Below are positions 1-64,000 of a stretch of DNA of 64,000 nt, piece by piece; position 1 is the first letter of the stretch; every line of letters begins with the position of its first letter. The notes beneath the pieces were generated by a model. It ran no database searches, was not told where the DNA came from, and was given only the letters and a program-made list of their open reading frames with translations. The position numbers and the translations under genes are program-made. Origin of the DNA: Gammaproteobacteria bacterium (GTDB lineage: Bacteria > Pseudomonadota > Gammaproteobacteria > Pseudomonadales > Azotimanducaceae); NCBI GenBank assembly GCA_027297435.1, contig JAPUIA010000044.1:1-64000 (forward strand). Reading direction: 5' to 3'.

Positions 1-9
1 CTGGAACGC

Positions 10-624
10 ATGCCGGAAGACCACGTCTATCAAGCGTACGGCATTTACCTGCTGCGGTCGCAACATCGGCTGATTCGGCGTTTGAAGAAACGCTATCGGC
101 CGTCGGTACACGGCCACAAGACCTGGAACGCAAGTTTTCTACTGATGGACTATCTCGACCATAAGCCCATCGCCAAGGGTACCAAGGTGCTGGAGATCGG
201 CTGTGGGTGGGGGCCGGCATCCGTATATTGCGCAAGGCGATTCAAAGCCAAAGTCACCGGCCTCGACATCGATCGCGACGTGTTTCCGTTCCTCGACGTG
301 CTGGCCGAACTCAACGGCGTAAAAGTCAAACGCTTGGTCAGTAAGTTCGAGAATCTCAAGAGCAAACAACTTGCCGACTACCACACGATCGTTGGCTCCG
401 ACGTGTGTTTTTGGGACAGCATGGTCAAACCGCTGTATCAGCTCATCAACCGGGCCATGAAGGCCGGTACTCAGAGGATCATCGTCACCGACCCTGGGCG
501 CCCGACGTTTTACGAGCTGGCGGACATGTGTTCCAAGAAATTCAAGGTCAAGTTGGTGGAGTGGTATGCGGTGGAACCTGAGCGATTTGAAGGCGAGATC
601 GTAGAAATTACACGCAGAAAATGA
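10..624 (+). CDS. class I SAM-dependent methyltransferase
   Basis: Motif I VLEIGCGWGPASVYCARRF followed by VTGLDID; full ORF. Confidence 0.8.
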   Translation: MPEDHVYQAYGIYLLRSQHRLIRRLKKRYRPSVHGHKTWNASFLLMDYLDHKPIAKGTKVLEIGCGWGPASVYCARRFKAKVTGLDIDRDVFPFLDVLAELNGVKVKRLVSKFENLKSKQLADYHTIVGSDVCFWDSMVKPLYQLINRAMKAGTQRIIVTDPGRPTFYELADMCSKKFKVKLVEWYAVEPERFEGEIVEITRRK

Positions 625-638
625 ATTATAACAGATAG

Positions 639-1307
639 TTATCCTTTGTTTTGCACGAAGGACTTTAACTGCCCGGCAAGGCTGCTACAGGCCGATGACC
701 TGACACGCGCTATCAGCGGGATGGGTATGATGATAGCCGGCATGTAGCTCGTGCCAATGGCTTCGGAACTGATGCGACCAGCGGTCTTGCCGGTTTTGAC
801 GTCCCAAACCGAGGCTTCGTACGACGAATCGTTCTCCCAGGAGAGGAAGCCGAAACAGCCCGCGGCGCCGGCTGTGACGGTACACGTGAGGGAGCCCGCC
901 GAATCGGTGCGTCGTGTCGAGCCTTCGATCCAGACCAAGTACTTCAGGCCCATCTGATCGAGCCGTGACGCCAACAGCGGCTGGTTGATGAGTTCTGGCA
1001 GGTCACTGGTGTTGATCGGTGCCGTCCGCGGTTCGAACCACGGAAACATGTCGTCCAGAAACTGCTGCTCGTCAATCACGCTGACGCTGTTGTCGCCTCG
1101 GCTCATACCATTGGCTACGCATGAGATGAAGTCCATTTCGGTTTCGCCCGGAGTAGGGCGGGTGCGCCGCCCGAGCACGACGACGGCGTCGCCCGATTCC
1201 ATACCCGTGTCCGCTTCACGTACCTCTTGAATCGTCGATGTCACGCAACCGCTCAAGTGCGCGATCACGAGGCCTACTAACAGAGCCCCGAAGCCCGGTA
1301 AGCGATG
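639..1307 (-). CDS. putative lipoprotein, last gene of the minus-strand cluster
   Basis: Lipobox-like HLSGC after hydrophobic signal segment (start at internal Met MHRLPGF); ORF track 639..1340. Confidence 0.6.
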   Translation of the reverse strand, partial: HRLPGFGALLVGLVIAHLSGCVTSTIQEVREADTGMESGDAVVVLGRRTRPTPGETEMDFISCVANGMSRGDNSVSVIDEQQFLDDMFPWFEPRTAPINTSDLPELINQPLLASRLDQMGLKYLVWIEGSTRRTDSAGSLTCTVTAGAAGCFGFLSWENDSSYEASVWDVKTGKTAGRISSEAIGTSYMPAIIIPIPLIARVRSSACSSLAGQLKSFVQNKG

Positions 1308-1309
1308 CA

Positions 1310-1930
1310 TCAAATTCCTCCCAGTTGGCCAGCCAGCCAATCCTTGACGACGGGTACGGAACGAAACTGTAAACTAAAGAACGCCATTGCGTCGCGGCAG
1401 GCTATCAGCGCGGCCTCCTGCAACGACGTCGATGAAGAGCCGTGGTTCTGCTTGTGCGACTTGCCATAGGCCGTGAGCGGCCACTCTCCAAGTAACACCC
1501 CACGGTTGTCGTACAACTTGAACTGGTAACGGATCCACACCTCGTAGTATTCGCTGCGAGTCTGCTGTGGGGTGGAAAACTGCAATTCCTCGATAGACGG
1601 CACCAGAATCGCCGCAACGTCCTGGTTGTCGCCAACCACCTGATCGACAAAGCGATGTCCGTAAAACATGCCTTCCAACAAGCTCTGGAACATCGGCCGT
1701 TGTGCAGAACCGAGCTCGATCTGCCATTCGCCACGGCCTTCGAGCGTTTCGGTGTGCGTATAGGAACTTAAGTTCTCGTCGATATAGATGCCGATGGGCA
1801 ATGGCACCTTGTCGACGACGGGCACCGGAAAGTCAGTGGGTACGGCAACCTTCGCACCGCCACAACCGGCGAGCAGCAACACCAGCAGCGTTAACCCACG
1901 GATTGACACCAATCTTGCGTCCTTAATCAC
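1310..1930 (-). CDS. putative lipoprotein
   Basis: Signal peptide with lipobox LLLAGCGG. Confidence 0.65.
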   Translation of the reverse strand: MIKDARLVSIRGLTLLVLLLAGCGGAKVAVPTDFPVPVVDKVPLPIGIYIDENLSSYTHTETLEGRGEWQIELGSAQRPMFQSLLEGMFYGHRFVDQVVGDNQDVAAILVPSIEELQFSTPQQTRSEYYEVWIRYQFKLYDNRGVLLGEWPLTAYGKSHKQNHGSSSTSLQEAALIACRDAMAFFSLQFRSVPVVKDWLAGQLGGI

Positions 1931-1963
1931 AGGTGCTTAGACCCACACTTAGACCCACAAAGG

Positions 1964-2956
1964 CTACTGGAATTCCGACAGGCCTACAAAGGTCCCGTCG
2001 TTACGGTACGCGAGTTCTCGCATCAACGCTGCGAAACGGTACACGCGTGCGTTGGGGCGCATCAGATGGACCGGAAAGCCAATCGCGTTGATGCGCACAC
2101 GGCGGCGGCCGGTTTCATCCGCTATGTTGACCCGGTCGATGGCGTCGACGACTTCCTCGATGGAGTTGCCACTGTAATCGTCGCCGAACACATAGATGCC
2201 GATACGTTTGTCCGGCGCGTAGAAGGTGTTGATAGCAGCTTGAATGCCTTCCACCGGGCTCGAGTTGCTGAACGGATGCCAGGTTCTGAGGGTGTCGATA
2301 ATGGCTCGTCGCCGCGCCGGCGTGTCGGGAATCCATCTACCTGCAAAGCTCGAGAACATGTACTCGCCCATGTCGTTCATGACCTGGATACCCTTCACGG
2401 TCGGGTAAATGGCGAGGGTTTCCTGCACTTTTCGCAAAACTTGCGGCCAGGCACCGTTGACCATGCTGCCGGACGTATCGATGACAAAGATGATCCACTC
2501 GCTGTCGACGGCAATACCCCCTACAAGGTCGGTTTGGCGGCGAAAATCACTACCCAATAAACGTTGCATCTCGTCGGTCAGAGATTGTTTGGCGACAGCA
2601 AGTTTCTGGGTTTGGATGGCGTTGTCGTCGTGCTTTTCCGTGGTTGCCAGGAACGCACCGAGAATGCGGGTGAGTTCCTGTTCCAGGCGCGCTAGCGCCA
2701 ACAGGTTGTCGTCGAGCTGGCCTTCGGCCATGGTCACCTGGCGGCGCAGTTCGTTGATCTGCCCTTTGATCTCGAAAAGCGCCAGTTCGCGACTCGCGAC
2801 CTGTCCTTCGTAATTGATGACCGATTTCTCCAGCAGGATCGGCTCCACGGTCTTGGTGATAATGAGCAGCAGGATGATCGCGCCAAACCCGCAGCTGATG
2901 ACGTCCAGAAACGACATGCTGAACTCTTCGATGCCTCGTCGGTTACGCGTTCTCAT
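1964..2956 (-). CDS. VWA-domain protein with N-terminal ExbD/MotB-like TM helix (VWA1)
   Basis: MIDAS motif FVIDTSGSM; N-terminal TM SFLDVISCGFGAIILLLIITK followed by coiled-coil-like segment. Confidence 0.85.
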   Translation of the reverse strand: MRTRNRRGIEEFSMSFLDVISCGFGAIILLLIITKTVEPILLEKSVINYEGQVASRELALFEIKGQINELRRQVTMAEGQLDDNLLALARLEQELTRILGAFLATTEKHDDNAIQTQKLAVAKQSLTDEMQRLLGSDFRRQTDLVGGIAVDSEWIIFVIDTSGSMVNGAWPQVLRKVQETLAIYPTVKGIQVMNDMGEYMFSSFAGRWIPDTPARRRAIIDTLRTWHPFSNSSPVEGIQAAINTFYAPDKRIGIYVFGDDYSGNSIEEVVDAIDRVNIADETGRRRVRINAIGFPVHLMRPNARVYRFAALMRELAYRNDGTFVGLSEFQ

Positions 2957-4042
2957 CTAGGGCCAATCTCGTGAGGGAGCCATATACGCGCCCCCTGTCG
3001 TGCGTGCCAGGTTCCAGTAGGCGGCGGACGCGAGAGGATCGCCTTCCATGGGAAACAGGATGACGTTGATGGGTACCTGGTTCGGCAATTTGGCGAGTGC
3101 GTTGCGGAACAGATCCATGCGACCGCTTCCGGAGATAGTCGCACGCCGCGGGGGACGCGTACCCTGTGTCGGTAGCGAGTCGATGATCAGGTAGACGTTG
3201 TCGGGCAACGGCGTGAGGTTTCTGAGCTTCAACACGAGATTTTCGAGGCTCGTTCCGCCTGCCGGAATGATCTTTTGCAGGCTGGTGATCGCTTGATCGA
3301 GCGATCGGCCATCACCCAGCGGTACCCATTGGTCGTTGCTGTCATCGATGAGCGATGACGCTTGCGTGTTGAACGCGAACACCTGAAACGACGCATCGAG
3401 AGGCAGTTGGGCCGCAAGCCACTCCACCGTGCGCACGGCACGTTGCCACTTGGGAGACAGACGCTGGCGTTCTTCCGACATGTTACGCCGCCGCAGCACG
3501 TTGACGATCGTATCGTCCAACATGCTTCCCGAGATATCGATGGCGATGAGGATGTTCTTACCGCCGACCTTCAGGCCGGTCAGGTATTGTCGATCGCCTT
3601 CGCCGACAAAGCTGCGGACCCGCCCGCCTTCATTCGCTTCGTTCAAAGCTTTCAACCGTTTGAGTTCCACCTCGCGGCTGTCGACGTCGGACTTCAGCTC
3701 GTTGAGGCTTTCTAACTGGGCCAGCGAGACGGCATCGAGCTCGTTGAAATCCTCACGGGTGAGTTCGAGGTCGAGCGTCGTACTGACGAGCTTTCGATCC
3801 GAATCATCTACGCGTTGCAGCAGCTCGTCGATGCGTTCTTTCAGTTCGACCAGATCGCGCTCGCCGTTTTGTACCTGGTAGTCGAGCAACCGAATCTCCG
3901 ACAACAGGTCTTTGTTGACGACCTTCACCGAGTCTTCGATGTCGTGGTTGATGATGAGAAAGATGAGTATCACCGCACCGAAGCCACACGACATGACGTC
4001 CAAGAAGGCCAGCGAAAAGACGTTCATCCGCCGCCGTGCCAC
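2957..4042 (-). CDS. VWA-domain protein with N-terminal ExbD/MotB-like TM helix (VWA2)
   Basis: MIDAS motif IAIDISGSM; N-terminal TM AFLDVMSCGFGAVILIFLII; likely GTG start (VARRRMNVF) directly after upstream stop; ORF track 2957..4162. Confidence 0.83.
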   Translation of the reverse strand: MARRRMNVFSLAFLDVMSCGFGAVILIFLIINHDIEDSVKVVNKDLLSEIRLLDYQVQNGERDLVELKERIDELLQRVDDSDRKLVSTTLDLELTREDFNELDAVSLAQLESLNELKSDVDSREVELKRLKALNEANEGGRVRSFVGEGDRQYLTGLKVGGKNILIAIDISGSMLDDTIVNVLRRRNMSEERQRLSPKWQRAVRTVEWLAAQLPLDASFQVFAFNTQASSLIDDSNDQWVPLGDGRSLDQAITSLQKIIPAGGTSLENLVLKLRNLTPLPDNVYLIIDSLPTQGTRPPRRATISGSGRMDLFRNALAKLPNQVPINVILFPMEGDPLASAAYWNLARTTGGAYMAPSRDWP

Positions 4043-4043
4043 G

Positions 4044-5180
4044 CTATGCCTCCACGACGATGAGCTGGTAGGTCTTGTCGTCTTTGGTGACGACGTCGCC
4101 GAGCTTGCCCTCGCTGGGCAGCCCAAAGGGATTGTTGGCGAGCGGGTAAGCGCGGTTGCCAAGTAGCACGTGCGTGGCTCCCGGCGCCGCCGGCGCTACC
4201 TCGCGAACGACGTGTTCGTATGGCAGTTGCGTGACGAGTCTCAGCTCGCCCTTGGAAAGCATTTCGGCGTGTCGTGCAAAGCCCGTCACGAGTGCGTCCG
4301 CCTCTATCGGCGTTGCCTTGATGTCGAGATCGTCGAGGGCTCCAAGCAAGCCAGGCAACGCAGCGCTGCGCGGACTGACCACTACGCTCGCCGAGCTCGG
4401 CAGCTTCTGTGCCAGCAGGCGAAACCGCTGGCTGAGCTTGCTTTGCAGGGCGGCACGATTGACGTGCGCCCGTCGGACGTGACCGTTGTGCATGATATCG
4501 ATCGTAAAATCGTCCCCGCTGTCACGGCCCCGCGACCAAGCATGTATCTGATCGTAGAGTTGCTGTTCGGTGTCCGCGGCGTGCAGCGGATCGAATCGCG
4601 TGTCTTGAACAAAGCGATCGGCGAGCAATTGGGCCCAGCCGTCGACGCACGACATGAAACCACACCCCGACAACGTCTCTGCCTTGCGCCGTCGTAGCTC
4701 ATCGCCGACGTCGAGTTCCGTCAAACAGGCGAGGTTTTGATGTAGGTCGAGCACCCAGGCGTTGGTGGGCAGCTCGATCGCGCTTGCCATCAGAACTGCC
4801 GTATCGACGAACCCCGCTATGTTCACGCCGGCTTCTTGGGCGATGCCGAGCAGCACGCCCAACTGATCGTTGGTCAGCGTGCCAGGCACCGCAACGACAA
4901 GCTCTTCGGTGACCAACGGTCGCAGTTCCAGCAGGTGTTGATACACGAGGTCCGCGTGATTGGCCGCTTGCTTTCCGGCCACGGGCAAAGGATCGGCATT
5001 CAGTCGCGATAGATACTGTTGGTTGGCTTGTTGCGGAAGCAAGCGGGTCATTTTCAAGGCTTCGTCTCCGAAGCGGTTGCCCGCGTCCGAAACATGAGCG
5101 ACGGCCGGTTGCTGATAGATCGGTGCACCGTTGCGATAGAGCGACAGCTCCGCGTCGTTGAGTTCTAGAAGCAACGTCAC
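4044..5180 (-). CDS. putative actin/Hsp70-fold ATPase-like protein
   Basis: Segments GNRFGDEA and VVAVPGTLTNDQLGVLLGIAQEAGVNIAGFVDTAVLMAS resemble Hsp70/actin-fold motifs; no exact family recognised. Confidence 0.5.
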   Translation of the reverse strand: MTLLLELNDAELSLYRNGAPIYQQPAVAHVSDAGNRFGDEALKMTRLLPQQANQQYLSRLNADPLPVAGKQAANHADLVYQHLLELRPLVTEELVVAVPGTLTNDQLGVLLGIAQEAGVNIAGFVDTAVLMASAIELPTNAWVLDLHQNLACLTELDVGDELRRRKAETLSGCGFMSCVDGWAQLLADRFVQDTRFDPLHAADTEQQLYDQIHAWSRGRDSGDDFTIDIMHNGHVRRAHVNRAALQSKLSQRFRLLAQKLPSSASVVVSPRSAALPGLLGALDDLDIKATPIEADALVTGFARHAEMLSKGELRLVTQLPYEHVVREVAPAAPGATHVLLGNRAYPLANNPFGLPSEGKLGDVVTKDDKTYQLIVVEA

Positions 5181-5980
5181 GAACCCCGAACCTGCAGATG
5201 TCGAAGCAGTCGTTGGTCGCAGTAGGTTTGCGTGTCCAACACCAGGCGTTCCTGGATGAGCTGCAATTGGTGCATCAGGAACATGATGACGATGCTGATC
5301 ACCAAGGCGACGAATGTCGAATTGAACGCCACGCCCAGGCTGGCGGTGACGCCGGAGATGTCACCCTCCACCGCCTTGTATGCCTGTCCGAGCGCCCCGC
5401 TGATACCACGCACCGTACCGATGAAGCCGATGGACGGAATCGCCCACGCGATATAGCGCACCATCGACAGCTCGGTGTCGAGACGGTCCGACTCGGTTTC
5501 ACAAACCGCTCTAACCGCTTCCGAAACGTCTTGCACGTTGCGCGTCGCGGCGAATCTCTGCAGCGCCGACATCAATGCGCGCGGCAGGAGGCAGGCTTGA
5601 GATTCTTCAGGCAGCGCCTGGATGGGTCGCGTGTATTCGCGGGTATCCTCGGGGAGGATGCTTATGCCTTCCGTCACTTTGACGATGTCGCCCTGGAAGA
5701 GGGCGCGCTCACGTATCGCGCTGCGCCCCTTGTAGCCCATCATCGCGATAGCCCAAAGCATGAGGATGAAGCAGCTCTCTTGCTCGTAGTCTTTCAAGAC
5801 GATATACAAGGATTGCTCTTCATCGACGGCTTCTCCGGCAGCCGCTTGCTCGGCCCGAACCTCCAAGATGGCGGTCGCGTTGGGCCTGATCAGGGTGATG
5901 TAGACCAGATGCACGATGATCAGCGCGATCACGAGTGCGGAGATCTGATAGATGAGTTCGAAAGGCAGTTGTCGATTCAA
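5177..5980 (-). CDS. MotA/TolQ/ExbB-family proton channel protein
   Basis: AIPSIGFIGTVRGISGALGQA...ITASLGVAFNSTFVAL-type conserved TM block; stop overlaps next start. Confidence 0.85.
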   Translation of the reverse strand: MNRQLPFELIYQISALVIALIIVHLVYITLIRPNATAILEVRAEQAAAGEAVDEEQSLYIVLKDYEQESCFILMLWAIAMMGYKGRSAIRERALFQGDIVKVTEGISILPEDTREYTRPIQALPEESQACLLPRALMSALQRFAATRNVQDVSEAVRAVCETESDRLDTELSMVRYIAWAIPSIGFIGTVRGISGALGQAYKAVEGDISGVTASLGVAFNSTFVALVISIVIMFLMHQLQLIQERLVLDTQTYCDQRLLRHLQVRGS

Positions 5981-5981
5981 G

Positions 5982-6191
5982 TTAAATATCCACTGGGAAC
6001 GGTACGGCGAAATCTTCTGAGATTTCTTCTGTGGGCAGGAATACGTCCGGCGAGGGTTCCGTTGGTTCGGTGGCCGGCTCCTCCACCTCGACCGCTTCGC
6101 TCGCTTCTGCGGAGCGCCCCTCCGGCACCGATAGGAAAAAACCCAGCAGTAACGCCATCCATACTGTTGTGATTAGAACTAACCTGCGCAT
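5982..6191 (-). CDS. small secreted acidic/Pro-rich protein (69 aa)
   Basis: Signal peptide MRRLVLITTVWMALLLGFFLSVPEGRSAEA then Glu/Pro-rich tail; fits exactly between flanking operon genes. Confidence 0.5.
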   Translation of the reverse strand: MRRLVLITTVWMALLLGFFLSVPEGRSAEASEAVEVEEPATEPTEPSPDVFLPTEEISEDFAVPFPVDI

Positions 6192-6203
6192 CTACACTTC
6201 TCG

Positions 6204-8261
6204 TTATTCTGCAAATCGGGCCAATCTGAAGCCCACGTCGCGTCGGCCGTCGGCGCCGTAGTCGCGAAACGACAATCTGAGATCGGTGGTCGTACCATGC
6301 ATCCAGCTCGAGCCGCTGATGACATGATACTCCCCTTCAACTGGACCAAGCGGACCGGTACCTGCCTCGACCGGGTGCTGGTAGAAGTCGTGAATCCATT
6401 CGGCGACGTTGCCGCCCAAGTCATCGATGCCTTTGCTGTTTGCCGCGAACGTGCCCACCGGTGCGGCGACCATGTGGTTGTCGTTGTAGCCGAAGATGAT
6501 TCGACCGACTAAATGGGCCGCCGCGCGGTCGGCGTAATTGCCGTGTCGATCCGGGGGCGGTAGCGCGCCTCCCCACGGAAAGCGCAGCAGCGATTCGCTG
6601 CCTTCGACATGCCGAGCAGTCCACGCCCACTCCGCTTCGGTTGGCAACCGGTAACCTCTCGCAGTCGGGTTGGTTCCCACGATCTTGCCAAATTCTTCGA
6701 GGTAGAAAGGCTTAAGCCCGTCTTGGCGCGACAACCAATTGCAATAGCGCGCGGCGTCCGCCCAGCTAATATCTGCAACGGGTTGTTCGTCCTTGTTCAA
6801 ACGCTGCTCTTCATAGATACCGGAATCGTGGCCACTAGCGAAGGCTTTGAATTGGGTGTTGGTCACTTCTTGGGTGCCGAGATAGAAAAGTTGCTCGAGT
6901 TCGACGTTGCGTAGCGTCTCGTTAGCCCTACGGCCGGGTTCGCGTCGCGAAGCACCGAGTTGAATGGGGCTTGGATCGAAGAGCTTCAGCGTTTGACCCG
7001 CTGCGGTGGTGATGGTGGGCTGGAGTGCGGCTAGTCGCGCTTCCGCGAGCGTCAAAAGTTTTATCCTGAGCTCTTGGGTGAGACCGTTGCGCGGGGTGAT
7101 CTCGGTAGTATATCCGGCGTAGCCGGCGAGTTTGATCTCCAGGCGGTGGACACGGGTCGGCAGTTCGACGGATTGGTTCGCCGATCCGAGCGCCTTACCG
7201 TCGACGAACAGTTCAGCTTGAGGCGGGTCGGCTTGGATGACCAGCATGCCGGTCAACCGTTCAAGGCTCAGATTGAGCGCGCGGCGTTCCCCCGTCGTCA
7301 GGTTGACACGCGTTTGGCGCGGCGCAAACCCCACCTTGAATATCTGCACGCGGTACGAGCGCCCGGACTGCAGGGCAATATCGACCGGAGACTCGCCTTG
7401 ATATTGACCGTCGATCGTCACCCCGGCTCTAGCCGGGCTCGTCCGTACGCTGAGTAAGCCGTCGGCTTGCTGCAATGCGACGCTGGGCAGCGTGCGTGCC
7501 TCTTCGGCGCCGACGAGTATGCGTTGTCGATGGCTCTTGTGGCCATCGAGCCGCAATTGAATTTCGTGCTCGCCGGCCAATATCTCCACCACTGCGGGTG
7601 TCAGTAACCCGGTAGCAACTTCGTCGACGAGGATTTCGGCGCCGGGCGGCTCGGTTTCGAATGTGATGTCTCCCCAGTTGGGCACCAACGCTTCTGAAAC
7701 TTGTTGGGGGCGATTACGTCCCTCGATGTCAACATCGATTTCTAGCACTTGGTAGCGAGGATGTGCGAACCGAAGATGTCGTGTGCCGGCGTCGATCAAG
7801 GTATCAGCGAGTGGCGTCATGCCCAGTGGGCGGCCGTCAACGGAAACGTAAGCGCCCTCCGGTTCTGAGGTGAGCATTACGACACCCGGCAGTGGGACGA
7901 AATCGAAGGTGAAAGACTGATTGCGCGCACTGGCGATATCGACCAACACATCCAGTGGGTAATAGCCATCGGCACCAGCAGTGACCCTGTACTGAGTCTG
8001 CAACATGAGATGCACGCCGCCGAATTCGAAGGCGGGACCGCCGGACACGGTGATCGAGTCAGCGCTGGGCGTGAACGTGAGTTGGACAGACCGCGCGGTG
8101 AATAGAAACAGGAGCAGCAGCACCGCGAGTGCGGCGAGCGTAAACAATGTCCACTGTGCTCGAGAAAATCGAGCCGGCCTTTCGACGACGGTCGTGCGTG
8201 GCTGATAGTGCACCGCTTGGATCGTGTTCGATTCGCTGGGCGGCTGTTCGGTCGCACTCAT
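6204..8261 (-). CDS. membrane-anchored protein with PEGA-like repeats and C-terminal FGE/SUMF1-fold domain
   Basis: TM WTLFTLAALAVLLLLFLF; repeated PPGAEILVD, SPARAGVTIDG, DPPQAELFVDG PEGA-like units; GYRLPTEAEWAWTAR...LGGNVAEWIHDFY...DVGFRLA; ATGA overlap with upstream gene supports start at 8261. Confidence 0.85.
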   Translation of the reverse strand: MSATEQPPSESNTIQAVHYQPRTTVVERPARFSRAQWTLFTLAALAVLLLLFLFTARSVQLTFTPSADSITVSGGPAFEFGGVHLMLQTQYRVTAGADGYYPLDVLVDIASARNQSFTFDFVPLPGVVMLTSEPEGAYVSVDGRPLGMTPLADTLIDAGTRHLRFAHPRYQVLEIDVDIEGRNRPQQVSEALVPNWGDITFETEPPGAEILVDEVATGLLTPAVVEILAGEHEIQLRLDGHKSHRQRILVGAEEARTLPSVALQQADGLLSVRTSPARAGVTIDGQYQGESPVDIALQSGRSYRVQIFKVGFAPRQTRVNLTTGERRALNLSLERLTGMLVIQADPPQAELFVDGKALGSANQSVELPTRVHRLEIKLAGYAGYTTEITPRNGLTQELRIKLLTLAEARLAALQPTITTAAGQTLKLFDPSPIQLGASRREPGRRANETLRNVELEQLFYLGTQEVTNTQFKAFASGHDSGIYEEQRLNKDEQPVADISWADAARYCNWLSRQDGLKPFYLEEFGKIVGTNPTARGYRLPTEAEWAWTARHVEGSESLLRFPWGGALPPPDRHGNYADRAAAHLVGRIIFGYNDNHMVAAPVGTFAANSKGIDDLGGNVAEWIHDFYQHPVEAGTGPLGPVEGEYHVISGSSWMHGTTTDLRLSFRDYGADGRRDVGFRLARFAE

Positions 8262-9763
8262 CGTTGCAACACCTCTTCGCAGCGAATATCCACCGGTGCC
8301 ATTTCCGGTCTTACCGTAATGTTGGTGCGAACGTCGCGACACCCATCCCGACTGCCTATCAATGTGTAGGCGCCCGGTCTCAAGTTGAGGCGCTTCTCTG
8401 AAAACTTGCCGAGTCGACCAACGTTCGACAGGATGACGTCAGTCGCATTATCCGAGTGCAGTAGCACCGGAACCGGGTTGCCATAAAGTTGCAATAGCTC
8501 GTCCACCTCTTGGACGATGCGAGCCAGCTGCGGACCATGGGGGTCGAGATTCTTGGCTCGGGCCAAAATTTGTTGTGCCTCTCGATAGAGGCGGTCGGAA
8601 GACAAACGTTCCGCGCCCGCGGCGATCTTCGAGAGCGTGTCGAACGATTGCTGTTGGATCTCTGCGCGTGTACGGCCTTGTTTGGCAAATTGGATGTTGG
8701 CGTCCAGCGTCAAAATAGAGTCATAGGCTTTGGCCGCCGCCTGCCACTGTTCCGTCGTTTCATAGCCCGCGGCCCGCAATCGGAACCTTTCGATCTCGAC
8801 GATCACGGTTTGTTCGGCGACCTGCTGCAGACCCCCTAGCGCAACGGCGTTGCCGGGATCGATAGCAAGGGCTCGATTGAAGGCGGTCTTTGCCGACTGA
8901 AACGACTGATCGTCCAGCGCGACAAAACCCTCGGACAAGTACGCCTGCAGGTTTTGTTGCGACCTGCCGTAGCGTGCTTTAGCGATGGCGTCACCAAGAC
9001 CCGGCGTGTCCGCATCCAGTGCCCGAATCTGTTCGTAGGTCGCTACTGCCTCCACCCAGAGGTTCGAAAGTTCCTGATTACGTGCCGTGCGAAATAGCGT
9101 AAGAACTTCGGGTAGCCGCTCAGCGCGTCTCATCGCGTGTGCCAGTTCTGCCTTGTCGGGTTTGACGAGTTCGGCGCGGGCGAGTTCGGCATCAGCAGCT
9201 TTTTGATTACGTGCATTGATGGCATCGATACCAGCGGACAAGCTTGCCGCGTACAGGCGTTCGCCTTCGTCGATCAGGTCGGCAAGAGCTTGGGTGGCCG
9301 CTTGATAACTCGCGATCGCCTTCGTGAAGCGCTCGACCAGAAACGCTTCATCCCCGGTGAGAGCCAATTCTTTCGCCGCGTCGTATGCAGCCTGACCCCA
9401 TGTGCCCACCTGCATGGTGTCTCTAAGTTCCAACTCCAACTCAACGAACCTACCGAGTTCGTCTTGTGCTTCTTGCCGGGCTTGCTCGCGCTGCAAAGCT
9501 TGAAATGGCGGTAGTTCAGCTTCTTTGGGTTGGTGCCGCGGCGTTTCCGTGCCGATGGGGACAATGGTCGCCGGAACCGCGTCTACCGGCGAGACGAGGT
9601 CGGGGGCAATCACGAACAAGGCATACAGGAGCACCCCGACGACTAGGGTGGCCAACCCAGGCAGCAACCAACCCGGTCTCGGCTTTGAAGGTTCGCTTGC
9701 TGGTTCTGCACTATGGCTCAGGCGAACCGCTTTCGGCTTGATGATGCCCGGATCTTCAGACAT
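8258..9763 (-). CDS. single-pass membrane protein with TPR-like helical repeats
   Basis: TM WLLPGLATLVVGVLLYALFVIA; TPR-like ALDDQSFQSAKTAFNRALAIDPGNAVAL. Confidence 0.7.
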   Translation of the reverse strand: MSEDPGIIKPKAVRLSHSAEPASEPSKPRPGWLLPGLATLVVGVLLYALFVIAPDLVSPVDAVPATIVPIGTETPRHQPKEAELPPFQALQREQARQEAQDELGRFVELELELRDTMQVGTWGQAAYDAAKELALTGDEAFLVERFTKAIASYQAATQALADLIDEGERLYAASLSAGIDAINARNQKAADAELARAELVKPDKAELAHAMRRAERLPEVLTLFRTARNQELSNLWVEAVATYEQIRALDADTPGLGDAIAKARYGRSQQNLQAYLSEGFVALDDQSFQSAKTAFNRALAIDPGNAVALGGLQQVAEQTVIVEIERFRLRAAGYETTEQWQAAAKAYDSILTLDANIQFAKQGRTRAEIQQQSFDTLSKIAAGAERLSSDRLYREAQQILARAKNLDPHGPQLARIVQEVDELLQLYGNPVPVLLHSDNATDVILSNVGRLGKFSEKRLNLRPGAYTLIGSRDGCRDVRTNITVRPEMAPVDIRCEEVLQR

Positions 9764-9768
9764 TGGAT

Positions 9769-10965
9769 CTAGACAGATTCGGGTTCTTCTGGAGCCGGCG
9801 GCGGAAGGCCCAAGTCTTCGAAGTACACTTCACGCAGAATGCGCCGTAGCTCGGTGTATTGCTCGTCGACGGTGCCCTGCAAACGTACCGTTTGGTTTTC
9901 CAGTTCAATGGTGTGTGGGATGATCTCCGCTTCTGCGGAGACCCCGATCTCTTGCAACACTTCGGCTTGCATTTCTGCCTCGTGGCGTTTTCCAATGGCA
10001 CTTTTCAACAGGGCTGCGCCGCTCAGCACGCTTACCAGGCCGCTTGCGTCGACATACGCATCGCTGCTCTCGTAAATGGCTAGAACCCCACCGACGATGG
10101 CACCCGCGCCGCCAATGGCGCGGGCTCGCGATTGGGCCTTCAGCTGACGGTACGCGATTGCCTCGCTGTAAGTCGCAGCTCGCCAGTTCTGATAGGCGCC
10201 AGACATGTCGCGGTTAAACTTCGCGTAGTACTCATCGAGCGTGTCGATGAAGAGATATTCGCGTTCGCGAACCCGGCGCACCCGGGACAACATGGGGTCG
10301 TCATGGGCGGGCAGCCGCGTGAGCTCGACGCCATCGGATGTCTCGCGTACGTGGCTTGCAAATGCGTCCGGTGCGAAATCCCTCGCAAACTTCATCTCTG
10401 CGGTTGCGCGGATCGTCGCTACCGTTTGATCATCGAGGGTCAGTCGGTATATGAGCATGTCGTCGGCGAGGTTCTTGTAGTTCGACTGGAACGGGTCGAT
10501 GTCGGGCGGAATGGTGTCTTCATAGGCGTACTTGCTTGCGAGCGACTCGTAGGTTTTGGTGAACCACTCGACGCCCCTCGCATCGATGACGGTCACCTCA
10601 ACGCGTAGACGTTCGCCGTTGGACTCCAGAATCTTACCTGTCACAGTCACATCGACCGCATGCGTGGGTCGTGGCACTACTCGAACAGCCCCCCAATTGC
10701 CCGTGCTCTGTAGTAGGTTCTTCGCAAAGTAGGGTATGAACTGTGCCTCGGCCCTTCGAATATCGGGCTGAATCAGCTGCTTGACCTGTTCGTCGAAGGA
10801 TTCCGGTACGTTGGCATCGAACACGGCCACGCCGATGTCCAATAGCTGGTCTTCCGACTGCGTGCCTTCGAATTGTTGGGGTGGCGTCATGTCGACCATG
10901 CGCACCTCGTGGGTTACGCAAGCGCTCAAGCCCAGACAAATTGCAACGAGACAATAGCGAGTCAC
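9769..10965 (-). CDS. large putative lipoprotein
   Basis: Lipobox CLGLSACVT; alpha/beta domain; Gly/Ala-rich hydrophobic segment AIGGAGAIVGGVLAIYES. Confidence 0.65.
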   Translation of the reverse strand: MTRYCLVAICLGLSACVTHEVRMVDMTPPQQFEGTQSEDQLLDIGVAVFDANVPESFDEQVKQLIQPDIRRAEAQFIPYFAKNLLQSTGNWGAVRVVPRPTHAVDVTVTGKILESNGERLRVEVTVIDARGVEWFTKTYESLASKYAYEDTIPPDIDPFQSNYKNLADDMLIYRLTLDDQTVATIRATAEMKFARDFAPDAFASHVRETSDGVELTRLPAHDDPMLSRVRRVREREYLFIDTLDEYYAKFNRDMSGAYQNWRAATYSEAIAYRQLKAQSRARAIGGAGAIVGGVLAIYESSDAYVDASGLVSVLSGAALLKSAIGKRHEAEMQAEVLQEIGVSAEAEIIPHTIELENQTVRLQGTVDEQYTELRRILREVYFEDLGLPPPAPEEPESV

Positions 10966-11000
10966 TTCGATAACTTCCTCAACTTCTTAGTAAGGTGCGT

Positions 11001-12044
11001 TTAGCTTCCTTTATAGCGACGGTACTCGTCCCACAACTTCTCGCGTAGGTCCGGATCGCTCTCCAGCATAGCGGCTTCCCGCAGTTGACGGGCGATGATG
11101 TCGTCGTCGCGAGCATCCGGGACATCGTCAGGCATCTGAGCGCCCGCCGTACGTTGCGGCATCGGTGGGCTGGGTATCTGACGCGATTGGGGGAATGGAG
11201 CGCTGATGACACCCTGATCTGGGGTCGTGGGGCGACTGGACGAGGTTGACCCCGGTGGTACGGTCCCGCCACCCAGATTCTCGTTGGAGCGTTGTTCCAA
11301 TATGGCCCGTTCGGCCAAGATCTCGCCATCGAATTCTTCGAGGGCCCGCTCGAGTTCGTCGTCGCCGCCCGAACCTGAAGAGCCGGACGGCATCGGCGGC
11401 GCAGCAACCCGTTCTACGGGTGCCACGACTTCGTTGCTAATTTCCCAACCGTCGCCCGCAGGGGGACCACCGGGCTCACCCTGCTGCCAACCTTCCTGAC
11501 CCGAACCACCACCGGGCGCACCGGGTGAACCCGCCTCGCCGCCCGGGTTGCCGGATCCGCCGGACTCGTTGATCTCCCAGGCGAGTTCACCTTCTTCCGT
11601 GGCGTCGCTACCGCCTAAGGGGTCGTTGCCGCCGAGGGGATCGCTGCCATCACCTTGTTCCCCACCTGGCACGTTGCCGCCGGGCCCGGTTGGAAGGGGT
11701 TCGCCGCCGCCAGGTGATCCTGAAGAACCGCTTTCGGAACCCGGCTGTCCACCTGGTCCCGGTATGCCGGGTATGCCCGGTAAGCCTGGAAGTCCGCTGG
11801 GACTTGGAAGTCCGGAACCGCCGCCGCCGCTCGAGCCGCCTCCACTAGAGCCGCCTCCACTAGAGCCACCGCCGCTGGAACCGCCACCGCTAGAGCCACC
11901 GCTGGAACCGCTCTGTCCACTTTGGCTAGGCGATTGTGGGCTTTGGGGGAACAGCGGTGTAATGGGGGCGCAAGCCCATAGCAGGCTCAATAGGACGACG
12001 AGGCTGGCCTTCAACAACGTCTTCATCGTGCGGCTCCGAGGCAA
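11001..12044 (-). CDS. Gly/Ser/Pro low-complexity lipoprotein with collagen-like triplets
   Basis: Signal plus lipobox LLSLLWACAP; (GGGSS)n and PSGLPGLPGIPGIPGPGGQPG; conserved-looking C-terminus RQLREAAMLESDPDLREKLWDEYRRYKGS. Confidence 0.7.
   Translation of the reverse strand: MPRSRTMKTLLKASLVVLLSLLWACAPITPLFPQSPQSPSQSGQSGSSGGSSGGGSSGGGSSGGGSSGGGSSGGGGSGLPSPSGLPGLPGIPGIPGPGGQPGSESGSSGSPGGGEPLPTGPGGNVPGGEQGDGSDPLGGNDPLGGSDATEEGELAWEINESGGSGNPGGEAGSPGAPGGGSGQEGWQQGEPGGPPAGDGWEISNEVVAPVERVAAPPMPSGSSGSGGDDELERALEEFDGEILAERAILEQRSNENLGGGTVPPGSTSSSRPTTPDQGVISAPFPQSRQIPSPPMPQRTAGAQMPDDVPDARDDDIIARQLREAAMLESDPDLREKLWDEYRRYKGS
11820..11925. repeat. imperfect c. 15-bp tandem repeat encoding Gly-Gly-Gly-Ser-Ser
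   Basis: ccgcctccactagag / ccaccgccgctggaa units read directly. Confidence 0.8.
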
Positions 12045-12126
12045 ATTTTGACTCGGTAAACCTTAACGCCCGTAACCTGAACCCAAGCTGTACGCTCAAA
12101 CATCGTGATATTCATGGAACGGGACA

Positions 12127-13632
12127 CTAACCTCCGGTCGGTAACGTGCGTCTCGGGAAATAACGGAATTCGTGCCGATAATGCAGTCCCTCGGTAGCGA
12201 CCGCCTTGCCTTCGACCATGCGCGGACGGTATCGAGCCGCTCGCATGCTTCTGCGCACGCGAAAGTCCATCATCCCGGGCGGTTCGGAGGCCGTGGTTTT
12301 TAGATCCTGGATCGAACCGTTAACCGAGACGCGATAATTTATCTCTACATATCCGGACCGTTCTTCGTCTCGCATGGAAGTCGGTGGCGGTTTGGGATCG
12401 GTCGGTAACGGGAAATGCAGGATCTTGGGCTCGCTGAAATACGCGTGTTCATCTACCGACTCGATCTCGGTCATCAACGAGAATACGTGCTCGTAAAGAG
12501 GGTGGGCCTTGCGGAATGCTTCGAACAACAGGTGCCAGTCGGCGAGTTCCAAAATGGCTTCGGCAACGATCATCGGATCGGTGTTGGGATCATCGCGATA
12601 AATACCAATCATGCGTTGCAGGGCCTGCTCGCCCTTGTGGGAGCTGTTCAGCGAGAGTTGCTGGTGTCGGTATAGCGATGCGCGGTTCGATGATCGTGAA
12701 AGTGGCACGAAAGCACCGACTTCTTCGCCGTCATGGAGGTAGAAGGGCGGAAACCGCTCCAAACGGTAGGTTTCAATGAGCCCCTTGAGGGCCGGGATGG
12801 CAGAGGGCGTGCGTTCCTTGCCGTTGGCTTCGAAGATGCGGATGGCGCTTTGGTACAAGCCCCTTGCGGGGAAGATGTTGTAGGTCCCCCGATACCATTC
12901 GGCCAGGTGAAAGGTGCCGGGTAGCATGGCTTCGCTATAAGCACCATAGGCCTTCAACAACACCTCGTAGGCATACTCCTCCCGGTCGTTGGCTCCGGCA
13001 TGATCACCTAACGCCTGCAGGGATTCTGACTCTTTGTAGACGGCCTCGATCTGTTCGGGTGCATACAAACCCTTGTTGACACGATTGATGTGAACGGCGC
13101 GTTGATAGTGTGACAGCGCTGCCTCGAACTCGCCTTTGCCGAAGTGAGAATCTCCAAGCAGCGTCAGCGGTCGGGCCAGGTCCTGGTGGAAGCGATGATG
13201 GGCGTTTTCGATCGCACGAATGAAACGAATCAGGAACTCTTCGGCGTCATCGTACTCGGTGCTGGCAATGCTCTCCGCCACGGCGTCGAGCGGTGAACTC
13301 GGTTGATCCAGCGCCTCTTCGATGGTTTCGATCGGAGGTTGTTCGGGTAGCGCCTCGCTAGTCTCCGGGACCTCCTCTGCAGCCAGCGTAGGCAGGTAGA
13401 CGAGCGCCAACAGTCCGGTGAGCAAACCGATGGTGCCGTGCGTGAGGACGCTGAAGGCTCTCTTTCTCAGGACGCTGAAGGCTCTCTTTTTCAAGACGCT
13501 AAAGGCTCTCTTTCTCAGGACGCTGAAGGCTCCGCTGTACGTCGTTGACTGCATCGAAATACCCGTCGGTAGTTGGGTCATTGGACCGCAATTTAGACCG
13601 TGCGTTCGAGTGTGAGATCGCATATTCGGCAA
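12127..13632 (-). CDS. TPR protein with TonB C-terminal-like domain
   Basis: TPR-like helices (FGKGEFEAALSHYQRAVHINR) and C-terminal VEINYRVSVNGSIQDLKTTASEPPGMMDFRVRRSMRAARYRPRMVEGKAVATEG; true start may be internal (Met at 13581 or 13554). Confidence 0.7.
   Translation of the reverse strand: MPNMRSHTRTHGLNCGPMTQLPTGISMQSTTYSGAFSVLRKRAFSVLKKRAFSVLRKRAFSVLTHGTIGLLTGLLALVYLPTLAAEEVPETSEALPEQPPIETIEEALDQPSSPLDAVAESIASTEYDDAEEFLIRFIRAIENAHHRFHQDLARPLTLLGDSHFGKGEFEAALSHYQRAVHINRVNKGLYAPEQIEAVYKESESLQALGDHAGANDREEYAYEVLLKAYGAYSEAMLPGTFHLAEWYRGTYNIFPARGLYQSAIRIFEANGKERTPSAIPALKGLIETYRLERFPPFYLHDGEEVGAFVPLSRSSNRASLYRHQQLSLNSSHKGEQALQRMIGIYRDDPNTDPMIVAEAILELADWHLLFEAFRKAHPLYEHVFSLMTEIESVDEHAYFSEPKILHFPLPTDPKPPPTSMRDEERSGYVEINYRVSVNGSIQDLKTTASEPPGMMDFRVRRSMRAARYRPRMVEGKAVATEGLHYRHEFRYFPRRTLPTGG
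13446..13537. repeat. 24-bp tandem repeat (about 4 copies)
   Basis: ggacgctgaaggctctctttctca repeated at 13446, 13470, 13494, 13518; encodes RKRAFSVL units on the minus strand. Confidence 0.9.
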
Positions 13633-13746
13633 GTCAAGGCGCTTCCTGTGAGGGAATTTTAAAGCGCGGGAGTCGAATGCTTTGGCCCTGCCTTTTCGTT
13701 ACCATCGCCGACCAGCTTTTCAGCGTTAGACCGACAGATCACCAAT

Positions 13747-13980
13747 TTGCAAGCGTTTGACCAGCAAATAGATGCGATGGGGCTTCGCTGTCCCGAACCG
13801 CTCATGATCGTTCGCAACAAGGTTCGAGAGATGGCGGCGGGCGAGGTTCTGTACGTCATTGCCAGCGATCCGTCGACCGATCGCGATTTCAAGAATTTTT
13901 GTCGTTTCATGGGACACCGGTTGGTCGCTCAGCGAAACCTCGAGGATCGCTTCGAGTACTGGATACGTAAGGGTGGTTGA
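13747..13980 (+). CDS. tusA: TusA/SirA-family sulfurtransferase
   Basis: DAMGLRCPEPLMIVRNKVREMAAGEVLYVIASDPSTDRDFKNFCRFMGH. Confidence 0.85.
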   Translation: MQAFDQQIDAMGLRCPEPLMIVRNKVREMAAGEVLYVIASDPSTDRDFKNFCRFMGHRLVAQRNLEDRFEYWIRKGG

Positions 13981-14437
13981 CCACTACTTCGCCTACGGCA
14001 GCAATATGAATCCCGAGCGCGTGAGGATGCGTGGGTTGGACGTCGTCGCGATGCAAGGTGCCACCCTGTGTGGCTTCGAGCTGGTTTTTGACAAGGTTTC
14101 CAAGAAGCATCCAGGCGTGGCCCACGCCAACGTTGTCTATGCACCCGGATGCGAAGTCGAAGGCGTGATCTATGCACTATCGTCCGAAGACGAGATATTG
14201 AAAATGGATCCGTTCGAGACGGCGCCTTGGAATTATGGCCGCGACGTCGTGCGCGTCGAGGCCGCCGACAATCGAACCATCTCTGCCTGGACGTATTTCG
14301 CCAACCGTGCGGTCAGGCAATCGGGGCTGAAGCCGCCGGCCAGCTATTTAGCCCAGCTTTTAGCTGGGCGCGACTACTTGTCCGTAGCCTATTTCGAGTG
14401 GTTGCAAGCCATCGAGTGTGCCGATGAACCATGGTGA
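13973..14437 (+). CDS. gamma-glutamylcyclotransferase-like protein
   Basis: DHYFAYGSNMNPERVRMRG motif; GTG start at 13973 inside ORF 13859..14437. Confidence 0.85.
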   Translation: MVDHYFAYGSNMNPERVRMRGLDVVAMQGATLCGFELVFDKVSKKHPGVAHANVVYAPGCEVEGVIYALSSEDEILKMDPFETAPWNYGRDVVRVEAADNRTISAWTYFANRAVRQSGLKPPASYLAQLLAGRDYLSVAYFEWLQAIECADEPW

Positions 14438-15119
14438 AGTTGCCGTCAGGTTCAATGGTACTTTTGGGGTTAGCCATCAAACCGTTTTGGCTGGAGGTGC
14501 GCCAGAACCGCTTCTATCCGGTGGTCGACGGGTGCGCTCGATCATCCGCTACCGGCAAGACTTCACACTGAGTGCTTTGCACGAAGTAGCCCATTGGTGC
14601 ATCGGGAGTGCCGCGCGACGTCCGGTGGTTTTGGTCAGCCGCGACAAAGATCTGCGCCAACTGTTGGGTGCGAGCATCACGCTGATGGACCCGGCAAGGG
14701 ACCGTACGTGGGATGTCGCGACCTTCGAGCAGGAATACGGATTCGCCCCAGCATTGTTCGCCGACTATCAGGCGCTCGTCGGCGATAGCGTCGATGATAT
14801 TCCGGGCGTGCCCGGGATCGGAGCGAAAACGGCAGGCGTTTTGATCCGGACGTTTGGTTCGCTGGAGCAACTCTATCGGGGTGTTGACGAGTGGCCCGCT
14901 ACCGGTTTAGGCCCGAAGGCCTGTGAACGCTTGGCAGAGCATGAAGCCCACGCATACCTGATGCGCCGGCTGACCCGTCTCGATCGCCAAGCTGAAGTGC
15001 ATTATCCGTCGTCGGCGCGCAAGGTGCGACCGCCAGAGCCTGTCGAGATGCGGCGTGCGTTCGAGACCTACACACTCGATGGACGACTTGAGAATCTCTT
15101 GGAGCGGTATCGTGGGTGA
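14418..15119 (+). CDS. chimeric ORF: EpmC N-terminal part fused to Xni/5'-3' exonuclease C-terminal part
   Basis: N-term QTVLAGGAPEPLLSGG...DFTLSALHEVAHWCIGSAARR resembles EpmC; from PVVLVSRDKDLRQLL... through DSVDDIPGVPGIGAKTA is Xni-like. Confidence 0.75.
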   Translation: MPMNHGEVAVRFNGTFGVSHQTVLAGGAPEPLLSGGRRVRSIIRYRQDFTLSALHEVAHWCIGSAARRPVVLVSRDKDLRQLLGASITLMDPARDRTWDVATFEQEYGFAPALFADYQALVGDSVDDIPGVPGIGAKTAGVLIRTFGSLEQLYRGVDEWPATGLGPKACERLAEHEAHAYLMRRLTRLDRQAEVHYPSSARKVRPPEPVEMRRAFETYTLDGRLENLLERYRG

Positions 15120-16197
15120 GCGCGTGGATTGCGTCGTCGTGGGCGCGGGCGTCGTGGGTCTCGCGGTGGGTCGGGCGCTTGCCACGCGGGGCTTGGAGGT
15201 GATCGTCGTTGAACGGTCCGAACTCATCGGTAGCGAGACGAGTTCTCGAAACTCCGAAGTTATTCACGCCGGCATCTACTACCCAACGAATTCATTGAAG
15301 GCGCGACTTTGCGTAGAGGGCAAGCGCCTGCTCTACGAATATTGCGCGTCCCACCAAGTGCCCCACCAGCGTTGCGGCAAGATCATCGTCGCTACTCAAG
15401 AAGCGCAACTTGAAACATTGGCCGCTTACCAACGCCAGGCGTTGGACAATGGTGCAGGCGAGTTGCGGCCGTTGACGGCGGTCGAGGTCCAGGAACTCGA
15501 ACCAGCAGTCACGGCGATTGCGGGCGTGCTTTCCGAGAGCACGGGCATCATCGATTCCCACGCGTTGATGCTAAGCCTGCAAGGTGAATTGGAACATCAC
15601 GGCGGCACGGTGGCATTCAACACGGAGGTGGAGGATCTGGTAGCGCTCGGTGACGGGATACGCGTGACGACCAGCGTGTTGCAGCTCGATGCCCGATGGC
15701 TGATCAACTGTGCGGGACTGCAGGCGCCGGAGCTGAGCCAACGGCTGACCGCTGAGGTTCCGCACGCGCACTATGCGCTCGGTCACTACTATGCCTATAG
15801 CGGCAAAGCGCCGTTCAGTCGTCTGGTGTATCCCGTAGCTCAGGCTGGTGGTCTCGGCGTGCACGTTACGCTCGATCTCGGTGGGCAGGCTCGGTTCGGA
15901 CCGGACGTCAGGTGGATCGATGCGGTCGACTATACGTTCGATGATAGCCATCGCGCCGAGTTTCTCACCGCTATCCGACGCTACTTCCCTACCGTCGATG
16001 AGAGCCGCTTGCATCCAAGCTACACGGGCATCCGGCCGAAGATCGTTGGGCCCGGCGAACCCGCGGCCGATTTTCGGATCGATGGACCCACGCACCATGG
16101 TGTGCCTGGGTTCGTCCAGCTGTTGGGGATCGAGTCGCCTGGATTGACGGCAAGTCTCGCCATCGCAGAGCGGGTGGCGGACATCGTCGATGCTTAA
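15112..16197 (+). CDS. FAD-dependent oxidoreductase (L-2-hydroxyglutarate dehydrogenase-like)
   Basis: VDCVVVGAGVVGLAVGRALATRG; SSRNSEVIHAGIYYPTNSLKARLCVEG; GTG start overlapping upstream stop. Confidence 0.85.
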   Translation: MGERVDCVVVGAGVVGLAVGRALATRGLEVIVVERSELIGSETSSRNSEVIHAGIYYPTNSLKARLCVEGKRLLYEYCASHQVPHQRCGKIIVATQEAQLETLAAYQRQALDNGAGELRPLTAVEVQELEPAVTAIAGVLSESTGIIDSHALMLSLQGELEHHGGTVAFNTEVEDLVALGDGIRVTTSVLQLDARWLINCAGLQAPELSQRLTAEVPHAHYALGHYYAYSGKAPFSRLVYPVAQAGGLGVHVTLDLGGQARFGPDVRWIDAVDYTFDDSHRAEFLTAIRRYFPTVDESRLHPSYTGIRPKIVGPGEPAADFRIDGPTHHGVPGFVQLLGIESPGLTASLAIAERVADIVDA

Positions 16198-17320
16198 CTT
16201 CGGACTCGTCGTCAATCCCGTGGCCGGACTCGGCGGTGCGGCCGGATTCAAGGGCAGTGATGCGGTGGACGCCAGTGAAGCGTTAGCGCGCGGCGGGCAA
16301 CCACGTGGAGAGAAGCGCTGCATGCGGCTGTTGGACGCGCTCGGTGCGACGCTCGATGACGTAAGCTGGACGACTTGGGGTGGTCCCATGGGCGAGCGGT
16401 GTCTGCGTGAATCCGGAGGCAAGTCCGGTGCGATGCACGTGTCTGTCATCGGCACGCCCACCGACCCTACGAGCGCGAAGGACACCGTTGCTGCCGCCAA
16501 GGCGTTGCACGATGGCGGCGTTGATCTGTTGATATTCGTTGGGGGTGATGGAACCGCCCGCGACGTGCACGATGCCGTGGGTGACCGCCTCCCGGCGCTG
16601 GGTGTGCCCGCAGGAGTCAAGATGCACTCCGGAGTGTTTGCGACGACGCCTGAGACGGCGGCCGAAGTCCTGCGGCGCTTGGTGACGGGTGGTTTGGTGC
16701 GGGTCTCGCACGCGGATGTTCGAGACGTCGACGAACAAGCGCTACGGCGCGGGCGCGTAGACGCGCGATTTTATGGCGAGCTTACCGTTCCCGAGGTGGG
16801 TGGCTTTCTGCAGCACACGAAGGAGGGTGGTCGAGAGAACGAAGCGCTCGCGGTGCAGGAGATCGTCGCAGAGATCGTGGAGCGGCTAGAGGGTTGTACT
16901 CGGGCCGTGGCGCTCGGTCCGGGCGGCACCGTCGCGGCAGTCAAGTCGGCACTGTCAATTCCGGCCACGTTACTGGGCGTTGACGTCTGGCGGCCCGAGG
17001 CGGATCCGCTTTTGGACGTCGACGCCCCGACGCTCGAGTCGCTTGGCGACGAACTGGGTACGCTGATCTTGAGCTTCACACGGCGCCAAGGTTTTTTGTT
17101 GGGCCGTGGCAATCAACAAATTTCACCAGTGGTGCTACGCGGGCTTGCTCGCAAAAACATCTGGGTAATCGGTACGCGGAGCAAGCTCCTCACCTTGCAC
17201 GGCCGTCCGCTGCTGGTCGATACGGACGACCCGACACTCGATCGGGAGTTCAGCGGCCTCACCGAGATCATCGCCGGTTATGACGATCGGCTGGCGTACC
17301 GGGTCGGTACGAGTGCCTAG
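16190..17320 (+). CDS. ATP-NAD kinase family protein
   Basis: FGLVVNPVAGLGGAAGFKGSD...LLIFVGGDGTARDV. Confidence 0.85.
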   Translation: MLNFGLVVNPVAGLGGAAGFKGSDAVDASEALARGGQPRGEKRCMRLLDALGATLDDVSWTTWGGPMGERCLRESGGKSGAMHVSVIGTPTDPTSAKDTVAAAKALHDGGVDLLIFVGGDGTARDVHDAVGDRLPALGVPAGVKMHSGVFATTPETAAEVLRRLVTGGLVRVSHADVRDVDEQALRRGRVDARFYGELTVPEVGGFLQHTKEGGRENEALAVQEIVAEIVERLEGCTRAVALGPGGTVAAVKSALSIPATLLGVDVWRPEADPLLDVDAPTLESLGDELGTLILSFTRRQGFLLGRGNQQISPVVLRGLARKNIWVIGTRSKLLTLHGRPLLVDTDDPTLDREFSGLTEIIAGYDDRLAYRVGTSA

Positions 17321-18218
17321 TTTCTCGGTCGTCATCGATCGTTGTGTACGGCGCATCAGTTCCGCCGGGAACGAATGTGCCCGTTTGTTCCACGGCCGAG
17401 GTCACTGTTATCCGGGTTTCGAGCATCTGAGTGTCGACTACTTTCCACCCTACCTGCACATCGCGGTGTTTCGAAACAACGCTATCCACGTTGAGCCGTT
17501 GGTGGCTGAACTGCACACCGCGTTGCCGCGTATCGAAGGTGTTGTTGTCCAGCGCCGCGACGGCCGCCGAACGCGAACAGAGGTAATGCTGGGCACCATT
17601 CCGGACGAAGTCGTGGTGCGTGAGGCAGGACTGAGTTACGCGGTCAGGATGTTGCATAACCAAAACGTCGGATTGTTTCTGGATATGGCACCGACACGTC
17701 GCTGGGTGAGAGACGTGGCAAAGGATCGGTCGGTGCTGAATTTATTTGCGTTTACCTGCGGGTTTTCGGTTGCCGCGCTCGCCGGGGGAGCGAAGAAGGT
17801 CGTGAACAATGACATGAGTCGTAAAGCGCTGGCGTGGGGAGCGCACAACCATTCGCTGAATGGTCACGATCAGCGTGATGTGCGTATGCTGGCGCGCGAC
17901 CTATTCAAGTCGTGGGGGAAGATCCGTCAGTCGGCACCATTCGATCTGGTCATCATCGACCCGCCGACAAACCAGCGTGGCAGCTTCAATGCAGAAAGGC
18001 ATTACGGGCAAATCCTGAAACGCATGCCGGCATTTTGCGCGCCCGGCGCGTTGCTGTTGGTCTGTCTGAATTCGCCGTTTCTCGGGCCCGAATTTTTGAC
18101 CGGTCAAATGGCCCGATGGTGCCCGGATGCTACCTTCCAGGCGTTCTTGCCCGCATCCGAAGATTTTCAAGACCGCGACCCCGAGCGCGGCTTGAAACAG
18201 GCAATGTTTCGCCTGTGA
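17313..18218 (+). CDS. class I SAM-dependent methyltransferase (RlmI/RlmK-like)
   Basis: VGLFLDMAPTRRWVRDVAKDRSVLNLFAFTCGFSVAALAGGA; FDLVIIDPPTNQRG; GTG start within ORF 17280..18218. Confidence 0.8.
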   Translation: MPSFSVVIDRCVRRISSAGNECARLFHGRGHCYPGFEHLSVDYFPPYLHIAVFRNNAIHVEPLVAELHTALPRIEGVVVQRRDGRRTRTEVMLGTIPDEVVVREAGLSYAVRMLHNQNVGLFLDMAPTRRWVRDVAKDRSVLNLFAFTCGFSVAALAGGAKKVVNNDMSRKALAWGAHNHSLNGHDQRDVRMLARDLFKSWGKIRQSAPFDLVIIDPPTNQRGSFNAERHYGQILKRMPAFCAPGALLLVCLNSPFLGPEFLTGQMARWCPDATFQAFLPASEDFQDRDPERGLKQAMFRL

Positions 18219-18239
18219 ATGAGGGTAGGACGTCGGTAG

Positions 18240-18677
18240 TCAACGGGCGTCCATTGTGGACATGAGTTCGAGCATGGCCGCGCGTACGGTTGTCGACGAT
18301 TTGGCGCTGAGCGCGCCGCGCAGCTGATAGATATGGGTTGAACGTTCGGCGCGGACCGACTCCGGCAGAGCCTCTTCCGCAGGTTGACAGGTCGTTGGCG
18401 AACAGAGCGCCGTGAAACATCGACCCGTCAATACCGCCAAGTCGATTGCCTCTTGCCGGATCACGTCCTCGTAACGCAGAAATCCTTCTTCGCCCAACCA
18501 GAGAAGCGTACCGAGACAGGCGAGATGCCGATCGGTGGGCATACCAAATTCATCCGGTTCTTCGAACCCGCAGATATCTTCGACAAACACCGTGTGGCGC
18601 CGAGGAAACATGCCGTAGAGCTGGTTTAGGACCTTGGCTGCGTCCTTGAAGAAGTCGTCGACATTGATGTCGCTCAT
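18240..18677 (-). CDS. conserved hypothetical protein
   Basis: ORF with start MSDINVDDFFKDAAKVLNQLYGMFPRRHTVFVEDI overlapping the alaA stop. Confidence 0.6.
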   Translation of the reverse strand: MSDINVDDFFKDAAKVLNQLYGMFPRRHTVFVEDICGFEEPDEFGMPTDRHLACLGTLLWLGEEGFLRYEDVIRQEAIDLAVLTGRCFTALCSPTTCQPAEEALPESVRAERSTHIYQLRGALSAKSSTTVRAAMLELMSTMDAR

Positions 18678-19936
18678 TGCCGGTACTGGTCTAAGAACCT
18701 CTTCAGGCGCCCGAGCGCGTCGATCAACTCCTCCGCATGGGGCAGGAAGACGATACGAAAATGATCCGGCCGCGGCCAATTGAAACCGGTACCTTGTACG
18801 ACCAGTAGCTTTTCTTGCCGGAGCAGGTCGAGAGCGAACTGCTCGTCGTCGGTGATGTTGAAACGCTCAACGTCCAGCTTGGGAAACAGGTAGAGCGCGC
18901 CCATGGGTTTGACGCAGCTGACGCCGTCGATCTCGTTCAATAGGTTCCATGCCAGGTTGCGTTGTTCGTAGAGCCGTCCGCCGGGTCGGATAAACTCACG
19001 AATGCTTTGGTACCCGCCTAACGCGGTCTGCACCGCATGTTGGGATGGCACGTTCGAACAGAGCCGCATCGACGCGAGTATGTCGAGACCCTCGATGTAG
19101 TCATGGGCGCGCTGCTTGGCCCCCGACACCACCATCCAGCCCGTTCGGAATCCGGCTACGCGATAGGTTTTTGACAAGCCGTTGAACGTGACGACCAACA
19201 AATCTTCGGCGAGCGTCGACAGCGGTACGTATTGAGCGTCGTCGTACAGGATCTTGTCGTAAATTTCGTCGGCGAACAGCACGAGGTCCCCGCTGCGCGC
19301 GATGTCGGCGAGCTTCTGCAAGACCGCTTTGTCGTACACCGCGCCCGTCGGGTTGTTTGGATTGATGACGACCATCGCTTTGGTGCGTGGGGTGATCTTG
19401 CGCTTCAGGTCTTCTACATCGGGTGCCCAGTCGCACGCTTCGTCACAGAGATAGTGGACGGGTTTACCGCCGCACAGATTCACCGCCGCGCTCCATAACG
19501 GGAAATCGGGAGCCGGAATCAAGACCTCGTCACCGTTTTCGATCAGACCTTGCAGAGCCATTAGGACCAATTCCGAGACGCCGTTGCCCATGTAGATGTC
19601 GTCGACTTCAACACCACGGATACCGAGCTGTTGACAATATTGCATGACGGCTTTGCGCGCGGAATACAAACCCTTGGCGTCGCAGTAACCCTGGGAGTTA
19701 GGCAGGTTGTGGATGACGTCGCGGAGGATTTCCTCGGGAGCGTCAAAACCGAACGGCGCCGGATTGCCGATATTGAGCTTGCACACCCGATGGCCTTCTT
19801 CCTCGAGCCGGTGCGCCTCCTCGAGCACCGGCCCGCGAATGTCGTAACACACACCGTCCAGCTTGCTCGATTTCTTGATGAGTCGAGACTTGCCGGGTAC
19901 CAATTCGGTCAACGGGTGTTGGGCTTCCTTTGTCAT
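18674..19936 (-). CDS. alaA: alanine/PLP-dependent aminotransferase
   Basis: NIGNPAPFGFDAPEEILRDVIHNLPNSQGY, INPNNPTGAVY, FNGLSKTYRVAGFRTGWM. Confidence 0.9.
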   Translation of the reverse strand: MTKEAQHPLTELVPGKSRLIKKSSKLDGVCYDIRGPVLEEAHRLEEEGHRVCKLNIGNPAPFGFDAPEEILRDVIHNLPNSQGYCDAKGLYSARKAVMQYCQQLGIRGVEVDDIYMGNGVSELVLMALQGLIENGDEVLIPAPDFPLWSAAVNLCGGKPVHYLCDEACDWAPDVEDLKRKITPRTKAMVVINPNNPTGAVYDKAVLQKLADIARSGDLVLFADEIYDKILYDDAQYVPLSTLAEDLLVVTFNGLSKTYRVAGFRTGWMVVSGAKQRAHDYIEGLDILASMRLCSNVPSQHAVQTALGGYQSIREFIRPGGRLYEQRNLAWNLLNEIDGVSCVKPMGALYLFPKLDVERFNITDDEQFALDLLRQEKLLVVQGTGFNWPRPDHFRIVFLPHAEELIDALGRLKRFLDQYRQ

Positions 19937-20005
19937 CCTGGTTAGACTTTGTTCTCTTATAAAGAGCCAATTAGACCAGCAATAATAGTAGCAGGGGAGT
20001 CAAAC

Positions 20006-20404
20006 ATGGGTAAGGTGGCCAAAACAGACGACGAGTGGCGTGGATCGCTCACGACGGAGGAATACCAGATCACCCGCAACGCGGGCACGGAGCGTGCTTT
20101 CACCGGCGTCTACTGGGATACCAAGACGCCAGGCATCTACAACTGCAAGTGCTGTGATACGCCGCTTTTCGACTCCGAGACCAAGTACGATTCGGGCAGT
20201 GGGTGGCCGAGTTTTTATGCGCCCATCGCGGAAGACCTGGTGATCACGCGGGAAGACGACAGCATGGGAATGCGTCGCAATGAGGTGCTGTGTGCAGCTT
20301 GCGATGCGCATCTCGGCCACGTTTTTCCAGACGGGCCGCAACCGACCGGCAGGCGCTTTTGTTTGAATTCCGCGTCGTTGCGCCTCGACGAACAATCCTC
20401 TTAA
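20006..20404 (+). CDS. msrB: peptide-methionine (R)-S-oxide reductase
   Basis: [60 protein letters not shown]. Confidence 0.93.
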
Positions 20405-20431
20405 TGTCCTGGGACAGGACAAGGAGCCGCT

Positions 20432-21955
20432 GTGCACCCGGGCCTAATCGCAGAGCGTGAGCCGGACAAAGTTGCCTACGTCATGGCGAGCACCGGCCAA
20501 ACCGTCACGTTCCGGGAGCTGGAACAGACGGCCAACCAAGGCGCGCATGTCTTTCGCCGACACGGTCTGAAGCGCGGCGACCACGTCGCCATCATGCTGG
20601 AGAACCATCCGCGATTCTTGCAGATCTGTTGGGCGGCGCAACGCGCGGGTTTGTACTACACGGCGATCAGCTATCTTCTGCAACAAGCCGAAGTGCAATA
20701 CATTGTCGAGAATTGCGAGGCCAAGGTCTTCATCACATCGATCGCTCAGAAAGCGGTGGTAGAACCTCTAGCAGACACGTTGCGGCCGCTGCAAGCTTGC
20801 TACATGTTAGACGGCGTGCTCGATGGATTCGATGCTTGGGAAACGGCATTAGACGGGCAACCCGGCACGCCCATCATGGATGAGCAGGAGGGTGCGTCCA
20901 TGTTGTACTCATCCGGTACGACGGGTTTTCCCAAAGGCATCAAACGCCCGTTGCCGGAAGTCTCGTATGGCGAGTCCGAGGCGCCGAATTTGCTCGAGGC
21001 GCTGTATGGCATCAAAGCAGACTCGATATATCTGTCGCCGGCACCGCTGTATCACGCCGCACCCTTGAGCTTCACCATGGGTTGTCTGCGCAACGGTGTC
21101 GCCGTGGTGGTTATGGAGCGGTTCGATGCACAATTCGCGCTGCAAACCATCCAAGACTACAAAATCACGCACAGCCAGTGGGTGCCGACGATGTTCATTC
21201 GCATGTTGAAGCTAGCCGACGAGGTGCGTATGCAATACGACGTAACCTCTCTCGAGTGCGCCATACATGCCGCAGCGCCCTGTCCGGTGCCCGTAAAAAC
21301 ACAGATGATCGAATGGTGGGGACCGATAATTTACGAATATTACGCCGGCACCGAAGGCAACGGATTCGTGCAGCTCAACTCCGAGGAGTGGCTAGCGCAT
21401 CGAGGGTCGGTCGGCCGGCCGTTGGGATGCGAAATACACATCTGTGACGACGCCGGCAACGAGTTGCCCGTTGGTGAACCCGGCACAATCTACTTTGGTG
21501 GCGGCGGTGAGTTTGAGTACTTCAAAGACGCAGCCAAAACTCAGGATTCGCGCCACGCAAAGGGTTGGTCGACACTTGGCGACGTCGGCTATCTGGACAC
21601 AGACGGCTACCTCTACCTAACCGATCGCAAGCATTTCATGATCATTTCCGGTGGTGTGAACATCTACCCGCAGGAAGCTGAGAATATATTGATTCTTCAC
21701 GAGGCGGTGATGGACGTCGCGGTCTTCGGCGTGCCGAACGATGAGTTCGGCGAGGAAGTCAAAGCCGTCGTACAGCCGGCCGACATGGCCAGTGCCGGTC
21801 CGCTGCTCGAACTGGAACTCATCGACTATTGCCGTTCGCAGCTCTCGAGCATCAAGTGTCCGAGATCCATCGATTTTCGCGAGGAATTGCCGCGCCACCC
21901 GACGGGCAAACTGTACAAGCGTCTCCTGAAGGACGAGTACTGGGCTCGGGCGTAG
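20432..21955 (+). CDS. AMP-dependent acyl-CoA synthetase
   Basis: MLYSSGTTGFPKGIKRPL; YYAGTEGNGF; LTDRKHFMIISGGVNIYPQEAE. Confidence 0.92.
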   Translation: MHPGLIAEREPDKVAYVMASTGQTVTFRELEQTANQGAHVFRRHGLKRGDHVAIMLENHPRFLQICWAAQRAGLYYTAISYLLQQAEVQYIVENCEAKVFITSIAQKAVVEPLADTLRPLQACYMLDGVLDGFDAWETALDGQPGTPIMDEQEGASMLYSSGTTGFPKGIKRPLPEVSYGESEAPNLLEALYGIKADSIYLSPAPLYHAAPLSFTMGCLRNGVAVVVMERFDAQFALQTIQDYKITHSQWVPTMFIRMLKLADEVRMQYDVTSLECAIHAAAPCPVPVKTQMIEWWGPIIYEYYAGTEGNGFVQLNSEEWLAHRGSVGRPLGCEIHICDDAGNELPVGEPGTIYFGGGGEFEYFKDAAKTQDSRHAKGWSTLGDVGYLDTDGYLYLTDRKHFMIISGGVNIYPQEAENILILHEAVMDVAVFGVPNDEFGEEVKAVVQPADMASAGPLLELELIDYCRSQLSSIKCPRSIDFREELPRHPTGKLYKRLLKDEYWARA

Positions 21956-21959
21956 AGTT

Positions 21960-22844
21960 TTATCGATTCTGCAATAGGTTGACCGGCGAATATTGATCGG
22001 TGAGCACTCGTACGTCATCGTCCCAATCCACTTTGGTCGACAACTGTCTGGGGTAGGCACGGATATCGATTCCGAAGGGCTTGAGCCGATCTTCGAGTTG
22101 CTTTGCCCGTTGCCCGAGAACCAACACGTTGGGCAGTGGTTGTTGGCTTGTCAGAATGACCCGATTGGAACTTCGCCAGGGGCGTAGGTTGAAAAACTCG
22201 CCGAATACAGCATGGTAGGTGGCAGACTCATGGTCGTATAGACGGCTGACGGTGAACGTATTTGCCGCAATGATCCCGTCGTCGGTAAGCAGGGACTTGG
22301 TCTCACTGAGGTATTCGCGCGTCATCAGGTGTTCGGGGATGTAATCGCCGTTGAATGCGTCCAGCATGATCAGGTCGTAACGATCGGCTCGGATGAGCGC
22401 TCGCTTGGTGAATACCCGTGCGTCCTGGGCGAACACTTGCAGTTTTTCGGTTTCGGTAAAACCGAAAAAACGTTTGGCCACTTTGACGACCGCGGGGTCG
22501 ATTTCCACGACATCGATCTGCGCTTCAGGAAACAACTCGGCCAACGCCATCGGCAGCGTTCCGCCGCCGAGGCCGGCGATCAACACCCGTTTCGGATTGG
22601 GATTCAACAGCAGCGCCGACATCATCATCTTGGTGTAGGTAAAGACCATCTCCTTTGGCCGTCGCTGGTCGATGCAGGATTGATTGCGCTGATCGCGGCG
22701 TACGCTGAACTGTAAACACACCATGGAACCGTGCTTGTTGACCAATATCGACTGATAGAGCGATCTTTCTTTGTGGATGAGTTCTGCAGTCGCCGAAATC
22801 GAGACGCCGCACAGCAGGGTGGCGATGATCGCGTTGCGCATCAT
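21960..22844 (-). CDS. spermidine-synthase-fold protein with N-terminal signal-like segment
   Basis: RVLIAGLGGGTLPMALAELFPEAQIDVVEIDPAVVKVAKRFF; YDLIMLDAFNGDYIPEHL. Confidence 0.8.
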   Translation of the reverse strand: MMRNAIIATLLCGVSISATAELIHKERSLYQSILVNKHGSMVCLQFSVRRDQRNQSCIDQRRPKEMVFTYTKMMMSALLLNPNPKRVLIAGLGGGTLPMALAELFPEAQIDVVEIDPAVVKVAKRFFGFTETEKLQVFAQDARVFTKRALIRADRYDLIMLDAFNGDYIPEHLMTREYLSETKSLLTDDGIIAANTFTVSRLYDHESATYHAVFGEFFNLRPWRSSNRVILTSQQPLPNVLVLGQRAKQLEDRLKPFGIDIRAYPRQLSTKVDWDDDVRVLTDQYSPVNLLQNR

Positions 22845-23425
22845 CGTCGGCTCACGAATAGCGCAAGCGCACCCACTACCAGCAGCGCGAGTGTCAAGAG
22901 TATCAGTATGGTATTCACCTCGAAATACAGCACGAGATAGAAACTGGTACCCAACGTGCCGAGTGCGCTGCCCACCGTCGAGACGAAGTACAGACGTCCC
23001 GCGACGCGCCCCGATTCCTCCGTGGTCTGCACCAAAAGCCGCACCGAGTACGGGGAAATCATGCCGAGTATGGCGGTTGGCACCGCGAACAAGAAGGTGG
23101 CTGCCAAGAGCGATCCGTAGCGGGTGTCTTCGATCCGTTCGAATATCCAGATCATGGCCGGTTCGCTGAAGTAACCCAGGGGATAGAGAAACACCGCGCC
23201 GACGAGAAACACGCTACCGAACTTGGCGAGCGATGGTGCCTTGACCGACCAGCGCCCGCCGTACAGGTAACCGATCGCCAGACTCGCCATGAAGATCGTG
23301 ATGATGCTTCCCCAGACGTGGATGCTATTGCCGAAATAGGGCGCCAACATGCGCCCTCCCAACATCTCCAACGACATGATCACGAACCCGCCGACGAAGG
23401 CGAGGCAATAAACGAGATACGACAA
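22841..23425 (-). CDS. integral membrane protein, MFS-like half of a split spermidine synthase
   Basis: Multi-TM protein; LEMLGGRMLAPYFGNSIHVWGSIITIFMASLAIGYLYGGR; ATGA overlap with the next gene. Confidence 0.8.
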   Translation of the reverse strand: MSYLVYCLAFVGGFVIMSLEMLGGRMLAPYFGNSIHVWGSIITIFMASLAIGYLYGGRWSVKAPSLAKFGSVFLVGAVFLYPLGYFSEPAMIWIFERIEDTRYGSLLAATFLFAVPTAILGMISPYSVRLLVQTTEESGRVAGRLYFVSTVGSALGTLGTSFYLVLYFEVNTILILLTLALLVVGALALFVSRR

Positions 23426-23539
23426 GCAACTACTCTACGACGGACTATGTGGACGAGAGCGGGGCAGTGTACAAACTGACGTGTCGAATTAACAACTCGA
23501 TGGGTAAGATCGTTATCCCAGGGCAAGAGGAGGGAATCT

Positions 23540-24343
23540 ATGGATATTGGCGTGACGCTCAGAAATATGGGTCCGCAATCGACCGTGGAGGTGATGGTGT
23601 CGGGCGCGAAGGCCGCCGAGGGTCTCGGCTTCGAATCCATCTGGATTACCGACCACATCGCCATTCCGCCCGACGATGCGGAAGGTAGCGGCGGTCGCTA
23701 TCTGGATCCCCTGGTGACGCTAGCGTTCCTGGCAGGACAGACGAGTTCTATCAAGCTTGGCACGGGCGTGTTGATTCTGCCGTACCGCCCGGCGCTACCC
23801 ACCGTCAAACAAATTGCCACGCTGCAGGAACTGTCGCGCGAACGGCTGCTACTCGGGGTCGGGATCGGGTGGATGGATGCCGAATTTCGCGCACTCGGCA
23901 TCGATCGGCATCGACGCGGCGCCATTAGCGACGAGCTGCTCGAGTTTCTCAACCGTTGTTTCGAGAACGATACGGTGACGGTCAATGGGCAGCCGTTCCT
24001 GTTCAAGCCGCGCCCCGCAAAACCGCCGGTATATGTCGGCGGGGCCGCGCCTCATGCGCTGGAACGGGCCGCCCGCCTCGGCGACGGGTGGTTACCGATG
24101 GCGGGCTCCGCCGAGGGTTTGCGTGAAACGATTGCCCGCTATCGTGATCGTACGGAAGCGCTGGGTCGTCCGCGTGGGTTGGTGACCGTCATGAGCGGGG
24201 TGCCGCTCGACGATGCCGATGCGGGGCGGCGAGCGCTCGATGCCTTTCGGGCCCTGGATATCGAACGGCTGGTTTGTGGGTTGCGCTACGACACGGCGGA
24301 CGAGTACCAGCGTCAGTTGGAGGCGTTGGCCAACCTGTGCTAA
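23540..24343 (+). CDS. LLM class F420-dependent-type oxidoreductase
   Basis: AEGLGFESIWITDHIAIPP; GTGVLILPYRPALPTVKQIATLQELSRERLLLGVGIGWM. Confidence 0.88.
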   Translation: MDIGVTLRNMGPQSTVEVMVSGAKAAEGLGFESIWITDHIAIPPDDAEGSGGRYLDPLVTLAFLAGQTSSIKLGTGVLILPYRPALPTVKQIATLQELSRERLLLGVGIGWMDAEFRALGIDRHRRGAISDELLEFLNRCFENDTVTVNGQPFLFKPRPAKPPVYVGGAAPHALERAARLGDGWLPMAGSAEGLRETIARYRDRTEALGRPRGLVTVMSGVPLDDADAGRRALDAFRALDIERLVCGLRYDTADEYQRQLEALANLC

Positions 24344-24606
24344 CGGGTATTTGAAGGAAGAGGGCGCTGCCTTGGCCGCGTGCCAGTACATGGCCCCAAA
24401 GCGTCACATCTACACCCACGAGGGCCATGTCCGCGCCGGATTGCGAATATCGATATTATTTGATAGTTCTAATAAAATCCTTATAAATCAAAAAGATAAA
24501 GAATTATTCATGGCGTTGGCACGTTTCCTGAATGACTCCTAGCGGTTTCATCACCCGTAGTCCCTTTTTGGGCCGAAGGCCCATACGCAGTATTGAGGAG
24601 AGGCAG

Positions 24607-24798
24607 ATGAACACAGTGAGAGAACCCTACCCGGGTCAGTTTTCGACCACCCCCGATATGCTCCACGTTGCGATCCCACGGATGGAAATCGTGGCGCAGA
24701 TGGCTATTCGCGGCGAGCACGAAACGTTGAACGACGTGTGCTTGGCCGTCGCAATCGTAGCGGACGCGATCGCCTCTGCGCAAACCGATCAGGCGTAA
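24607..24798 (+). CDS. small hypothetical protein
   Basis: ORF with Met start MNTVREPYPG behind gaggag-type RBS; no family recognised. Confidence 0.4.
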   Translation: MNTVREPYPGQFSTTPDMLHVAIPRMEIVAQMAIRGEHETLNDVCLAVAIVADAIASAQTDQA

Positions 24799-24840
24799 CT
24801 GAAGGGGCGCTTCAGCACCCGAGCGCGAAGTTACGGGAAC

Positions 24841-25611
24841 TCAGCGGCCTTGCCAATTTGGCGGCCGTTTCTCTGCGAAGGCTTTAGGACCCTCGATGAA
24901 GTCTTCGCTGGTCACCATGGTTTTGACCGATTCGTATTGAGTCTTCATCGACTCTTCGAGCGAAGCACAATCCAAGCTTCGATACACCACGTCCTTGCTG
25001 GCCCGGACAGATAGCGGCGCACAGGCACATATCTGTTGTGCCCAGTCGCGCGCCGCCATCTCTAGCTCATCGTGTGGCACTACGGCGTTGACGAAGCCGA
25101 GATCCTGGCCTTCTTGAGCGGTGACATGTCTGCCGGTAAGGATCATCCCCAACGCTCGCTTCGAACCAATTTGGCGGGGCAGTCGGTTGAGCCCGCCCGC
25201 GAGTGCGGCCAATCCGACCTTCGGCTCCGGTAGTGCAAACAGGGCCTTCTCAGAGGCGATGATGAGATCGCAAGCCAGCGCGATTTCGAATCCACCCCCC
25301 ATGGCGACGCCGTTCACCGCTGCGATCACGGGTTTGGCCAGATCGAACCGTGAGGTTAGCCCGGCAAACCCCTTCGGCATGGGCACCCGTTCGCCACCTT
25401 CGGCTTGATAGCGAAGGTCGTTGCCCGCGCAGAAACCACGCCCGGCACCGGTGATGATTGCGACCCACATGTCGCCGTCGGCTGCGAAGTCGTCGAACAC
25501 CTCACCGAGTTCCGCGTTGGCCGGTGGGTGCAATGCGTTCAGCCGGTCCGGTCGTTCCAAGGTCACTGTCATGATGTGATCAGTTTTGTCGATGCTGCAA
25601 TATTCCGGCAT
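24841..25611 (-). CDS. enoyl-CoA hydratase/isomerase family protein
   Basis: ITGAGRGFCAGNDLRYQ; KPVIAAVNGVAMGGGFEIALACDLIIAS. Confidence 0.92.
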   Translation of the reverse strand: MPEYCSIDKTDHIMTVTLERPDRLNALHPPANAELGEVFDDFAADGDMWVAIITGAGRGFCAGNDLRYQAEGGERVPMPKGFAGLTSRFDLAKPVIAAVNGVAMGGGFEIALACDLIIASEKALFALPEPKVGLAALAGGLNRLPRQIGSKRALGMILTGRHVTAQEGQDLGFVNAVVPHDELEMAARDWAQQICACAPLSVRASKDVVYRSLDCASLEESMKTQYESVKTMVTSEDFIEGPKAFAEKRPPNWQGR

Positions 25612-25641
25612 CCTTGCTTCCCCTTGTGAGGTGATGTTGCG

Positions 25642-26247
25642 CTACAAGTGTTGTGTGGTGTTGTAATAGTTCACGTATGCGTTGGGCGTCATTATGAGGT
25701 CGGTCAACGCACAATTGCCAAACTGGTATTCGACCCACTTACCGGGATCACCGTCCAACAATACGCCAAGCGCCACTGCCATGGCAGCCCCGTGGCTGAC
25801 AACCAGTACTGTTGCTTCGGGCCCGTGGCGAGCGTCGATACGTTGCAGGCCCGCGACCATCCGTTCTGCGACGCCGTTGAGGGACTCTCCACCGGGAGGC
25901 GCGAAATTAGGATCGTCAGTCGCCTTGGTAATGAAATCGTGGACGCTTACGAGTTCTTTGAACGGCATATTCTCCCATTCGCCGATCGCGTACTCCCGCA
26001 GGTCGTGCTCGATTTGCACTTCCACCTTCAGGGTTGCACTGAAGGCGTTGGCGGTTTGAACGCAACGTTGTAGCGGGCTCGAGTAGATGGCGTGGATCTC
26101 CGGACCGTGCTTGCCGAGATGGGTACTCGTGCGTTTCGCTTGGCGCTTGCCGCGCCGCGTGAGCTGACAGTCGGTCGACCCGTGCCAGCGACCCTCTCGG
26201 TTGGCGGAGATTTGTCCATGACGGACTAGAAGCAATGACTTAGCCAC
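25642..26247 (-). CDS. histidine phosphatase family protein
   Basis: LLLVRHGQISANREGRWHG; VVSHGAAMAVAL. Confidence 0.9.
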   Translation of the reverse strand: MAKSLLLVRHGQISANREGRWHGSTDCQLTRRGKRQAKRTSTHLGKHGPEIHAIYSSPLQRCVQTANAFSATLKVEVQIEHDLREYAIGEWENMPFKELVSVHDFITKATDDPNFAPPGGESLNGVAERMVAGLQRIDARHGPEATVLVVSHGAAMAVALGVLLDGDPGKWVEYQFGNCALTDLIMTPNAYVNYYNTTQHL

Positions 26248-26420
26248 TCGCTGAAGATGCCATGATCGTCACTGATATCCAACAGTGAACGGTTGCGTGA
26301 ACGCGCGTCCATCTGATGGCGCCCCGGTTTCGTGGAGAGTCGGGCCGTTGATTTTCGACGCCTTCGATGTCCTTATAGCGAAACGCCTGCCGAGAGGTTG
26401 CGACGAGTGCGACGATAAAG

Positions 26421-27452
26421 ATGGCAAGTCGAAAAATTGACGTGTTGGTCGCGGCGGTGAGCCTAATCGTCGGTGTGTCGGCAATGATGGCGGGTTGCGA
26501 TCGCGGTGCTGCGTATCACCAACACTCGGGTTTCACCATGGGCACCTACTACGCGGTCACGTACGCCGGGGCAGCACGTTGTGTGGGCGAGCTCAGCGAG
26601 GTGCTCGAGGATGAACTCGACGCGGTCAACGCTCAGATGTCTACGTATCTGCCGGATTCCGAGTTGTCCCGATTCAACGCATCAAATGCTCTCGATTGGG
26701 TGGACGTTTCGATCGAATTGGCAGAAACGATCGCGGTTGCGCTGGAGTTGTCGAAGCAATCACAGGGGGCTTTCGATGTGACCGTGGGCCCACTCGTCAA
26801 TGCGTGGGGATTTGGACCGCAAGAGCGCACAGAGCCTCCGTCAGCCGAGGAGGTGGCCTCGGCGCTGGCGCGGGTCGGCTATGACAAGCTGATGGTGGAT
26901 GTCGAACTGTCGGCCTTGAGAAAACGGCAGGTTGATTTGTATGTCGATCTGTCGGCGATTGCCAAGGGCCACGGCGTCGATCGGCTAGCGGCGGTGCTGG
27001 ACCGTCACGGTTGCGAACACTTCCTGGTGGACATCGGCGGAGAGGTGCGCACGCGAGGACACAACGCGTCCGGTTCCGACTGGCGGGTGGGAATCGAAGT
27101 CCCAGACGGTTCGGGGTCGATACAACGCGTTCTATACCTGTCCGGCCTGGCAGTTGCGACATCGGGCGATTATCGCAATTTCAGGGTCGAGTCGGGTTCT
27201 CGGATCTCGCATACGATCGACCCACGACGGGGCAGACCCGTCGAACACGACCTGGCTTCGGTGACCGTTGTCGCTGAGCGCGCCGAGTTGGCCGACGGCT
27301 ACGCTACCCTCATCAGCGTGTTGGGTGCGGAATCGGGGCTTCGCTTCGCGCGAGATCGGGATCTCGCAGTTTTCCTGATCGTTCGACAGGAAGCTGGCTT
27401 TGAAGAGCGATATACTGCGCCCATGACACGTTATCTTCCGGGCCTCAAGTGA
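26421..27452 (+). CDS. apbE: FAD:protein FMN transferase
   Basis: Lipobox MMAGC; GTYYAVTYAG; VDLSAIAKGHGVDRLA; DIGGEVRTRG; HTIDPRRGRPV. Confidence 0.92.
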   Translation: MASRKIDVLVAAVSLIVGVSAMMAGCDRGAAYHQHSGFTMGTYYAVTYAGAARCVGELSEVLEDELDAVNAQMSTYLPDSELSRFNASNALDWVDVSIELAETIAVALELSKQSQGAFDVTVGPLVNAWGFGPQERTEPPSAEEVASALARVGYDKLMVDVELSALRKRQVDLYVDLSAIAKGHGVDRLAAVLDRHGCEHFLVDIGGEVRTRGHNASGSDWRVGIEVPDGSGSIQRVLYLSGLAVATSGDYRNFRVESGSRISHTIDPRRGRPVEHDLASVTVVAERAELADGYATLISVLGAESGLRFARDRDLAVFLIVRQEAGFEERYTAPMTRYLPGLK

Positions 27453-27622
27453 CACTGTTGTTGGCCTTTGTGATCATGCTTGCAATCGTGGGCGCCATGG
27501 CCGTCGGTGTGGCCCTAGGACGCAAACCCATTTCTGGAAGTTGCGGTGGGCTTCAAGCGCTCGGCATTGATGCCGAGTGTGAGATTTGTGGCGGTAATCC
27601 AGACCTCTGCGACAAACGCTAG
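27449..27622 (+). CDS. nqrM: Na+-translocating NADH:quinone reductase maturation factor NqrM-like (57 aa)
   Basis: Below ORF-track cutoff; translated by eye: VTLLLAFVIMLAIVGAMAVGVALGRKPISGSCGGLQALGIDAECEICGGNPDLCDKR; overlaps apbE stop. Confidence 0.85.
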   Translation: MTLLLAFVIMLAIVGAMAVGVALGRKPISGSCGGLQALGIDAECEICGGNPDLCDKR

Positions 27623-27666
27623 CCCTCGGCACAAAAACATTTCGCCGCCTGCTACCATTGCGATAA

Positions 27667-27955
27667 TAGTGTCCTGTCCGGTTAATTCGTCGCATTTCAG
27701 AACTCACGGCGCGCGCCAGTACAAGGCGCGCTCCGCAGTTAATATCGGTATATTGGCAAGGGGCGCAACAAAGTAATGGCGCGCGCCGTGAGTTCCCGAA
27801 GGGCGCGTCCTGCAAGGCTTCTGGCAGCGTTTGCGACAGCGGACCTGCTTTGCAGGTCCGACCCAATAACGCCAGGTATTACCTTCGAGCCGACGCCTTG
27901 CCAGAAACCTTGCAGGACACGCTGAACTCGAACGAATTAACCGGACAGGACACTA
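27667..27955. mobile_element. MITE-like non-autonomous element
   Basis: Perfect 24-bp terminal inverted repeats tagtgtcctgtccggttaattcgt (27667-27690) and acgaattaaccggacaggacacta (27932-27955), possible TA target duplication, nested internal inverted repeats, no plausible ORF. Confidence 0.8.
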
Positions 27956-27966
27956 GGCAATAGCGG

Positions 27967-29205
27967 ATGTACGTGCTCAAATCGGTTGCCGCGAGCGTCG
28001 GCACGCGTTATGCGTTCGCTCGGCAAAGCTCGATATCGACCATTGGGTTCATTGCGATTTGCGGCCTCGCCTTGAGCGTGGCCGTACTCGTGGTCGTCGT
28101 TTCGGTGGTGAATGGTTTTGAGCGGGAGCTGCGCGAACGGGTGTTCGGCGTGTTGCCGCACCTGAGCCTCTATGGGCGCCAGCCGCTCAGCTTGCGTGCT
28201 GATGACATCGAAGCGTTGCGCGGGCTGCCTCTGGTGGCGTCCGCAGCCGCGTTCGTGCAGGGCGCGGGTTTAGTCGCAAGCGGTGACAAGGTCCAAGGTG
28301 TGTTGCTGACCGGCATCGAGCCAGGCGGCTACAGCAGCGTCTCTGATCTCGAACGTTACCTCGTTTACGGTGATCTGGACCGGCTGACGCCAGGCACCTA
28401 CGGGGTGATATTGGGGCAGCGTTTAGCGCGTCAGTTGCGTGTCGGCGTCGGGGACAAGGTAACGATCGTGCTGCCGAGCGCAACCGTCACGCCCGCCGGC
28501 ATGTTTCCCCGGCAAAAACGCTTCGACGTCATCGATCTCATGCACTCTCAAAGCGATCTGGACAGTCGGGGTGCGTACGTACACATTGCGGATGCGCAGC
28601 GTTTGTTTCGCTTGGGCGCGCAGATACACGGTTACCAGCTGAAGCTGCACGATCTTTTCATGGCCACTCAGGCCGCCCGTGAAAGCCTTGTTGCGCTCGG
28701 CCAAGAGCGGGTGTTTGCGCGCAGCTGGATGCGCACCCATGGCAACCTATACCAAGCGATCGGCATGCAAAAGGCGACGATGTTCGTACTGCTCGCGTTC
28801 CTGATAGCGGTCGCCGCCATCAACCTCGTCTCGACGCTGGTTATGGTCGTGGAGCAACGCGGGGCGGACGTTGCGATACTCAAGACCCTAGGCGCACGCA
28901 CCTCGACCGTGATTGGCAGCTTTCTCGTCTTGGGCATTTTGATCGGCGGCGTTGGTACGCTCTTGGGGCTTGGGGTGGGTATCGGTATCGCGAGTGCGCT
29001 ACCGGGATTCTTCGCCTGGGTAAACGAGCGTTTCACGCTCGATTTGATGAACCAGTACTTCGTCACGTATCTGCCCGTGGACATCCAGTCATCCGACATC
29101 GTCAGCATCGCGCTCACCGCCTTTGTGCTGTGCCTGTTGAGCACCTTGTACCCGGCCTGGCGAGTCGCTCGGTTACTGCCGAGTCGAGTGCTAGCGCATG
29201 AGTGA
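27967..29205 (+). CDS. lolC: lipoprotein-releasing ABC transporter permease
   Basis: FIAICGLALSVAVLVVVVSVVNGFERELRERVFGVLPH; C-terminal FtsX-like TMs; upstream of lolD. Confidence 0.9.
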   Translation: MYVLKSVAASVGTRYAFARQSSISTIGFIAICGLALSVAVLVVVVSVVNGFERELRERVFGVLPHLSLYGRQPLSLRADDIEALRGLPLVASAAAFVQGAGLVASGDKVQGVLLTGIEPGGYSSVSDLERYLVYGDLDRLTPGTYGVILGQRLARQLRVGVGDKVTIVLPSATVTPAGMFPRQKRFDVIDLMHSQSDLDSRGAYVHIADAQRLFRLGAQIHGYQLKLHDLFMATQAARESLVALGQERVFARSWMRTHGNLYQAIGMQKATMFVLLAFLIAVAAINLVSTLVMVVEQRGADVAILKTLGARTSTVIGSFLVLGILIGGVGTLLGLGVGIGIASALPGFFAWVNERFTLDLMNQYFVTYLPVDIQSSDIVSIALTAFVLCLLSTLYPAWRVARLLPSRVLAHE

Positions 29206-29881
29206 GCCGATACTGCAGGCGCACGATCTGCATAAGGCCTTCGAGCAGGGGACTGAACGCTTACCCGTGCTGAGAGGAGCAACGTGCGTGATCGAAGCGG
29301 GCGAGCGCGTAGCCATTGTGGGCCGTTCCGGATCCGGTAAGAGTACTTTGCTGCATATCCTGGCCGGGCTGGACGATCCCGATGCGGGCGAGGTTCGTAT
29401 CGCCGGCGAGGCGCTCACCGCGGCAGCCGTCGGTGAGCGTGCCGCGCTCAGGAATCGCTACATGGGATTCGTCTATCAACTGCACCATCTGCTGCCGGAG
29501 TTTAGCGCTGCCGAAAACGTTGCGATGTCACTGCGACTCGGAGGCATGGCACCCAAGGAGGCAATGGACAACGCCGTCGAGATGTTGGTGTTGGTGGGAC
29601 TGGCACAACGCACGACACACAGACCGGCCGCATTGTCGGGAGGCGAGCGGCAGCGTGTCGCGGTCGCGCGAGCGTTGGTTGGCAACCCCCGCGTGATCCT
29701 GGCGGACGAACCAACCGGCAATCTCGACAAGGACAATGCGCGCCAAGTGTTTGAACTCATGTGTCGACTGAGTGACGAAACCGGCGTCGCCTTCGTGATG
29801 GTCACCCACGATGAAGGAATGGTGGACGGCATGCACCGAGTCTTACGCTTGGATGGCGGTATCTTGTCGTCTTTACCATGA
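29198..29881 (+). CDS. lolD: lipoprotein-releasing ABC transporter ATP-binding protein
   Basis: GRSGSGKSTLLHILAGLDDPDAGEV; LSGGERQRVAVARALVGNPRVILADEPTGNLD. Confidence 0.93.
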   Translation: MSEPILQAHDLHKAFEQGTERLPVLRGATCVIEAGERVAIVGRSGSGKSTLLHILAGLDDPDAGEVRIAGEALTAAAVGERAALRNRYMGFVYQLHHLLPEFSAAENVAMSLRLGGMAPKEAMDNAVEMLVLVGLAQRTTHRPAALSGGERQRVAVARALVGNPRVILADEPTGNLDKDNARQVFELMCRLSDETGVAFVMVTHDEGMVDGMHRVLRLDGGILSSLP

Positions 29882-31074
29882 GTGTTGCGCTCTATGTGGC
29901 GTCCCGCTATCTCACCGGTGGACGCAACCACTACGCACGCTTCGTTACGTGGGTGTCGCTCGTCGGTCTTGCGCTCGGCGTGTTGGTGCTGACGGTGGTG
30001 GTGAGCGTGATGAACGGTTTCGATGCCGAGTTACGTTTACGTATTTTGGGCACCGTGCCCCACGTCGTCTTGACGAGCCGCACGGAGTCGAGCGAGCTGT
30101 TGGATGCGGTGATCGAAGACGTGGACGTCACCTCTGCGTATCGATTTTTCAGTGCTGCCGGCATGGTGAGCAAGAATGCTGCGGTCAATCCCGTCACGAT
30201 ATTCGGGCTCGACGGCGCAGGCGCTCGAGAGCTCGCTCAAGTCGCCGACAACATGGTGGTATCGACCCTGTCTCAGGCGCTTGCCGAGCCCGGCGGCATC
30301 GTCATGGGTGTACAGCTTGCAACGCATATCGGCCTGCTCTTGGGTGATGACGTGATGCTCGTGGTCTCGGAGTCCGTGAACGGATCGGTGCGGGCGAAGT
30401 TGAAACGCTTTCGTTTGACCGGTGCTTTCGAGATAGGGGCTGATTTTGATTACACGCTGGTGTTAGTCGCCCGCGACGCGTTCTCCGAGACGGAACGAGC
30501 CCGAATGGGCACCGATGGCATTCGCGTGCAACTAATCGATCCCATGCAGGCGGGCGCGTTCGCCGACCGTTGGCGCGGTATCGCGTCCGACGTGGTGACG
30601 TGGACAGACAGCTACGGAGCGCTGTTCCAGGCCGTGAGGGTCGAAAAGGTGTTGATGTTCCTCATACTTTTGTTGGTGGTGGCGGTGGCGGGCTTCAACA
30701 TCGTTTCCGGTCAGACCATGGTTGTCCACGACAAACAGGCCGACATCGCCATTCTGCGGACGTTGGGGGCCACGGCGAGCGAGGTGCAACGCATCTTTCT
30801 GCTGCAGGGCATCGTGATTGCTTCTCTCGGGATCGTCGTTGGACTGGCGCTCGGAGTTCTGGTGGCGGCCAACATCGCGACATTGGTCGCCACTGTAGAG
30901 GCGTGGTTCGGGTTTCGACTGCTCGAAGGGTCGTACTTTGTCGCCGTGCCGTCGCGAGTCTTGCTCGAAGACTTGTGGGTCATCGGCGGATTGTCGTGGT
31001 TGCTCTGTCTGCTAGCTGCCTGGATACCGGCACGGCGGGCAACCGAGCAGAACCCGGTGGAGGGTCTGCACTGA
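29878..31074 (+). CDS. lolE: lipoprotein-releasing ABC transporter permease
   Basis: FVTWVSLVGLALGVLVLTVVVSVMNGFDAELRLRILGTVPH; FtsX-like; follows lolD. Confidence 0.9.
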   Translation: MSVALYVASRYLTGGRNHYARFVTWVSLVGLALGVLVLTVVVSVMNGFDAELRLRILGTVPHVVLTSRTESSELLDAVIEDVDVTSAYRFFSAAGMVSKNAAVNPVTIFGLDGAGARELAQVADNMVVSTLSQALAEPGGIVMGVQLATHIGLLLGDDVMLVVSESVNGSVRAKLKRFRLTGAFEIGADFDYTLVLVARDAFSETERARMGTDGIRVQLIDPMQAGAFADRWRGIASDVVTWTDSYGALFQAVRVEKVLMFLILLLVVAVAGFNIVSGQTMVVHDKQADIAILRTLGATASEVQRIFLLQGIVIASLGIVVGLALGVLVAANIATLVATVEAWFGFRLLEGSYFVAVPSRVLLEDLWVIGGLSWLLCLLAAWIPARRATEQNPVEGLH

Positions 31075-31075
31075 T

Positions 31076-31621
31076 TTAATCGGCGTGGGGTATGGCGTCG
31101 CGGCGCTGCTGGCGCCTGGCGCGCCGCTCTCGCCAACGACGGATCACGTGCATACGCCACGCGACACGTACCGCGATGAATCCAGTGATCCCCAATACCC
31201 ACCCGCACAGTAAAGAACCGAAAAGCAACGGATAGCCAATGGTGTCTAGGTTGTCGAATAGCCACTCGAAGCTGAGTTCGACGGATTCAACCTCGAGTCG
31301 CATGTCGAGCAACCACGCACCGAGTCGGTAGGCAAAGTAGAACATGGGTGCGATCGTCAACGGGTTGGTGATCCAGACCAACGCAACCGACAGTGGCAGG
31401 TGGCATCGCGACGCGACGGCCAGTACCCCGGCCACGAGCATTTGAAACGGTATCGGCAAGAAGGCGCAGAACAAACCGATAAACGTAGCGCCTGCAACCG
31501 AGCGGCGATGCAGGTGCCAGATCTCAGGATTGTTGAGGAGAACGCCTAAGGGACGCAGGGCAGGGTGCTTACGCAATTCCTTGGGATCTAGCAGATACCG
31601 GCGGAGGAACTTCTTTGGCAT
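31076..31621 (-). CDS. DUF2062 domain protein
   Basis: MPKKFLRRYL...FIGLFCAFLPIPFQMLVAGVLAVASRCHLPLSVALVWITNPLT. Confidence 0.85.
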   Translation of the reverse strand: MPKKFLRRYLLDPKELRKHPALRPLGVLLNNPEIWHLHRRSVAGATFIGLFCAFLPIPFQMLVAGVLAVASRCHLPLSVALVWITNPLTIAPMFYFAYRLGAWLLDMRLEVESVELSFEWLFDNLDTIGYPLLFGSLLCGWVLGITGFIAVRVAWRMHVIRRWRERRARRQQRRDAIPHAD

Positions 31622-31657
31622 AACTGAAATTATGCATGGTTCCGCCGTTCGGCGTAC

Positions 31658-33817
31658 ATGAAGGATACTGCCCGTCGTCGTATGGTGCTTTGGTTTGCCG
31701 TCGTATTCCTGGTGATCTGCCGGGTCGTGACGGCCGCGTGGTTTGCGCTCGAGGACCGGGTTCCTCACTGCGTCGGGGACGCGACCCGGCAATTGGACGT
31801 GGCTCTATTGCGTGTGGATGCAGTGGCCGGCGGGCGTAGCCGTCTGCATGCGCGCGTCGTCGACGACCGCGTGCCGGGCTGCGTCGACCTAACCGGTAAG
31901 CAACTGCGGTTGAATTGGTACTACCCCCCGTCCCTCGCGGTTGGAGAGGTGTGGCGAATCGCGGCGGTTGTACGATCACCTTGGGGGTATCAGAACCCGG
32001 GGGGCTTCGATTATGAACGGTGGCTGATGAGCGAAGGCTTGGCCGGCACCGGCTACGTTCGACAAGGTCGACTCGTGCGTGCGGCGCACCCGCGACTCGT
32101 TGATCGGTACAGGGCTTGGGTAGCCAAGCTGCTTGCGCCCCTGCAGCATCGCGGCTACCTACAAGCACTTGCCACCGGCCAGAGCAATCTGATGACCGAG
32201 CAAGATTGGATCACGCTCAGACGTACCGGCACGGTTCACCTGATGGTGATCTCCGGCCTGCACGTCGGGTTGATTGCCGTGTTCGGTTACTACTTTGGGC
32301 TGGTCGTCGCGCGCTGCGTTCCCGGTATGACGCTATGGGTAACCGCAGGTAACTGCGCCGCGGCCACCTCGATCCTTTGTGCGCTGAGTTACACGTGGAT
32401 GTCCGGCATGCAGGTAGCGGCGGTGCGAGCCTGTGTCATGACTACGTGCGGGACAATCGTGATCGCTCTGGGTCGGCCCGTACCCGTGCACGGCTGGCTG
32501 TTGGCTGCGGCGGTGTGCGTACTCGCCATCTATCCGCAGTCGATTCTCGATCAGGGTTTTTGGCTGTCTTTCGGAGCGGTGCTGGTGCTCGTCATCGGGC
32601 TCGCGAACCGGTTCCCGCGATCGGGGCGAGCCGCTAGTCTGATCCAAGCTCAATACCTGATGTTGCTCGGTATGACGCCTCTCGTAGCGATTGTCGTCGG
32701 CGAGATATCCACGATCGCCGGCCCTGCCAATCTGGTCGCGGTGCCGATGGTGTCGTTGGTCATCGTGCCCCTGGTGATGCTCGGAGTCGTTGGATCGGCT
32801 CTGGATGTCGATCTCGGTCTGTTCGCTTGGTCCGGTGCCGATGCGACGCTGTCCCTGCTATTGCAAGTCTTGAGGTTCCTCGGCGCGTTCGACACCCAGG
32901 TGGTCGACGCCGAGTCATGGTTGGGCGCAGCCTCATTGCTGGGTGTGGGCTTGATACTGGTCGCGCCGAATCGGCGCTCGGCGATGTGCGTCGTGCCGAT
33001 GTGGGCGAGTTGGATGATCATCAGTATCGTCAGCGTCGAGCCGGGCGAGGTCCGGGTGACCGCGCTGGATGTCGGCCAAGGCAGTGCTGCGTTGATCGAT
33101 ACCGCGAGCCACCGGTTATTGTTCGATGCCGGCGCGCGTTTCCCATCGGGTTTCGACCTGGGCGACGCCGTCGTCGTACCGGCAATTGCGGTAACGGGTA
33201 CCCGGCGTCTGGACAAGCTTGTCGTCAGTCACGGCGACAGCGATCATGCTGGAGGTGTTCGGGCGGTCAGCGCGCGCGTGCCCACCGGGGAGTTGGTCGC
33301 GCCCAGCGGAGACCTGGCTTCGGGGCGTTGCGAAAGGGGACAAAGATGGCTGTGGGATGGTGTGCGTTTCGAATTCCTACACCCGAGCGCCAATCGTGGC
33401 AGCCCGAGTGATCGAGCCGAAAACAACGCGTCCTGCGTCTTGTTGGTGACTGCCGGAGAGCGTCACGTCCTCCTGACCGGCGACATCGAGCGGTTGGTCG
33501 AGGTTGGCCTGTTGTCGCACCTACCTTCGCCCATTGACGTCGTGTTTGCTCCTCACCACGGCAGCGCGACCTCATCTTCCCCTCGTTTCGTTGCCGCTAC
33601 CCGGCCACGCGTCGTCATCGTGAGTGCTGGCTTTCGCAATCGCTATGGCCACCCGCATCCGGATGTCGTGGCGCGGTACGTTGCCGTCGGTGCTAGCGTC
33701 TGGGTCACTGGCCGCGATGGCGCCCTGGTGTGGGAGTCCCAGCGACCGTTGGACGTCAAGGCATGGCGCCATTCCCGTAATGCATGGTGGGTCAATCGAC
33801 CACCGCCCAGTCCGTGA
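31658..33817 (+). CDS. comEC: DNA internalization ComEC/Rec2 family protein
   Basis: VHLMVISGLHVGLIA; C-terminal metallo-beta-lactamase ALDVGQGSAALID, SHGDSDHAGG, FAPHHGSATSSS. Confidence 0.92.
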   Translation: MKDTARRRMVLWFAVVFLVICRVVTAAWFALEDRVPHCVGDATRQLDVALLRVDAVAGGRSRLHARVVDDRVPGCVDLTGKQLRLNWYYPPSLAVGEVWRIAAVVRSPWGYQNPGGFDYERWLMSEGLAGTGYVRQGRLVRAAHPRLVDRYRAWVAKLLAPLQHRGYLQALATGQSNLMTEQDWITLRRTGTVHLMVISGLHVGLIAVFGYYFGLVVARCVPGMTLWVTAGNCAAATSILCALSYTWMSGMQVAAVRACVMTTCGTIVIALGRPVPVHGWLLAAAVCVLAIYPQSILDQGFWLSFGAVLVLVIGLANRFPRSGRAASLIQAQYLMLLGMTPLVAIVVGEISTIAGPANLVAVPMVSLVIVPLVMLGVVGSALDVDLGLFAWSGADATLSLLLQVLRFLGAFDTQVVDAESWLGAASLLGVGLILVAPNRRSAMCVVPMWASWMIISIVSVEPGEVRVTALDVGQGSAALIDTASHRLLFDAGARFPSGFDLGDAVVVPAIAVTGTRRLDKLVVSHGDSDHAGGVRAVSARVPTGELVAPSGDLASGRCERGQRWLWDGVRFEFLHPSANRGSPSDRAENNASCVLLVTAGERHVLLTGDIERLVEVGLLSHLPSPIDVVFAPHHGSATSSSPRFVAATRPRVVIVSAGFRNRYGHPHPDVVARYVAVGASVWVTGRDGALVWESQRPLDVKAWRHSRNAWWVNRPPPSP

Positions 33818-33834
33818 AATTGTTAGACGCGCCC

Positions 33835-34590
33835 CTACGATACCGCAATGAGGGCTTCGTCGAACAGGCGTCGTAATGCGAGTTTCGCTGCGTCGCGGTA
33901 AAGGTCCGAGGCAAACGTCGCCTCTTCAACATCTCGCTGGCGACTGATCCAGCGAAGCTCCTTGTAGACGGAATCGTCGGGCAGCCGACATCGATTCTCG
34001 GTGACTCGGTAAAGATGGATCATGCGCATGACGGCGGCTTCGGGAAGCACCACGTTGGGCGTGCTGTCGATGGCCAATGTCGCTTCGAACGTCGGCGCTT
34101 CGAAGCCGAACTGGTGGTTCAGAAACGCTTGCGCCGCGGCTTGCCAGTCTTCGCCAACGATCAGGTACGTGCCGGGGAACAGCCACTTGCCGTTCTGTTG
34201 TAGCGTGAGAATTTGTGTTTCTGCGTTGACCACCACGATGCTCTGATGCACCTGGAAATAGTCTCGACCGATGGCGAGTTCTTCGCGCAAGCGCTGCACG
34301 CTCGTCCAGAGATGCGTGCCTGTGGCGTTCGTGAAGGCAAGGCCGATACCGTCTGCCTCGACTCGTTGGACCTCCATGTCAACGGTGGGCGTCGGTTGGT
34401 TGTCGACGCTATTCGAGTTGAGCAGCGTCACTTTGAGTTTGGCACCGCGTTTGATTTTGGGGTCGTCGAGGTGGACGAATACGCCACCTTCCGAGGCGTC
34501 TCGAGCCATCGCCCGGGTCTGGCCGATGGATGGATGCTTGATCCCGACGAGCAAGGGAATCTGAACCCGCGGATGCTGTCTTCGCTCCAT
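33835..34590 (-). CDS. PilZ-like domain protein
   Basis: [44 protein letters not shown]. Confidence 0.75.
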
Positions 34591-34597
34591 CTACCCA

Positions 34598-34623
34598 TTG
34601 AAAAACGGAAAAACGGCCACATT
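34598..34623 (+). promoter_or_regulatory. predicted sigma-32 (RpoH)-type promoter for clpB
   Basis: TTGAAA (34598-34603), 13-nt spacer, CCACATT (34617-34623), close to heat-shock consensus CTTGAAA-N-CCCCAT. Confidence 0.5.
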
Positions 34624-34659
34624 GTAGCAGCAGTAAATTTCAGAGGATGTGCGGTGCGC

Positions 34660-37221
34660 ATGGATCGAATGACAACGCGGTTGCAAAACGCGCTGGCCGA
34701 TGCCCAATCGTTGGCTGCGGGGGGCGATCACGCCGCTATCGAGCCGGTGCATTTGTTAGCCGTGCTGGTAGAGCCCGGACCAGGAACCCTGCTGCCGTTG
34801 TTGGTTCAAGCCGGGGGCCATAGCGACAAGATCGCCGAAGGCGTAGCGCTTGCCCTGGACCAGCTTGCGACGTTGTCCAATCCGACCGGCGACATACAGC
34901 CCTCCCAAGCGCTGGCGCGCACACTTACGTTGGCCGATGGGTTTCGTCAGAAGGCGGGAGATCAGTATCTGTCGAGCGAGGTGGTGCTGCGCGCGCTCGC
35001 AAATGACACGTTAGTGAACCGGACGTTGAGCGACGCGGGCGTCGATCCAACGCTACTCGACAAAGCGATCGACGCCTCCCGCGGTGGCGAGACCGTGAGC
35101 GATCCCAACGCCGAAGAGCACCGCGAGGCGCTGAACAAGTACACGATTGATCTCACGGAGCTGGCCGAGCGGGGCAAGCTAGACCCGGTCATCGGTCGCG
35201 ACGACGAGATTCGCCGTACGGTGCAAGTGCTGCAGCGACGTACCAAGAACAATCCGGTTCTCATCGGCGAGCCGGGCGTAGGCAAGACCGCGATTGTCGA
35301 AGGTCTCGCACAACGCATATTGAACGGCGAGGTACCGGAAGGTCTGAAACACAAACGTATTCTGTCGCTCGACCTGGGTGCGCTGATCGCGGGAGCGAAG
35401 TTTCGCGGCGAGTTCGAAGAGCGTCTAAAAGCGGTGCTCAACGAACTCGCGAAACAGGAAGGCAACGTCATTCTGTTCATAGACGAATTGCACACGGTGG
35501 TTGGTGCTGGGAAAGCCGAAGGTTCGATGGATGCGGGCAACATGCTAAAGCCCGCACTGGCCAGGGGCGAACTACACAGCGTCGGCGCGACGACGCTCGA
35601 TGAATATCGCCAGTACGTTGAAAAGGATGCTGCGTTGGAGCGACGTTTCCAGAAAGTGCTCGTGGACGAACCGAGCGTTGAAGACACCATCGCGATCCTT
35701 CGCGGGTTGAAGGAACGCTACGAGTTACATCACGCGGTAGACATCACCGACCCGGCCATCGTCGCCGCAGCACGACTGTCGCACCGGTATATTACCGATC
35801 GGCAGCTACCGGACAAGGCCATCGACCTCATCGATGAGGCGGCGAGTCGCATTCGCATGGAAATGGATTCCAAGCCTGAGTCGATGGATCGGCTGGAAAG
35901 ACGCCTGATCCAACAGAAGATGGAGGTCGAGGCGTTAAAGAAAGAGAGCGACGACGCGAGCAAACGCCGTCTCGATGTCCTGCAAAAAAGTGTCGCAGAA
36001 CTCGAAAAAGAATATGCCGACCTCGAGGAAATCTGGACCGCCGAGAAATCTTCGTTGCGCGGTATGCAGGACATCAAAGAAGAGCTTGAAGCCGCCCGCA
36101 GCGCGTTTGAAGTCGCGCGACGTTCGGGCGATCTCGCCCAGATGTCGGAACTACAGTATGGACGGATTCCCGAGCTCGAGCGCCGTCTCGCGGACGCATC
36201 GGCACCTCAAACGCACCAATTGCTGCGCAACAGCGTGAATGAAGAAGAGATCGGCGAGGTCGTCTCGAAGTGGACGGGCATCCCGCTCACCAAGCTCCTC
36301 GAGGGTGAAAAGGAGAAGTTGCTGCAACTCGAAGCGCAACTACACCAGCGGGTCGTCGGTCAGGATGAGGCCATTACGCTCGTGGCGGATGCGGTTCGCC
36401 GCTCGCGGGCCGGGTTGTCCGATCCCAAACGGCCCAACGGTTCGTTCATGTTTCTTGGCCCCACCGGAGTGGGTAAGACTGAACTGTGCAAGGCGCTCGC
36501 AGAAGTGCTTTTCGACAGTGAAGATGCATTGCTCAGAATCGACATGTCGGAGTTCATGGAGAAACACTCGGTAGCGCGCCTGATAGGCGCTCCTCCGGGT
36601 TACGTCGGCTATGAAGAGGGTGGGTATTTGACCGAAAAGGTGCGCCGTCGACCCTACTCGCTGATCCTGCTCGACGAGATCGAGAAGGCTCACTCTGATG
36701 TGTTGAACATCTTGTTACAAGTACTCGATGATGGTCGGTTGACCGACGGTCATGGACGAACCGTTGATTTTCGCAATTGCGTGCTCGTGATGACGTCCAA
36801 CTTAGGCTCCGAAGCGATACAGGCGATGACCGAGAGTGGCGATCTGAGTCGCTTGAAGGAAACCGTGTTGGGCGTCGTCAGCCAACATTTTCGACCCGAG
36901 TTCATCAACCGGATCGACGATATGGTGGTATTTCATCCGTTGAGCAAAGAACAAGTCGCTGAAATAGCCAAGCTACAGCTGGAGATCTTACGGGGCCGCC
37001 TGCGCGAGCAGCGCCTGCACCTCTCGCTGCAAACAGCGGCTATCAAGGCGCTCGTGGAGGAAGGCTACGATCCCGTGTACGGAGCGCGACCCCTCAAACG
37101 GGTCATCCAGAAACGCATTGAGAATCCGTTGGCAACAGCGCTGTTGGCCGGAAGTTACGCGCCAGACCAAGAGGTCGTCGTCAGCTACGAGAACGGCGAC
37201 TTCCAGTTCACCGCAAGCTAA
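34660..37221 (+). CDS. clpB: ATP-dependent chaperone ClpB
   Basis: Two AAA modules: [18 protein letters not shown] and [16 protein letters not shown]; middle coiled-coil domain; ORF starts upstream at 34213 but Met at 34660 fits ClpB N-domain. Confidence 0.95.
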
Positions 37222-37236
37222 TGTTTTCGGTAAAAG

Positions 37237-37256
37237 TATTGTATATATATACAGTA
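37237..37256. promoter_or_regulatory. LexA (SOS) box
   Basis: TATTGTATATATATACAGTA: 19/20 match to TACTGTATATATATACAGTA. Confidence 0.75.
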
Positions 37257-37275
37257 ATTGCTATGGTGATTCGCC

Positions 37276-37611
37276 ATGGTGATTAGGCAACCAGATAGTC
37301 AACTTGGTAAGAGCCTGCCTCGCCTTGGGGCTACTTACGAGGGCATTGGCCGAGGCTCCGGGCACGGTGAGACCCTACCGCTTTTCGCCGAGTTGCCGGA
37401 CTCGAAACCACCCGATGTCGCGCCCGCGCAATCGCAACACCCAGTAGAAGCCGCAGCCGACAAGCACCTGCGCGCCGCGCGACGTCTCGCCAAGGCGATA
37501 CGCCGGTTGCCTGATCAGTCGGACCAGCAAGTCAAAACGGGTCGGGCGATCTGTCGACACCTCATCGCGCTCTTAGAGGGCGACGTCAAGGGTGGCGGAA
37601 CGCGCCACTGA
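37276..37611 (+). CDS. hypothetical protein, putatively SOS-regulated
   Basis: 111-aa ORF starting 20 bp after the LexA box; no family recognised. Confidence 0.5.
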   Translation: MVIRQPDSQLGKSLPRLGATYEGIGRGSGHGETLPLFAELPDSKPPDVAPAQSQHPVEAAADKHLRAARRLAKAIRRLPDQSDQQVKTGRAICRHLIALLEGDVKGGGTRH

Positions 37612-37747
37612 AAGACCACGATCCTTGCCCTTGTCCTTGCCAATGCGGGCACCAGAAAACAGAGTTGCTGCAATGTGAATTCTTCGCTTGTAGTACGGCT
37701 TCAGATCCCTAATATCGCCCCATCAAGAACGCTGGACATGGATATCC

Positions 37748-38578
37748 ATGATCAAGAAGTGCCTGTTCCCGGTCGCTGGCTACGGCACGCGGTTTCTACC
37801 GGCGACAAAAGCCATGCCCAAAGAGATCCTGCCGATACTCAATAAGCCGCTCGTACAATATGGCGTCGAAGAGGCAATGCAGGCGGGGCTGACGGATATC
37901 GGATTCGTTACCGGTCGCGGCAAGCGTGCTATCGAAGACCATTTCGATGTTAGCTATGAGCTCGAGCATCAGATTCACGGCAGCGGCAAAGAGAAGTTGC
38001 TCACCGGAATTCGCGAACTCATTGAGTCCTGCAGGTTCTCCTATACGCGCCAGATCACCATGCGGGGTCTGGGTCACGCGATCTTGAGTGGACGGACGCT
38101 GGTTGGCGATGAACCCTTCGGCGTGGTGCTGGCCGACGATTTATGTTTCGGGGAAGATCAGGGCGTGCTCGAACAAATGGTCGGTGTTTTCAAACAGTTT
38201 CACTGCAGCATTGTTGCCGTACAAGAAGTTCCCATGGAAGAAACCCACCGGTATGGCGTCATTGAGGGCGAGACACTTTCCGACAAGCTGTTCCGCGTCA
38301 CCGACATGGTCGAAAAACCTGCCCAGGGGTGTGCGCCGAGCAACCTAGCCATTATCGGTCGTTACATACTCACGCCGGATATCTTCGACATTCTGGAGGC
38401 GACCGAAGCGGGCAAGGACGGCGAGATACAGATCACCGATGCGTTGCTGCAGCAGGCACGCGACGGCAGTGTCATCGCGTACAAGTTCGATGGTACGCGA
38501 TTCGATTGTGGCTCCGTCGAAGGGTTCGTTGATGCCACCAACTACTGCTACCAAAACCACTACGTGCCGCAGGGTTGA
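37748..38578 (+). CDS. galU: UTP--glucose-1-phosphate uridylyltransferase
   Basis: KKCLFPVAGYGTRFLPATKAMPKEILPILNKPLVQYGVEEAMQAG. Confidence 0.95.
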   Translation: MIKKCLFPVAGYGTRFLPATKAMPKEILPILNKPLVQYGVEEAMQAGLTDIGFVTGRGKRAIEDHFDVSYELEHQIHGSGKEKLLTGIRELIESCRFSYTRQITMRGLGHAILSGRTLVGDEPFGVVLADDLCFGEDQGVLEQMVGVFKQFHCSIVAVQEVPMEETHRYGVIEGETLSDKLFRVTDMVEKPAQGCAPSNLAIIGRYILTPDIFDILEATEAGKDGEIQITDALLQQARDGSVIAYKFDGTRFDCGSVEGFVDATNYCYQNHYVPQG

Positions 38579-38588
38579 AAACCGGTCT

Positions 38589-39749
38589 ATGTCGCTAGCC
38601 TTCGCCCTAGACCAGGTCATGCAACGAGGCTGGGAACCGATTGAGTTACCGGCGCCAGTCGCTATCGATGCACTACCCACCCCGGCGCTCGTGCTCGACG
38701 AAGCGGCGTTCAAACGCAATCTCCAGCGTATGCAGAGCTTTCAGGATGCGCACGCCATGGGCGTTCGGCCCCACGCAAAAACACATAAGTGCCCTATCGT
38801 GGCCAAACGTCAGCTCGACAATGGCGCGGTGAGTGTGTGCGCGGCCAAGTTGTCCGAAGCCGCTGCGCTGGTCGCTGCCGGTGTAGACGATGTGCTCATT
38901 ACGTCGCCAATCGTTACGCCGGCAAAGCTCGAGCTGCTCGCAGAACTCGCCACGCGGGCGAGCGGCTTGAAGATTGTCGTCGACAGCGACTTGGGCTTGA
39001 ACGGGTTGTTGGAAAGCGGCGCCCGACTCGGTGTGCTCGTCGATATCGATGTCGCAATGGGACGTACCGGTACGCGCGATCCGGAAAGTGTCCTGCGGCT
39101 GGCTGACACGGCAGCGCAATCTGACGCGCTCGAATTTTTGGGCGTGCAACACTATGCCGGGCATGTGATGCACGTGGCCGGGTTTGATGCGCGCAAGACC
39201 GCCTCTCTCGAGCTTTGGTCAGGGTTGGAAGCGACGCTTGACGGGTTGGCCAAGCACGGTTTGGAGGCGTCGATTGTGACCGGCGGGGGCACGGGCACCT
39301 ACAACATCGATTGCGATGTGCCGTTCGTTACCGATTTACAGGTTGGCAGCTATATCTTCATGGATCACGAGTATCGCTTGATCGGCGGTGAAACCAGTGA
39401 GTTTTTCGACGACTTCGAGGTATCTCTTACGGTGCTGACGACGGTGATCAGCGAACCCGTTCCCGGTCGGGCAGTCACCGTAGACGGCGGATTCAAGGTA
39501 TTTGCTTCCGACACGGTCGACCCGCAGCCGATGGATCTTGCCGGTGCCAAATTTCGCTTTGGCGGCGACGAACATGGCATCTTGATACTCGACAAGGGTG
39601 TGCAACAACCGCTTCTTGGCGGCGTGCAAAGGTTTCTGACACCGCATTGTGATCCAACCGTCAATCTGCATGATCACTATTGGGTAGAGGATGAAGACGG
39701 TATGGTGCGTAGCGTGTGGCCAGTCACAGCGCGAGGTTGCTCTTGGTGA
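38589..39749 (+). CDS. DSD1-family PLP-dependent enzyme (D-threonine aldolase-like)
   Basis: IDALPTPALVLDEAAFKRNLQRMQSF...GVRPHAKTHKC; Met start at 38589 inside ORF 38439..39749. Confidence 0.85.
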   Translation: MSLAFALDQVMQRGWEPIELPAPVAIDALPTPALVLDEAAFKRNLQRMQSFQDAHAMGVRPHAKTHKCPIVAKRQLDNGAVSVCAAKLSEAAALVAAGVDDVLITSPIVTPAKLELLAELATRASGLKIVVDSDLGLNGLLESGARLGVLVDIDVAMGRTGTRDPESVLRLADTAAQSDALEFLGVQHYAGHVMHVAGFDARKTASLELWSGLEATLDGLAKHGLEASIVTGGGTGTYNIDCDVPFVTDLQVGSYIFMDHEYRLIGGETSEFFDDFEVSLTVLTTVISEPVPGRAVTVDGGFKVFASDTVDPQPMDLAGAKFRFGGDEHGILILDKGVQQPLLGGVQRFLTPHCDPTVNLHDHYWVEDEDGMVRSVWPVTARGCSW

Positions 39750-39774
39750 GCTGGTTCGATCGGGAGAGCGTCGG

Positions 39775-40395
39775 GTGCTAGAGATCGTGCAGTCGGGTGG
39801 TTGGTTGATGGTGCCGATACTGCTGTGCAGCGTCATCGCAGCGGCGATTAGCGTTGAACGTCTGTGGACTTTGCAGCGCTCCCGAATCACGCCGAGAAAC
39901 TTGCTCGCCCAGGTTTGGGGGTCGCTCAAGAACGACGAGTTCGACGCTCCGAAGCTCAGGGATTTACGCGCATTGAACCCACTTGGACAGGTATTTTCGG
40001 CAGGCATCAGCAACGCTAAGCGTGGACGCGACATCATGAAGGAGGCCATGGATGAGGCGGCCAGCCAAGTCAGCCACGATCTCGAACGCTACCTCACCTC
40101 GCTCGGTGTCATCGCTTCCGTATCGCCGCTATTAGGGCTGCTGGGTACCGTCGTCGGCATGATCAAGGTATTCACGGCACTCATGATTGAGGGGGCTGGC
40201 AATGCCAATGTCCTTGCCGGTGGTATCTCTCAGGCCCTCATCACGACCGCGGCGGGATTGTCCGTTGCGATTCCGGCGCTAATTTTCCATCGGTTTTTTC
40301 AACGCCGGGTCGATGAACTTGTCGTCAACATGGAGCAGGAAGCGAGCAAGCTCGTCGACATCATGCATGGCGGTCAGGAAGACCCCCGATTGTGA
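39775..40395 (+). CDS. exbB: MotA/TolQ/ExbB proton channel family protein
   Basis: VLEIVQSGGWLMVPILLCSVIAAAISVERLW; LGLLGTVVGMIKVF; start approximate. Confidence 0.88.
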   Translation: MLEIVQSGGWLMVPILLCSVIAAAISVERLWTLQRSRITPRNLLAQVWGSLKNDEFDAPKLRDLRALNPLGQVFSAGISNAKRGRDIMKEAMDEAASQVSHDLERYLTSLGVIASVSPLLGLLGTVVGMIKVFTALMIEGAGNANVLAGGISQALITTAAGLSVAIPALIFHRFFQRRVDELVVNMEQEASKLVDIMHGGQEDPRL

Positions 40396-40396
40396 T

Positions 40397-40828
40397 GTGG
40401 GTTTGGTGAGCAGACGCCGCGGACGGCACGAAGCCACGGTCGAACTCACGCCGTTGATCGACGTCGTGTTCTTGTTGTTGATCTTCTTCATGGTATCGAC
40501 AACGTTCATTCGCGAGACGCAACTCAAGATAGATCTACCGGAGGCATCCGGGGAACTCCTGGAGATCGAAGAGGGTTTCATTGAGATCACGATAGATCAG
40601 CAGGGCGACTACTCGGTCAACGATCGTGTGCTCGTAAACAATGAACTCAACACGCTGATTCGTGCGTTGACCGACTTGATGCAAGATCGGTCCGCCCCAA
40701 ACCGTTTGATCATCACGGCCGATGCCCGTACGGCCCATCAATCGGTGGTGCGTGCTATGGATGCCGCCGGCAAAGTGGGTCTCATGAGAATCAGCATCAC
40801 AACCCAGCAGCCGGAAGATGAAGGATAG
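40397..40828 (+). CDS. exbD: ExbD/TolR family protein
   Basis: VELTPLIDVVFLLLIFFMVSTTFIRETQLKIDLPEAS; GTG start 40397 or 40406. Confidence 0.9.
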   Translation: MGLVSRRRGRHEATVELTPLIDVVFLLLIFFMVSTTFIRETQLKIDLPEASGELLEIEEGFIEITIDQQGDYSVNDRVLVNNELNTLIRALTDLMQDRSAPNRLIITADARTAHQSVVRAMDAAGKVGLMRISITTQQPEDEG

Positions 40829-41900
40829 CGGTTGGTCTACCTATAGACGGTTACTCGTCCGGTCGTACTGGCTCGACGTTTTCGAACGAACGCTAACGCC
40901 GCTCACCGCGGGTTGGTACCAGGATGCTTGGTGGACGTATTTACTGGTGCCTTTTTCGTGGTTCTTCGGCAAGCTGGCCGCGCGTCGCCGTTTCCGGTTT
41001 GCCACGGGCAAACGTACCCCGTGGCGTGCCGACGTTCCGGTCATTATTGTCGGGAACGTAACGCTAGGCGGTACCGGCAAGACGCCCTTGGTCATCTGGT
41101 TGGTAGACTGGTTGCGCGCGCGAGGATTTCAGCCGGGCGTCGTGTCGCGTGGCTACGGTGGACGTGCCGTTGCGACACCGCTCGAAGTCCCGTCGTTGAA
41201 CGCCGATCCGGACCTGTACGGGGATGAAGCACCCATTATTGCCAAACGATCTGGATGTCCCGTCGTCGTTGGTGCCGATCGGGTCAAGGCCGTCAAGCAG
41301 TTGCTGTCAAATGGCTGCGTTGACATCGTCGTCTCAGACGACGGGTTGCAACACTATGCCTTGGCGCGCGATGTGGAGATCGTCGTCGTCGATGGCCATC
41401 GAGGACTCGGCAACGGCCGCTTACTGCCTGCGGGGCCGCTTCGGGAACCGGCGACACGCATGTCCGAAGCGGATTGGATCGTCAGCAATGGGCGCGCTTC
41501 GGGCCTCGTGCCGGACGAGGCGTTGATGTCGGTGTGCCCAAGAGCCTTTATTCATCTACGCACGCGTGAGCGTCTCGATGTCGACGAGTTTGCCGACCGC
41601 TACAATGACGTTCACGCGGTCGCTGGCATCGGTAACCCGAACCGGTTTGGGCAAACGCTGCGCGAATTGGGACTCAGACCCTTGGTGCATCCGCTCAAAG
41701 ACCATCATCGCTATACAGGCAAAGAGATCGAGTTTGCCGATGGATTGCCGGTCGTTTGTACCGAAAAGGATGCTGTGAAGCTGTGCCGGATACACGCACC
41801 GCTGGATCGTTGCTGGTATCTGGAAATCGATGTGGTGATCGATGCCAAAGATGAAGAACGTTTGACCGACATTCTGCATGCCCACGCCATATTGAATTAG
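40818..41900 (+). CDS. lpxK: tetraacyldisaccharide 4'-kinase
   Basis: PVIIVGNVTLGGTGKTPLVIWL; VVSRGYGGR; VSDDGLQHYAL. Confidence 0.94.
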   Translation: MKDSGWSTYRRLLVRSYWLDVFERTLTPLTAGWYQDAWWTYLLVPFSWFFGKLAARRRFRFATGKRTPWRADVPVIIVGNVTLGGTGKTPLVIWLVDWLRARGFQPGVVSRGYGGRAVATPLEVPSLNADPDLYGDEAPIIAKRSGCPVVVGADRVKAVKQLLSNGCVDIVVSDDGLQHYALARDVEIVVVDGHRGLGNGRLLPAGPLREPATRMSEADWIVSNGRASGLVPDEALMSVCPRAFIHLRTRERLDVDEFADRYNDVHAVAGIGNPNRFGQTLRELGLRPLVHPLKDHHRYTGKEIEFADGLPVVCTEKDAVKLCRIHAPLDRCWYLEIDVVIDAKDEERLTDILHAHAILN

Positions 41901-41905
41901 CGGCG

Positions 41906-42658
41906 ATGTTTTACTGTGTGATCCCGGCCCGCTACGCCTCGACGCGCTTACCCGGCAAACCGTTGTCGGCAATCGCGGGTATACCGATGATCGTGCACGT
42001 CGCGCGGCAAGTTGCCCTTGCCGGTGCCGAACGGGTAGTCGTCGCTACCGATGACGCGCGCATCGTCGAAGTCGTCGAGCAGGCCGGTTTTGACGCGACG
42101 ATGACCGACGCCGGTCACCCGTCGGGATCGGATCGCGTCATGGAAGTCGTCGATCTAAACGGCTGGCCCGACGATGCGATCGTCATCAACGTCCAAGGTG
42201 ATGAGCCACTCATTCCACCACAGGTGATCCGGCAACTTGCCGACGGCATGGCCGACAGGACCGATGCATCGGTCGCGACACTCTGCGAACCCCTCGACGA
42301 TGTCGATGAGATAAATGACCCCAACGTAGTCAAGGTCGTGCGCGACCGCGATCAGCTTGCGCTGTATTTTTCGCGAGCGCCCATTCCTCAATCGCGAACG
42401 CACGTTGCCGGGTCTGGCCTCTGGCATCGCCATGTGGGTATTTATGCGTATCGGGTGGCGGCGTTGCGCAAGTTCGTCTCGCTGCGACCGAGTCCATTGG
42501 AACGCGCTGAGCAACTCGAGCAACTACGTCTGCTCGAGAACGGCATACGCATCTTGACCCTAGATGCTTGTCAGCCGGTTCCGCGCGGGGTTGATACGCC
42601 GGAAGATCTCCAGCGCGTCGCCGCGCTCATGCTAAGCGCACGCAACAGCATGAGGTGA
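41906..42658 (+). CDS. kdsB: 3-deoxy-manno-octulosonate cytidylyltransferase
   Basis: VIPARYASTRLPGKPLSAIAGIPMIVHV; NVQGDEPLIPP. Confidence 0.95.
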   Translation: MFYCVIPARYASTRLPGKPLSAIAGIPMIVHVARQVALAGAERVVVATDDARIVEVVEQAGFDATMTDAGHPSGSDRVMEVVDLNGWPDDAIVINVQGDEPLIPPQVIRQLADGMADRTDASVATLCEPLDDVDEINDPNVVKVVRDRDQLALYFSRAPIPQSRTHVAGSGLWHRHVGIYAYRVAALRKFVSLRPSPLERAEQLEQLRLLENGIRILTLDACQPVPRGVDTPEDLQRVAALMLSARNSMR

Positions 42659-42662
42659 GGCA

Positions 42663-43301
42663 TTGTGTGAGAACGATATCCCCAATCTGCCTCCCACTAT
42701 GTTTCGACGGGTCGATGAAAGTGCCGACAGCGAGTTCTACGCCGAACCACGATTCGTCGCGCACATCGATCAGGCAACCATCGATGCGTTGACGGATTTT
42801 TATCGAACGTTTCTACCAAAAGGAAGCGACGTGCTGGATCTGATGTCATCGTGGATCTCGCACCTACCGGTTGAGGTCGATTATGAACGGGTGTCGGGAC
42901 TCGGGATGAATCGTGAAGAGTTACAAGGCAATCCACGGCTCGACGACTTCGTTGTTCACGATCTGAATGTCGAGCCCAATTTGCCGTATGCCGAACATAG
43001 CTTTGATCGCGCGACGCTGGCCGTATCAATTCAATATTTGATTCGCCCCGTTGAAGTCATGACAAGCGTGCACAAGGTACTGCGACCCGGTGGTCGAATC
43101 TGTATCGCCATGTCTCATCGTTTGTTCCCGACTAAGGCGATTGTTGCGTTTCAACGTCTTGGGCCTGAAGAACGAGTTCAGTTGGTTGCCCGATACCTGG
43201 CGATGGGGGGATTTACCGACGTGCAGTTCCTAGACCGCTCACCACCTGCCGCCGATCCGCTTTGGCTGGTCGTCGGTACCGTCCGACCGGTTGTTACTTA
43301 G
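42663..43301 (+). CDS. SAM-dependent methyltransferase
   Basis: DVLDLMSSWISHLP; FDRATLAVSIQYLIRPVEVMTSVHKVLRPGGRICIAMSHR. Confidence 0.75.
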   Translation: MCENDIPNLPPTMFRRVDESADSEFYAEPRFVAHIDQATIDALTDFYRTFLPKGSDVLDLMSSWISHLPVEVDYERVSGLGMNREELQGNPRLDDFVVHDLNVEPNLPYAEHSFDRATLAVSIQYLIRPVEVMTSVHKVLRPGGRICIAMSHRLFPTKAIVAFQRLGPEERVQLVARYLAMGGFTDVQFLDRSPPAADPLWLVVGTVRPVVT

Positions 43302-43362
43302 TCGTCGCTGAAAAGTCCGACCGGACAGGGAGTCCTATGCTCGAACCCTTTATCAGGGCCGA

Positions 43363-44133
43363 CTACTTAGGCGACATGCGAATACCGGCATCCAGGCGAA
43401 TGGTTTCGCCGTTGAGGTACGAATTCTCGATAATCTGCCGCGCCAACGAAGCGTACTCCGGTGCATTGCCCAAGCGTTTTGGGAATTGCACCATGTCGAT
43501 GAGCGGGTCACGGACACGATCGGGTGCGCCTGCCATCATCGGTGTCTCGAATATCCCCGGTGCAATGGTGCATACGCGAATACCCGATCTGGACAGGTCG
43601 CGAGCAATGGGTAGTGTCATGCCCGCTACAGCCGCCTTACTTGCGGCGTATCCCGCCTGGCCAACCTGGCCGTCGAAGGCCGCAACCGATGCAGTATTGA
43701 TCACTACGCCGCGCTCGGCATCGTCGTTCTCCGGTGCGTTCTTTTGCATCTCCCATGCACACAGGCGCAGGCAGTTGAACGTGCCGATCACGTTGACTTG
43801 AATAATGCCGGTGAAATACTTGAGCGGCATCGGCCCTTCTTTGCCGAGCGTGCGCGCGGCCGCGCCGATACCCGCGCAGTTGACGTTGATATGAATTGCG
43901 CCAAAATCCCTCATAACCGCTTGCACCGCCTGGGTTACCGATTCCTCGTCGACGACGTTGACGACGTAGGACCGAGTATTCCCGCTGAGTTCTCGTGCGG
44001 TTTGCTGACCGAGTTCTTCATTCAGATCGAAGATCGCAACGCTGCCCCCGTGTTGTACGACCATCTCCGAGGTCGCGCGCCCGAGGCCGGAAGCTCCGCC
44101 AGTGATGACGGCTACTTTGTTTTCGAGGTTCAC
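43363..44133 (-). CDS. SDR family 3-hydroxyacyl-CoA dehydrogenase-like
   Basis: NKVAVITGGASGLGRATSEMVVQHGG; GQVGQAGYAASKAAVAGMTLPIARDL. Confidence 0.9.
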   Translation of the reverse strand: MNLENKVAVITGGASGLGRATSEMVVQHGGSVAIFDLNEELGQQTARELSGNTRSYVVNVVDEESVTQAVQAVMRDFGAIHINVNCAGIGAAARTLGKEGPMPLKYFTGIIQVNVIGTFNCLRLCAWEMQKNAPENDDAERGVVINTASVAAFDGQVGQAGYAASKAAVAGMTLPIARDLSRSGIRVCTIAPGIFETPMMAGAPDRVRDPLIDMVQFPKRLGNAPEYASLARQIIENSYLNGETIRLDAGIRMSPK

Positions 44134-44186
44134 CTGACGTCCTTCGCTGTCCTGCGTGCTTGGCGCCGCGTAGTATAGAGTATTGG

Positions 44187-44738
44187 ATGAACTTGCCGTT
44201 TCGATATCTACCAGAAGGCCTGCAGGATGCCGACGCGGTCATGCGCTGGTGCGTGGAAGAACCTCTTTGGCAACACGAACATATCCAGATGTTTGGGCGG
44301 ACCGTCGTGGTGCCGAGGATGGTCGCTTGGTACGGGGATGCCGGCGTCCGCTATCGGTACTCGGGTGTTCAGCATTGCGCGGATGGATGGCCAAACCCGC
44401 TCTGGGAATTGAAAGTAGAGCTAGCCCGGCTTGTCGATGCGGATTGGAATTTCGTGCTGCTGAATCGCTATCGCGACGGGCGCGACTGGATGGGTTGGCA
44501 CAGAGACGATGAAAAGGCCATGAACGGCGTGGTAGCGTCCGTCAGCTTAGGTGCGACCCGAGGGTTTCGATTGGAGGTCGGCGACGAGCGATACAAGCTC
44601 GACCTCGAACATGGATCCGTCGTGGTGTTCGACGGCCGCCTACGCCATACCTTGACGCGCACACGCAGGCCTGTCGGCGAGCGCTTCAACCTAACGTTTC
44701 GCTGCATCGACGCGTCGGCTGGCCATGCTCACGCATAA
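44187..44738 (+). CDS. alpha-ketoglutarate-dependent dioxygenase AlkB family
   Basis: GWHRDDEKAM...VSLGATRGFRL...LRHTLTRTRRPVGERFNLTFR. Confidence 0.9.
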   Translation: MNLPFRYLPEGLQDADAVMRWCVEEPLWQHEHIQMFGRTVVVPRMVAWYGDAGVRYRYSGVQHCADGWPNPLWELKVELARLVDADWNFVLLNRYRDGRDWMGWHRDDEKAMNGVVASVSLGATRGFRLEVGDERYKLDLEHGSVVVFDGRLRHTLTRTRRPVGERFNLTFRCIDASAGHAHA

Positions 44739-45711
44739 TACCTTGGGTGTGCCCTGCGAGGTTGCTGATAGGGTCATCTTTGAGAACGACGATGACGTCA
44801 AGCGTGCGTTGGCAACGGATGATCGTTTGCTGATATTGGGTGGTTGCAGCAACGTGGTACTACCGGAATGTTTGAACCAGCGTGTTGGACAGATTGCCAT
44901 GCGCGGTATCAGCGCGATCGAAGTCGGGGACGACGTAGTAGTGACCGCGGCCGCGGGCGAAAGTTGGCACGGGCTTGTGCGCTATACGCTGGGGAAGGGT
45001 TGGGCGGGGCTCGAAAACCTCGCGCTCATCCCCGGCCAAGTAGGTGCGGCGCCCATTCAGAACATCGGTGCCTACGGTGTCGAGCTTGCCCGGCGCACCG
45101 AAGCCGTGCGGGTGTTTGACCGTACCCGCGCCATCGAGCGGGTGTTGTCGCCGGAGGAATGTGAATTTTCGTACCGCTCGAGCGTTTTCCGAAGTCATCC
45201 TGATCGGTACGTGGTGTTGGATCTCAGCTTACGTCTGACGTGTTCATCCCAGCCGGTACTCGAATACCCCGACGTGCAAACCGAACTCAGCAGGCTCGGT
45301 TGGAGCCAACCCACACCGAGCCAGGTTGCCGAAGTGATCATCAGGATCCGTCGGCGCAAACTGCCCGACTATCGAACTTGGGGCAACGTGGGTAGTTTCT
45401 TCAAGAATCCGGTGGTCACGCAAGCGGCTGCCGAGGCTTTAAAGCAGGCACATCCGAAACTGGTCATGCATGCACATGGGGCGGCGGTCAAACTAGCTGC
45501 CGCACAGTTGATCGATCTATGTGGGTGGAAAGGCCGTCGTGAAGGGGCGGTGAGCGTGTGGCGCCGTCAGCCCTTGGTGTTGGTGAACTTGGGAGGTGCC
45601 AGCGCCCGCGATTTCCTGCGTCTTGGCGACACCATCCGCCGCTCGGTTGCTGAACGGTTTCAGGTGTCGCTAGAGATGGAACCCACGGTCGTTAGCGCGA
45701 ACGGCGCTTAA
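44725..45711 (+). CDS. murB: UDP-N-acetylmuramate dehydrogenase
   Basis: LILGGCSNVVLPE; LALIPGQVGAAPIQNIGAYGVEL; NVGSFFKNPVV. Confidence 0.95.
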   Translation: MLTHNTLGVPCEVADRVIFENDDDVKRALATDDRLLILGGCSNVVLPECLNQRVGQIAMRGISAIEVGDDVVVTAAAGESWHGLVRYTLGKGWAGLENLALIPGQVGAAPIQNIGAYGVELARRTEAVRVFDRTRAIERVLSPEECEFSYRSSVFRSHPDRYVVLDLSLRLTCSSQPVLEYPDVQTELSRLGWSQPTPSQVAEVIIRIRRRKLPDYRTWGNVGSFFKNPVVTQAAAEALKQAHPKLVMHAHGAAVKLAAAQLIDLCGWKGRREGAVSVWRRQPLVLVNLGGASARDFLRLGDTIRRSVAERFQVSLEMEPTVVSANGA

Positions 45712-45720
45712 GCTGTCGCG

Positions 45721-48327
45721 CTAGCCTTCCGCGTTGCTAATTACCCCTTGTGCTTTCAATTCGGCCTCGCGTTGCCGACGGCGGACCTCTCGGGGATCGT
45801 TGTACGCCCGAGTAGGTTGTTCGGGTGCGGGGGGCGCTTGCGGTTCCGGCTCTACACTCGCTTGGGGTTCCTGAGCCGACTCGCTAGTCGTCTCGACCGT
45901 CGCGTCTACCGTCGCGTCTACCGGCGCGTCCACCGGCGCAGGGTCCTCGCCGGCCGATTGAGGGTCGGGCGCGACCACTGGGGGATTCGACACCACGGCG
46001 GCTGTGACTGGGGTTTCGCGTTCAGGCTGCACCGGTTGCGGTTGGGTTTCTACAATCGGCGCCACACTGGGCGGACGGTGACCTTGTTCCGCTTCAGGCG
46101 CTTCGTCGAGAACCTCGTCTGATACCTCGCGGCGCGCAACGGGTGTCTGTTTCGATGTCCTCGAGTTGTTTGCTTCCTCGGCAATCTTGCCACGATCGCG
46201 GCGCGGCTTGCGTTTGCTCTCTGCCAGTTGCTCTTCGCTCGGCTTGCGATTGCCTTCCGGTCGCTTGCTCCGGGGGTCCTTCTCGCGGGGTGAACCGACA
46301 CCGGTAGAATTGTCGCGCGATGAATTTCTGCCGCGCTGTGTGTCTCTTGATGCGTTGTCGCTGTCGCGATCGGTGTTGCGCTTCGCATCGCTTGCTCTGG
46401 CGTCGCTCTTCTGGCGCGGTTCACTGGTTTGCTGCTCAGCACCACGATTGCGCGAATCGCGAGCCTCGGCACGCTCGCCGCGTTTTTGCGCATCTCGGCG
46501 CGGTTTCTGCTCGGATCTCTTCGAGCGCTGTTCGTTGCCGGATTTGCTGCCGGAACGCTGGCGGTTGGCTTGCCCATCATAGCGCTTGGGCGCGCCTCTC
46601 GGCTGTCGAGGCTGAGGTTCCGGCGCTTGCTCTCCTTCGGAGAACAAACTGGCCGCCAACTTCTTGAAAATGCCCGGTTTCTTGGGTGCTGGGTCGGCTT
46701 TGGCTTTAGCTTTGGGTGCCGGTCCGGACGGGGTGAGTGTCTTGACGGACGCTTGCTCGCGAGGCGGTGGTGGTGGATTGTCTCGGATCGGTTCTTCTAT
46801 TGGGGTGGCAAATTCCGTCAACTCATAGCTCGGCACATCACTTTCGGCGACTGCGAGGTCGTCGCGGATGCGCTGAACCTCGTATTGGGGCGTCTCCATG
46901 TTGACGTTCGGCACGATGACGATGTGCGTCTTCGTACGCCGTTCGATTTCAGCCACGTCTTTGCGCTTTTCGTTGAGCAAGTACGAGGCGATGTTGAGTG
47001 GCACCAGTGCGCGCACCATCGAACTGCGTTCCTTCAACGACTCTTCTTCCATGATCCTCAAGATCACCAGTGCAAGGGATCTGACGTCTCTGATCCTGCC
47101 TTGGCCACTGCACCGGGGGCAGACTTCAGTCGTCAGTTCTTCTAGCGACGGACGTAAGCGCTGTCGGGACATTTCCATCAGGCCGAACCTGGAAATGCGG
47201 CTCACCTGAACCCGGGCGCGGTCTTGATCCAGCGCCTCGCGCATCGTATTTTCGACGGCCCGCTGGTTTTTCACGATCGACATATCGATAAAGTCGATCA
47301 CGATCAGACCGCCCATATCCCGCAGTCGTAGTTGCCTGGCAATTTCTTGGGCGGCTTCTAGGTTGGTGTTGAGAGCGGTTTCCTCAATGTCAGCGCCCTT
47401 CGTGGCGCGCGATGAGTTGATGTCGATTGACACGAGCGCCTCTGTCGGATCAATCACGATACTGCCGCCCGACGGCAGCTTGACGGTATGATGGAACGCG
47501 CTTTCGATTTGGCTTTCGATTTGATAACGGCTGAATAGCGGAATTGGATCGTCGTAGAATTTCACCCGGTCTTTGTAGTGTGGGATCACCTGATCGATGA
47601 ACGCTCGAGCTTCCTCAAAGGCGTCTTTGCCGTCGATCAACAATTCTCCGATGTCCTTCCTCAGGTTGTCACGAATTGCCCGCAAGATGACGTTGTTCTC
47701 GGCATACAGCAGCTTAGGTGCCCGCTCCTGCTCTGCGGCCGCATGCACCGCGTCCCACAGCTGTAGCAGGTACTCGAGGTCCCACTGCAACTCCTCGGCG
47801 CTGCGTCCGACGCCCGCCGTACGCACGATGACGCCCATTCCCTCGGGTATGTCCAATTGAGATAGCGCCTCGCGTAGCTGATCTCGGTCGTCGCCCTCTA
47901 TGCGCCTTGAGACGCCGCCCGCACGGGGATTGTTCGGCATCAACACCATGTAACGGCCTGCCAAGCTGATAAAAGTGGTCAGGGCTGCGCCCTTGGTGCC
48001 GCGTTCTTCCTTGTCTACTTGAACGATGATCTCTTGACCTTCGCTAATGGCCTCTTGGATCTGCACGCGGCCCGGGTCGCTCGAGCGATTCTTGAAATAC
48101 TGTCGGGAAATATCTTTTAGCGGAAGGAAACCGTGGCGTTCCGAACCGAACTCGACGAAGGCGGCTTCTAGGCTCGGTTCTACGCGAGTGATCCTGGCTT
48201 TGTAGATGCTGGCCTTTTTTTGTTCGCGGCCGCGGTTTTCGATGTCTAGGTCGTATAGTTTCTGACCATCGACGAGAGCGACGCGCACCTCTTCCGGTTG
48301 CGTCGCGTTGATGAGCATACGTTTCAT
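45721..48327 (-). CDS. rne: ribonuclease E
   Basis: [31 protein letters not shown]1 domain; [19 protein letters not shown]; long charged C-terminal scaffold. Confidence 0.95.
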
Positions 48328-48373
48328 GCGTGTACTGTCCTGTCTTGGGCGCTTGCGCCGCCAACTGGGACGG

Positions 48374-48434
48374 TGGACAGATCTGTCCAATTGCGGATGT
48401 GGGGCAACCGGCCTTCGCTCAATGCGCGAAGGCC
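48374..48434 (-). promoter_or_regulatory. rne 5' UTR stem-loops
   Basis: 16-bp palindrome tggacagatctgtcca (48374-48389) and hairpin ggccttcgc-N7-gcgaaggcc (48410-48434) upstream of rne start. Confidence 0.5.
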
Positions 48435-48894
48435 ATCGAGTTAACGACTAATTGAGCTGCCCAGTGTCATATGTCGGTTGGGTTCGGTCTGCTCAAGCCT
48501 TCTAAAAGCCGGTACAAACGTCGTCTGTTCCTCACACGATTATTCACACACTCGTACACAATCCGTTCGCCTAACGGTGGGCGTTGGCCCGATCGTTTGG
48601 CTTTGAAACCGTTCCAGCGTTGCTTTGGTGGCAACTGCGCTGGTTGTTAATTTCTCGATCTCCGCAGCCTTCTTGGCCGTCAACGAACCCCCCGCGACCC
48701 GCGATACTTCTACCCGGGTGTAATCGCAATCGGCAAATAAGCGCCGATGGTGGGGACGGTTGCGGATGCCTTTTCTCTAACCCTACTTTTCGCTGTCAAG
48801 GGTTTCTCGATAGACCCCATGCAGGTATGGTTGACCCGCACGGGCGAGCGCATCTTAACAGTGTTGCTTAAGTCCTTCAAACCAAAAGAAAATT

Positions 48895-49812
48895 ATGCAA
48901 CGCCCCGTTAGCTACATCGACGTCGAGGATCCTGGTCAGCGAATCGACAACTTTCTGTTCAAGATTCTCAAATCGGTCCCAAAGACCCGCATTTACAGGA
49001 TGTTGCGTCGTGGTGAAGTGCGCGTCAACGGTTCGCGGGTCAAGCCAGCCTATCGCTTGCAGGAAGGCGATCGGGTACGAGTCCCGCCCGTAAAAATCTC
49101 GACGAGTCTCCAACCCCCCAAACCGAGTAGCGGTCTTACCGCGAGGCTCGAGGCAGCAGTTCTGCACGAAGACGAGGATCTTCTTGCTATCAGCAAGCCC
49201 TCCGGGCTTGCTGTGCACGGGGGCAGTGGTATTAGACTCGGCGCGATTGAGGCTTTGAGGGGCGCGCGTCCGCGGATGTTCTTGGAACTGGCGCACCGGC
49301 TCGACCGAGACACCTCGGGATGCCTGCTGGTCGCGAAATCGCGCCGCGGACTGAAGGATCTTCATGCAATCCTGCGCGACCGACAGATCAAGAAAACCTA
49401 CGATCTGATGGTCTTTGGTGCTTGGCCGAAGCAGCTTGGCACCGTGCAGCTCAAACTGCACCGCTACGTCGCGGGCAACGGTGAGAGGCGGGTGCGGGTT
49501 GCCGCCCACGGTAAATCGGCCCGCACCGACTTTCGTGTTGAACATGCACATGCATCCGCCACCTGGTTGAAAGCCAGGTTGCATACCGGCCGCACCCACC
49601 AGATTCGAGTGCACGCTGCGGCGTCAGGGTATCCGTTGTTGGGCGAGGAGAAGTACGCAACGCAAGCCTCGACAGAGCTATCGGAATCGATCGGGGTGGA
49701 TCGATTGTGTTTGCACGCGACAAGCTTGGTGTTCGCATGGCGCGGCAAGACATTGCGAATCGAAGCCCCGGTACCCGACTCGTTTTCAGGGGGTTGGGCG
49801 CGGCTCTCTTAA
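48895..49812 (+). CDS. rluC: 23S rRNA pseudouridine synthase RluC-like
   Basis: S4 domain; LELAHRLDRDTSGCLLVAKSRR; LHTGRTHQIRVHAAASGYPLLGEEKY. Confidence 0.93.
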   Translation: MQRPVSYIDVEDPGQRIDNFLFKILKSVPKTRIYRMLRRGEVRVNGSRVKPAYRLQEGDRVRVPPVKISTSLQPPKPSSGLTARLEAAVLHEDEDLLAISKPSGLAVHGGSGIRLGAIEALRGARPRMFLELAHRLDRDTSGCLLVAKSRRGLKDLHAILRDRQIKKTYDLMVFGAWPKQLGTVQLKLHRYVAGNGERRVRVAAHGKSARTDFRVEHAHASATWLKARLHTGRTHQIRVHAAASGYPLLGEEKYATQASTELSESIGVDRLCLHATSLVFAWRGKTLRIEAPVPDSFSGGWARLS

Positions 49813-50430
49813 GGACAGAGGATCGAGTCCAACGATACGCAGCATGCGGCACAGGCGTATCAACGGCAGTCCAACGAGCGCATTCGGGTCGTCTCCGTCG
49901 ATCGATTCGAACAACGCAATCCCGAGACCTTCCGATTTGAAAGAGCCTGCGCAATCGAACGGTCGTTCCCGATCGACGTAGGTGTTGATCTCTTGCGTGG
50001 TCAGATGCCGAAAGCGCACGGTCGAGGTCTCGATTTCAACGAGGGGGGGTAAGTCGGGGCTCAACACGCACAGGCTCGTCAGGAAACGCACTTTACGTCC
50101 GGAAAGGCGCTTTAGTTGGGCTATCGCACGGTTCCGGTCGCCCGGCTTGCCGAGTATGTCGGCCTGACTGATTGCGACTTGGTCCGAACCGATGACGATT
50201 GCGCCGGGTCTCGCGTCTGCGACAACGCGCGCCTTGGCTTTCGCAAGCCGCGCTACGAGCTGTTCGGGGGTTTCCTCGGGCAAGGCCGTTTCATCGATGG
50301 TCGGGCTCGCGACGTCGAATGGCAATGCCAGTCGTTCTAACAAGGATCGACGGTAAACGGATGACGATGCGAGTACGAGTTTCGCCACGTTTTTGCGTTC
50401 CAACGGACGTCCCAACAGGCCGCGCAGCAT
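49786..50430 (-). CDS. Maf/YceF family nucleotide pyrophosphatase
   Basis: LVLASSSVYRRSLLERLALPFDVASPTIDE; IVIGSDQVA. Confidence 0.92.
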   Translation of the reverse strand: MLRGLLGRPLERKNVAKLVLASSSVYRRSLLERLALPFDVASPTIDETALPEETPEQLVARLAKAKARVVADARPGAIVIGSDQVAISQADILGKPGDRNRAIAQLKRLSGRKVRFLTSLCVLSPDLPPLVEIETSTVRFRHLTTQEINTYVDRERPFDCAGSFKSEGLGIALFESIDGDDPNALVGLPLIRLCRMLRIVGLDPLSLREPRPTP

Positions 50431-50504
50431 ACCTTTACAGGGGTAGGCCGGATACCTATGATGCGCGCCCTGGTATCGATGGTTGCTTGAGGTAGCTGGT
50501 AACC

Positions 50505-51029
50505 GTGAAGGCTTCTGGGGTCAATGAGTGCTTGCAGCTACGCACGTTGGCGGCAAGCGAGGCCGTGATCGAGCGGATATTGCCCAGCCGCGATTTGCCG
50601 CGATTTGCGGCGCTCGTTACGCCACTCGAGGACTTGCAGGTTCGTTTGGCATTCACCGAGAGGGAAGACGGACAGGTCAGCCTCGTTGGGCAGCTTCAGA
50701 CGCGCGTCGCGCTCGAGTGCCACCGGTGTCTCGAAGCGGTAACGATTCCGCTCACAGCCGAGTTCGATGTGTTGATCGTTCGTGCGGACGAGGAAGCGAC
50801 GGTTTTAGGCGCCGACCACGACGTCATGCAGGTGCCGACAGACGAGATCGGTATCGGCGATCTGGTCGAAGACGAATTGATTTTGGCGTTGCCGACAACG
50901 GTCTGTGCGCAAGCCGATTGCTCGAAGGCGCCCCAGTTGACGTATCCCGCCGCTGGGGCGACGGACCAACGAAAACCAGACAACCCGTTTCAGGTTCTGG
51001 AACGGCTGAAACAAAGTAAGCAAAAGTAG
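50505..51029 (+). CDS. yceD: YceD/DUF177 family protein
   Basis: LECHRCLEAVTIPLTAEFDVLIV; directly upstream of rpmF. Confidence 0.9.
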   Translation: MKASGVNECLQLRTLAASEAVIERILPSRDLPRFAALVTPLEDLQVRLAFTEREDGQVSLVGQLQTRVALECHRCLEAVTIPLTAEFDVLIVRADEEATVLGADHDVMQVPTDEIGIGDLVEDELILALPTTVCAQADCSKAPQLTYPAAGATDQRKPDNPFQVLERLKQSKQK

Positions 51030-51050
51030 TAACGGGTACCGGAGAAAAAC

Positions 51051-51227
51051 ATGGCCGTTCAAAAGAGCAAAGTCACTCGCGCGCGGCGCGGTCAGCGACG
51101 TTCGCACGATGCGCTGAACAAGCCCACTTTATCGATTGATTCGACCACCGGCGAGACACATCGGCGTCACCATCTGACGGCGGATGGTTTTTACCGTGGC
51201 AAGCAGGTGCTCGACAAAGACGAATAG
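51051..51227 (+). CDS. rpmF: 50S ribosomal protein L32 (58 aa)
   Basis: Translated by eye: [58 protein letters not shown]. Confidence 0.95.
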
Positions 51228-51235
51228 GCGTTTTG

Positions 51236-51316
51236 TCGCCCGAGCCCGGATCGCAATCGATGCCATGGGCAGTGACGTTGCGTCACCGTACCTGTTGGCA
51301 ACACGAAGGAGTGTAG
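51236..51316 (+). pseudogene. possible plsX 5' remnant
   Basis: Reading frame contains RARIAIDAMGSDVASPYLLAT, resembling the PlsX N-terminus (IAIDAMGGD), immediately after rpmF, then runs directly into the fabD RBS/start. Confidence 0.55.
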
Positions 51317-52246
51317 ATGTCGTTGGGGTTGGTTTTTCCCGGTCAGGGTTCGCAGTCGGTCGGTATGTTGGCCGACATTGCCGACACGTACCCGAGTGTC
51401 AGGGAGCGCTTCACGGAGGCTGGCGACGCCATCGGCGTCGCGTTATGGGATATCGTCAGCACCGGCCCCGAAGCCGAGCTTCAGAACACCGCGATCACAC
51501 AACCGGCCCTGCTCACCGCGAGTTATGCCATTTGGGAGATATGGCAGGCGCATTCGGGTACCCGACCGGTGGCACTCGCTGGGCACAGCTTAGGCGAGTA
51601 CTCGGCGTTGGTGTGTAGCGGTGCGCTGAGCTTCACGGACGGTGTGAAGCTGGTCAATCGGCGCGGTCAGCTGATGCAAGAAGCGGTACCGAAAGGCGAG
51701 GGCACCATGGCGGCCATCTTGGGACTCGACGATGCTGTGGTCGAAGCCTGTTGCCAGAGCGTTGCCGGTGTCGTTGCGGCGGCCAACTACAATGCGCCCG
51801 GCCAGACGGTCATTGCCGGCGCGACAACCGCCGTGCACCAAGCGGTGGACAACTGCAAAGAAGCGGGTGCTCGCCGCACCGTGCTTTTGGATGTCAGCGG
51901 GCCGTTTCACTGCGCACTCATGTTACCCGCGCGCGATGCCTTGGCCGCCGAACTTGCTGCCGTTGCGCTCGCTCAACCGTCCATCCCCATCGTGCAAAAC
52001 GTCGATGCGGCTGTCACGACTTCGCTGGATCAACTGAGGGAAAAGCTTCTACAACAACTCGCAGAACCCGTGTTGTGGACACAATGCATACAAACCATGG
52101 TTTCAATGGGCGTCGAGCACATTATCGAATGTGGTCCAGGCCGGGTGTTGAGCGGGCTTGTCAAACGTATCGATAAGTCACTCACCTCGGGCAACCTCGG
52201 CACGTTGGATGGCCTCGACAAGGAACTGGGGAGTGGCGATGCGTGA
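51317..52246 (+). CDS. fabD: malonyl-CoA:ACP transacylase
   Basis: LGLVFPGQGSQSVGML; LAGHSLGEYSALV. Confidence 0.95.
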   Translation: MSLGLVFPGQGSQSVGMLADIADTYPSVRERFTEAGDAIGVALWDIVSTGPEAELQNTAITQPALLTASYAIWEIWQAHSGTRPVALAGHSLGEYSALVCSGALSFTDGVKLVNRRGQLMQEAVPKGEGTMAAILGLDDAVVEACCQSVAGVVAAANYNAPGQTVIAGATTAVHQAVDNCKEAGARRTVLLDVSGPFHCALMLPARDALAAELAAVALAQPSIPIVQNVDAAVTTSLDQLREKLLQQLAEPVLWTQCIQTMVSMGVEHIIECGPGRVLSGLVKRIDKSLTSGNLGTLDGLDKELGSGDA

Positions 52247-52973
52247 CGACGTGAAGATCGCGTTGGTGACGGGCGCTTCCCGCGGTATCGGCCGCAGCAT
52301 TGCCACGAAGCTCGTGGAACACGGGTATTTCGTGGTCGGCACCGCGACAACGCAAGCGGGAGCCGATGAGATTGGTGAATCACTCGGCGATGCGGGCGCC
52401 GGCCGGCAACTCGATGTCCAAGACGACGCCTCCGTCGGGGCGCTATTTACCGGTTTGAGGGACGCGCCCGGCATGCCGCTGGTGCTCGTCAACAATGCCG
52501 GCATCACGCGTGACAATCTCATGTTACGCATGTCTGTGGATGAGTGGACCACTGTGGTCGATACCAATCTCAATGGTCTCTTTCGTGTCACCAAACCGGT
52601 GCTGAGAGGCATGCTGCGAGCGCGGTGGGGGCGCATCGTCAACGTGAGCTCGGTTGTCGCAAGAATGGGTAGCCCGGGTCAAAGCAACTATGTTGCTTCG
52701 AAGTCGGCGGTCGAAGGGTTCACGCGATCGTTGGCGCAAGAAGTTGCTTCTCGCGGCATTACGATAAATGCAGTGGCTCCCGGTTTTGTCGCAACCGACA
52801 TGACCGCGGAACTAACAGAGGCACAAATACAGCAGATGCTGAGTCGAGTTCCGCTTGGACGTATGGGTAGCGCCGAAGATATTGCCGAAGCGGTGGCGTT
52901 CCTTGTCAGCGACAAAGCCGGCTACATCACGGGCGAAACGATTCACGTCAACGGTGGTTTGTACATGGCTTGA
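52239..52973 (+). CDS. fabG: 3-oxoacyl-ACP reductase
   Basis: IALVTGASRGIGRSIA; GQSNYVASKSAVEGFTRSLA; Met start 52239. Confidence 0.95.
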   Translation: MRDDVKIALVTGASRGIGRSIATKLVEHGYFVVGTATTQAGADEIGESLGDAGAGRQLDVQDDASVGALFTGLRDAPGMPLVLVNNAGITRDNLMLRMSVDEWTTVVDTNLNGLFRVTKPVLRGMLRARWGRIVNVSSVVARMGSPGQSNYVASKSAVEGFTRSLAQEVASRGITINAVAPGFVATDMTAELTEAQIQQMLSRVPLGRMGSAEDIAEAVAFLVSDKAGYITGETIHVNGGLYMA

Positions 52974-53108
52974 GAGAAATCCGTTGCAGTTGTAGGTAGA
53001 GCGCCAATATGTTACCCCTGAAACAAGGTGGCTTGAATTGGACATAGTGCCTCTATAAAATGCGCCCCGCCCTGCACCCCAGGAACTTGATTGGGAGATA
53101 GCTTTAGC

Positions 53109-53342
53109 ATGAGCAGTGTTGAAGAACGAGTTAAAAAGCTAATTTGCGAGCAACTTGGCGTCAAAGACGACGAAGTCAAAGATGAAGCATCATTCGTCGA
53201 AGACCTTGGTGCCGACTCGCTGGACACCGTCGAACTGGTGATGGCTCTCGAAGAAGAGTTTGAAACCGAGATTCCGGATGAGGAAGCAGAGAAGATCACG
53301 ACAGTCAAAGAAGCCATCAACTACATCCTTGCCCACCAATAA
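53109..53342 (+). CDS. acpP: acyl carrier protein
   Basis: [22 protein letters not shown]...[20 protein letters not shown]. Confidence 0.97.
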
Positions 53343-53369
53343 CCTGGGCAGTTCATTCGTATTGCAGGG

Positions 53370-53402
53370 AGCCGCACTTAAGATTTCGGGTGCGGCTTTT
53401 TG
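53370..53402 (+). terminator. rho-independent-type terminator/attenuator between acpP and fabF
   Basis: agccgcac (53370-53377) / gtgcggct (53390-53397) stem followed by tttt. Confidence 0.75.
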
Positions 53403-53424
53403 CTTGTGACCTAGGAATTAGCTG

Positions 53425-54660
53425 ATGACGAGACGCAAGGTAGTCGTGACCGGTCTTGGCATGATATCGCCAATCGGCAACACCGTTGAGGCATCCTGGC
53501 AAAACGCCGTAGCGGGCAAGAGCGGCGTCGGGCAAATCGAGCACTTTGACGTAACTGACTATACGGTCACCATCGCGGGATGCGTGAAAGACTTCGATGC
53601 GGAAGCCTATATGGAACGCAAGGAGGCGCGCCGTCGTGACCACTTCGTACAGTTCGGCGTCGCCGCGGGTATTCAAGCCATCGAAGATGCCGGCTTGCCC
53701 AAGGCGCCCGACGATGCGCACCGCTACGGCATTGCGATCGGTTCCGGTATCGGCGGTATCAATACCATCGAGGAAACGCATTCGGTATTGGTCAACAAAG
53801 GTCCGCGCCGTGTATCGCCTTTTTTCGTGCCGGCAAGCGTGATCAACATGATCGCCGGCAACCTTTCTATCGTTTATGGCTACACCGGCCCCAACATCGC
53901 GGTCGTTACGGCTTGCACAACCGGTACGCACAACATTGGTTTAGGCGCACGGATGATTCAGCATGGAGATGCCGATGTGATGGTGGTCGGGGGTGCCGAA
54001 TACGCCACATCACCGATCACGGTAGCGGCATTCGCCACCATGAAGGCCTTGTCGACAAGAAACGACGATCCGGAGGCGGCGAGCCGGCCATGGGACGCGG
54101 AACGGGATGGCTTTGTGCTGGGTTCGGGTGCCGGCGTGCTGATCCTCGAAGAATATGAACGCGCCAAGGCCCGAGGCGCGAAGCTCTATGCTGAGGTGCT
54201 GGGCTTTGGCATGAGTGCCGATGCCTACCACATCACCAGTCCTGCTGAGGATGGTGCCGGCGGCATTCTGTGTATGCAAAACGCGCTCAGGGACGCCGGC
54301 CTGAATCCTGACGATATCGACTACGTCAACGCGCATGGTACATCCACTCCGCTTGGCGACATCGCTGAAACCAAGATGATCAAGCAGGTTTTTGGCTCGG
54401 ATACGAAAATCGCGGTCAGTTCGACGAAATCCATGACCGGACATTTGCTCGGTGCGGCCGGATCCGTCGAGGCGATCTTCACGATTCTGGCGATTCGCGA
54501 CCAGATCTGCCCACCGACGATCAACTTGCATAATCCCGGCGAGGGATGTGATCTCAATTACGTGCCAAATACGGCGCAGGAGTTACCTCTGCGCGCGGCA
54601 TTGAGCAATTCCTTTGGTTTTGGTGGAACCAACGGGACGGTCGTCTTCGGCCCCGCTTAA
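53425..54660 (+). CDS. fabF: 3-oxoacyl-ACP synthase II
   Basis: [56 protein letters not shown]. Confidence 0.95.
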
Positions 54661-54699
54661 GCCCGAATTCGGGCGGCGGTTTTCGAGCTTGATGAGTTG

Positions 54700-55698
54700 A
54701 TGCCGCGCTGGAAAAAACTGTTGGGTACACTCGTGGCCGTCGGGTTGTTGGCCGGCACCGGCTTGAGTTGGTACCTCTACCGCTGGTGGACCGCGCCCCT
54801 CAACCTGCCCGGTGAATTGGTCGTCGAGATCAAGGCCGGAGAAACCGTCGGTCACCTCGGTACGCGTCTCGTCGAAGCAGGCGCGCCCTCCACCGTCCAT
54901 CGCATGCGGTGGATGGCGGTACTGACTGGCCAAGGACGCGACATTCAAGCGGGCGAATACCGCGTAGATCGTGATGACTCACCCCAATCGATCATGCAGC
55001 GCATCGTTGAAGGCGACGTCATCGTGTATGGCTTCCGAATCGTCGAGGGTGCGCGGGTCGTCGACGTGCTCGGCGAACTCAAGACCAGACGTAAGTTGAC
55101 CCAGACACTGGCGAGCACCGATTCGCTAACCCTCATGGCGGAACTCGGCGAGGCGACCCGCCATGCCGAAGGTTGGTTGTTTCCCGATACGTACCATTTC
55201 GTGAGCGGTGACACAGATCGTTCGCTTGTCCTGCGCGCTTATCGGAAAATGCAGACCGAGCTGAACAGTGCGTGGACGAGTCGCGATCCAGGGTTGCCCT
55301 ACGCATCGCCATATGAAATGTTGATCGTCGCGTCGCTCATCGAAAAGGAGACTGGATTGGAGTCCGACCGAGCCGATATCAGTCAGGTATTTGCTTCGAG
55401 ATTGCATCAGAGAATGCGCTTGCAAACCGATCCGTCGGTGATTTACGGATTGGGGAGTAGCTTCGATGGCAACCTCACGCGTGCCCATTTACGCCAAGAC
55501 TCGGAATACAACACGTACGTTCGAAAGGGCCTGCCTCCCACACCCATCGCGCTGCCGGGTCGTGCCTCCTTGTTGGCTGCGGGACACCCCAGCGACTCTG
55601 AATACTTGTACTTTGTGGCGCGTGGCGATGGGTCCAGTCAGTTCTCGGCCACGCTGGCAGAACATCTGGCTGCGGTCAAAGAGTACCAACTCAACTGA
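54700..55698 (+). CDS. mltG: endolytic transglycosylase MltG
   Basis: YEMLIVASLIEKETGLESDRADISQVFASRLHQRMRLQTDPSVIYGLG. Confidence 0.95.
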   Translation: MPRWKKLLGTLVAVGLLAGTGLSWYLYRWWTAPLNLPGELVVEIKAGETVGHLGTRLVEAGAPSTVHRMRWMAVLTGQGRDIQAGEYRVDRDDSPQSIMQRIVEGDVIVYGFRIVEGARVVDVLGELKTRRKLTQTLASTDSLTLMAELGEATRHAEGWLFPDTYHFVSGDTDRSLVLRAYRKMQTELNSAWTSRDPGLPYASPYEMLIVASLIEKETGLESDRADISQVFASRLHQRMRLQTDPSVIYGLGSSFDGNLTRAHLRQDSEYNTYVRKGLPPTPIALPGRASLLAAGHPSDSEYLYFVARGDGSSQFSATLAEHLAAVKEYQLN

Positions 55699-55700
55699 TC

Positions 55701-56336
55701 ATGGCGCGCGGCAAGTTCATTACGCTGGAGGGATCCGAAGGGGTTGGCAAAACGACCAACCTCGAGTTCATATGCCGCTATCTAGAGGCGGCCGGCATCG
55801 ACAGCGTGCAGACACGCGAGCCGGGCGGCACGCCGCTGGCCGAAGAGTTGCGCCAGATGTTGCTTGCCGTTCGCGACGAAGCGATGTCGGTGCAAACCGA
55901 GTTGCTGATGCTGTTCGCCGCGCGCAGCCAGCACGTACAACAGATTATCGAACCACAGCTGGCCGCTGATCGGTGGGTGATCTGCGATCGCTTCACGGAT
56001 GCAACCTATGCCTATCAAGGTGGTGGCCGGGGAGTCGACGAAAAGCAGATTGCCGTCCTCGAGGCGTTGGTACATGGCGATTTGCAACCGGATCTGACGC
56101 TGTACCTGGATCTAGCGCCGGAAATTGCGGCGGAGCGTATCGCGAACCGCGAACGTGACCGGTTTGAACGTGAACATCGAGCGTTCTTTGAACGCGTGCG
56201 GGCGAGTTACTTGGATCGAGCAAATCGCTACCCACGCTTTGAGGTGATCGACGCGTCTGCGACGTTGGAGGAAGTACAAAGTTGCATCGGTGAGGTATTA
56301 GGACGGCTCATCGAATCGAGTCGATCAACGCAATGA
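55701..56336 (+). CDS. tmk: dTMP kinase
   Basis: GKFITLEGSEGVGKTTNLEFI; TREPGGTPLAEELR; VICDRFTDATYAYQGGGR. Confidence 0.95.
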   Translation: MARGKFITLEGSEGVGKTTNLEFICRYLEAAGIDSVQTREPGGTPLAEELRQMLLAVRDEAMSVQTELLMLFAARSQHVQQIIEPQLAADRWVICDRFTDATYAYQGGGRGVDEKQIAVLEALVHGDLQPDLTLYLDLAPEIAAERIANRERDRFEREHRAFFERVRASYLDRANRYPRFEVIDASATLEEVQSCIGEVLGRLIESSRSTQ

Positions 56337-57220
56337 CCGAACGAGTGTGCTGTCCATGGCACGACGAAACCAAGACTCGGTTGAAGAATGCCTTGACGGA
56401 AGATCGGTTGCCGCACGCGCTGCTCATCGCCGGTTATCCCGGTTGGGGGGAAGTCCAACTCGGTGAATGGTTGGCGCTGACCTTGCTTGAATGCACGGGG
56501 CAGCAGAACGCTCGTGAGCTTGCCCACCCTGATTTTCGTTGGATCGCGCCCGATGGCGACGTCATCAAGGTGGAACAGATTCGTGAGCTCGGCGAATTTA
56601 CACAGGGTACCGCACAGATCGCCAACGCCAAGGTGGCGATTATCGAAGATGCCGATACGATGAACGTCCATGCCGGCAACGCACTGTTGAAGACCCTGGA
56701 AGAACCGCCGGGTACGACATACCTCGTATTGACGAGCCATCGTCCGGGCGCTTTGGCGGCAACGGTTCGTAGTCGTTGCCAACGCTTCGACATCGTCGCT
56801 GATGCAGGCCAAGCACACGCTTGGCTGGAAGAACGGTCGGCTCTTCGGCTGATGGATGATCATGGCGGCGGGCCGTTGCTGGCGTTGGCGGCAGCCGAGT
56901 CAGGCGAACGGCCCATGACCGAAATTCTGGCTGAACTGACCGGTGGCAAACGCGCCGAGGTTTTCGCGGAGTTGTTCGGCGAAGCTCCTGGACAAATGAG
57001 TGCTCGATGGGCGCGCTGTCTCGTGCGTGCCGCCGCCGGTGAGATCGAGCTGCCCGGGCTCGATAGTTGCGAAACGCGCCGTTTCTTCCGGTTTGTCGAT
57101 GAACTATGGTGGTTTCATCGAGAGGTGACCCGGTCGAACAGCGCCAACACGAGGTTGCTTTTAGAGCGGTTAATGACCAAATGGTGTTCACTCACGGTAC
57201 AGCCGTCCGGGCGAGCTTGA
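56333..57220 (+). CDS. holB: DNA polymerase III subunit delta'
   Basis: RLPHALLIAGYPGWGEVQLGEWLALTLLEC; NALLKTLEEPPGTTYLVLTSHRPGALAATVRSRCQRF. Confidence 0.92.
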   Translation: MTERVCCPWHDETKTRLKNALTEDRLPHALLIAGYPGWGEVQLGEWLALTLLECTGQQNARELAHPDFRWIAPDGDVIKVEQIRELGEFTQGTAQIANAKVAIIEDADTMNVHAGNALLKTLEEPPGTTYLVLTSHRPGALAATVRSRCQRFDIVADAGQAHAWLEERSALRLMDDHGGGPLLALAAAESGERPMTEILAELTGGKRAEVFAELFGEAPGQMSARWARCLVRAAAGEIELPGLDSCETRRFFRFVDELWWFHREVTRSNSANTRLLLERLMTKWCSLTVQPSGRA

Positions 57221-57221
57221 T

Positions 57222-57237
57222 TGTGATATCTATCACA
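57222..57237. promoter_or_regulatory. predicted CRP/Vfr-type binding site
   Basis: TGTGA-TATCTA-TCACA, perfect match to TGTGA-N6-TCACA, upstream of pilZ. Confidence 0.6.
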
Positions 57238-57303
57238 CTCGGCTGATTGACTCTTGGTCGTTAGGTGCCATCATGCACTGAGAAGCAAAACGGACCGGAT
57301 TTC

Positions 57304-57654
57304 ATGGCAGCGACACGGGGCGCTCGAAACGGCATTCTTTCCTTGTCCATCAAGGACAAAGCGGTGCTTTATGCCGCCTACATGCCGTTCGTTCGAAACG
57401 GCGGGTTGTTCATCCCGACCAAGAAGGAATACGGCCTCGGCGACGAGGTGTTCATGCTGTTGAATCTCATGGACGAAGCCGAAAAGATCCCGGTCGCCGG
57501 CAAGGTCGTGTGGGTTACCCCGAAAGGGGCGCAAGGTAATCGTGCTGCCGGTATCGGCGTTCAGTTCAATGACCAGGATGATGTCGCGCGCAGCAAAATC
57601 GAAACCTATCTCGCAGGCGCTCTGCAGTCCGATCGTCACACGCACACGATGTAA
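57304..57654 (+). CDS. pilZ: type IV pilus PilZ-domain protein
   Basis: GILSLSIKDKAVLYAAYMPFVRNGGLFIPTKKEYGLGDEVFMLLNLMDE; downstream of holB as in pseudomonads. Confidence 0.92.
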   Translation: MAATRGARNGILSLSIKDKAVLYAAYMPFVRNGGLFIPTKKEYGLGDEVFMLLNLMDEAEKIPVAGKVVWVTPKGAQGNRAAGIGVQFNDQDDVARSKIETYLAGALQSDRHTHTM

Positions 57655-57721
57655 GGTTCCTACGGGGCGCGAGCCCGGCGGAGTCTACCCAATCGGTCTT
57701 CCTACTGAGGTAGGAGCGGCT

Positions 57722-58198
57722 TCAGCCGCGATCTCCTTTATCTCTATCGAATTCCTCTTCATACATATCGTAGCCCGCTCTGACCATGCCGAGGTTTCTA
57801 TAGGTGGCCTGCGCACCGATGTTCTGTTTCTCGACATAGAGTCGAATGCCACAAACGTTGCCGTCGGCACCAGCGGCCCTGCGTACCCAATCGTGCATTT
57901 TGCTGTATACGGCCTTGCGGCGAAACTCGGGCAACACGTAAACGCTTTGGATCCACCAGAAGCGGCCGTCGCGCCAATCGCTCCACTCGTAGGTCACCAT
58001 CAGTGAACCCGCCGATGCGCCATCGACTTCCGCCATGAGGTAGAAGCCATCAGCCGTTTCGCATAACAGATGTTCGACGCCTGCCGTCAACACTTCAGGC
58101 ACGAGCTCCCTGTCTTCGCTTTCGGCTGCCATCGCTAGATTGAATTCGACGATGATCGCCAGGTCTTCATGCGTCGCGCGCCTAACCGTTACGGTCAT
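57722..58198 (-). CDS. GNAT family N-acetyltransferase
   Basis: VRRATHEDLAIIVEFNLAMA; GRFWWIQSVYVLPEFRRKAVYSKMHDWV. Confidence 0.9.
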   Translation of the reverse strand: MTVTVRRATHEDLAIIVEFNLAMAAESEDRELVPEVLTAGVEHLLCETADGFYLMAEVDGASAGSLMVTYEWSDWRDGRFWWIQSVYVLPEFRRKAVYSKMHDWVRRAAGADGNVCGIRLYVEKQNIGAQATYRNLGMVRAGYDMYEEEFDRDKGDRG

Positions 58199-60300
58199 AG
58201 GTTTCTCTCGAAAAAATCCACAATGAGATTAAAGCGATGGATTGAAACATCACGTTCTTGCAACGCGTGTTTGGATCCGGGATAGGTCATGAGTTCGAAA
58301 GGAAAATTGAGCTTCTGCAACGCGCGCATCAACAGTGTCGTGTGGGTGAAAAGCACGTTGTCGTCGGACATGCCGTGCATCAGCAGCAGTTTTCCCTCCA
58401 GGTGCTCGAGATCACCGAACACCGAACTGGATTCGTAGGCTTCCGGATTGTCTTGCGGTGTGCCGAGATAGCGTTCGGTGTAGTGGGTATCGTACAGGTG
58501 CCAGTCGCAGACGGGGGCTACTGCGACCCCGGCTTTGAATACGTCGGCGGCCTTCGTCATGCACTTCAACGTCATGAAGCCCCCGTAGCTGTGGCCGAAC
58601 ACGCCAATGCGCCCTGCATCCACCCAGTCCAAACCCGCTACATAGTGAGCGCCGACCAACTGGTCCTCGACCTCCGCATCGCCGAGTCGATGCGCGAGCG
58701 CCCACTCAAATTGCCTGTCGCGATTGCTGCTGCCGCGATTATCGAGTTCCAGCACGCCGAAACCGCACTGTGCGAATAGTTGCAGCAGCAACTCCGACCA
58801 CTCGTTGCGCACCCGTTGCGCGCCGGGCCCGCCATAGACATAGACGATCAACGGCCCTGCTGAAGTAATCGCATGGGGCTTCGTGAGTCGATAGTGCAGG
58901 GTCTGTCCGTCGCTCGATCGCAATGTGCCGAGTTCCGGCGTGACGTGGTGCCGCATATACGGCAGGTAGGGATGGCCGTCGCTGATTTTCCCGTCGGCCA
59001 AGGTTCGCTGCGCGCCATGGACTGGACCAACTCGGACTTCTCCAGGGTTGGTCAGGCTACTGAAGCGGTCGATCAGGTGCTTGCCGTCGTCGCTGATATC
59101 GATCTCGTGCCAACCCGCCTCCGTGGTTTGCGAGACGCTGCCTGATGTCAGGTCGACCTCGTACAGGTGCTGTTCGGTGGGTGTCGTAAACCAACCCGCG
59201 ATCAACACCTTATCGGAGGACACGTGCAGCACTCGATTGACGCGGCCAATGCCTTCGGTCAGTTGTTCGCACGTACCGTTGCGGTATCGGTACAGATGCT
59301 GATAACCGTCGCGTTCGGACGTCCAGAGATAATCCGCGTCGCCGAGGACGCGAAAGTTGTCATGGAGGTTGATCCACGCGTCCGCTTGCTCCACCAACAA
59401 CACCTCCGTCGACAGGTCGTTCAATGCGACGAGTTTGAGCGTAACCCGTCGTTGGCTGCGATCCTGCACCTGGATCGCGAGCTTGTCCTCCGCAAAGTCG
59501 ACTCGACCGAGATAGTCATCCGATGCGTCTCGATAGTCGATCCAGCGTGTTGCGCCGGTTGCGATGTCGAAGATAGCGAGTTCGACCTTTGCATTGGCCG
59601 CGCCGGCGAACGGGTAGCGTTGGGTAATCACGCGGAGTTGATCGGCTTCCGCTTCGAATCGTCGACTCTCCTCAATGGTCGACTCATCGACTTTGGTGAG
59701 AGCGATTGCCTGTTCCTGAGGGTGCCACCAATGCCCCTTGAAGCGGTGCATTTCTTCCTGGGCGATGAAATCGGCGATACCGAAGCTTAACAGCGGATCT
59801 GTCGACTCGGCGATGAGTAATTCGGTCCCGCCGATCGCCGCTGTGTAGTACAGACTGCCGTTGCGTACGTAGCTGACGAAGTTGCCCAGCGGCGAAAGCT
59901 GTATGTCCGTATGCCGGTGACCCGCGGGAGTGATTTGTCGCACTTCGAGGCTCGCGGCGTCCATGAGATACCCGGCGCCGTCGACGGGCAGAAGAATCGT
60001 TGTCCCGTCGGGACTCCAGCGGTAGTCGGTGATACCGTGACTGAATAGCCTTTTACGTTCCTTAGCCGCCTTCTCTTGCGCCGAGGGCGCGCCGTCGGAC
60101 GCCAGCGAGCGTCCGTCCAACCAGCATTCACAAACCCCGGTTTCCATGTGGCAGCGCCACAGATCCAGGCGTTCCCGGTCATCGTCGGCTACCTTCAAAT
60201 AAGTCGCGTACTGCCCGTCGGGCGAAATCTGAACGTTGGTCGGCAGCGTTCCGGTAAGTGATGGGTCACCGAATAGTCTCGCAACGTCGAGTTTAGCCAT
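58195..60300 (-). CDS. S9 family peptidase (dipeptidyl peptidase IV-like)
   Basis: DPP4 beta-propeller; GVFGHSYGGFMTLKCM catalytic motif; LLLMHGMSDDNV. Confidence 0.93.
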   Translation of the reverse strand: MAKLDVARLFGDPSLTGTLPTNVQISPDGQYATYLKVADDDRERLDLWRCHMETGVCECWLDGRSLASDGAPSAQEKAAKERKRLFSHGITDYRWSPDGTTILLPVDGAGYLMDAASLEVRQITPAGHRHTDIQLSPLGNFVSYVRNGSLYYTAAIGGTELLIAESTDPLLSFGIADFIAQEEMHRFKGHWWHPQEQAIALTKVDESTIEESRRFEAEADQLRVITQRYPFAGAANAKVELAIFDIATGATRWIDYRDASDDYLGRVDFAEDKLAIQVQDRSQRRVTLKLVALNDLSTEVLLVEQADAWINLHDNFRVLGDADYLWTSERDGYQHLYRYRNGTCEQLTEGIGRVNRVLHVSSDKVLIAGWFTTPTEQHLYEVDLTSGSVSQTTEAGWHEIDISDDGKHLIDRFSSLTNPGEVRVGPVHGAQRTLADGKISDGHPYLPYMRHHVTPELGTLRSSDGQTLHYRLTKPHAITSAGPLIVYVYGGPGAQRVRNEWSELLLQLFAQCGFGVLELDNRGSSNRDRQFEWALAHRLGDAEVEDQLVGAHYVAGLDWVDAGRIGVFGHSYGGFMTLKCMTKAADVFKAGVAVAPVCDWHLYDTHYTERYLGTPQDNPEAYESSSVFGDLEHLEGKLLLMHGMSDDNVLFTHTTLLMRALQKLNFPFELMTYPGSKHALQERDVSIHRFNLIVDFFERNL

Positions 60301-61624
60301 GCGCGGCGAATGCTTCCCGCGTGAAATTGTGGTGGCTGTCGTGCGTTACGAGCACGTTGTCTTCGATGCGTATGCCACCGTAGGGCAGGAAGGCGTCGAC
60401 GGTCGTCCAGTTGACCTCTTTGCCGAGCGGCCCTTTGCGTAACGCGTCGAGCAAGATCGGAATGAAGTAAAGCCCCGGTTCGATGGTGAACACCATCGAA
60501 GCCTCGCATCGCCGCGTCAGGCGTAAAGCCGGGTATGCCTCAGGCGGTGGGCTTTGCCCACCATCGGCACTCGTCTGTTGACCGGCCACATCGTGGGTCT
60601 GCAGGCCCAACAGATGCCCCAATCCGTGGGGCAAGAAGGACTGCGTGATGCCCGACTCGAATGCATGGTCTGGGTGGCACCTCACCAGATCGAAATCGGC
60701 CAACAGCACCCCGAGACGTCGATGCATGTCGACGTGCAAATCCAGGTAGTCGATTCCCGGCCGGATAGTTTGCACGAGCGTCTGCTGCTCGCGGTCAAGC
60801 GCGTCGATCAGCTCGGCAAAACGATCACTCGGATGCGCCGAGTAGGTGCGCGTAATGTCCGCCGCATAGCCGAAGTGTCGCGCTCCGGCGTCGATGAGGA
60901 AACTGCGCGGCTCATCGGGTACCGCAACGTCGTAGTGTTGGTAGTGGAGTACGGCTGCGTGTTCGTTGACCGCGACGATATTGGAGTAGGGCAAATCGGC
61001 GGCCGTCTGAAGCGACGCGGCCAAATAGTCCGAGTGAATTTGGAATTCCGAACAACCCGCGGCGAAAGCCTTGCGAGCCGCCACGTGACCGATGACGCTG
61101 GCCTCGGTCGCGGCCCGGATACAGTCGATCTCGAATGGCGTCTTGTAGGCACGCTGATAGTGGAGGCGGTTGATCAAAAGGGTCGGATTGGCGTCGGCAA
61201 CGGGAAAATTCGGTGACGGGCCTTCGCCGATATAGGCGACCTTGTTGTGCCGTTCAGCATCGTTCAACAGGGCCGAGTGCAACGCATCGACGCTATCGAA
61301 CGTCTTCATGTCGAACGCGGACTCGGCCCAGGTGGGCGCTTCCGGCGGTAGGTGCCAGTAGTCTTTTGGTTGGTAAAAGTAGAGCTTTGGGCGATCACCG
61401 GGTACGACGAGCAACGCGCTATTTTCGGCTTGTTCGAATGGAAACCAAAGCGCGAGGTGCGGATTAGCACGAAAGGTTGGTGCGTGGTCGTCGAACAGGT
61501 AATTCCTCGACGCACCGGCGGCCACGATCACCGCATCGAATTGCGTCGCAGCGAGCGCCGTTTCCCATTGAGATTCGATGGTCTCGAGATGCGCCTTGTA
61601 GGAGTCGGCGGGAGGTGGGTTCAT
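60293..61624 (-). CDS. pepQ: Xaa-Pro dipeptidase
   Basis: M24 fold: FLIDAGARHFGYAADITRTYS; LPHGLGHLLGLQTHDV; MVFTIEPGLYFIP. Confidence 0.9.
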   Translation of the reverse strand: MNPPPADSYKAHLETIESQWETALAATQFDAVIVAAGASRNYLFDDHAPTFRANPHLALWFPFEQAENSALLVVPGDRPKLYFYQPKDYWHLPPEAPTWAESAFDMKTFDSVDALHSALLNDAERHNKVAYIGEGPSPNFPVADANPTLLINRLHYQRAYKTPFEIDCIRAATEASVIGHVAARKAFAAGCSEFQIHSDYLAASLQTAADLPYSNIVAVNEHAAVLHYQHYDVAVPDEPRSFLIDAGARHFGYAADITRTYSAHPSDRFAELIDALDREQQTLVQTIRPGIDYLDLHVDMHRRLGVLLADFDLVRCHPDHAFESGITQSFLPHGLGHLLGLQTHDVAGQQTSADGGQSPPPEAYPALRLTRRCEASMVFTIEPGLYFIPILLDALRKGPLGKEVNWTTVDAFLPYGGIRIEDNVLVTHDSHHNFTREAFAAHG

Positions 61625-61731
61625 AGGCGGCAGTATACTCAAGCGCAACCTCGAGCAGGCCCCAAAGGGCCACAAACTATGGTAGATTGCGCATCGATCA
61701 AATTCTCTTACGAACGTACTCAGGAGGACCC

Positions 61732-62613
61732 ATGGGGGAGTTTGCCTATGTGGCGCCTGCTACCGTTGCCGATACAGTGGCAGTACTCGAAGAACATGCG
61801 AGCGCCGGAAAACGGGCACAGGTGCTTGCGGGTGGGACCGATTTGCTGGTGCAGTTGCGGGGCTCCGACAACGAGCCGCGCACCATCGTCGACATCAAGC
61901 AACTCGATGAAACCAACCGGCTCGATATCGGTGCGGACGAGATCTTTATCGGGGCAGCGATCGCGAGCGCCGTTCTGTACGAAAACGAAGAGCTGAAAGC
62001 CCTGCTGCCTGGGTTGTTGGAATCCTCCGATCTCATCGGCTCCACGCAGATCCAAGGCCGTTGCACCATCGGTGGCAACCTGTGCAACTCGTCACCGGCA
62101 GCGGACACGACGCCAGCCATCATCGTCGACAGTGGTGTGTGTGTGATTGCCACAAATTCGGGCACCCGCGAGCTGCCGGCTGAAGACTTTTGTACCGGCG
62201 TCGGCACCAACGTGCTCGCACCAGGAGAGTTTCTGCTCGGCCTCAAGTTTCCGCGGCCAGGTGCGGGGACAAGTGATGCCTACCTACGGTTCATTCCCCG
62301 TACCGAGATGGACATAGCCGTCGTGGGCGTTGCGGTGAACGTGACCTTGGACGACACCGGCACCTGCACGGCTGCCCGCGTGGCTATCGGCGCCGTGGCA
62401 CCCACCCCGCTCATGGTACCGGCCGCTGCGGATGCCTTGATCGGAACGCAGGTTGACGACGATGCTTTGGCGGCAGCCGGCGTCCGTTGTACGGAAGCCT
62501 CATCGCCGATATCCGACAAACGGGGCACCGCCGAGTACCGCCGCAAAGTCGTCGCCGTGTTGTGTCGACGCGCCGGCGCCATCGCGCGGGATCGCGCCAT
62601 GGGAGTGTCCTAA
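61732..62613 (+). CDS. xanthine/CO dehydrogenase FAD-binding (CoxM-type) subunit
   Basis: AQVLAGGTDLLVQLRGSDNEPRTIVDIKQL; TIGGNLCNSSPAADTTPAI. Confidence 0.92.
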   Translation: MGEFAYVAPATVADTVAVLEEHASAGKRAQVLAGGTDLLVQLRGSDNEPRTIVDIKQLDETNRLDIGADEIFIGAAIASAVLYENEELKALLPGLLESSDLIGSTQIQGRCTIGGNLCNSSPAADTTPAIIVDSGVCVIATNSGTRELPAEDFCTGVGTNVLAPGEFLLGLKFPRPGAGTSDAYLRFIPRTEMDIAVVGVAVNVTLDDTGTCTAARVAIGAVAPTPLMVPAAADALIGTQVDDDALAAAGVRCTEASSPISDKRGTAEYRRKVVAVLCRRAGAIARDRAMGVS

Positions 62614-62615
62614 CC

Positions 62616-63095
62616 ATGAGCAAAGTCCACGTACAAACCACCATCAACGGCGAGGCCGTCGAGTACCTCTGCGAGCCGCAGCAGTCGTTCTTGGACGTGT
62701 TGCGGGAAGACCTTCTCAAGCAGGGCACCAAGGAGGGCTGTGCCACCGGCGATTGCGGCGCGTGTTCCGTGCTGTTAGACGGACGTCTCGTGTGTGCTTG
62801 TCTGATGTTGGGCGTCGAGGCCGAAGGCAGGACGTTGACGACCATCGAAGGCATCGCCAGCGACGACGGTTTGCATCCCATACAACAGAAGTTTCTGGAG
62901 CATGCCGCATTACAATGTGGTATCTGCACGCCGGGGTTTATCGTTGCAACCAAAGCCTTGCTCGACAAAAATCCGAATCCGGACGAGACGACTATTCGCT
63001 ACTGGTTGGCCGGCAATCTGTGCCGTTGTACGGGTTACGACAAAATCGTCAGAGCCGTGCAAGCAGCGGCGGAAGAATTGGCGCAAGAGGCTTGA
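62616..63095 (+). CDS. (2Fe-2S)-binding (CoxS-type) subunit
   Basis: GCATGDCGACSVLLDGRLVCACL; CGICTPGFIVATKALL; LCRCTGYDKIV. Confidence 0.95.
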   Translation: MSKVHVQTTINGEAVEYLCEPQQSFLDVLREDLLKQGTKEGCATGDCGACSVLLDGRLVCACLMLGVEAEGRTLTTIEGIASDDGLHPIQQKFLEHAALQCGICTPGFIVATKALLDKNPNPDETTIRYWLAGNLCRCTGYDKIVRAVQAAAEELAQEA

Positions 63096-63145
63096 GTGCT
63101 AGCATGAACTCAAGCATCAACGTAATAACGCACTAGGAGGTCCAC

Positions 63146-64000
63146 GTGGCTGAAGCGGTAGATTACAAGTACATCGGCACCAGTCCTGTCCGACCGGACG
63201 GCGTCGACAAAGTCACGGGTCGCGCACAATTTGCAGCGGATCAGAACATGCCGAACACCTTGTACGGCAAGATTCTGAGAAGCCCCCACGCGCACGCCAA
63301 CATCAAGAGCGTGGATGTCTCCAAGGCGTTGGCCATGGAAGGGGTCTATGCGGCGGTTTCAGGCGCGGATTTCCCCGGCGGTGCCCGCGGCAAAGTTGGC
63401 GGTGAGGGCGGTGGCGATATTGGCGACGTGGCAAGAAACATCATGGCCCGCGACAAAGCCCTGTACCACGGTCATGCGGTCGCGGCCGTCGCGGCGACGT
63501 CGTTGACCATCGCAGACGCGGCCCTTGCCATGATCGATGTGGAATACGAAACGTTGGCGCCGGTGCTCGACGTAGTGGCGGCAATGGCGGCCGATTCGCC
63601 GCTGCTCGATGCAACCAACTTCACCAAAAACCTGCCCGAGACGCCCGACAAACCAAGCAACATTGCATCGGTCACGGTGCTTACTCGAGGTAATGTCGAT
63701 GAAGGCTTCGAACAAGCCGACGTGACGGTCGAGGGCGAGTACCACATTCCGATGGCGCATCAAGGCTACATCGAGCCTCATGCCTGTACCGCAACGGTCA
63801 ACGAAGAAGGCAAGGCCACGGTTTGGTGTTCGACGCAGGGACACTTCGAGTTCCGCTCGATGACGTCCAAGATTCTCGACTGGAAGGTCGGCGATCTGAA
63901 ATTCATTCCCGCCGAAATTGGCGGCGGGTTTGGCGGCAAGACCACCGTGTACCTGGAACCGGTTGCGGTGCTGCTGTCGAAGCTTGCCGGTCGTCCCGTG
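63146..64000 (+). CDS. molybdopterin-binding xanthine/CO dehydrogenase large (CoxL-type) subunit, truncated by window end
   Basis: GTG start after aggagg RBS; translated by eye: YIGTSPVRPDGVDKVTGRAQFAADQNMPNTLYGKILRSPHAHANI... IGGGFGGKTTVYLEP. Confidence 0.92.
   Translation, partial: MAEAVDYKYIGTSPVRPDGVDKVTGRAQFAADQNMPNTLYGKILRSPHAHANIKSVDVSKALAMEGVYAAVSGADFPGGARGKVGGEGGGDIGDVARNIMARDKALYHGHAVAAVAATSLTIADAALAMIDVEYETLAPVLDVVAAMAADSPLLDATNFTKNLPETPDKPSNIASVTVLTRGNVDEGFEQADVTVEGEYHIPMAHQGYIEPHACTATVNEEGKATVWCSTQGHFEFRSMTSKILDWKVGDLKFIPAEIGGGFGGKTTVYLEPVAVLLSKLAGRPV

Follow-up and report, generated by a model that had tools for sequence, protein, structure and literature searches.

Flagella, iron uptake, gliding and defence against phage are powered by 5:2 membrane motors, and in the known TolQ, ExbB and MotA types the pore threonines and an Asp of the plug are needed for ion passage. 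The closest described systems are the TPH-vWA motors of Williams-Jones et al. 2025, in which heterologous pairs of transmembrane (TM)-anchored vWA proteins are encoded beside a tolQ-like gene, without tolR or exbD (PMC12204202, Fig. 4c,d). As set out in the relevant section of that paper, the proteins were described from Idiomarina homologues and have a conserved TM Asp together with a threonine ring; AF3 models place the Asp pair within the ring, and rotation inside the pentamer was proposed (PMC12204202). A further group treated there, the SHLS-type vWA force transducers, is bound to the side of the motor through an SHLS/His motif, often with two tolR-like genes (PMC12204202, Fig. 4a,b).

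The locus analysed here lies in the first 14 kb of a 64,000-nucleotide stretch of DNA (the window). It has in common with the TPH-vWA motors, as these are described in the section concerned, a vWA pair, the TM Asp, a TolQ-family neighbour and the lack of TolR, ExbD or MotB in the locus, and differs in the extra operon genes of the window's lineage, the two being likened by description (PMC12204202). The idea of a VWA-plug motor had, by the account in that section, already been published in 2025 as a structure prediction, which the sequence-only reading of the window re-derived independently, and the window is a well-supported new example. Since the core idea is in print, the main value of the present analysis is the stronger conservation evidence and the list of partners. 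Relative to that section, what is new is the conservation of the operon beyond its core and the presence, next to the motor, of a degenerate Hsp70-fold protein: PEGA and FGE are unmentioned in the main text of PMC12204202, and the Hsp70/FHA protein, the conservation of the MIDAS and the failed ExbD/MotB homology do not appear in its relevant section. Apart from Williams-Jones et al. 2025, a literature search returned no experimental work on these proteins.

Gene order and distribution

The genes form a tightly packed set on the minus strand, reading from 13632 to 639 (Table 1). The two adjacent VWA ORFs reported from the sequence alone, with the helices quoted for them and the DTSGS and DISGS motifs, are all present. 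VWA1 starts directly after the VWA2 stop with no gap, VWA2 starts one base past the stop of the Hsp70-fold gene, and the motor gene (5980-5177) and the Hsp70-fold gene (5180-4044) overlap by four bases. This packing suggests that expression of the motor, Hsp70-fold, VWA2 and VWA1 genes may be coupled and equimolar.

Table 1. Features of the VWA locus, in coordinates of the window.
Feature	Position	Strand	Basis and remarks
VWA1	1964..2956	minus	ORF, ATG start, 330 aa; TM helix residues 12-36, coiled coil 49-134, VWA ~150-330
VWA2	2957..4042	minus	ORF, GTG start, 361 aa; TM helix 13-35, coiled coil 44-137, VWA ~160-361
VWA1 TM helix with Asp18	2849..2923; codon 2905-2903	minus	AF2 model helix 12-36
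VWA2 TM helix with Asp15	3938..4006; codon 4000-3998	minus	AF2 model helix 13-35
VWA1 MIDAS motif DTSGS, D160/S162/S164	2465..2479	minus	Conserved in 29/29 aligned relatives
VWA2 MIDAS motif DISGS, D169/S171/S173	3524..3538	minus	Alignment of 29 relatives
MotA/TolQ/ExbB-family pore subunit	5177..5980	minus	PF01618 E 1.7e-14; T189 codon 5416-5414, T222 codon 5317-5315
Degenerate Hsp70/actin-fold (ASKHA) cytosolic protein	4044..5180	minus	Profile match to Hsp70 NBDs, best E 2.9e-5
Single-TM PEGA-repeat + formylglycine-generating-enzyme-like (FGE) protein	6204..8342	minus	PF08308 1.3e-44, PF03781 5.3e-34
Single-TM TPR protein	8258..9763	minus	TPR_2 1.3e-4, below Pfam cut-off
Lipoprotein-like protein with TolB_N-like domain	9769..10965	minus	PF04052 E 0.0017, below cut-off
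Gly/Ser-rich lipoprotein-like protein	11001..12044	minus	ORF; operon position same in many relatives
TPR + TonB C-terminal domain protein, first gene of apparent operon	12127..13632	minus	TPR_12 3.6e-9; TonB_C PF03544 1.7e-7
Lipoprotein-like 1, downstream of VWA1	1310..1930	minus	38/67 relatives with room
Lipoprotein-like 2	639..1340	minus	38/67 relatives with room

Among relatives, the VWA1 and VWA2 genes are always paired and their order is fixed. VWA2 is found on the same strand in 77/77 relatives with room, and a MotA/ExbB-family gene lies on the same strand as the VWA genes in all 72 with room. The same-strand association extends to the genes for the PEGA/FGE protein (61/66 relatives with room), the TPR protein of the 8258-9763 type (56/63) and the TolB_N-like lipoprotein (51/56). 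The operon seems to be built of two separable modules, motor/VWA and PEGA/FGE-TPR-lipoprotein. Five loci (L066, L068, L069, L075 and L095) carry the motor and VWA pair without a same-strand PEGA/FGE-TPR-lipoprotein module; in L095 that module lies downstream on the opposite strand.

The VWA system is present in 26 of 39 nearby genomes, and in 8/143 genomes sampled from the class and 13/249 from the phylum. Genomes of one family (f206) carry an ExbB-VWA2-VWA1 layout. Four close genomes (L032-L035) have a further, diverged VWA pair in which the Asp is kept, and in three of these (L033-L035) the motor gene of the second copy adjoins VWA2, with no Hsp70-fold gene between.

The Asp-containing helices, the ring and the search for another plug

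The 19-residue segment of highest hydrophobicity is FLDVISCGFGAIILLLIIT for VWA1 and FLDVMSCGFGAVILIFLII for VWA2; that of the true ExbD of the window (40397-40828) is LIDVVFLLLIFFMVSTTFI. Asp is residue 3 of the segment in all three. It is the sole charged residue of the hydrophobic helix core in the 29 + 29 aligned VWA1 and VWA2 relatives, and is invariant in wider sets composed mostly of MAGs labelled Gammaproteobacteria or Desulfobacterota (Asp18 of VWA1, 110/110 homologues; Asp15 of VWA2, 105/105). Distant relatives found by profile search keep the Asp while the CGFG that follows it is changed to SSAFA, ASGLG or CAFG; thus the Asp, and not the whole motif, is under conservation. The N-termini of VWA1 and VWA2 are Arg-rich, and, following the positive-inside rule established for membrane topology, this points to an N-in orientation with a periplasmic VWA domain. 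AF2 confidence is low for the VWA TM helices (pLDDT ~50-70). One distant VWA-type protein (L186) has the helix INIFSMSALDLFASAMGAFILIML, in which the Asp is kept, and the 3.5 kb examined contain no motor gene; the protein may belong to the family with its ring encoded at an unlinked site.

An alignment by eye in the sequence-only reading had equated these helices with that of ExbD. The shared position of the Asp bears this out, but the profile match is at chance: in ungapped profile comparisons the VWA1 helix scores 11.1 against ExbD, with a permuted-column mean of 11.3. The comparison with MotB is weak (12.2, mean 10.3, with 58/400 permutations equally high), while VWA1 against VWA2 gives 74 where the permutation maximum is 25.6. 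With hhalign, the register to MotB is correct Asp to Asp and the match is top among the controls, at a probability of 11-17%, which is not significant. Pfam searches of seven VWA N-terminal fragments gave no ExbD or MotB_plug match (positive controls ~1e-13 for ExbD and 1e-20 for MotB), full-length and N-terminal VWA sequences gave no match to ExbD/TolR PF02472 (positive control 1.1e-13), and the VWA proteins gave none to MotB PF13677. Profile alignment of the N-termini to the ExbD and MotB families, by which the likeness was to be checked, thus went against it, and the claim that the VWA helix is homologous to ExbD/MotB was dropped because the profile-profile comparison was not significant. 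The likeness is one of position and chemistry, rather than of proven common descent.

The product of 5980-5177 was aligned by profile to TolQ (PDB 8odt), in which T189 corresponds to T145 and T222 to T178, although the whole match is weak (E 0.008). Both threonines are invariant in 78/78 homologues. The locus is like ExbB-ExbD and TolQ-TolR in its PF01618 ring, pore threonines, plug Asp at equal depth and N-in orientation, and unlike them in having two different candidate plug proteins, each with a coiled coil and VWA domain and a helix that is not detectably homologous. With MotA-MotB and ZorA-ZorB it shares an Asp helix in register, and MotB and ZorB likewise combine a helix in the pore with an anchoring domain in the periplasm; however, in contrast to MotA-MotB, there is no MotB_plug match and no OmpA-like peptidoglycan-binding domain, a VWA domain being found instead. 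Zorya defence was considered and rejected, as there are only marginal ZorA matches (E 0.006-0.12) and no ZorB.

An ExbD profile search of 1.335 Mb around the loci of 80 relatives found no ExbD-like ORF, and the same profile does detect the ExbD genes of the window's own genome. That genome has five PF01618 matches, three of them with ExbD genes beside them (C29, C251 near 40 kb, and C301), and no MotB_plug match at all. No ExbD or MotB gene adjoins the motor gene at about 5.2 kb of the window, whose only partners are the VWA genes. In C301 (G000:C301:1882-3463) an ExbB gene is followed by two different ExbD-like genes, which might encode a second pair of heterologous plug proteins in this genome.

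VWA domains and the Hsp70-fold neighbour

In sequence-profile searches of the PDB, coiled coils headed the matches for both VWA1 and VWA2, and fold searches were therefore used. The AF2 model of VWA1, made from a 29-sequence alignment, consists of a helix, a coiled coil and a VWA domain predicted with confidence (VWA blocks mostly pLDDT 89-97), and that of VWA2, from an alignment of the same size, follows the same plan. In Foldseek the VWA1 model matches VWA proteins as well as integrin I-domains, at a best E of 2.5e-7, and the VWA2 model the VWA subunit of TFIIH, BatB and others (best E 2.3e-7); anthrax-toxin-receptor VWA domains are among the matches. A VWA_2 domain is found in 28/29 VWA2 relatives. 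The paralogy of the two proteins covers most of their sequence (hhalign E 7.8e-28); their VWA domains have diverged, each with its own invariant residues.

The MIDAS set is complete in VWA1 (D160/S162/S164 with invariant S230/S232 and D259), where the second motif has Ser in place of Thr, and in VWA2 (D169/S171/S173, T264 in 28/29 and D288 in 29/29 relatives). Both domains had been said to keep a DxSGS MIDAS, and they do so with complete metal-site residues on a VWA fold; the description as metal-ion adhesion domains likewise holds for the fold and the MIDAS residues, by alignment, AF2 and Foldseek. The sites may bind metal and a ligand.

In the product of 5180-4044, alignment to Hsp70 shows the phosphate loop DLGGGT replaced by LDiqlhr, and VGGSTRIPKV by lspraarlpgl. 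Glycines of the phosphate loop and the adenosine site are lost, and thus nucleotide binding looks degenerate; the protein may be a pseudo-ATPase adaptor. Its gene is missing in 10/74 relatives, a count in which L111 is corrected for an N gap, and in those relatives motor and VWA2 abut, so that it is an accessory and not a core part. What looked like an ExbB-ASKHA fusion in L111 was set aside, as the ORF crosses a stretch of N. An FHA domain was found in one scanned relative (1.6e-11), and the L111 protein has, by reading, a C-terminal FHA-like stretch. The window's copy seems to be without a C-terminal FHA-like domain.

A candidate motor model and its alternatives

In the model favoured here, the products of 5980-5177, 4042-2957 and 2956-1964 would assemble into a 5:2 membrane motor driven by protons (or sodium), with a ring of five MotA/ExbB-family subunits enclosing two TM helices as its plug, most probably one from VWA1 and one from VWA2. 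Asp18 and Asp15 would carry the ion past the ring of T189 and T222. Each plug helix would lead into a periplasmic coiled coil and then a VWA domain, in place of the periplasmic domain of ExbD, TolR or MotB. Ion flow would turn or tilt the two-helix plug, and the coiled coils would relay the motion to the VWA domains, which probably grip a periplasmic or outer-membrane partner through the MIDAS and then pull or turn it. What the analysis shows is the set of genes and their constant adjacency, the invariant residues, the predicted folds and the absence of ExbD; the assembly of the complex, its heterodimeric plug, the ion flow, metal binding at the MIDAS and the partner we infer.

A 5:2 motor with a VWA1/VWA2 plug had been proposed from the sequence alone. 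The proposal fits the adjacency, the lack of an ExbD nearby, the invariant Asp and threonines, the MIDAS and the paralogy, and the AF3-based model published in 2025 agrees with it; homology of the helix to ExbD failed the profile check. Against the motor model stand the lack of significant helix similarity to ExbD and the weak similarity to MotB, the low pLDDT of the TM helices and the Ser in the VWA1 MIDAS. On balance it is highly probable that the VWA proteins are the plug of a 5:2 motor with the MotA/ExbB ring. Given that reading, the plug is probably a VWA1/VWA2 heterodimer.

A variant compatible with the motor part is that the plugs are homodimeric, VWA1 and VWA2 each giving a motor of its own kind within one and the same type of ring. 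ExbD, TolR and MotB are homodimeric in the established motors, and the helix of VWA1 or VWA2 alone has every needed feature. However, the genes are never found apart, and their fixed order and direct adjacency in the window suggest equimolar use; the divergence of the two VWA domains, each with distinct invariant residues, also argues against it, and we regard this variant as possible if unlikely. Alternatively, the VWA proteins could be anchored beside the pentamer in the manner of TolA or TonB, with an ExbD borrowed from elsewhere and the Asp serving helix packing or an outer contact. The three ExbD loci of the genome could supply such a plug, and the first vWA family of the published account binds laterally in the AF3 models given there (PMC12204202). 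The window's proteins resemble those SHLS-type transducers, as described in that section, in combining a TM anchor with a vWA domain next to a TolQ-like motor, but lack the SHLS motif, and the locus lacks ExbD/TolR; by reading of the sequences, neither VWA helix has the SHLS/His TM motif of the lateral transducers, nor do the helices of the TPR and PEGA/FGE proteins. An invariant Asp at ion-carrier depth, with invariant threonines and no linked ExbD in 80 loci, would also be hard to explain, and lateral anchoring is improbable. That the pentamer is no longer ion-driven and forms a static trans-envelope scaffold or sensor with a structural Asp is very improbable, as the Asp and both threonines, which are the requirements of ion conduction, would then be expected to drift, although the degenerate look of the Hsp70-fold neighbour would suit a complex turned regulatory.

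If the motor model with a heterodimeric plug is true, the reach of 5:2 motors extends to a trans-envelope machine that has integrin-like adhesion domains for its output and a two-protein rotor, which would allow each ion-carrying Asp to be tested separately. A more elaborate scheme is doubtful: that the plug, instead of descending from ExbD/MotB, evolved anew from a VWA-bearing heterodimer or was fully replaced by one, asymmetric by design, with a cytoplasmic pseudo-ATPase Hsp70-fold regulator (carrying a phosphothreonine-reading FHA domain in some relatives) and coupling to a PEGA/FGE-TPR-lipoprotein chain.

The conserved operon supplies concrete candidates for what the motor would pull on, namely its lipoproteins and the PEGA/FGE or TPR proteins as putative partners of the VWA domains. 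The TPR/TonB_C protein (12127-13632) is possibly an outer-membrane-facing link. It occupies the same place at the head of the operon in several relatives, and a short stretch of its N-terminus is repeated (AFSVLRKR/AFSVLKKR). The product of 11001-12044 is strongly Gly/Ser-repetitive, and its position is kept in many relatives.
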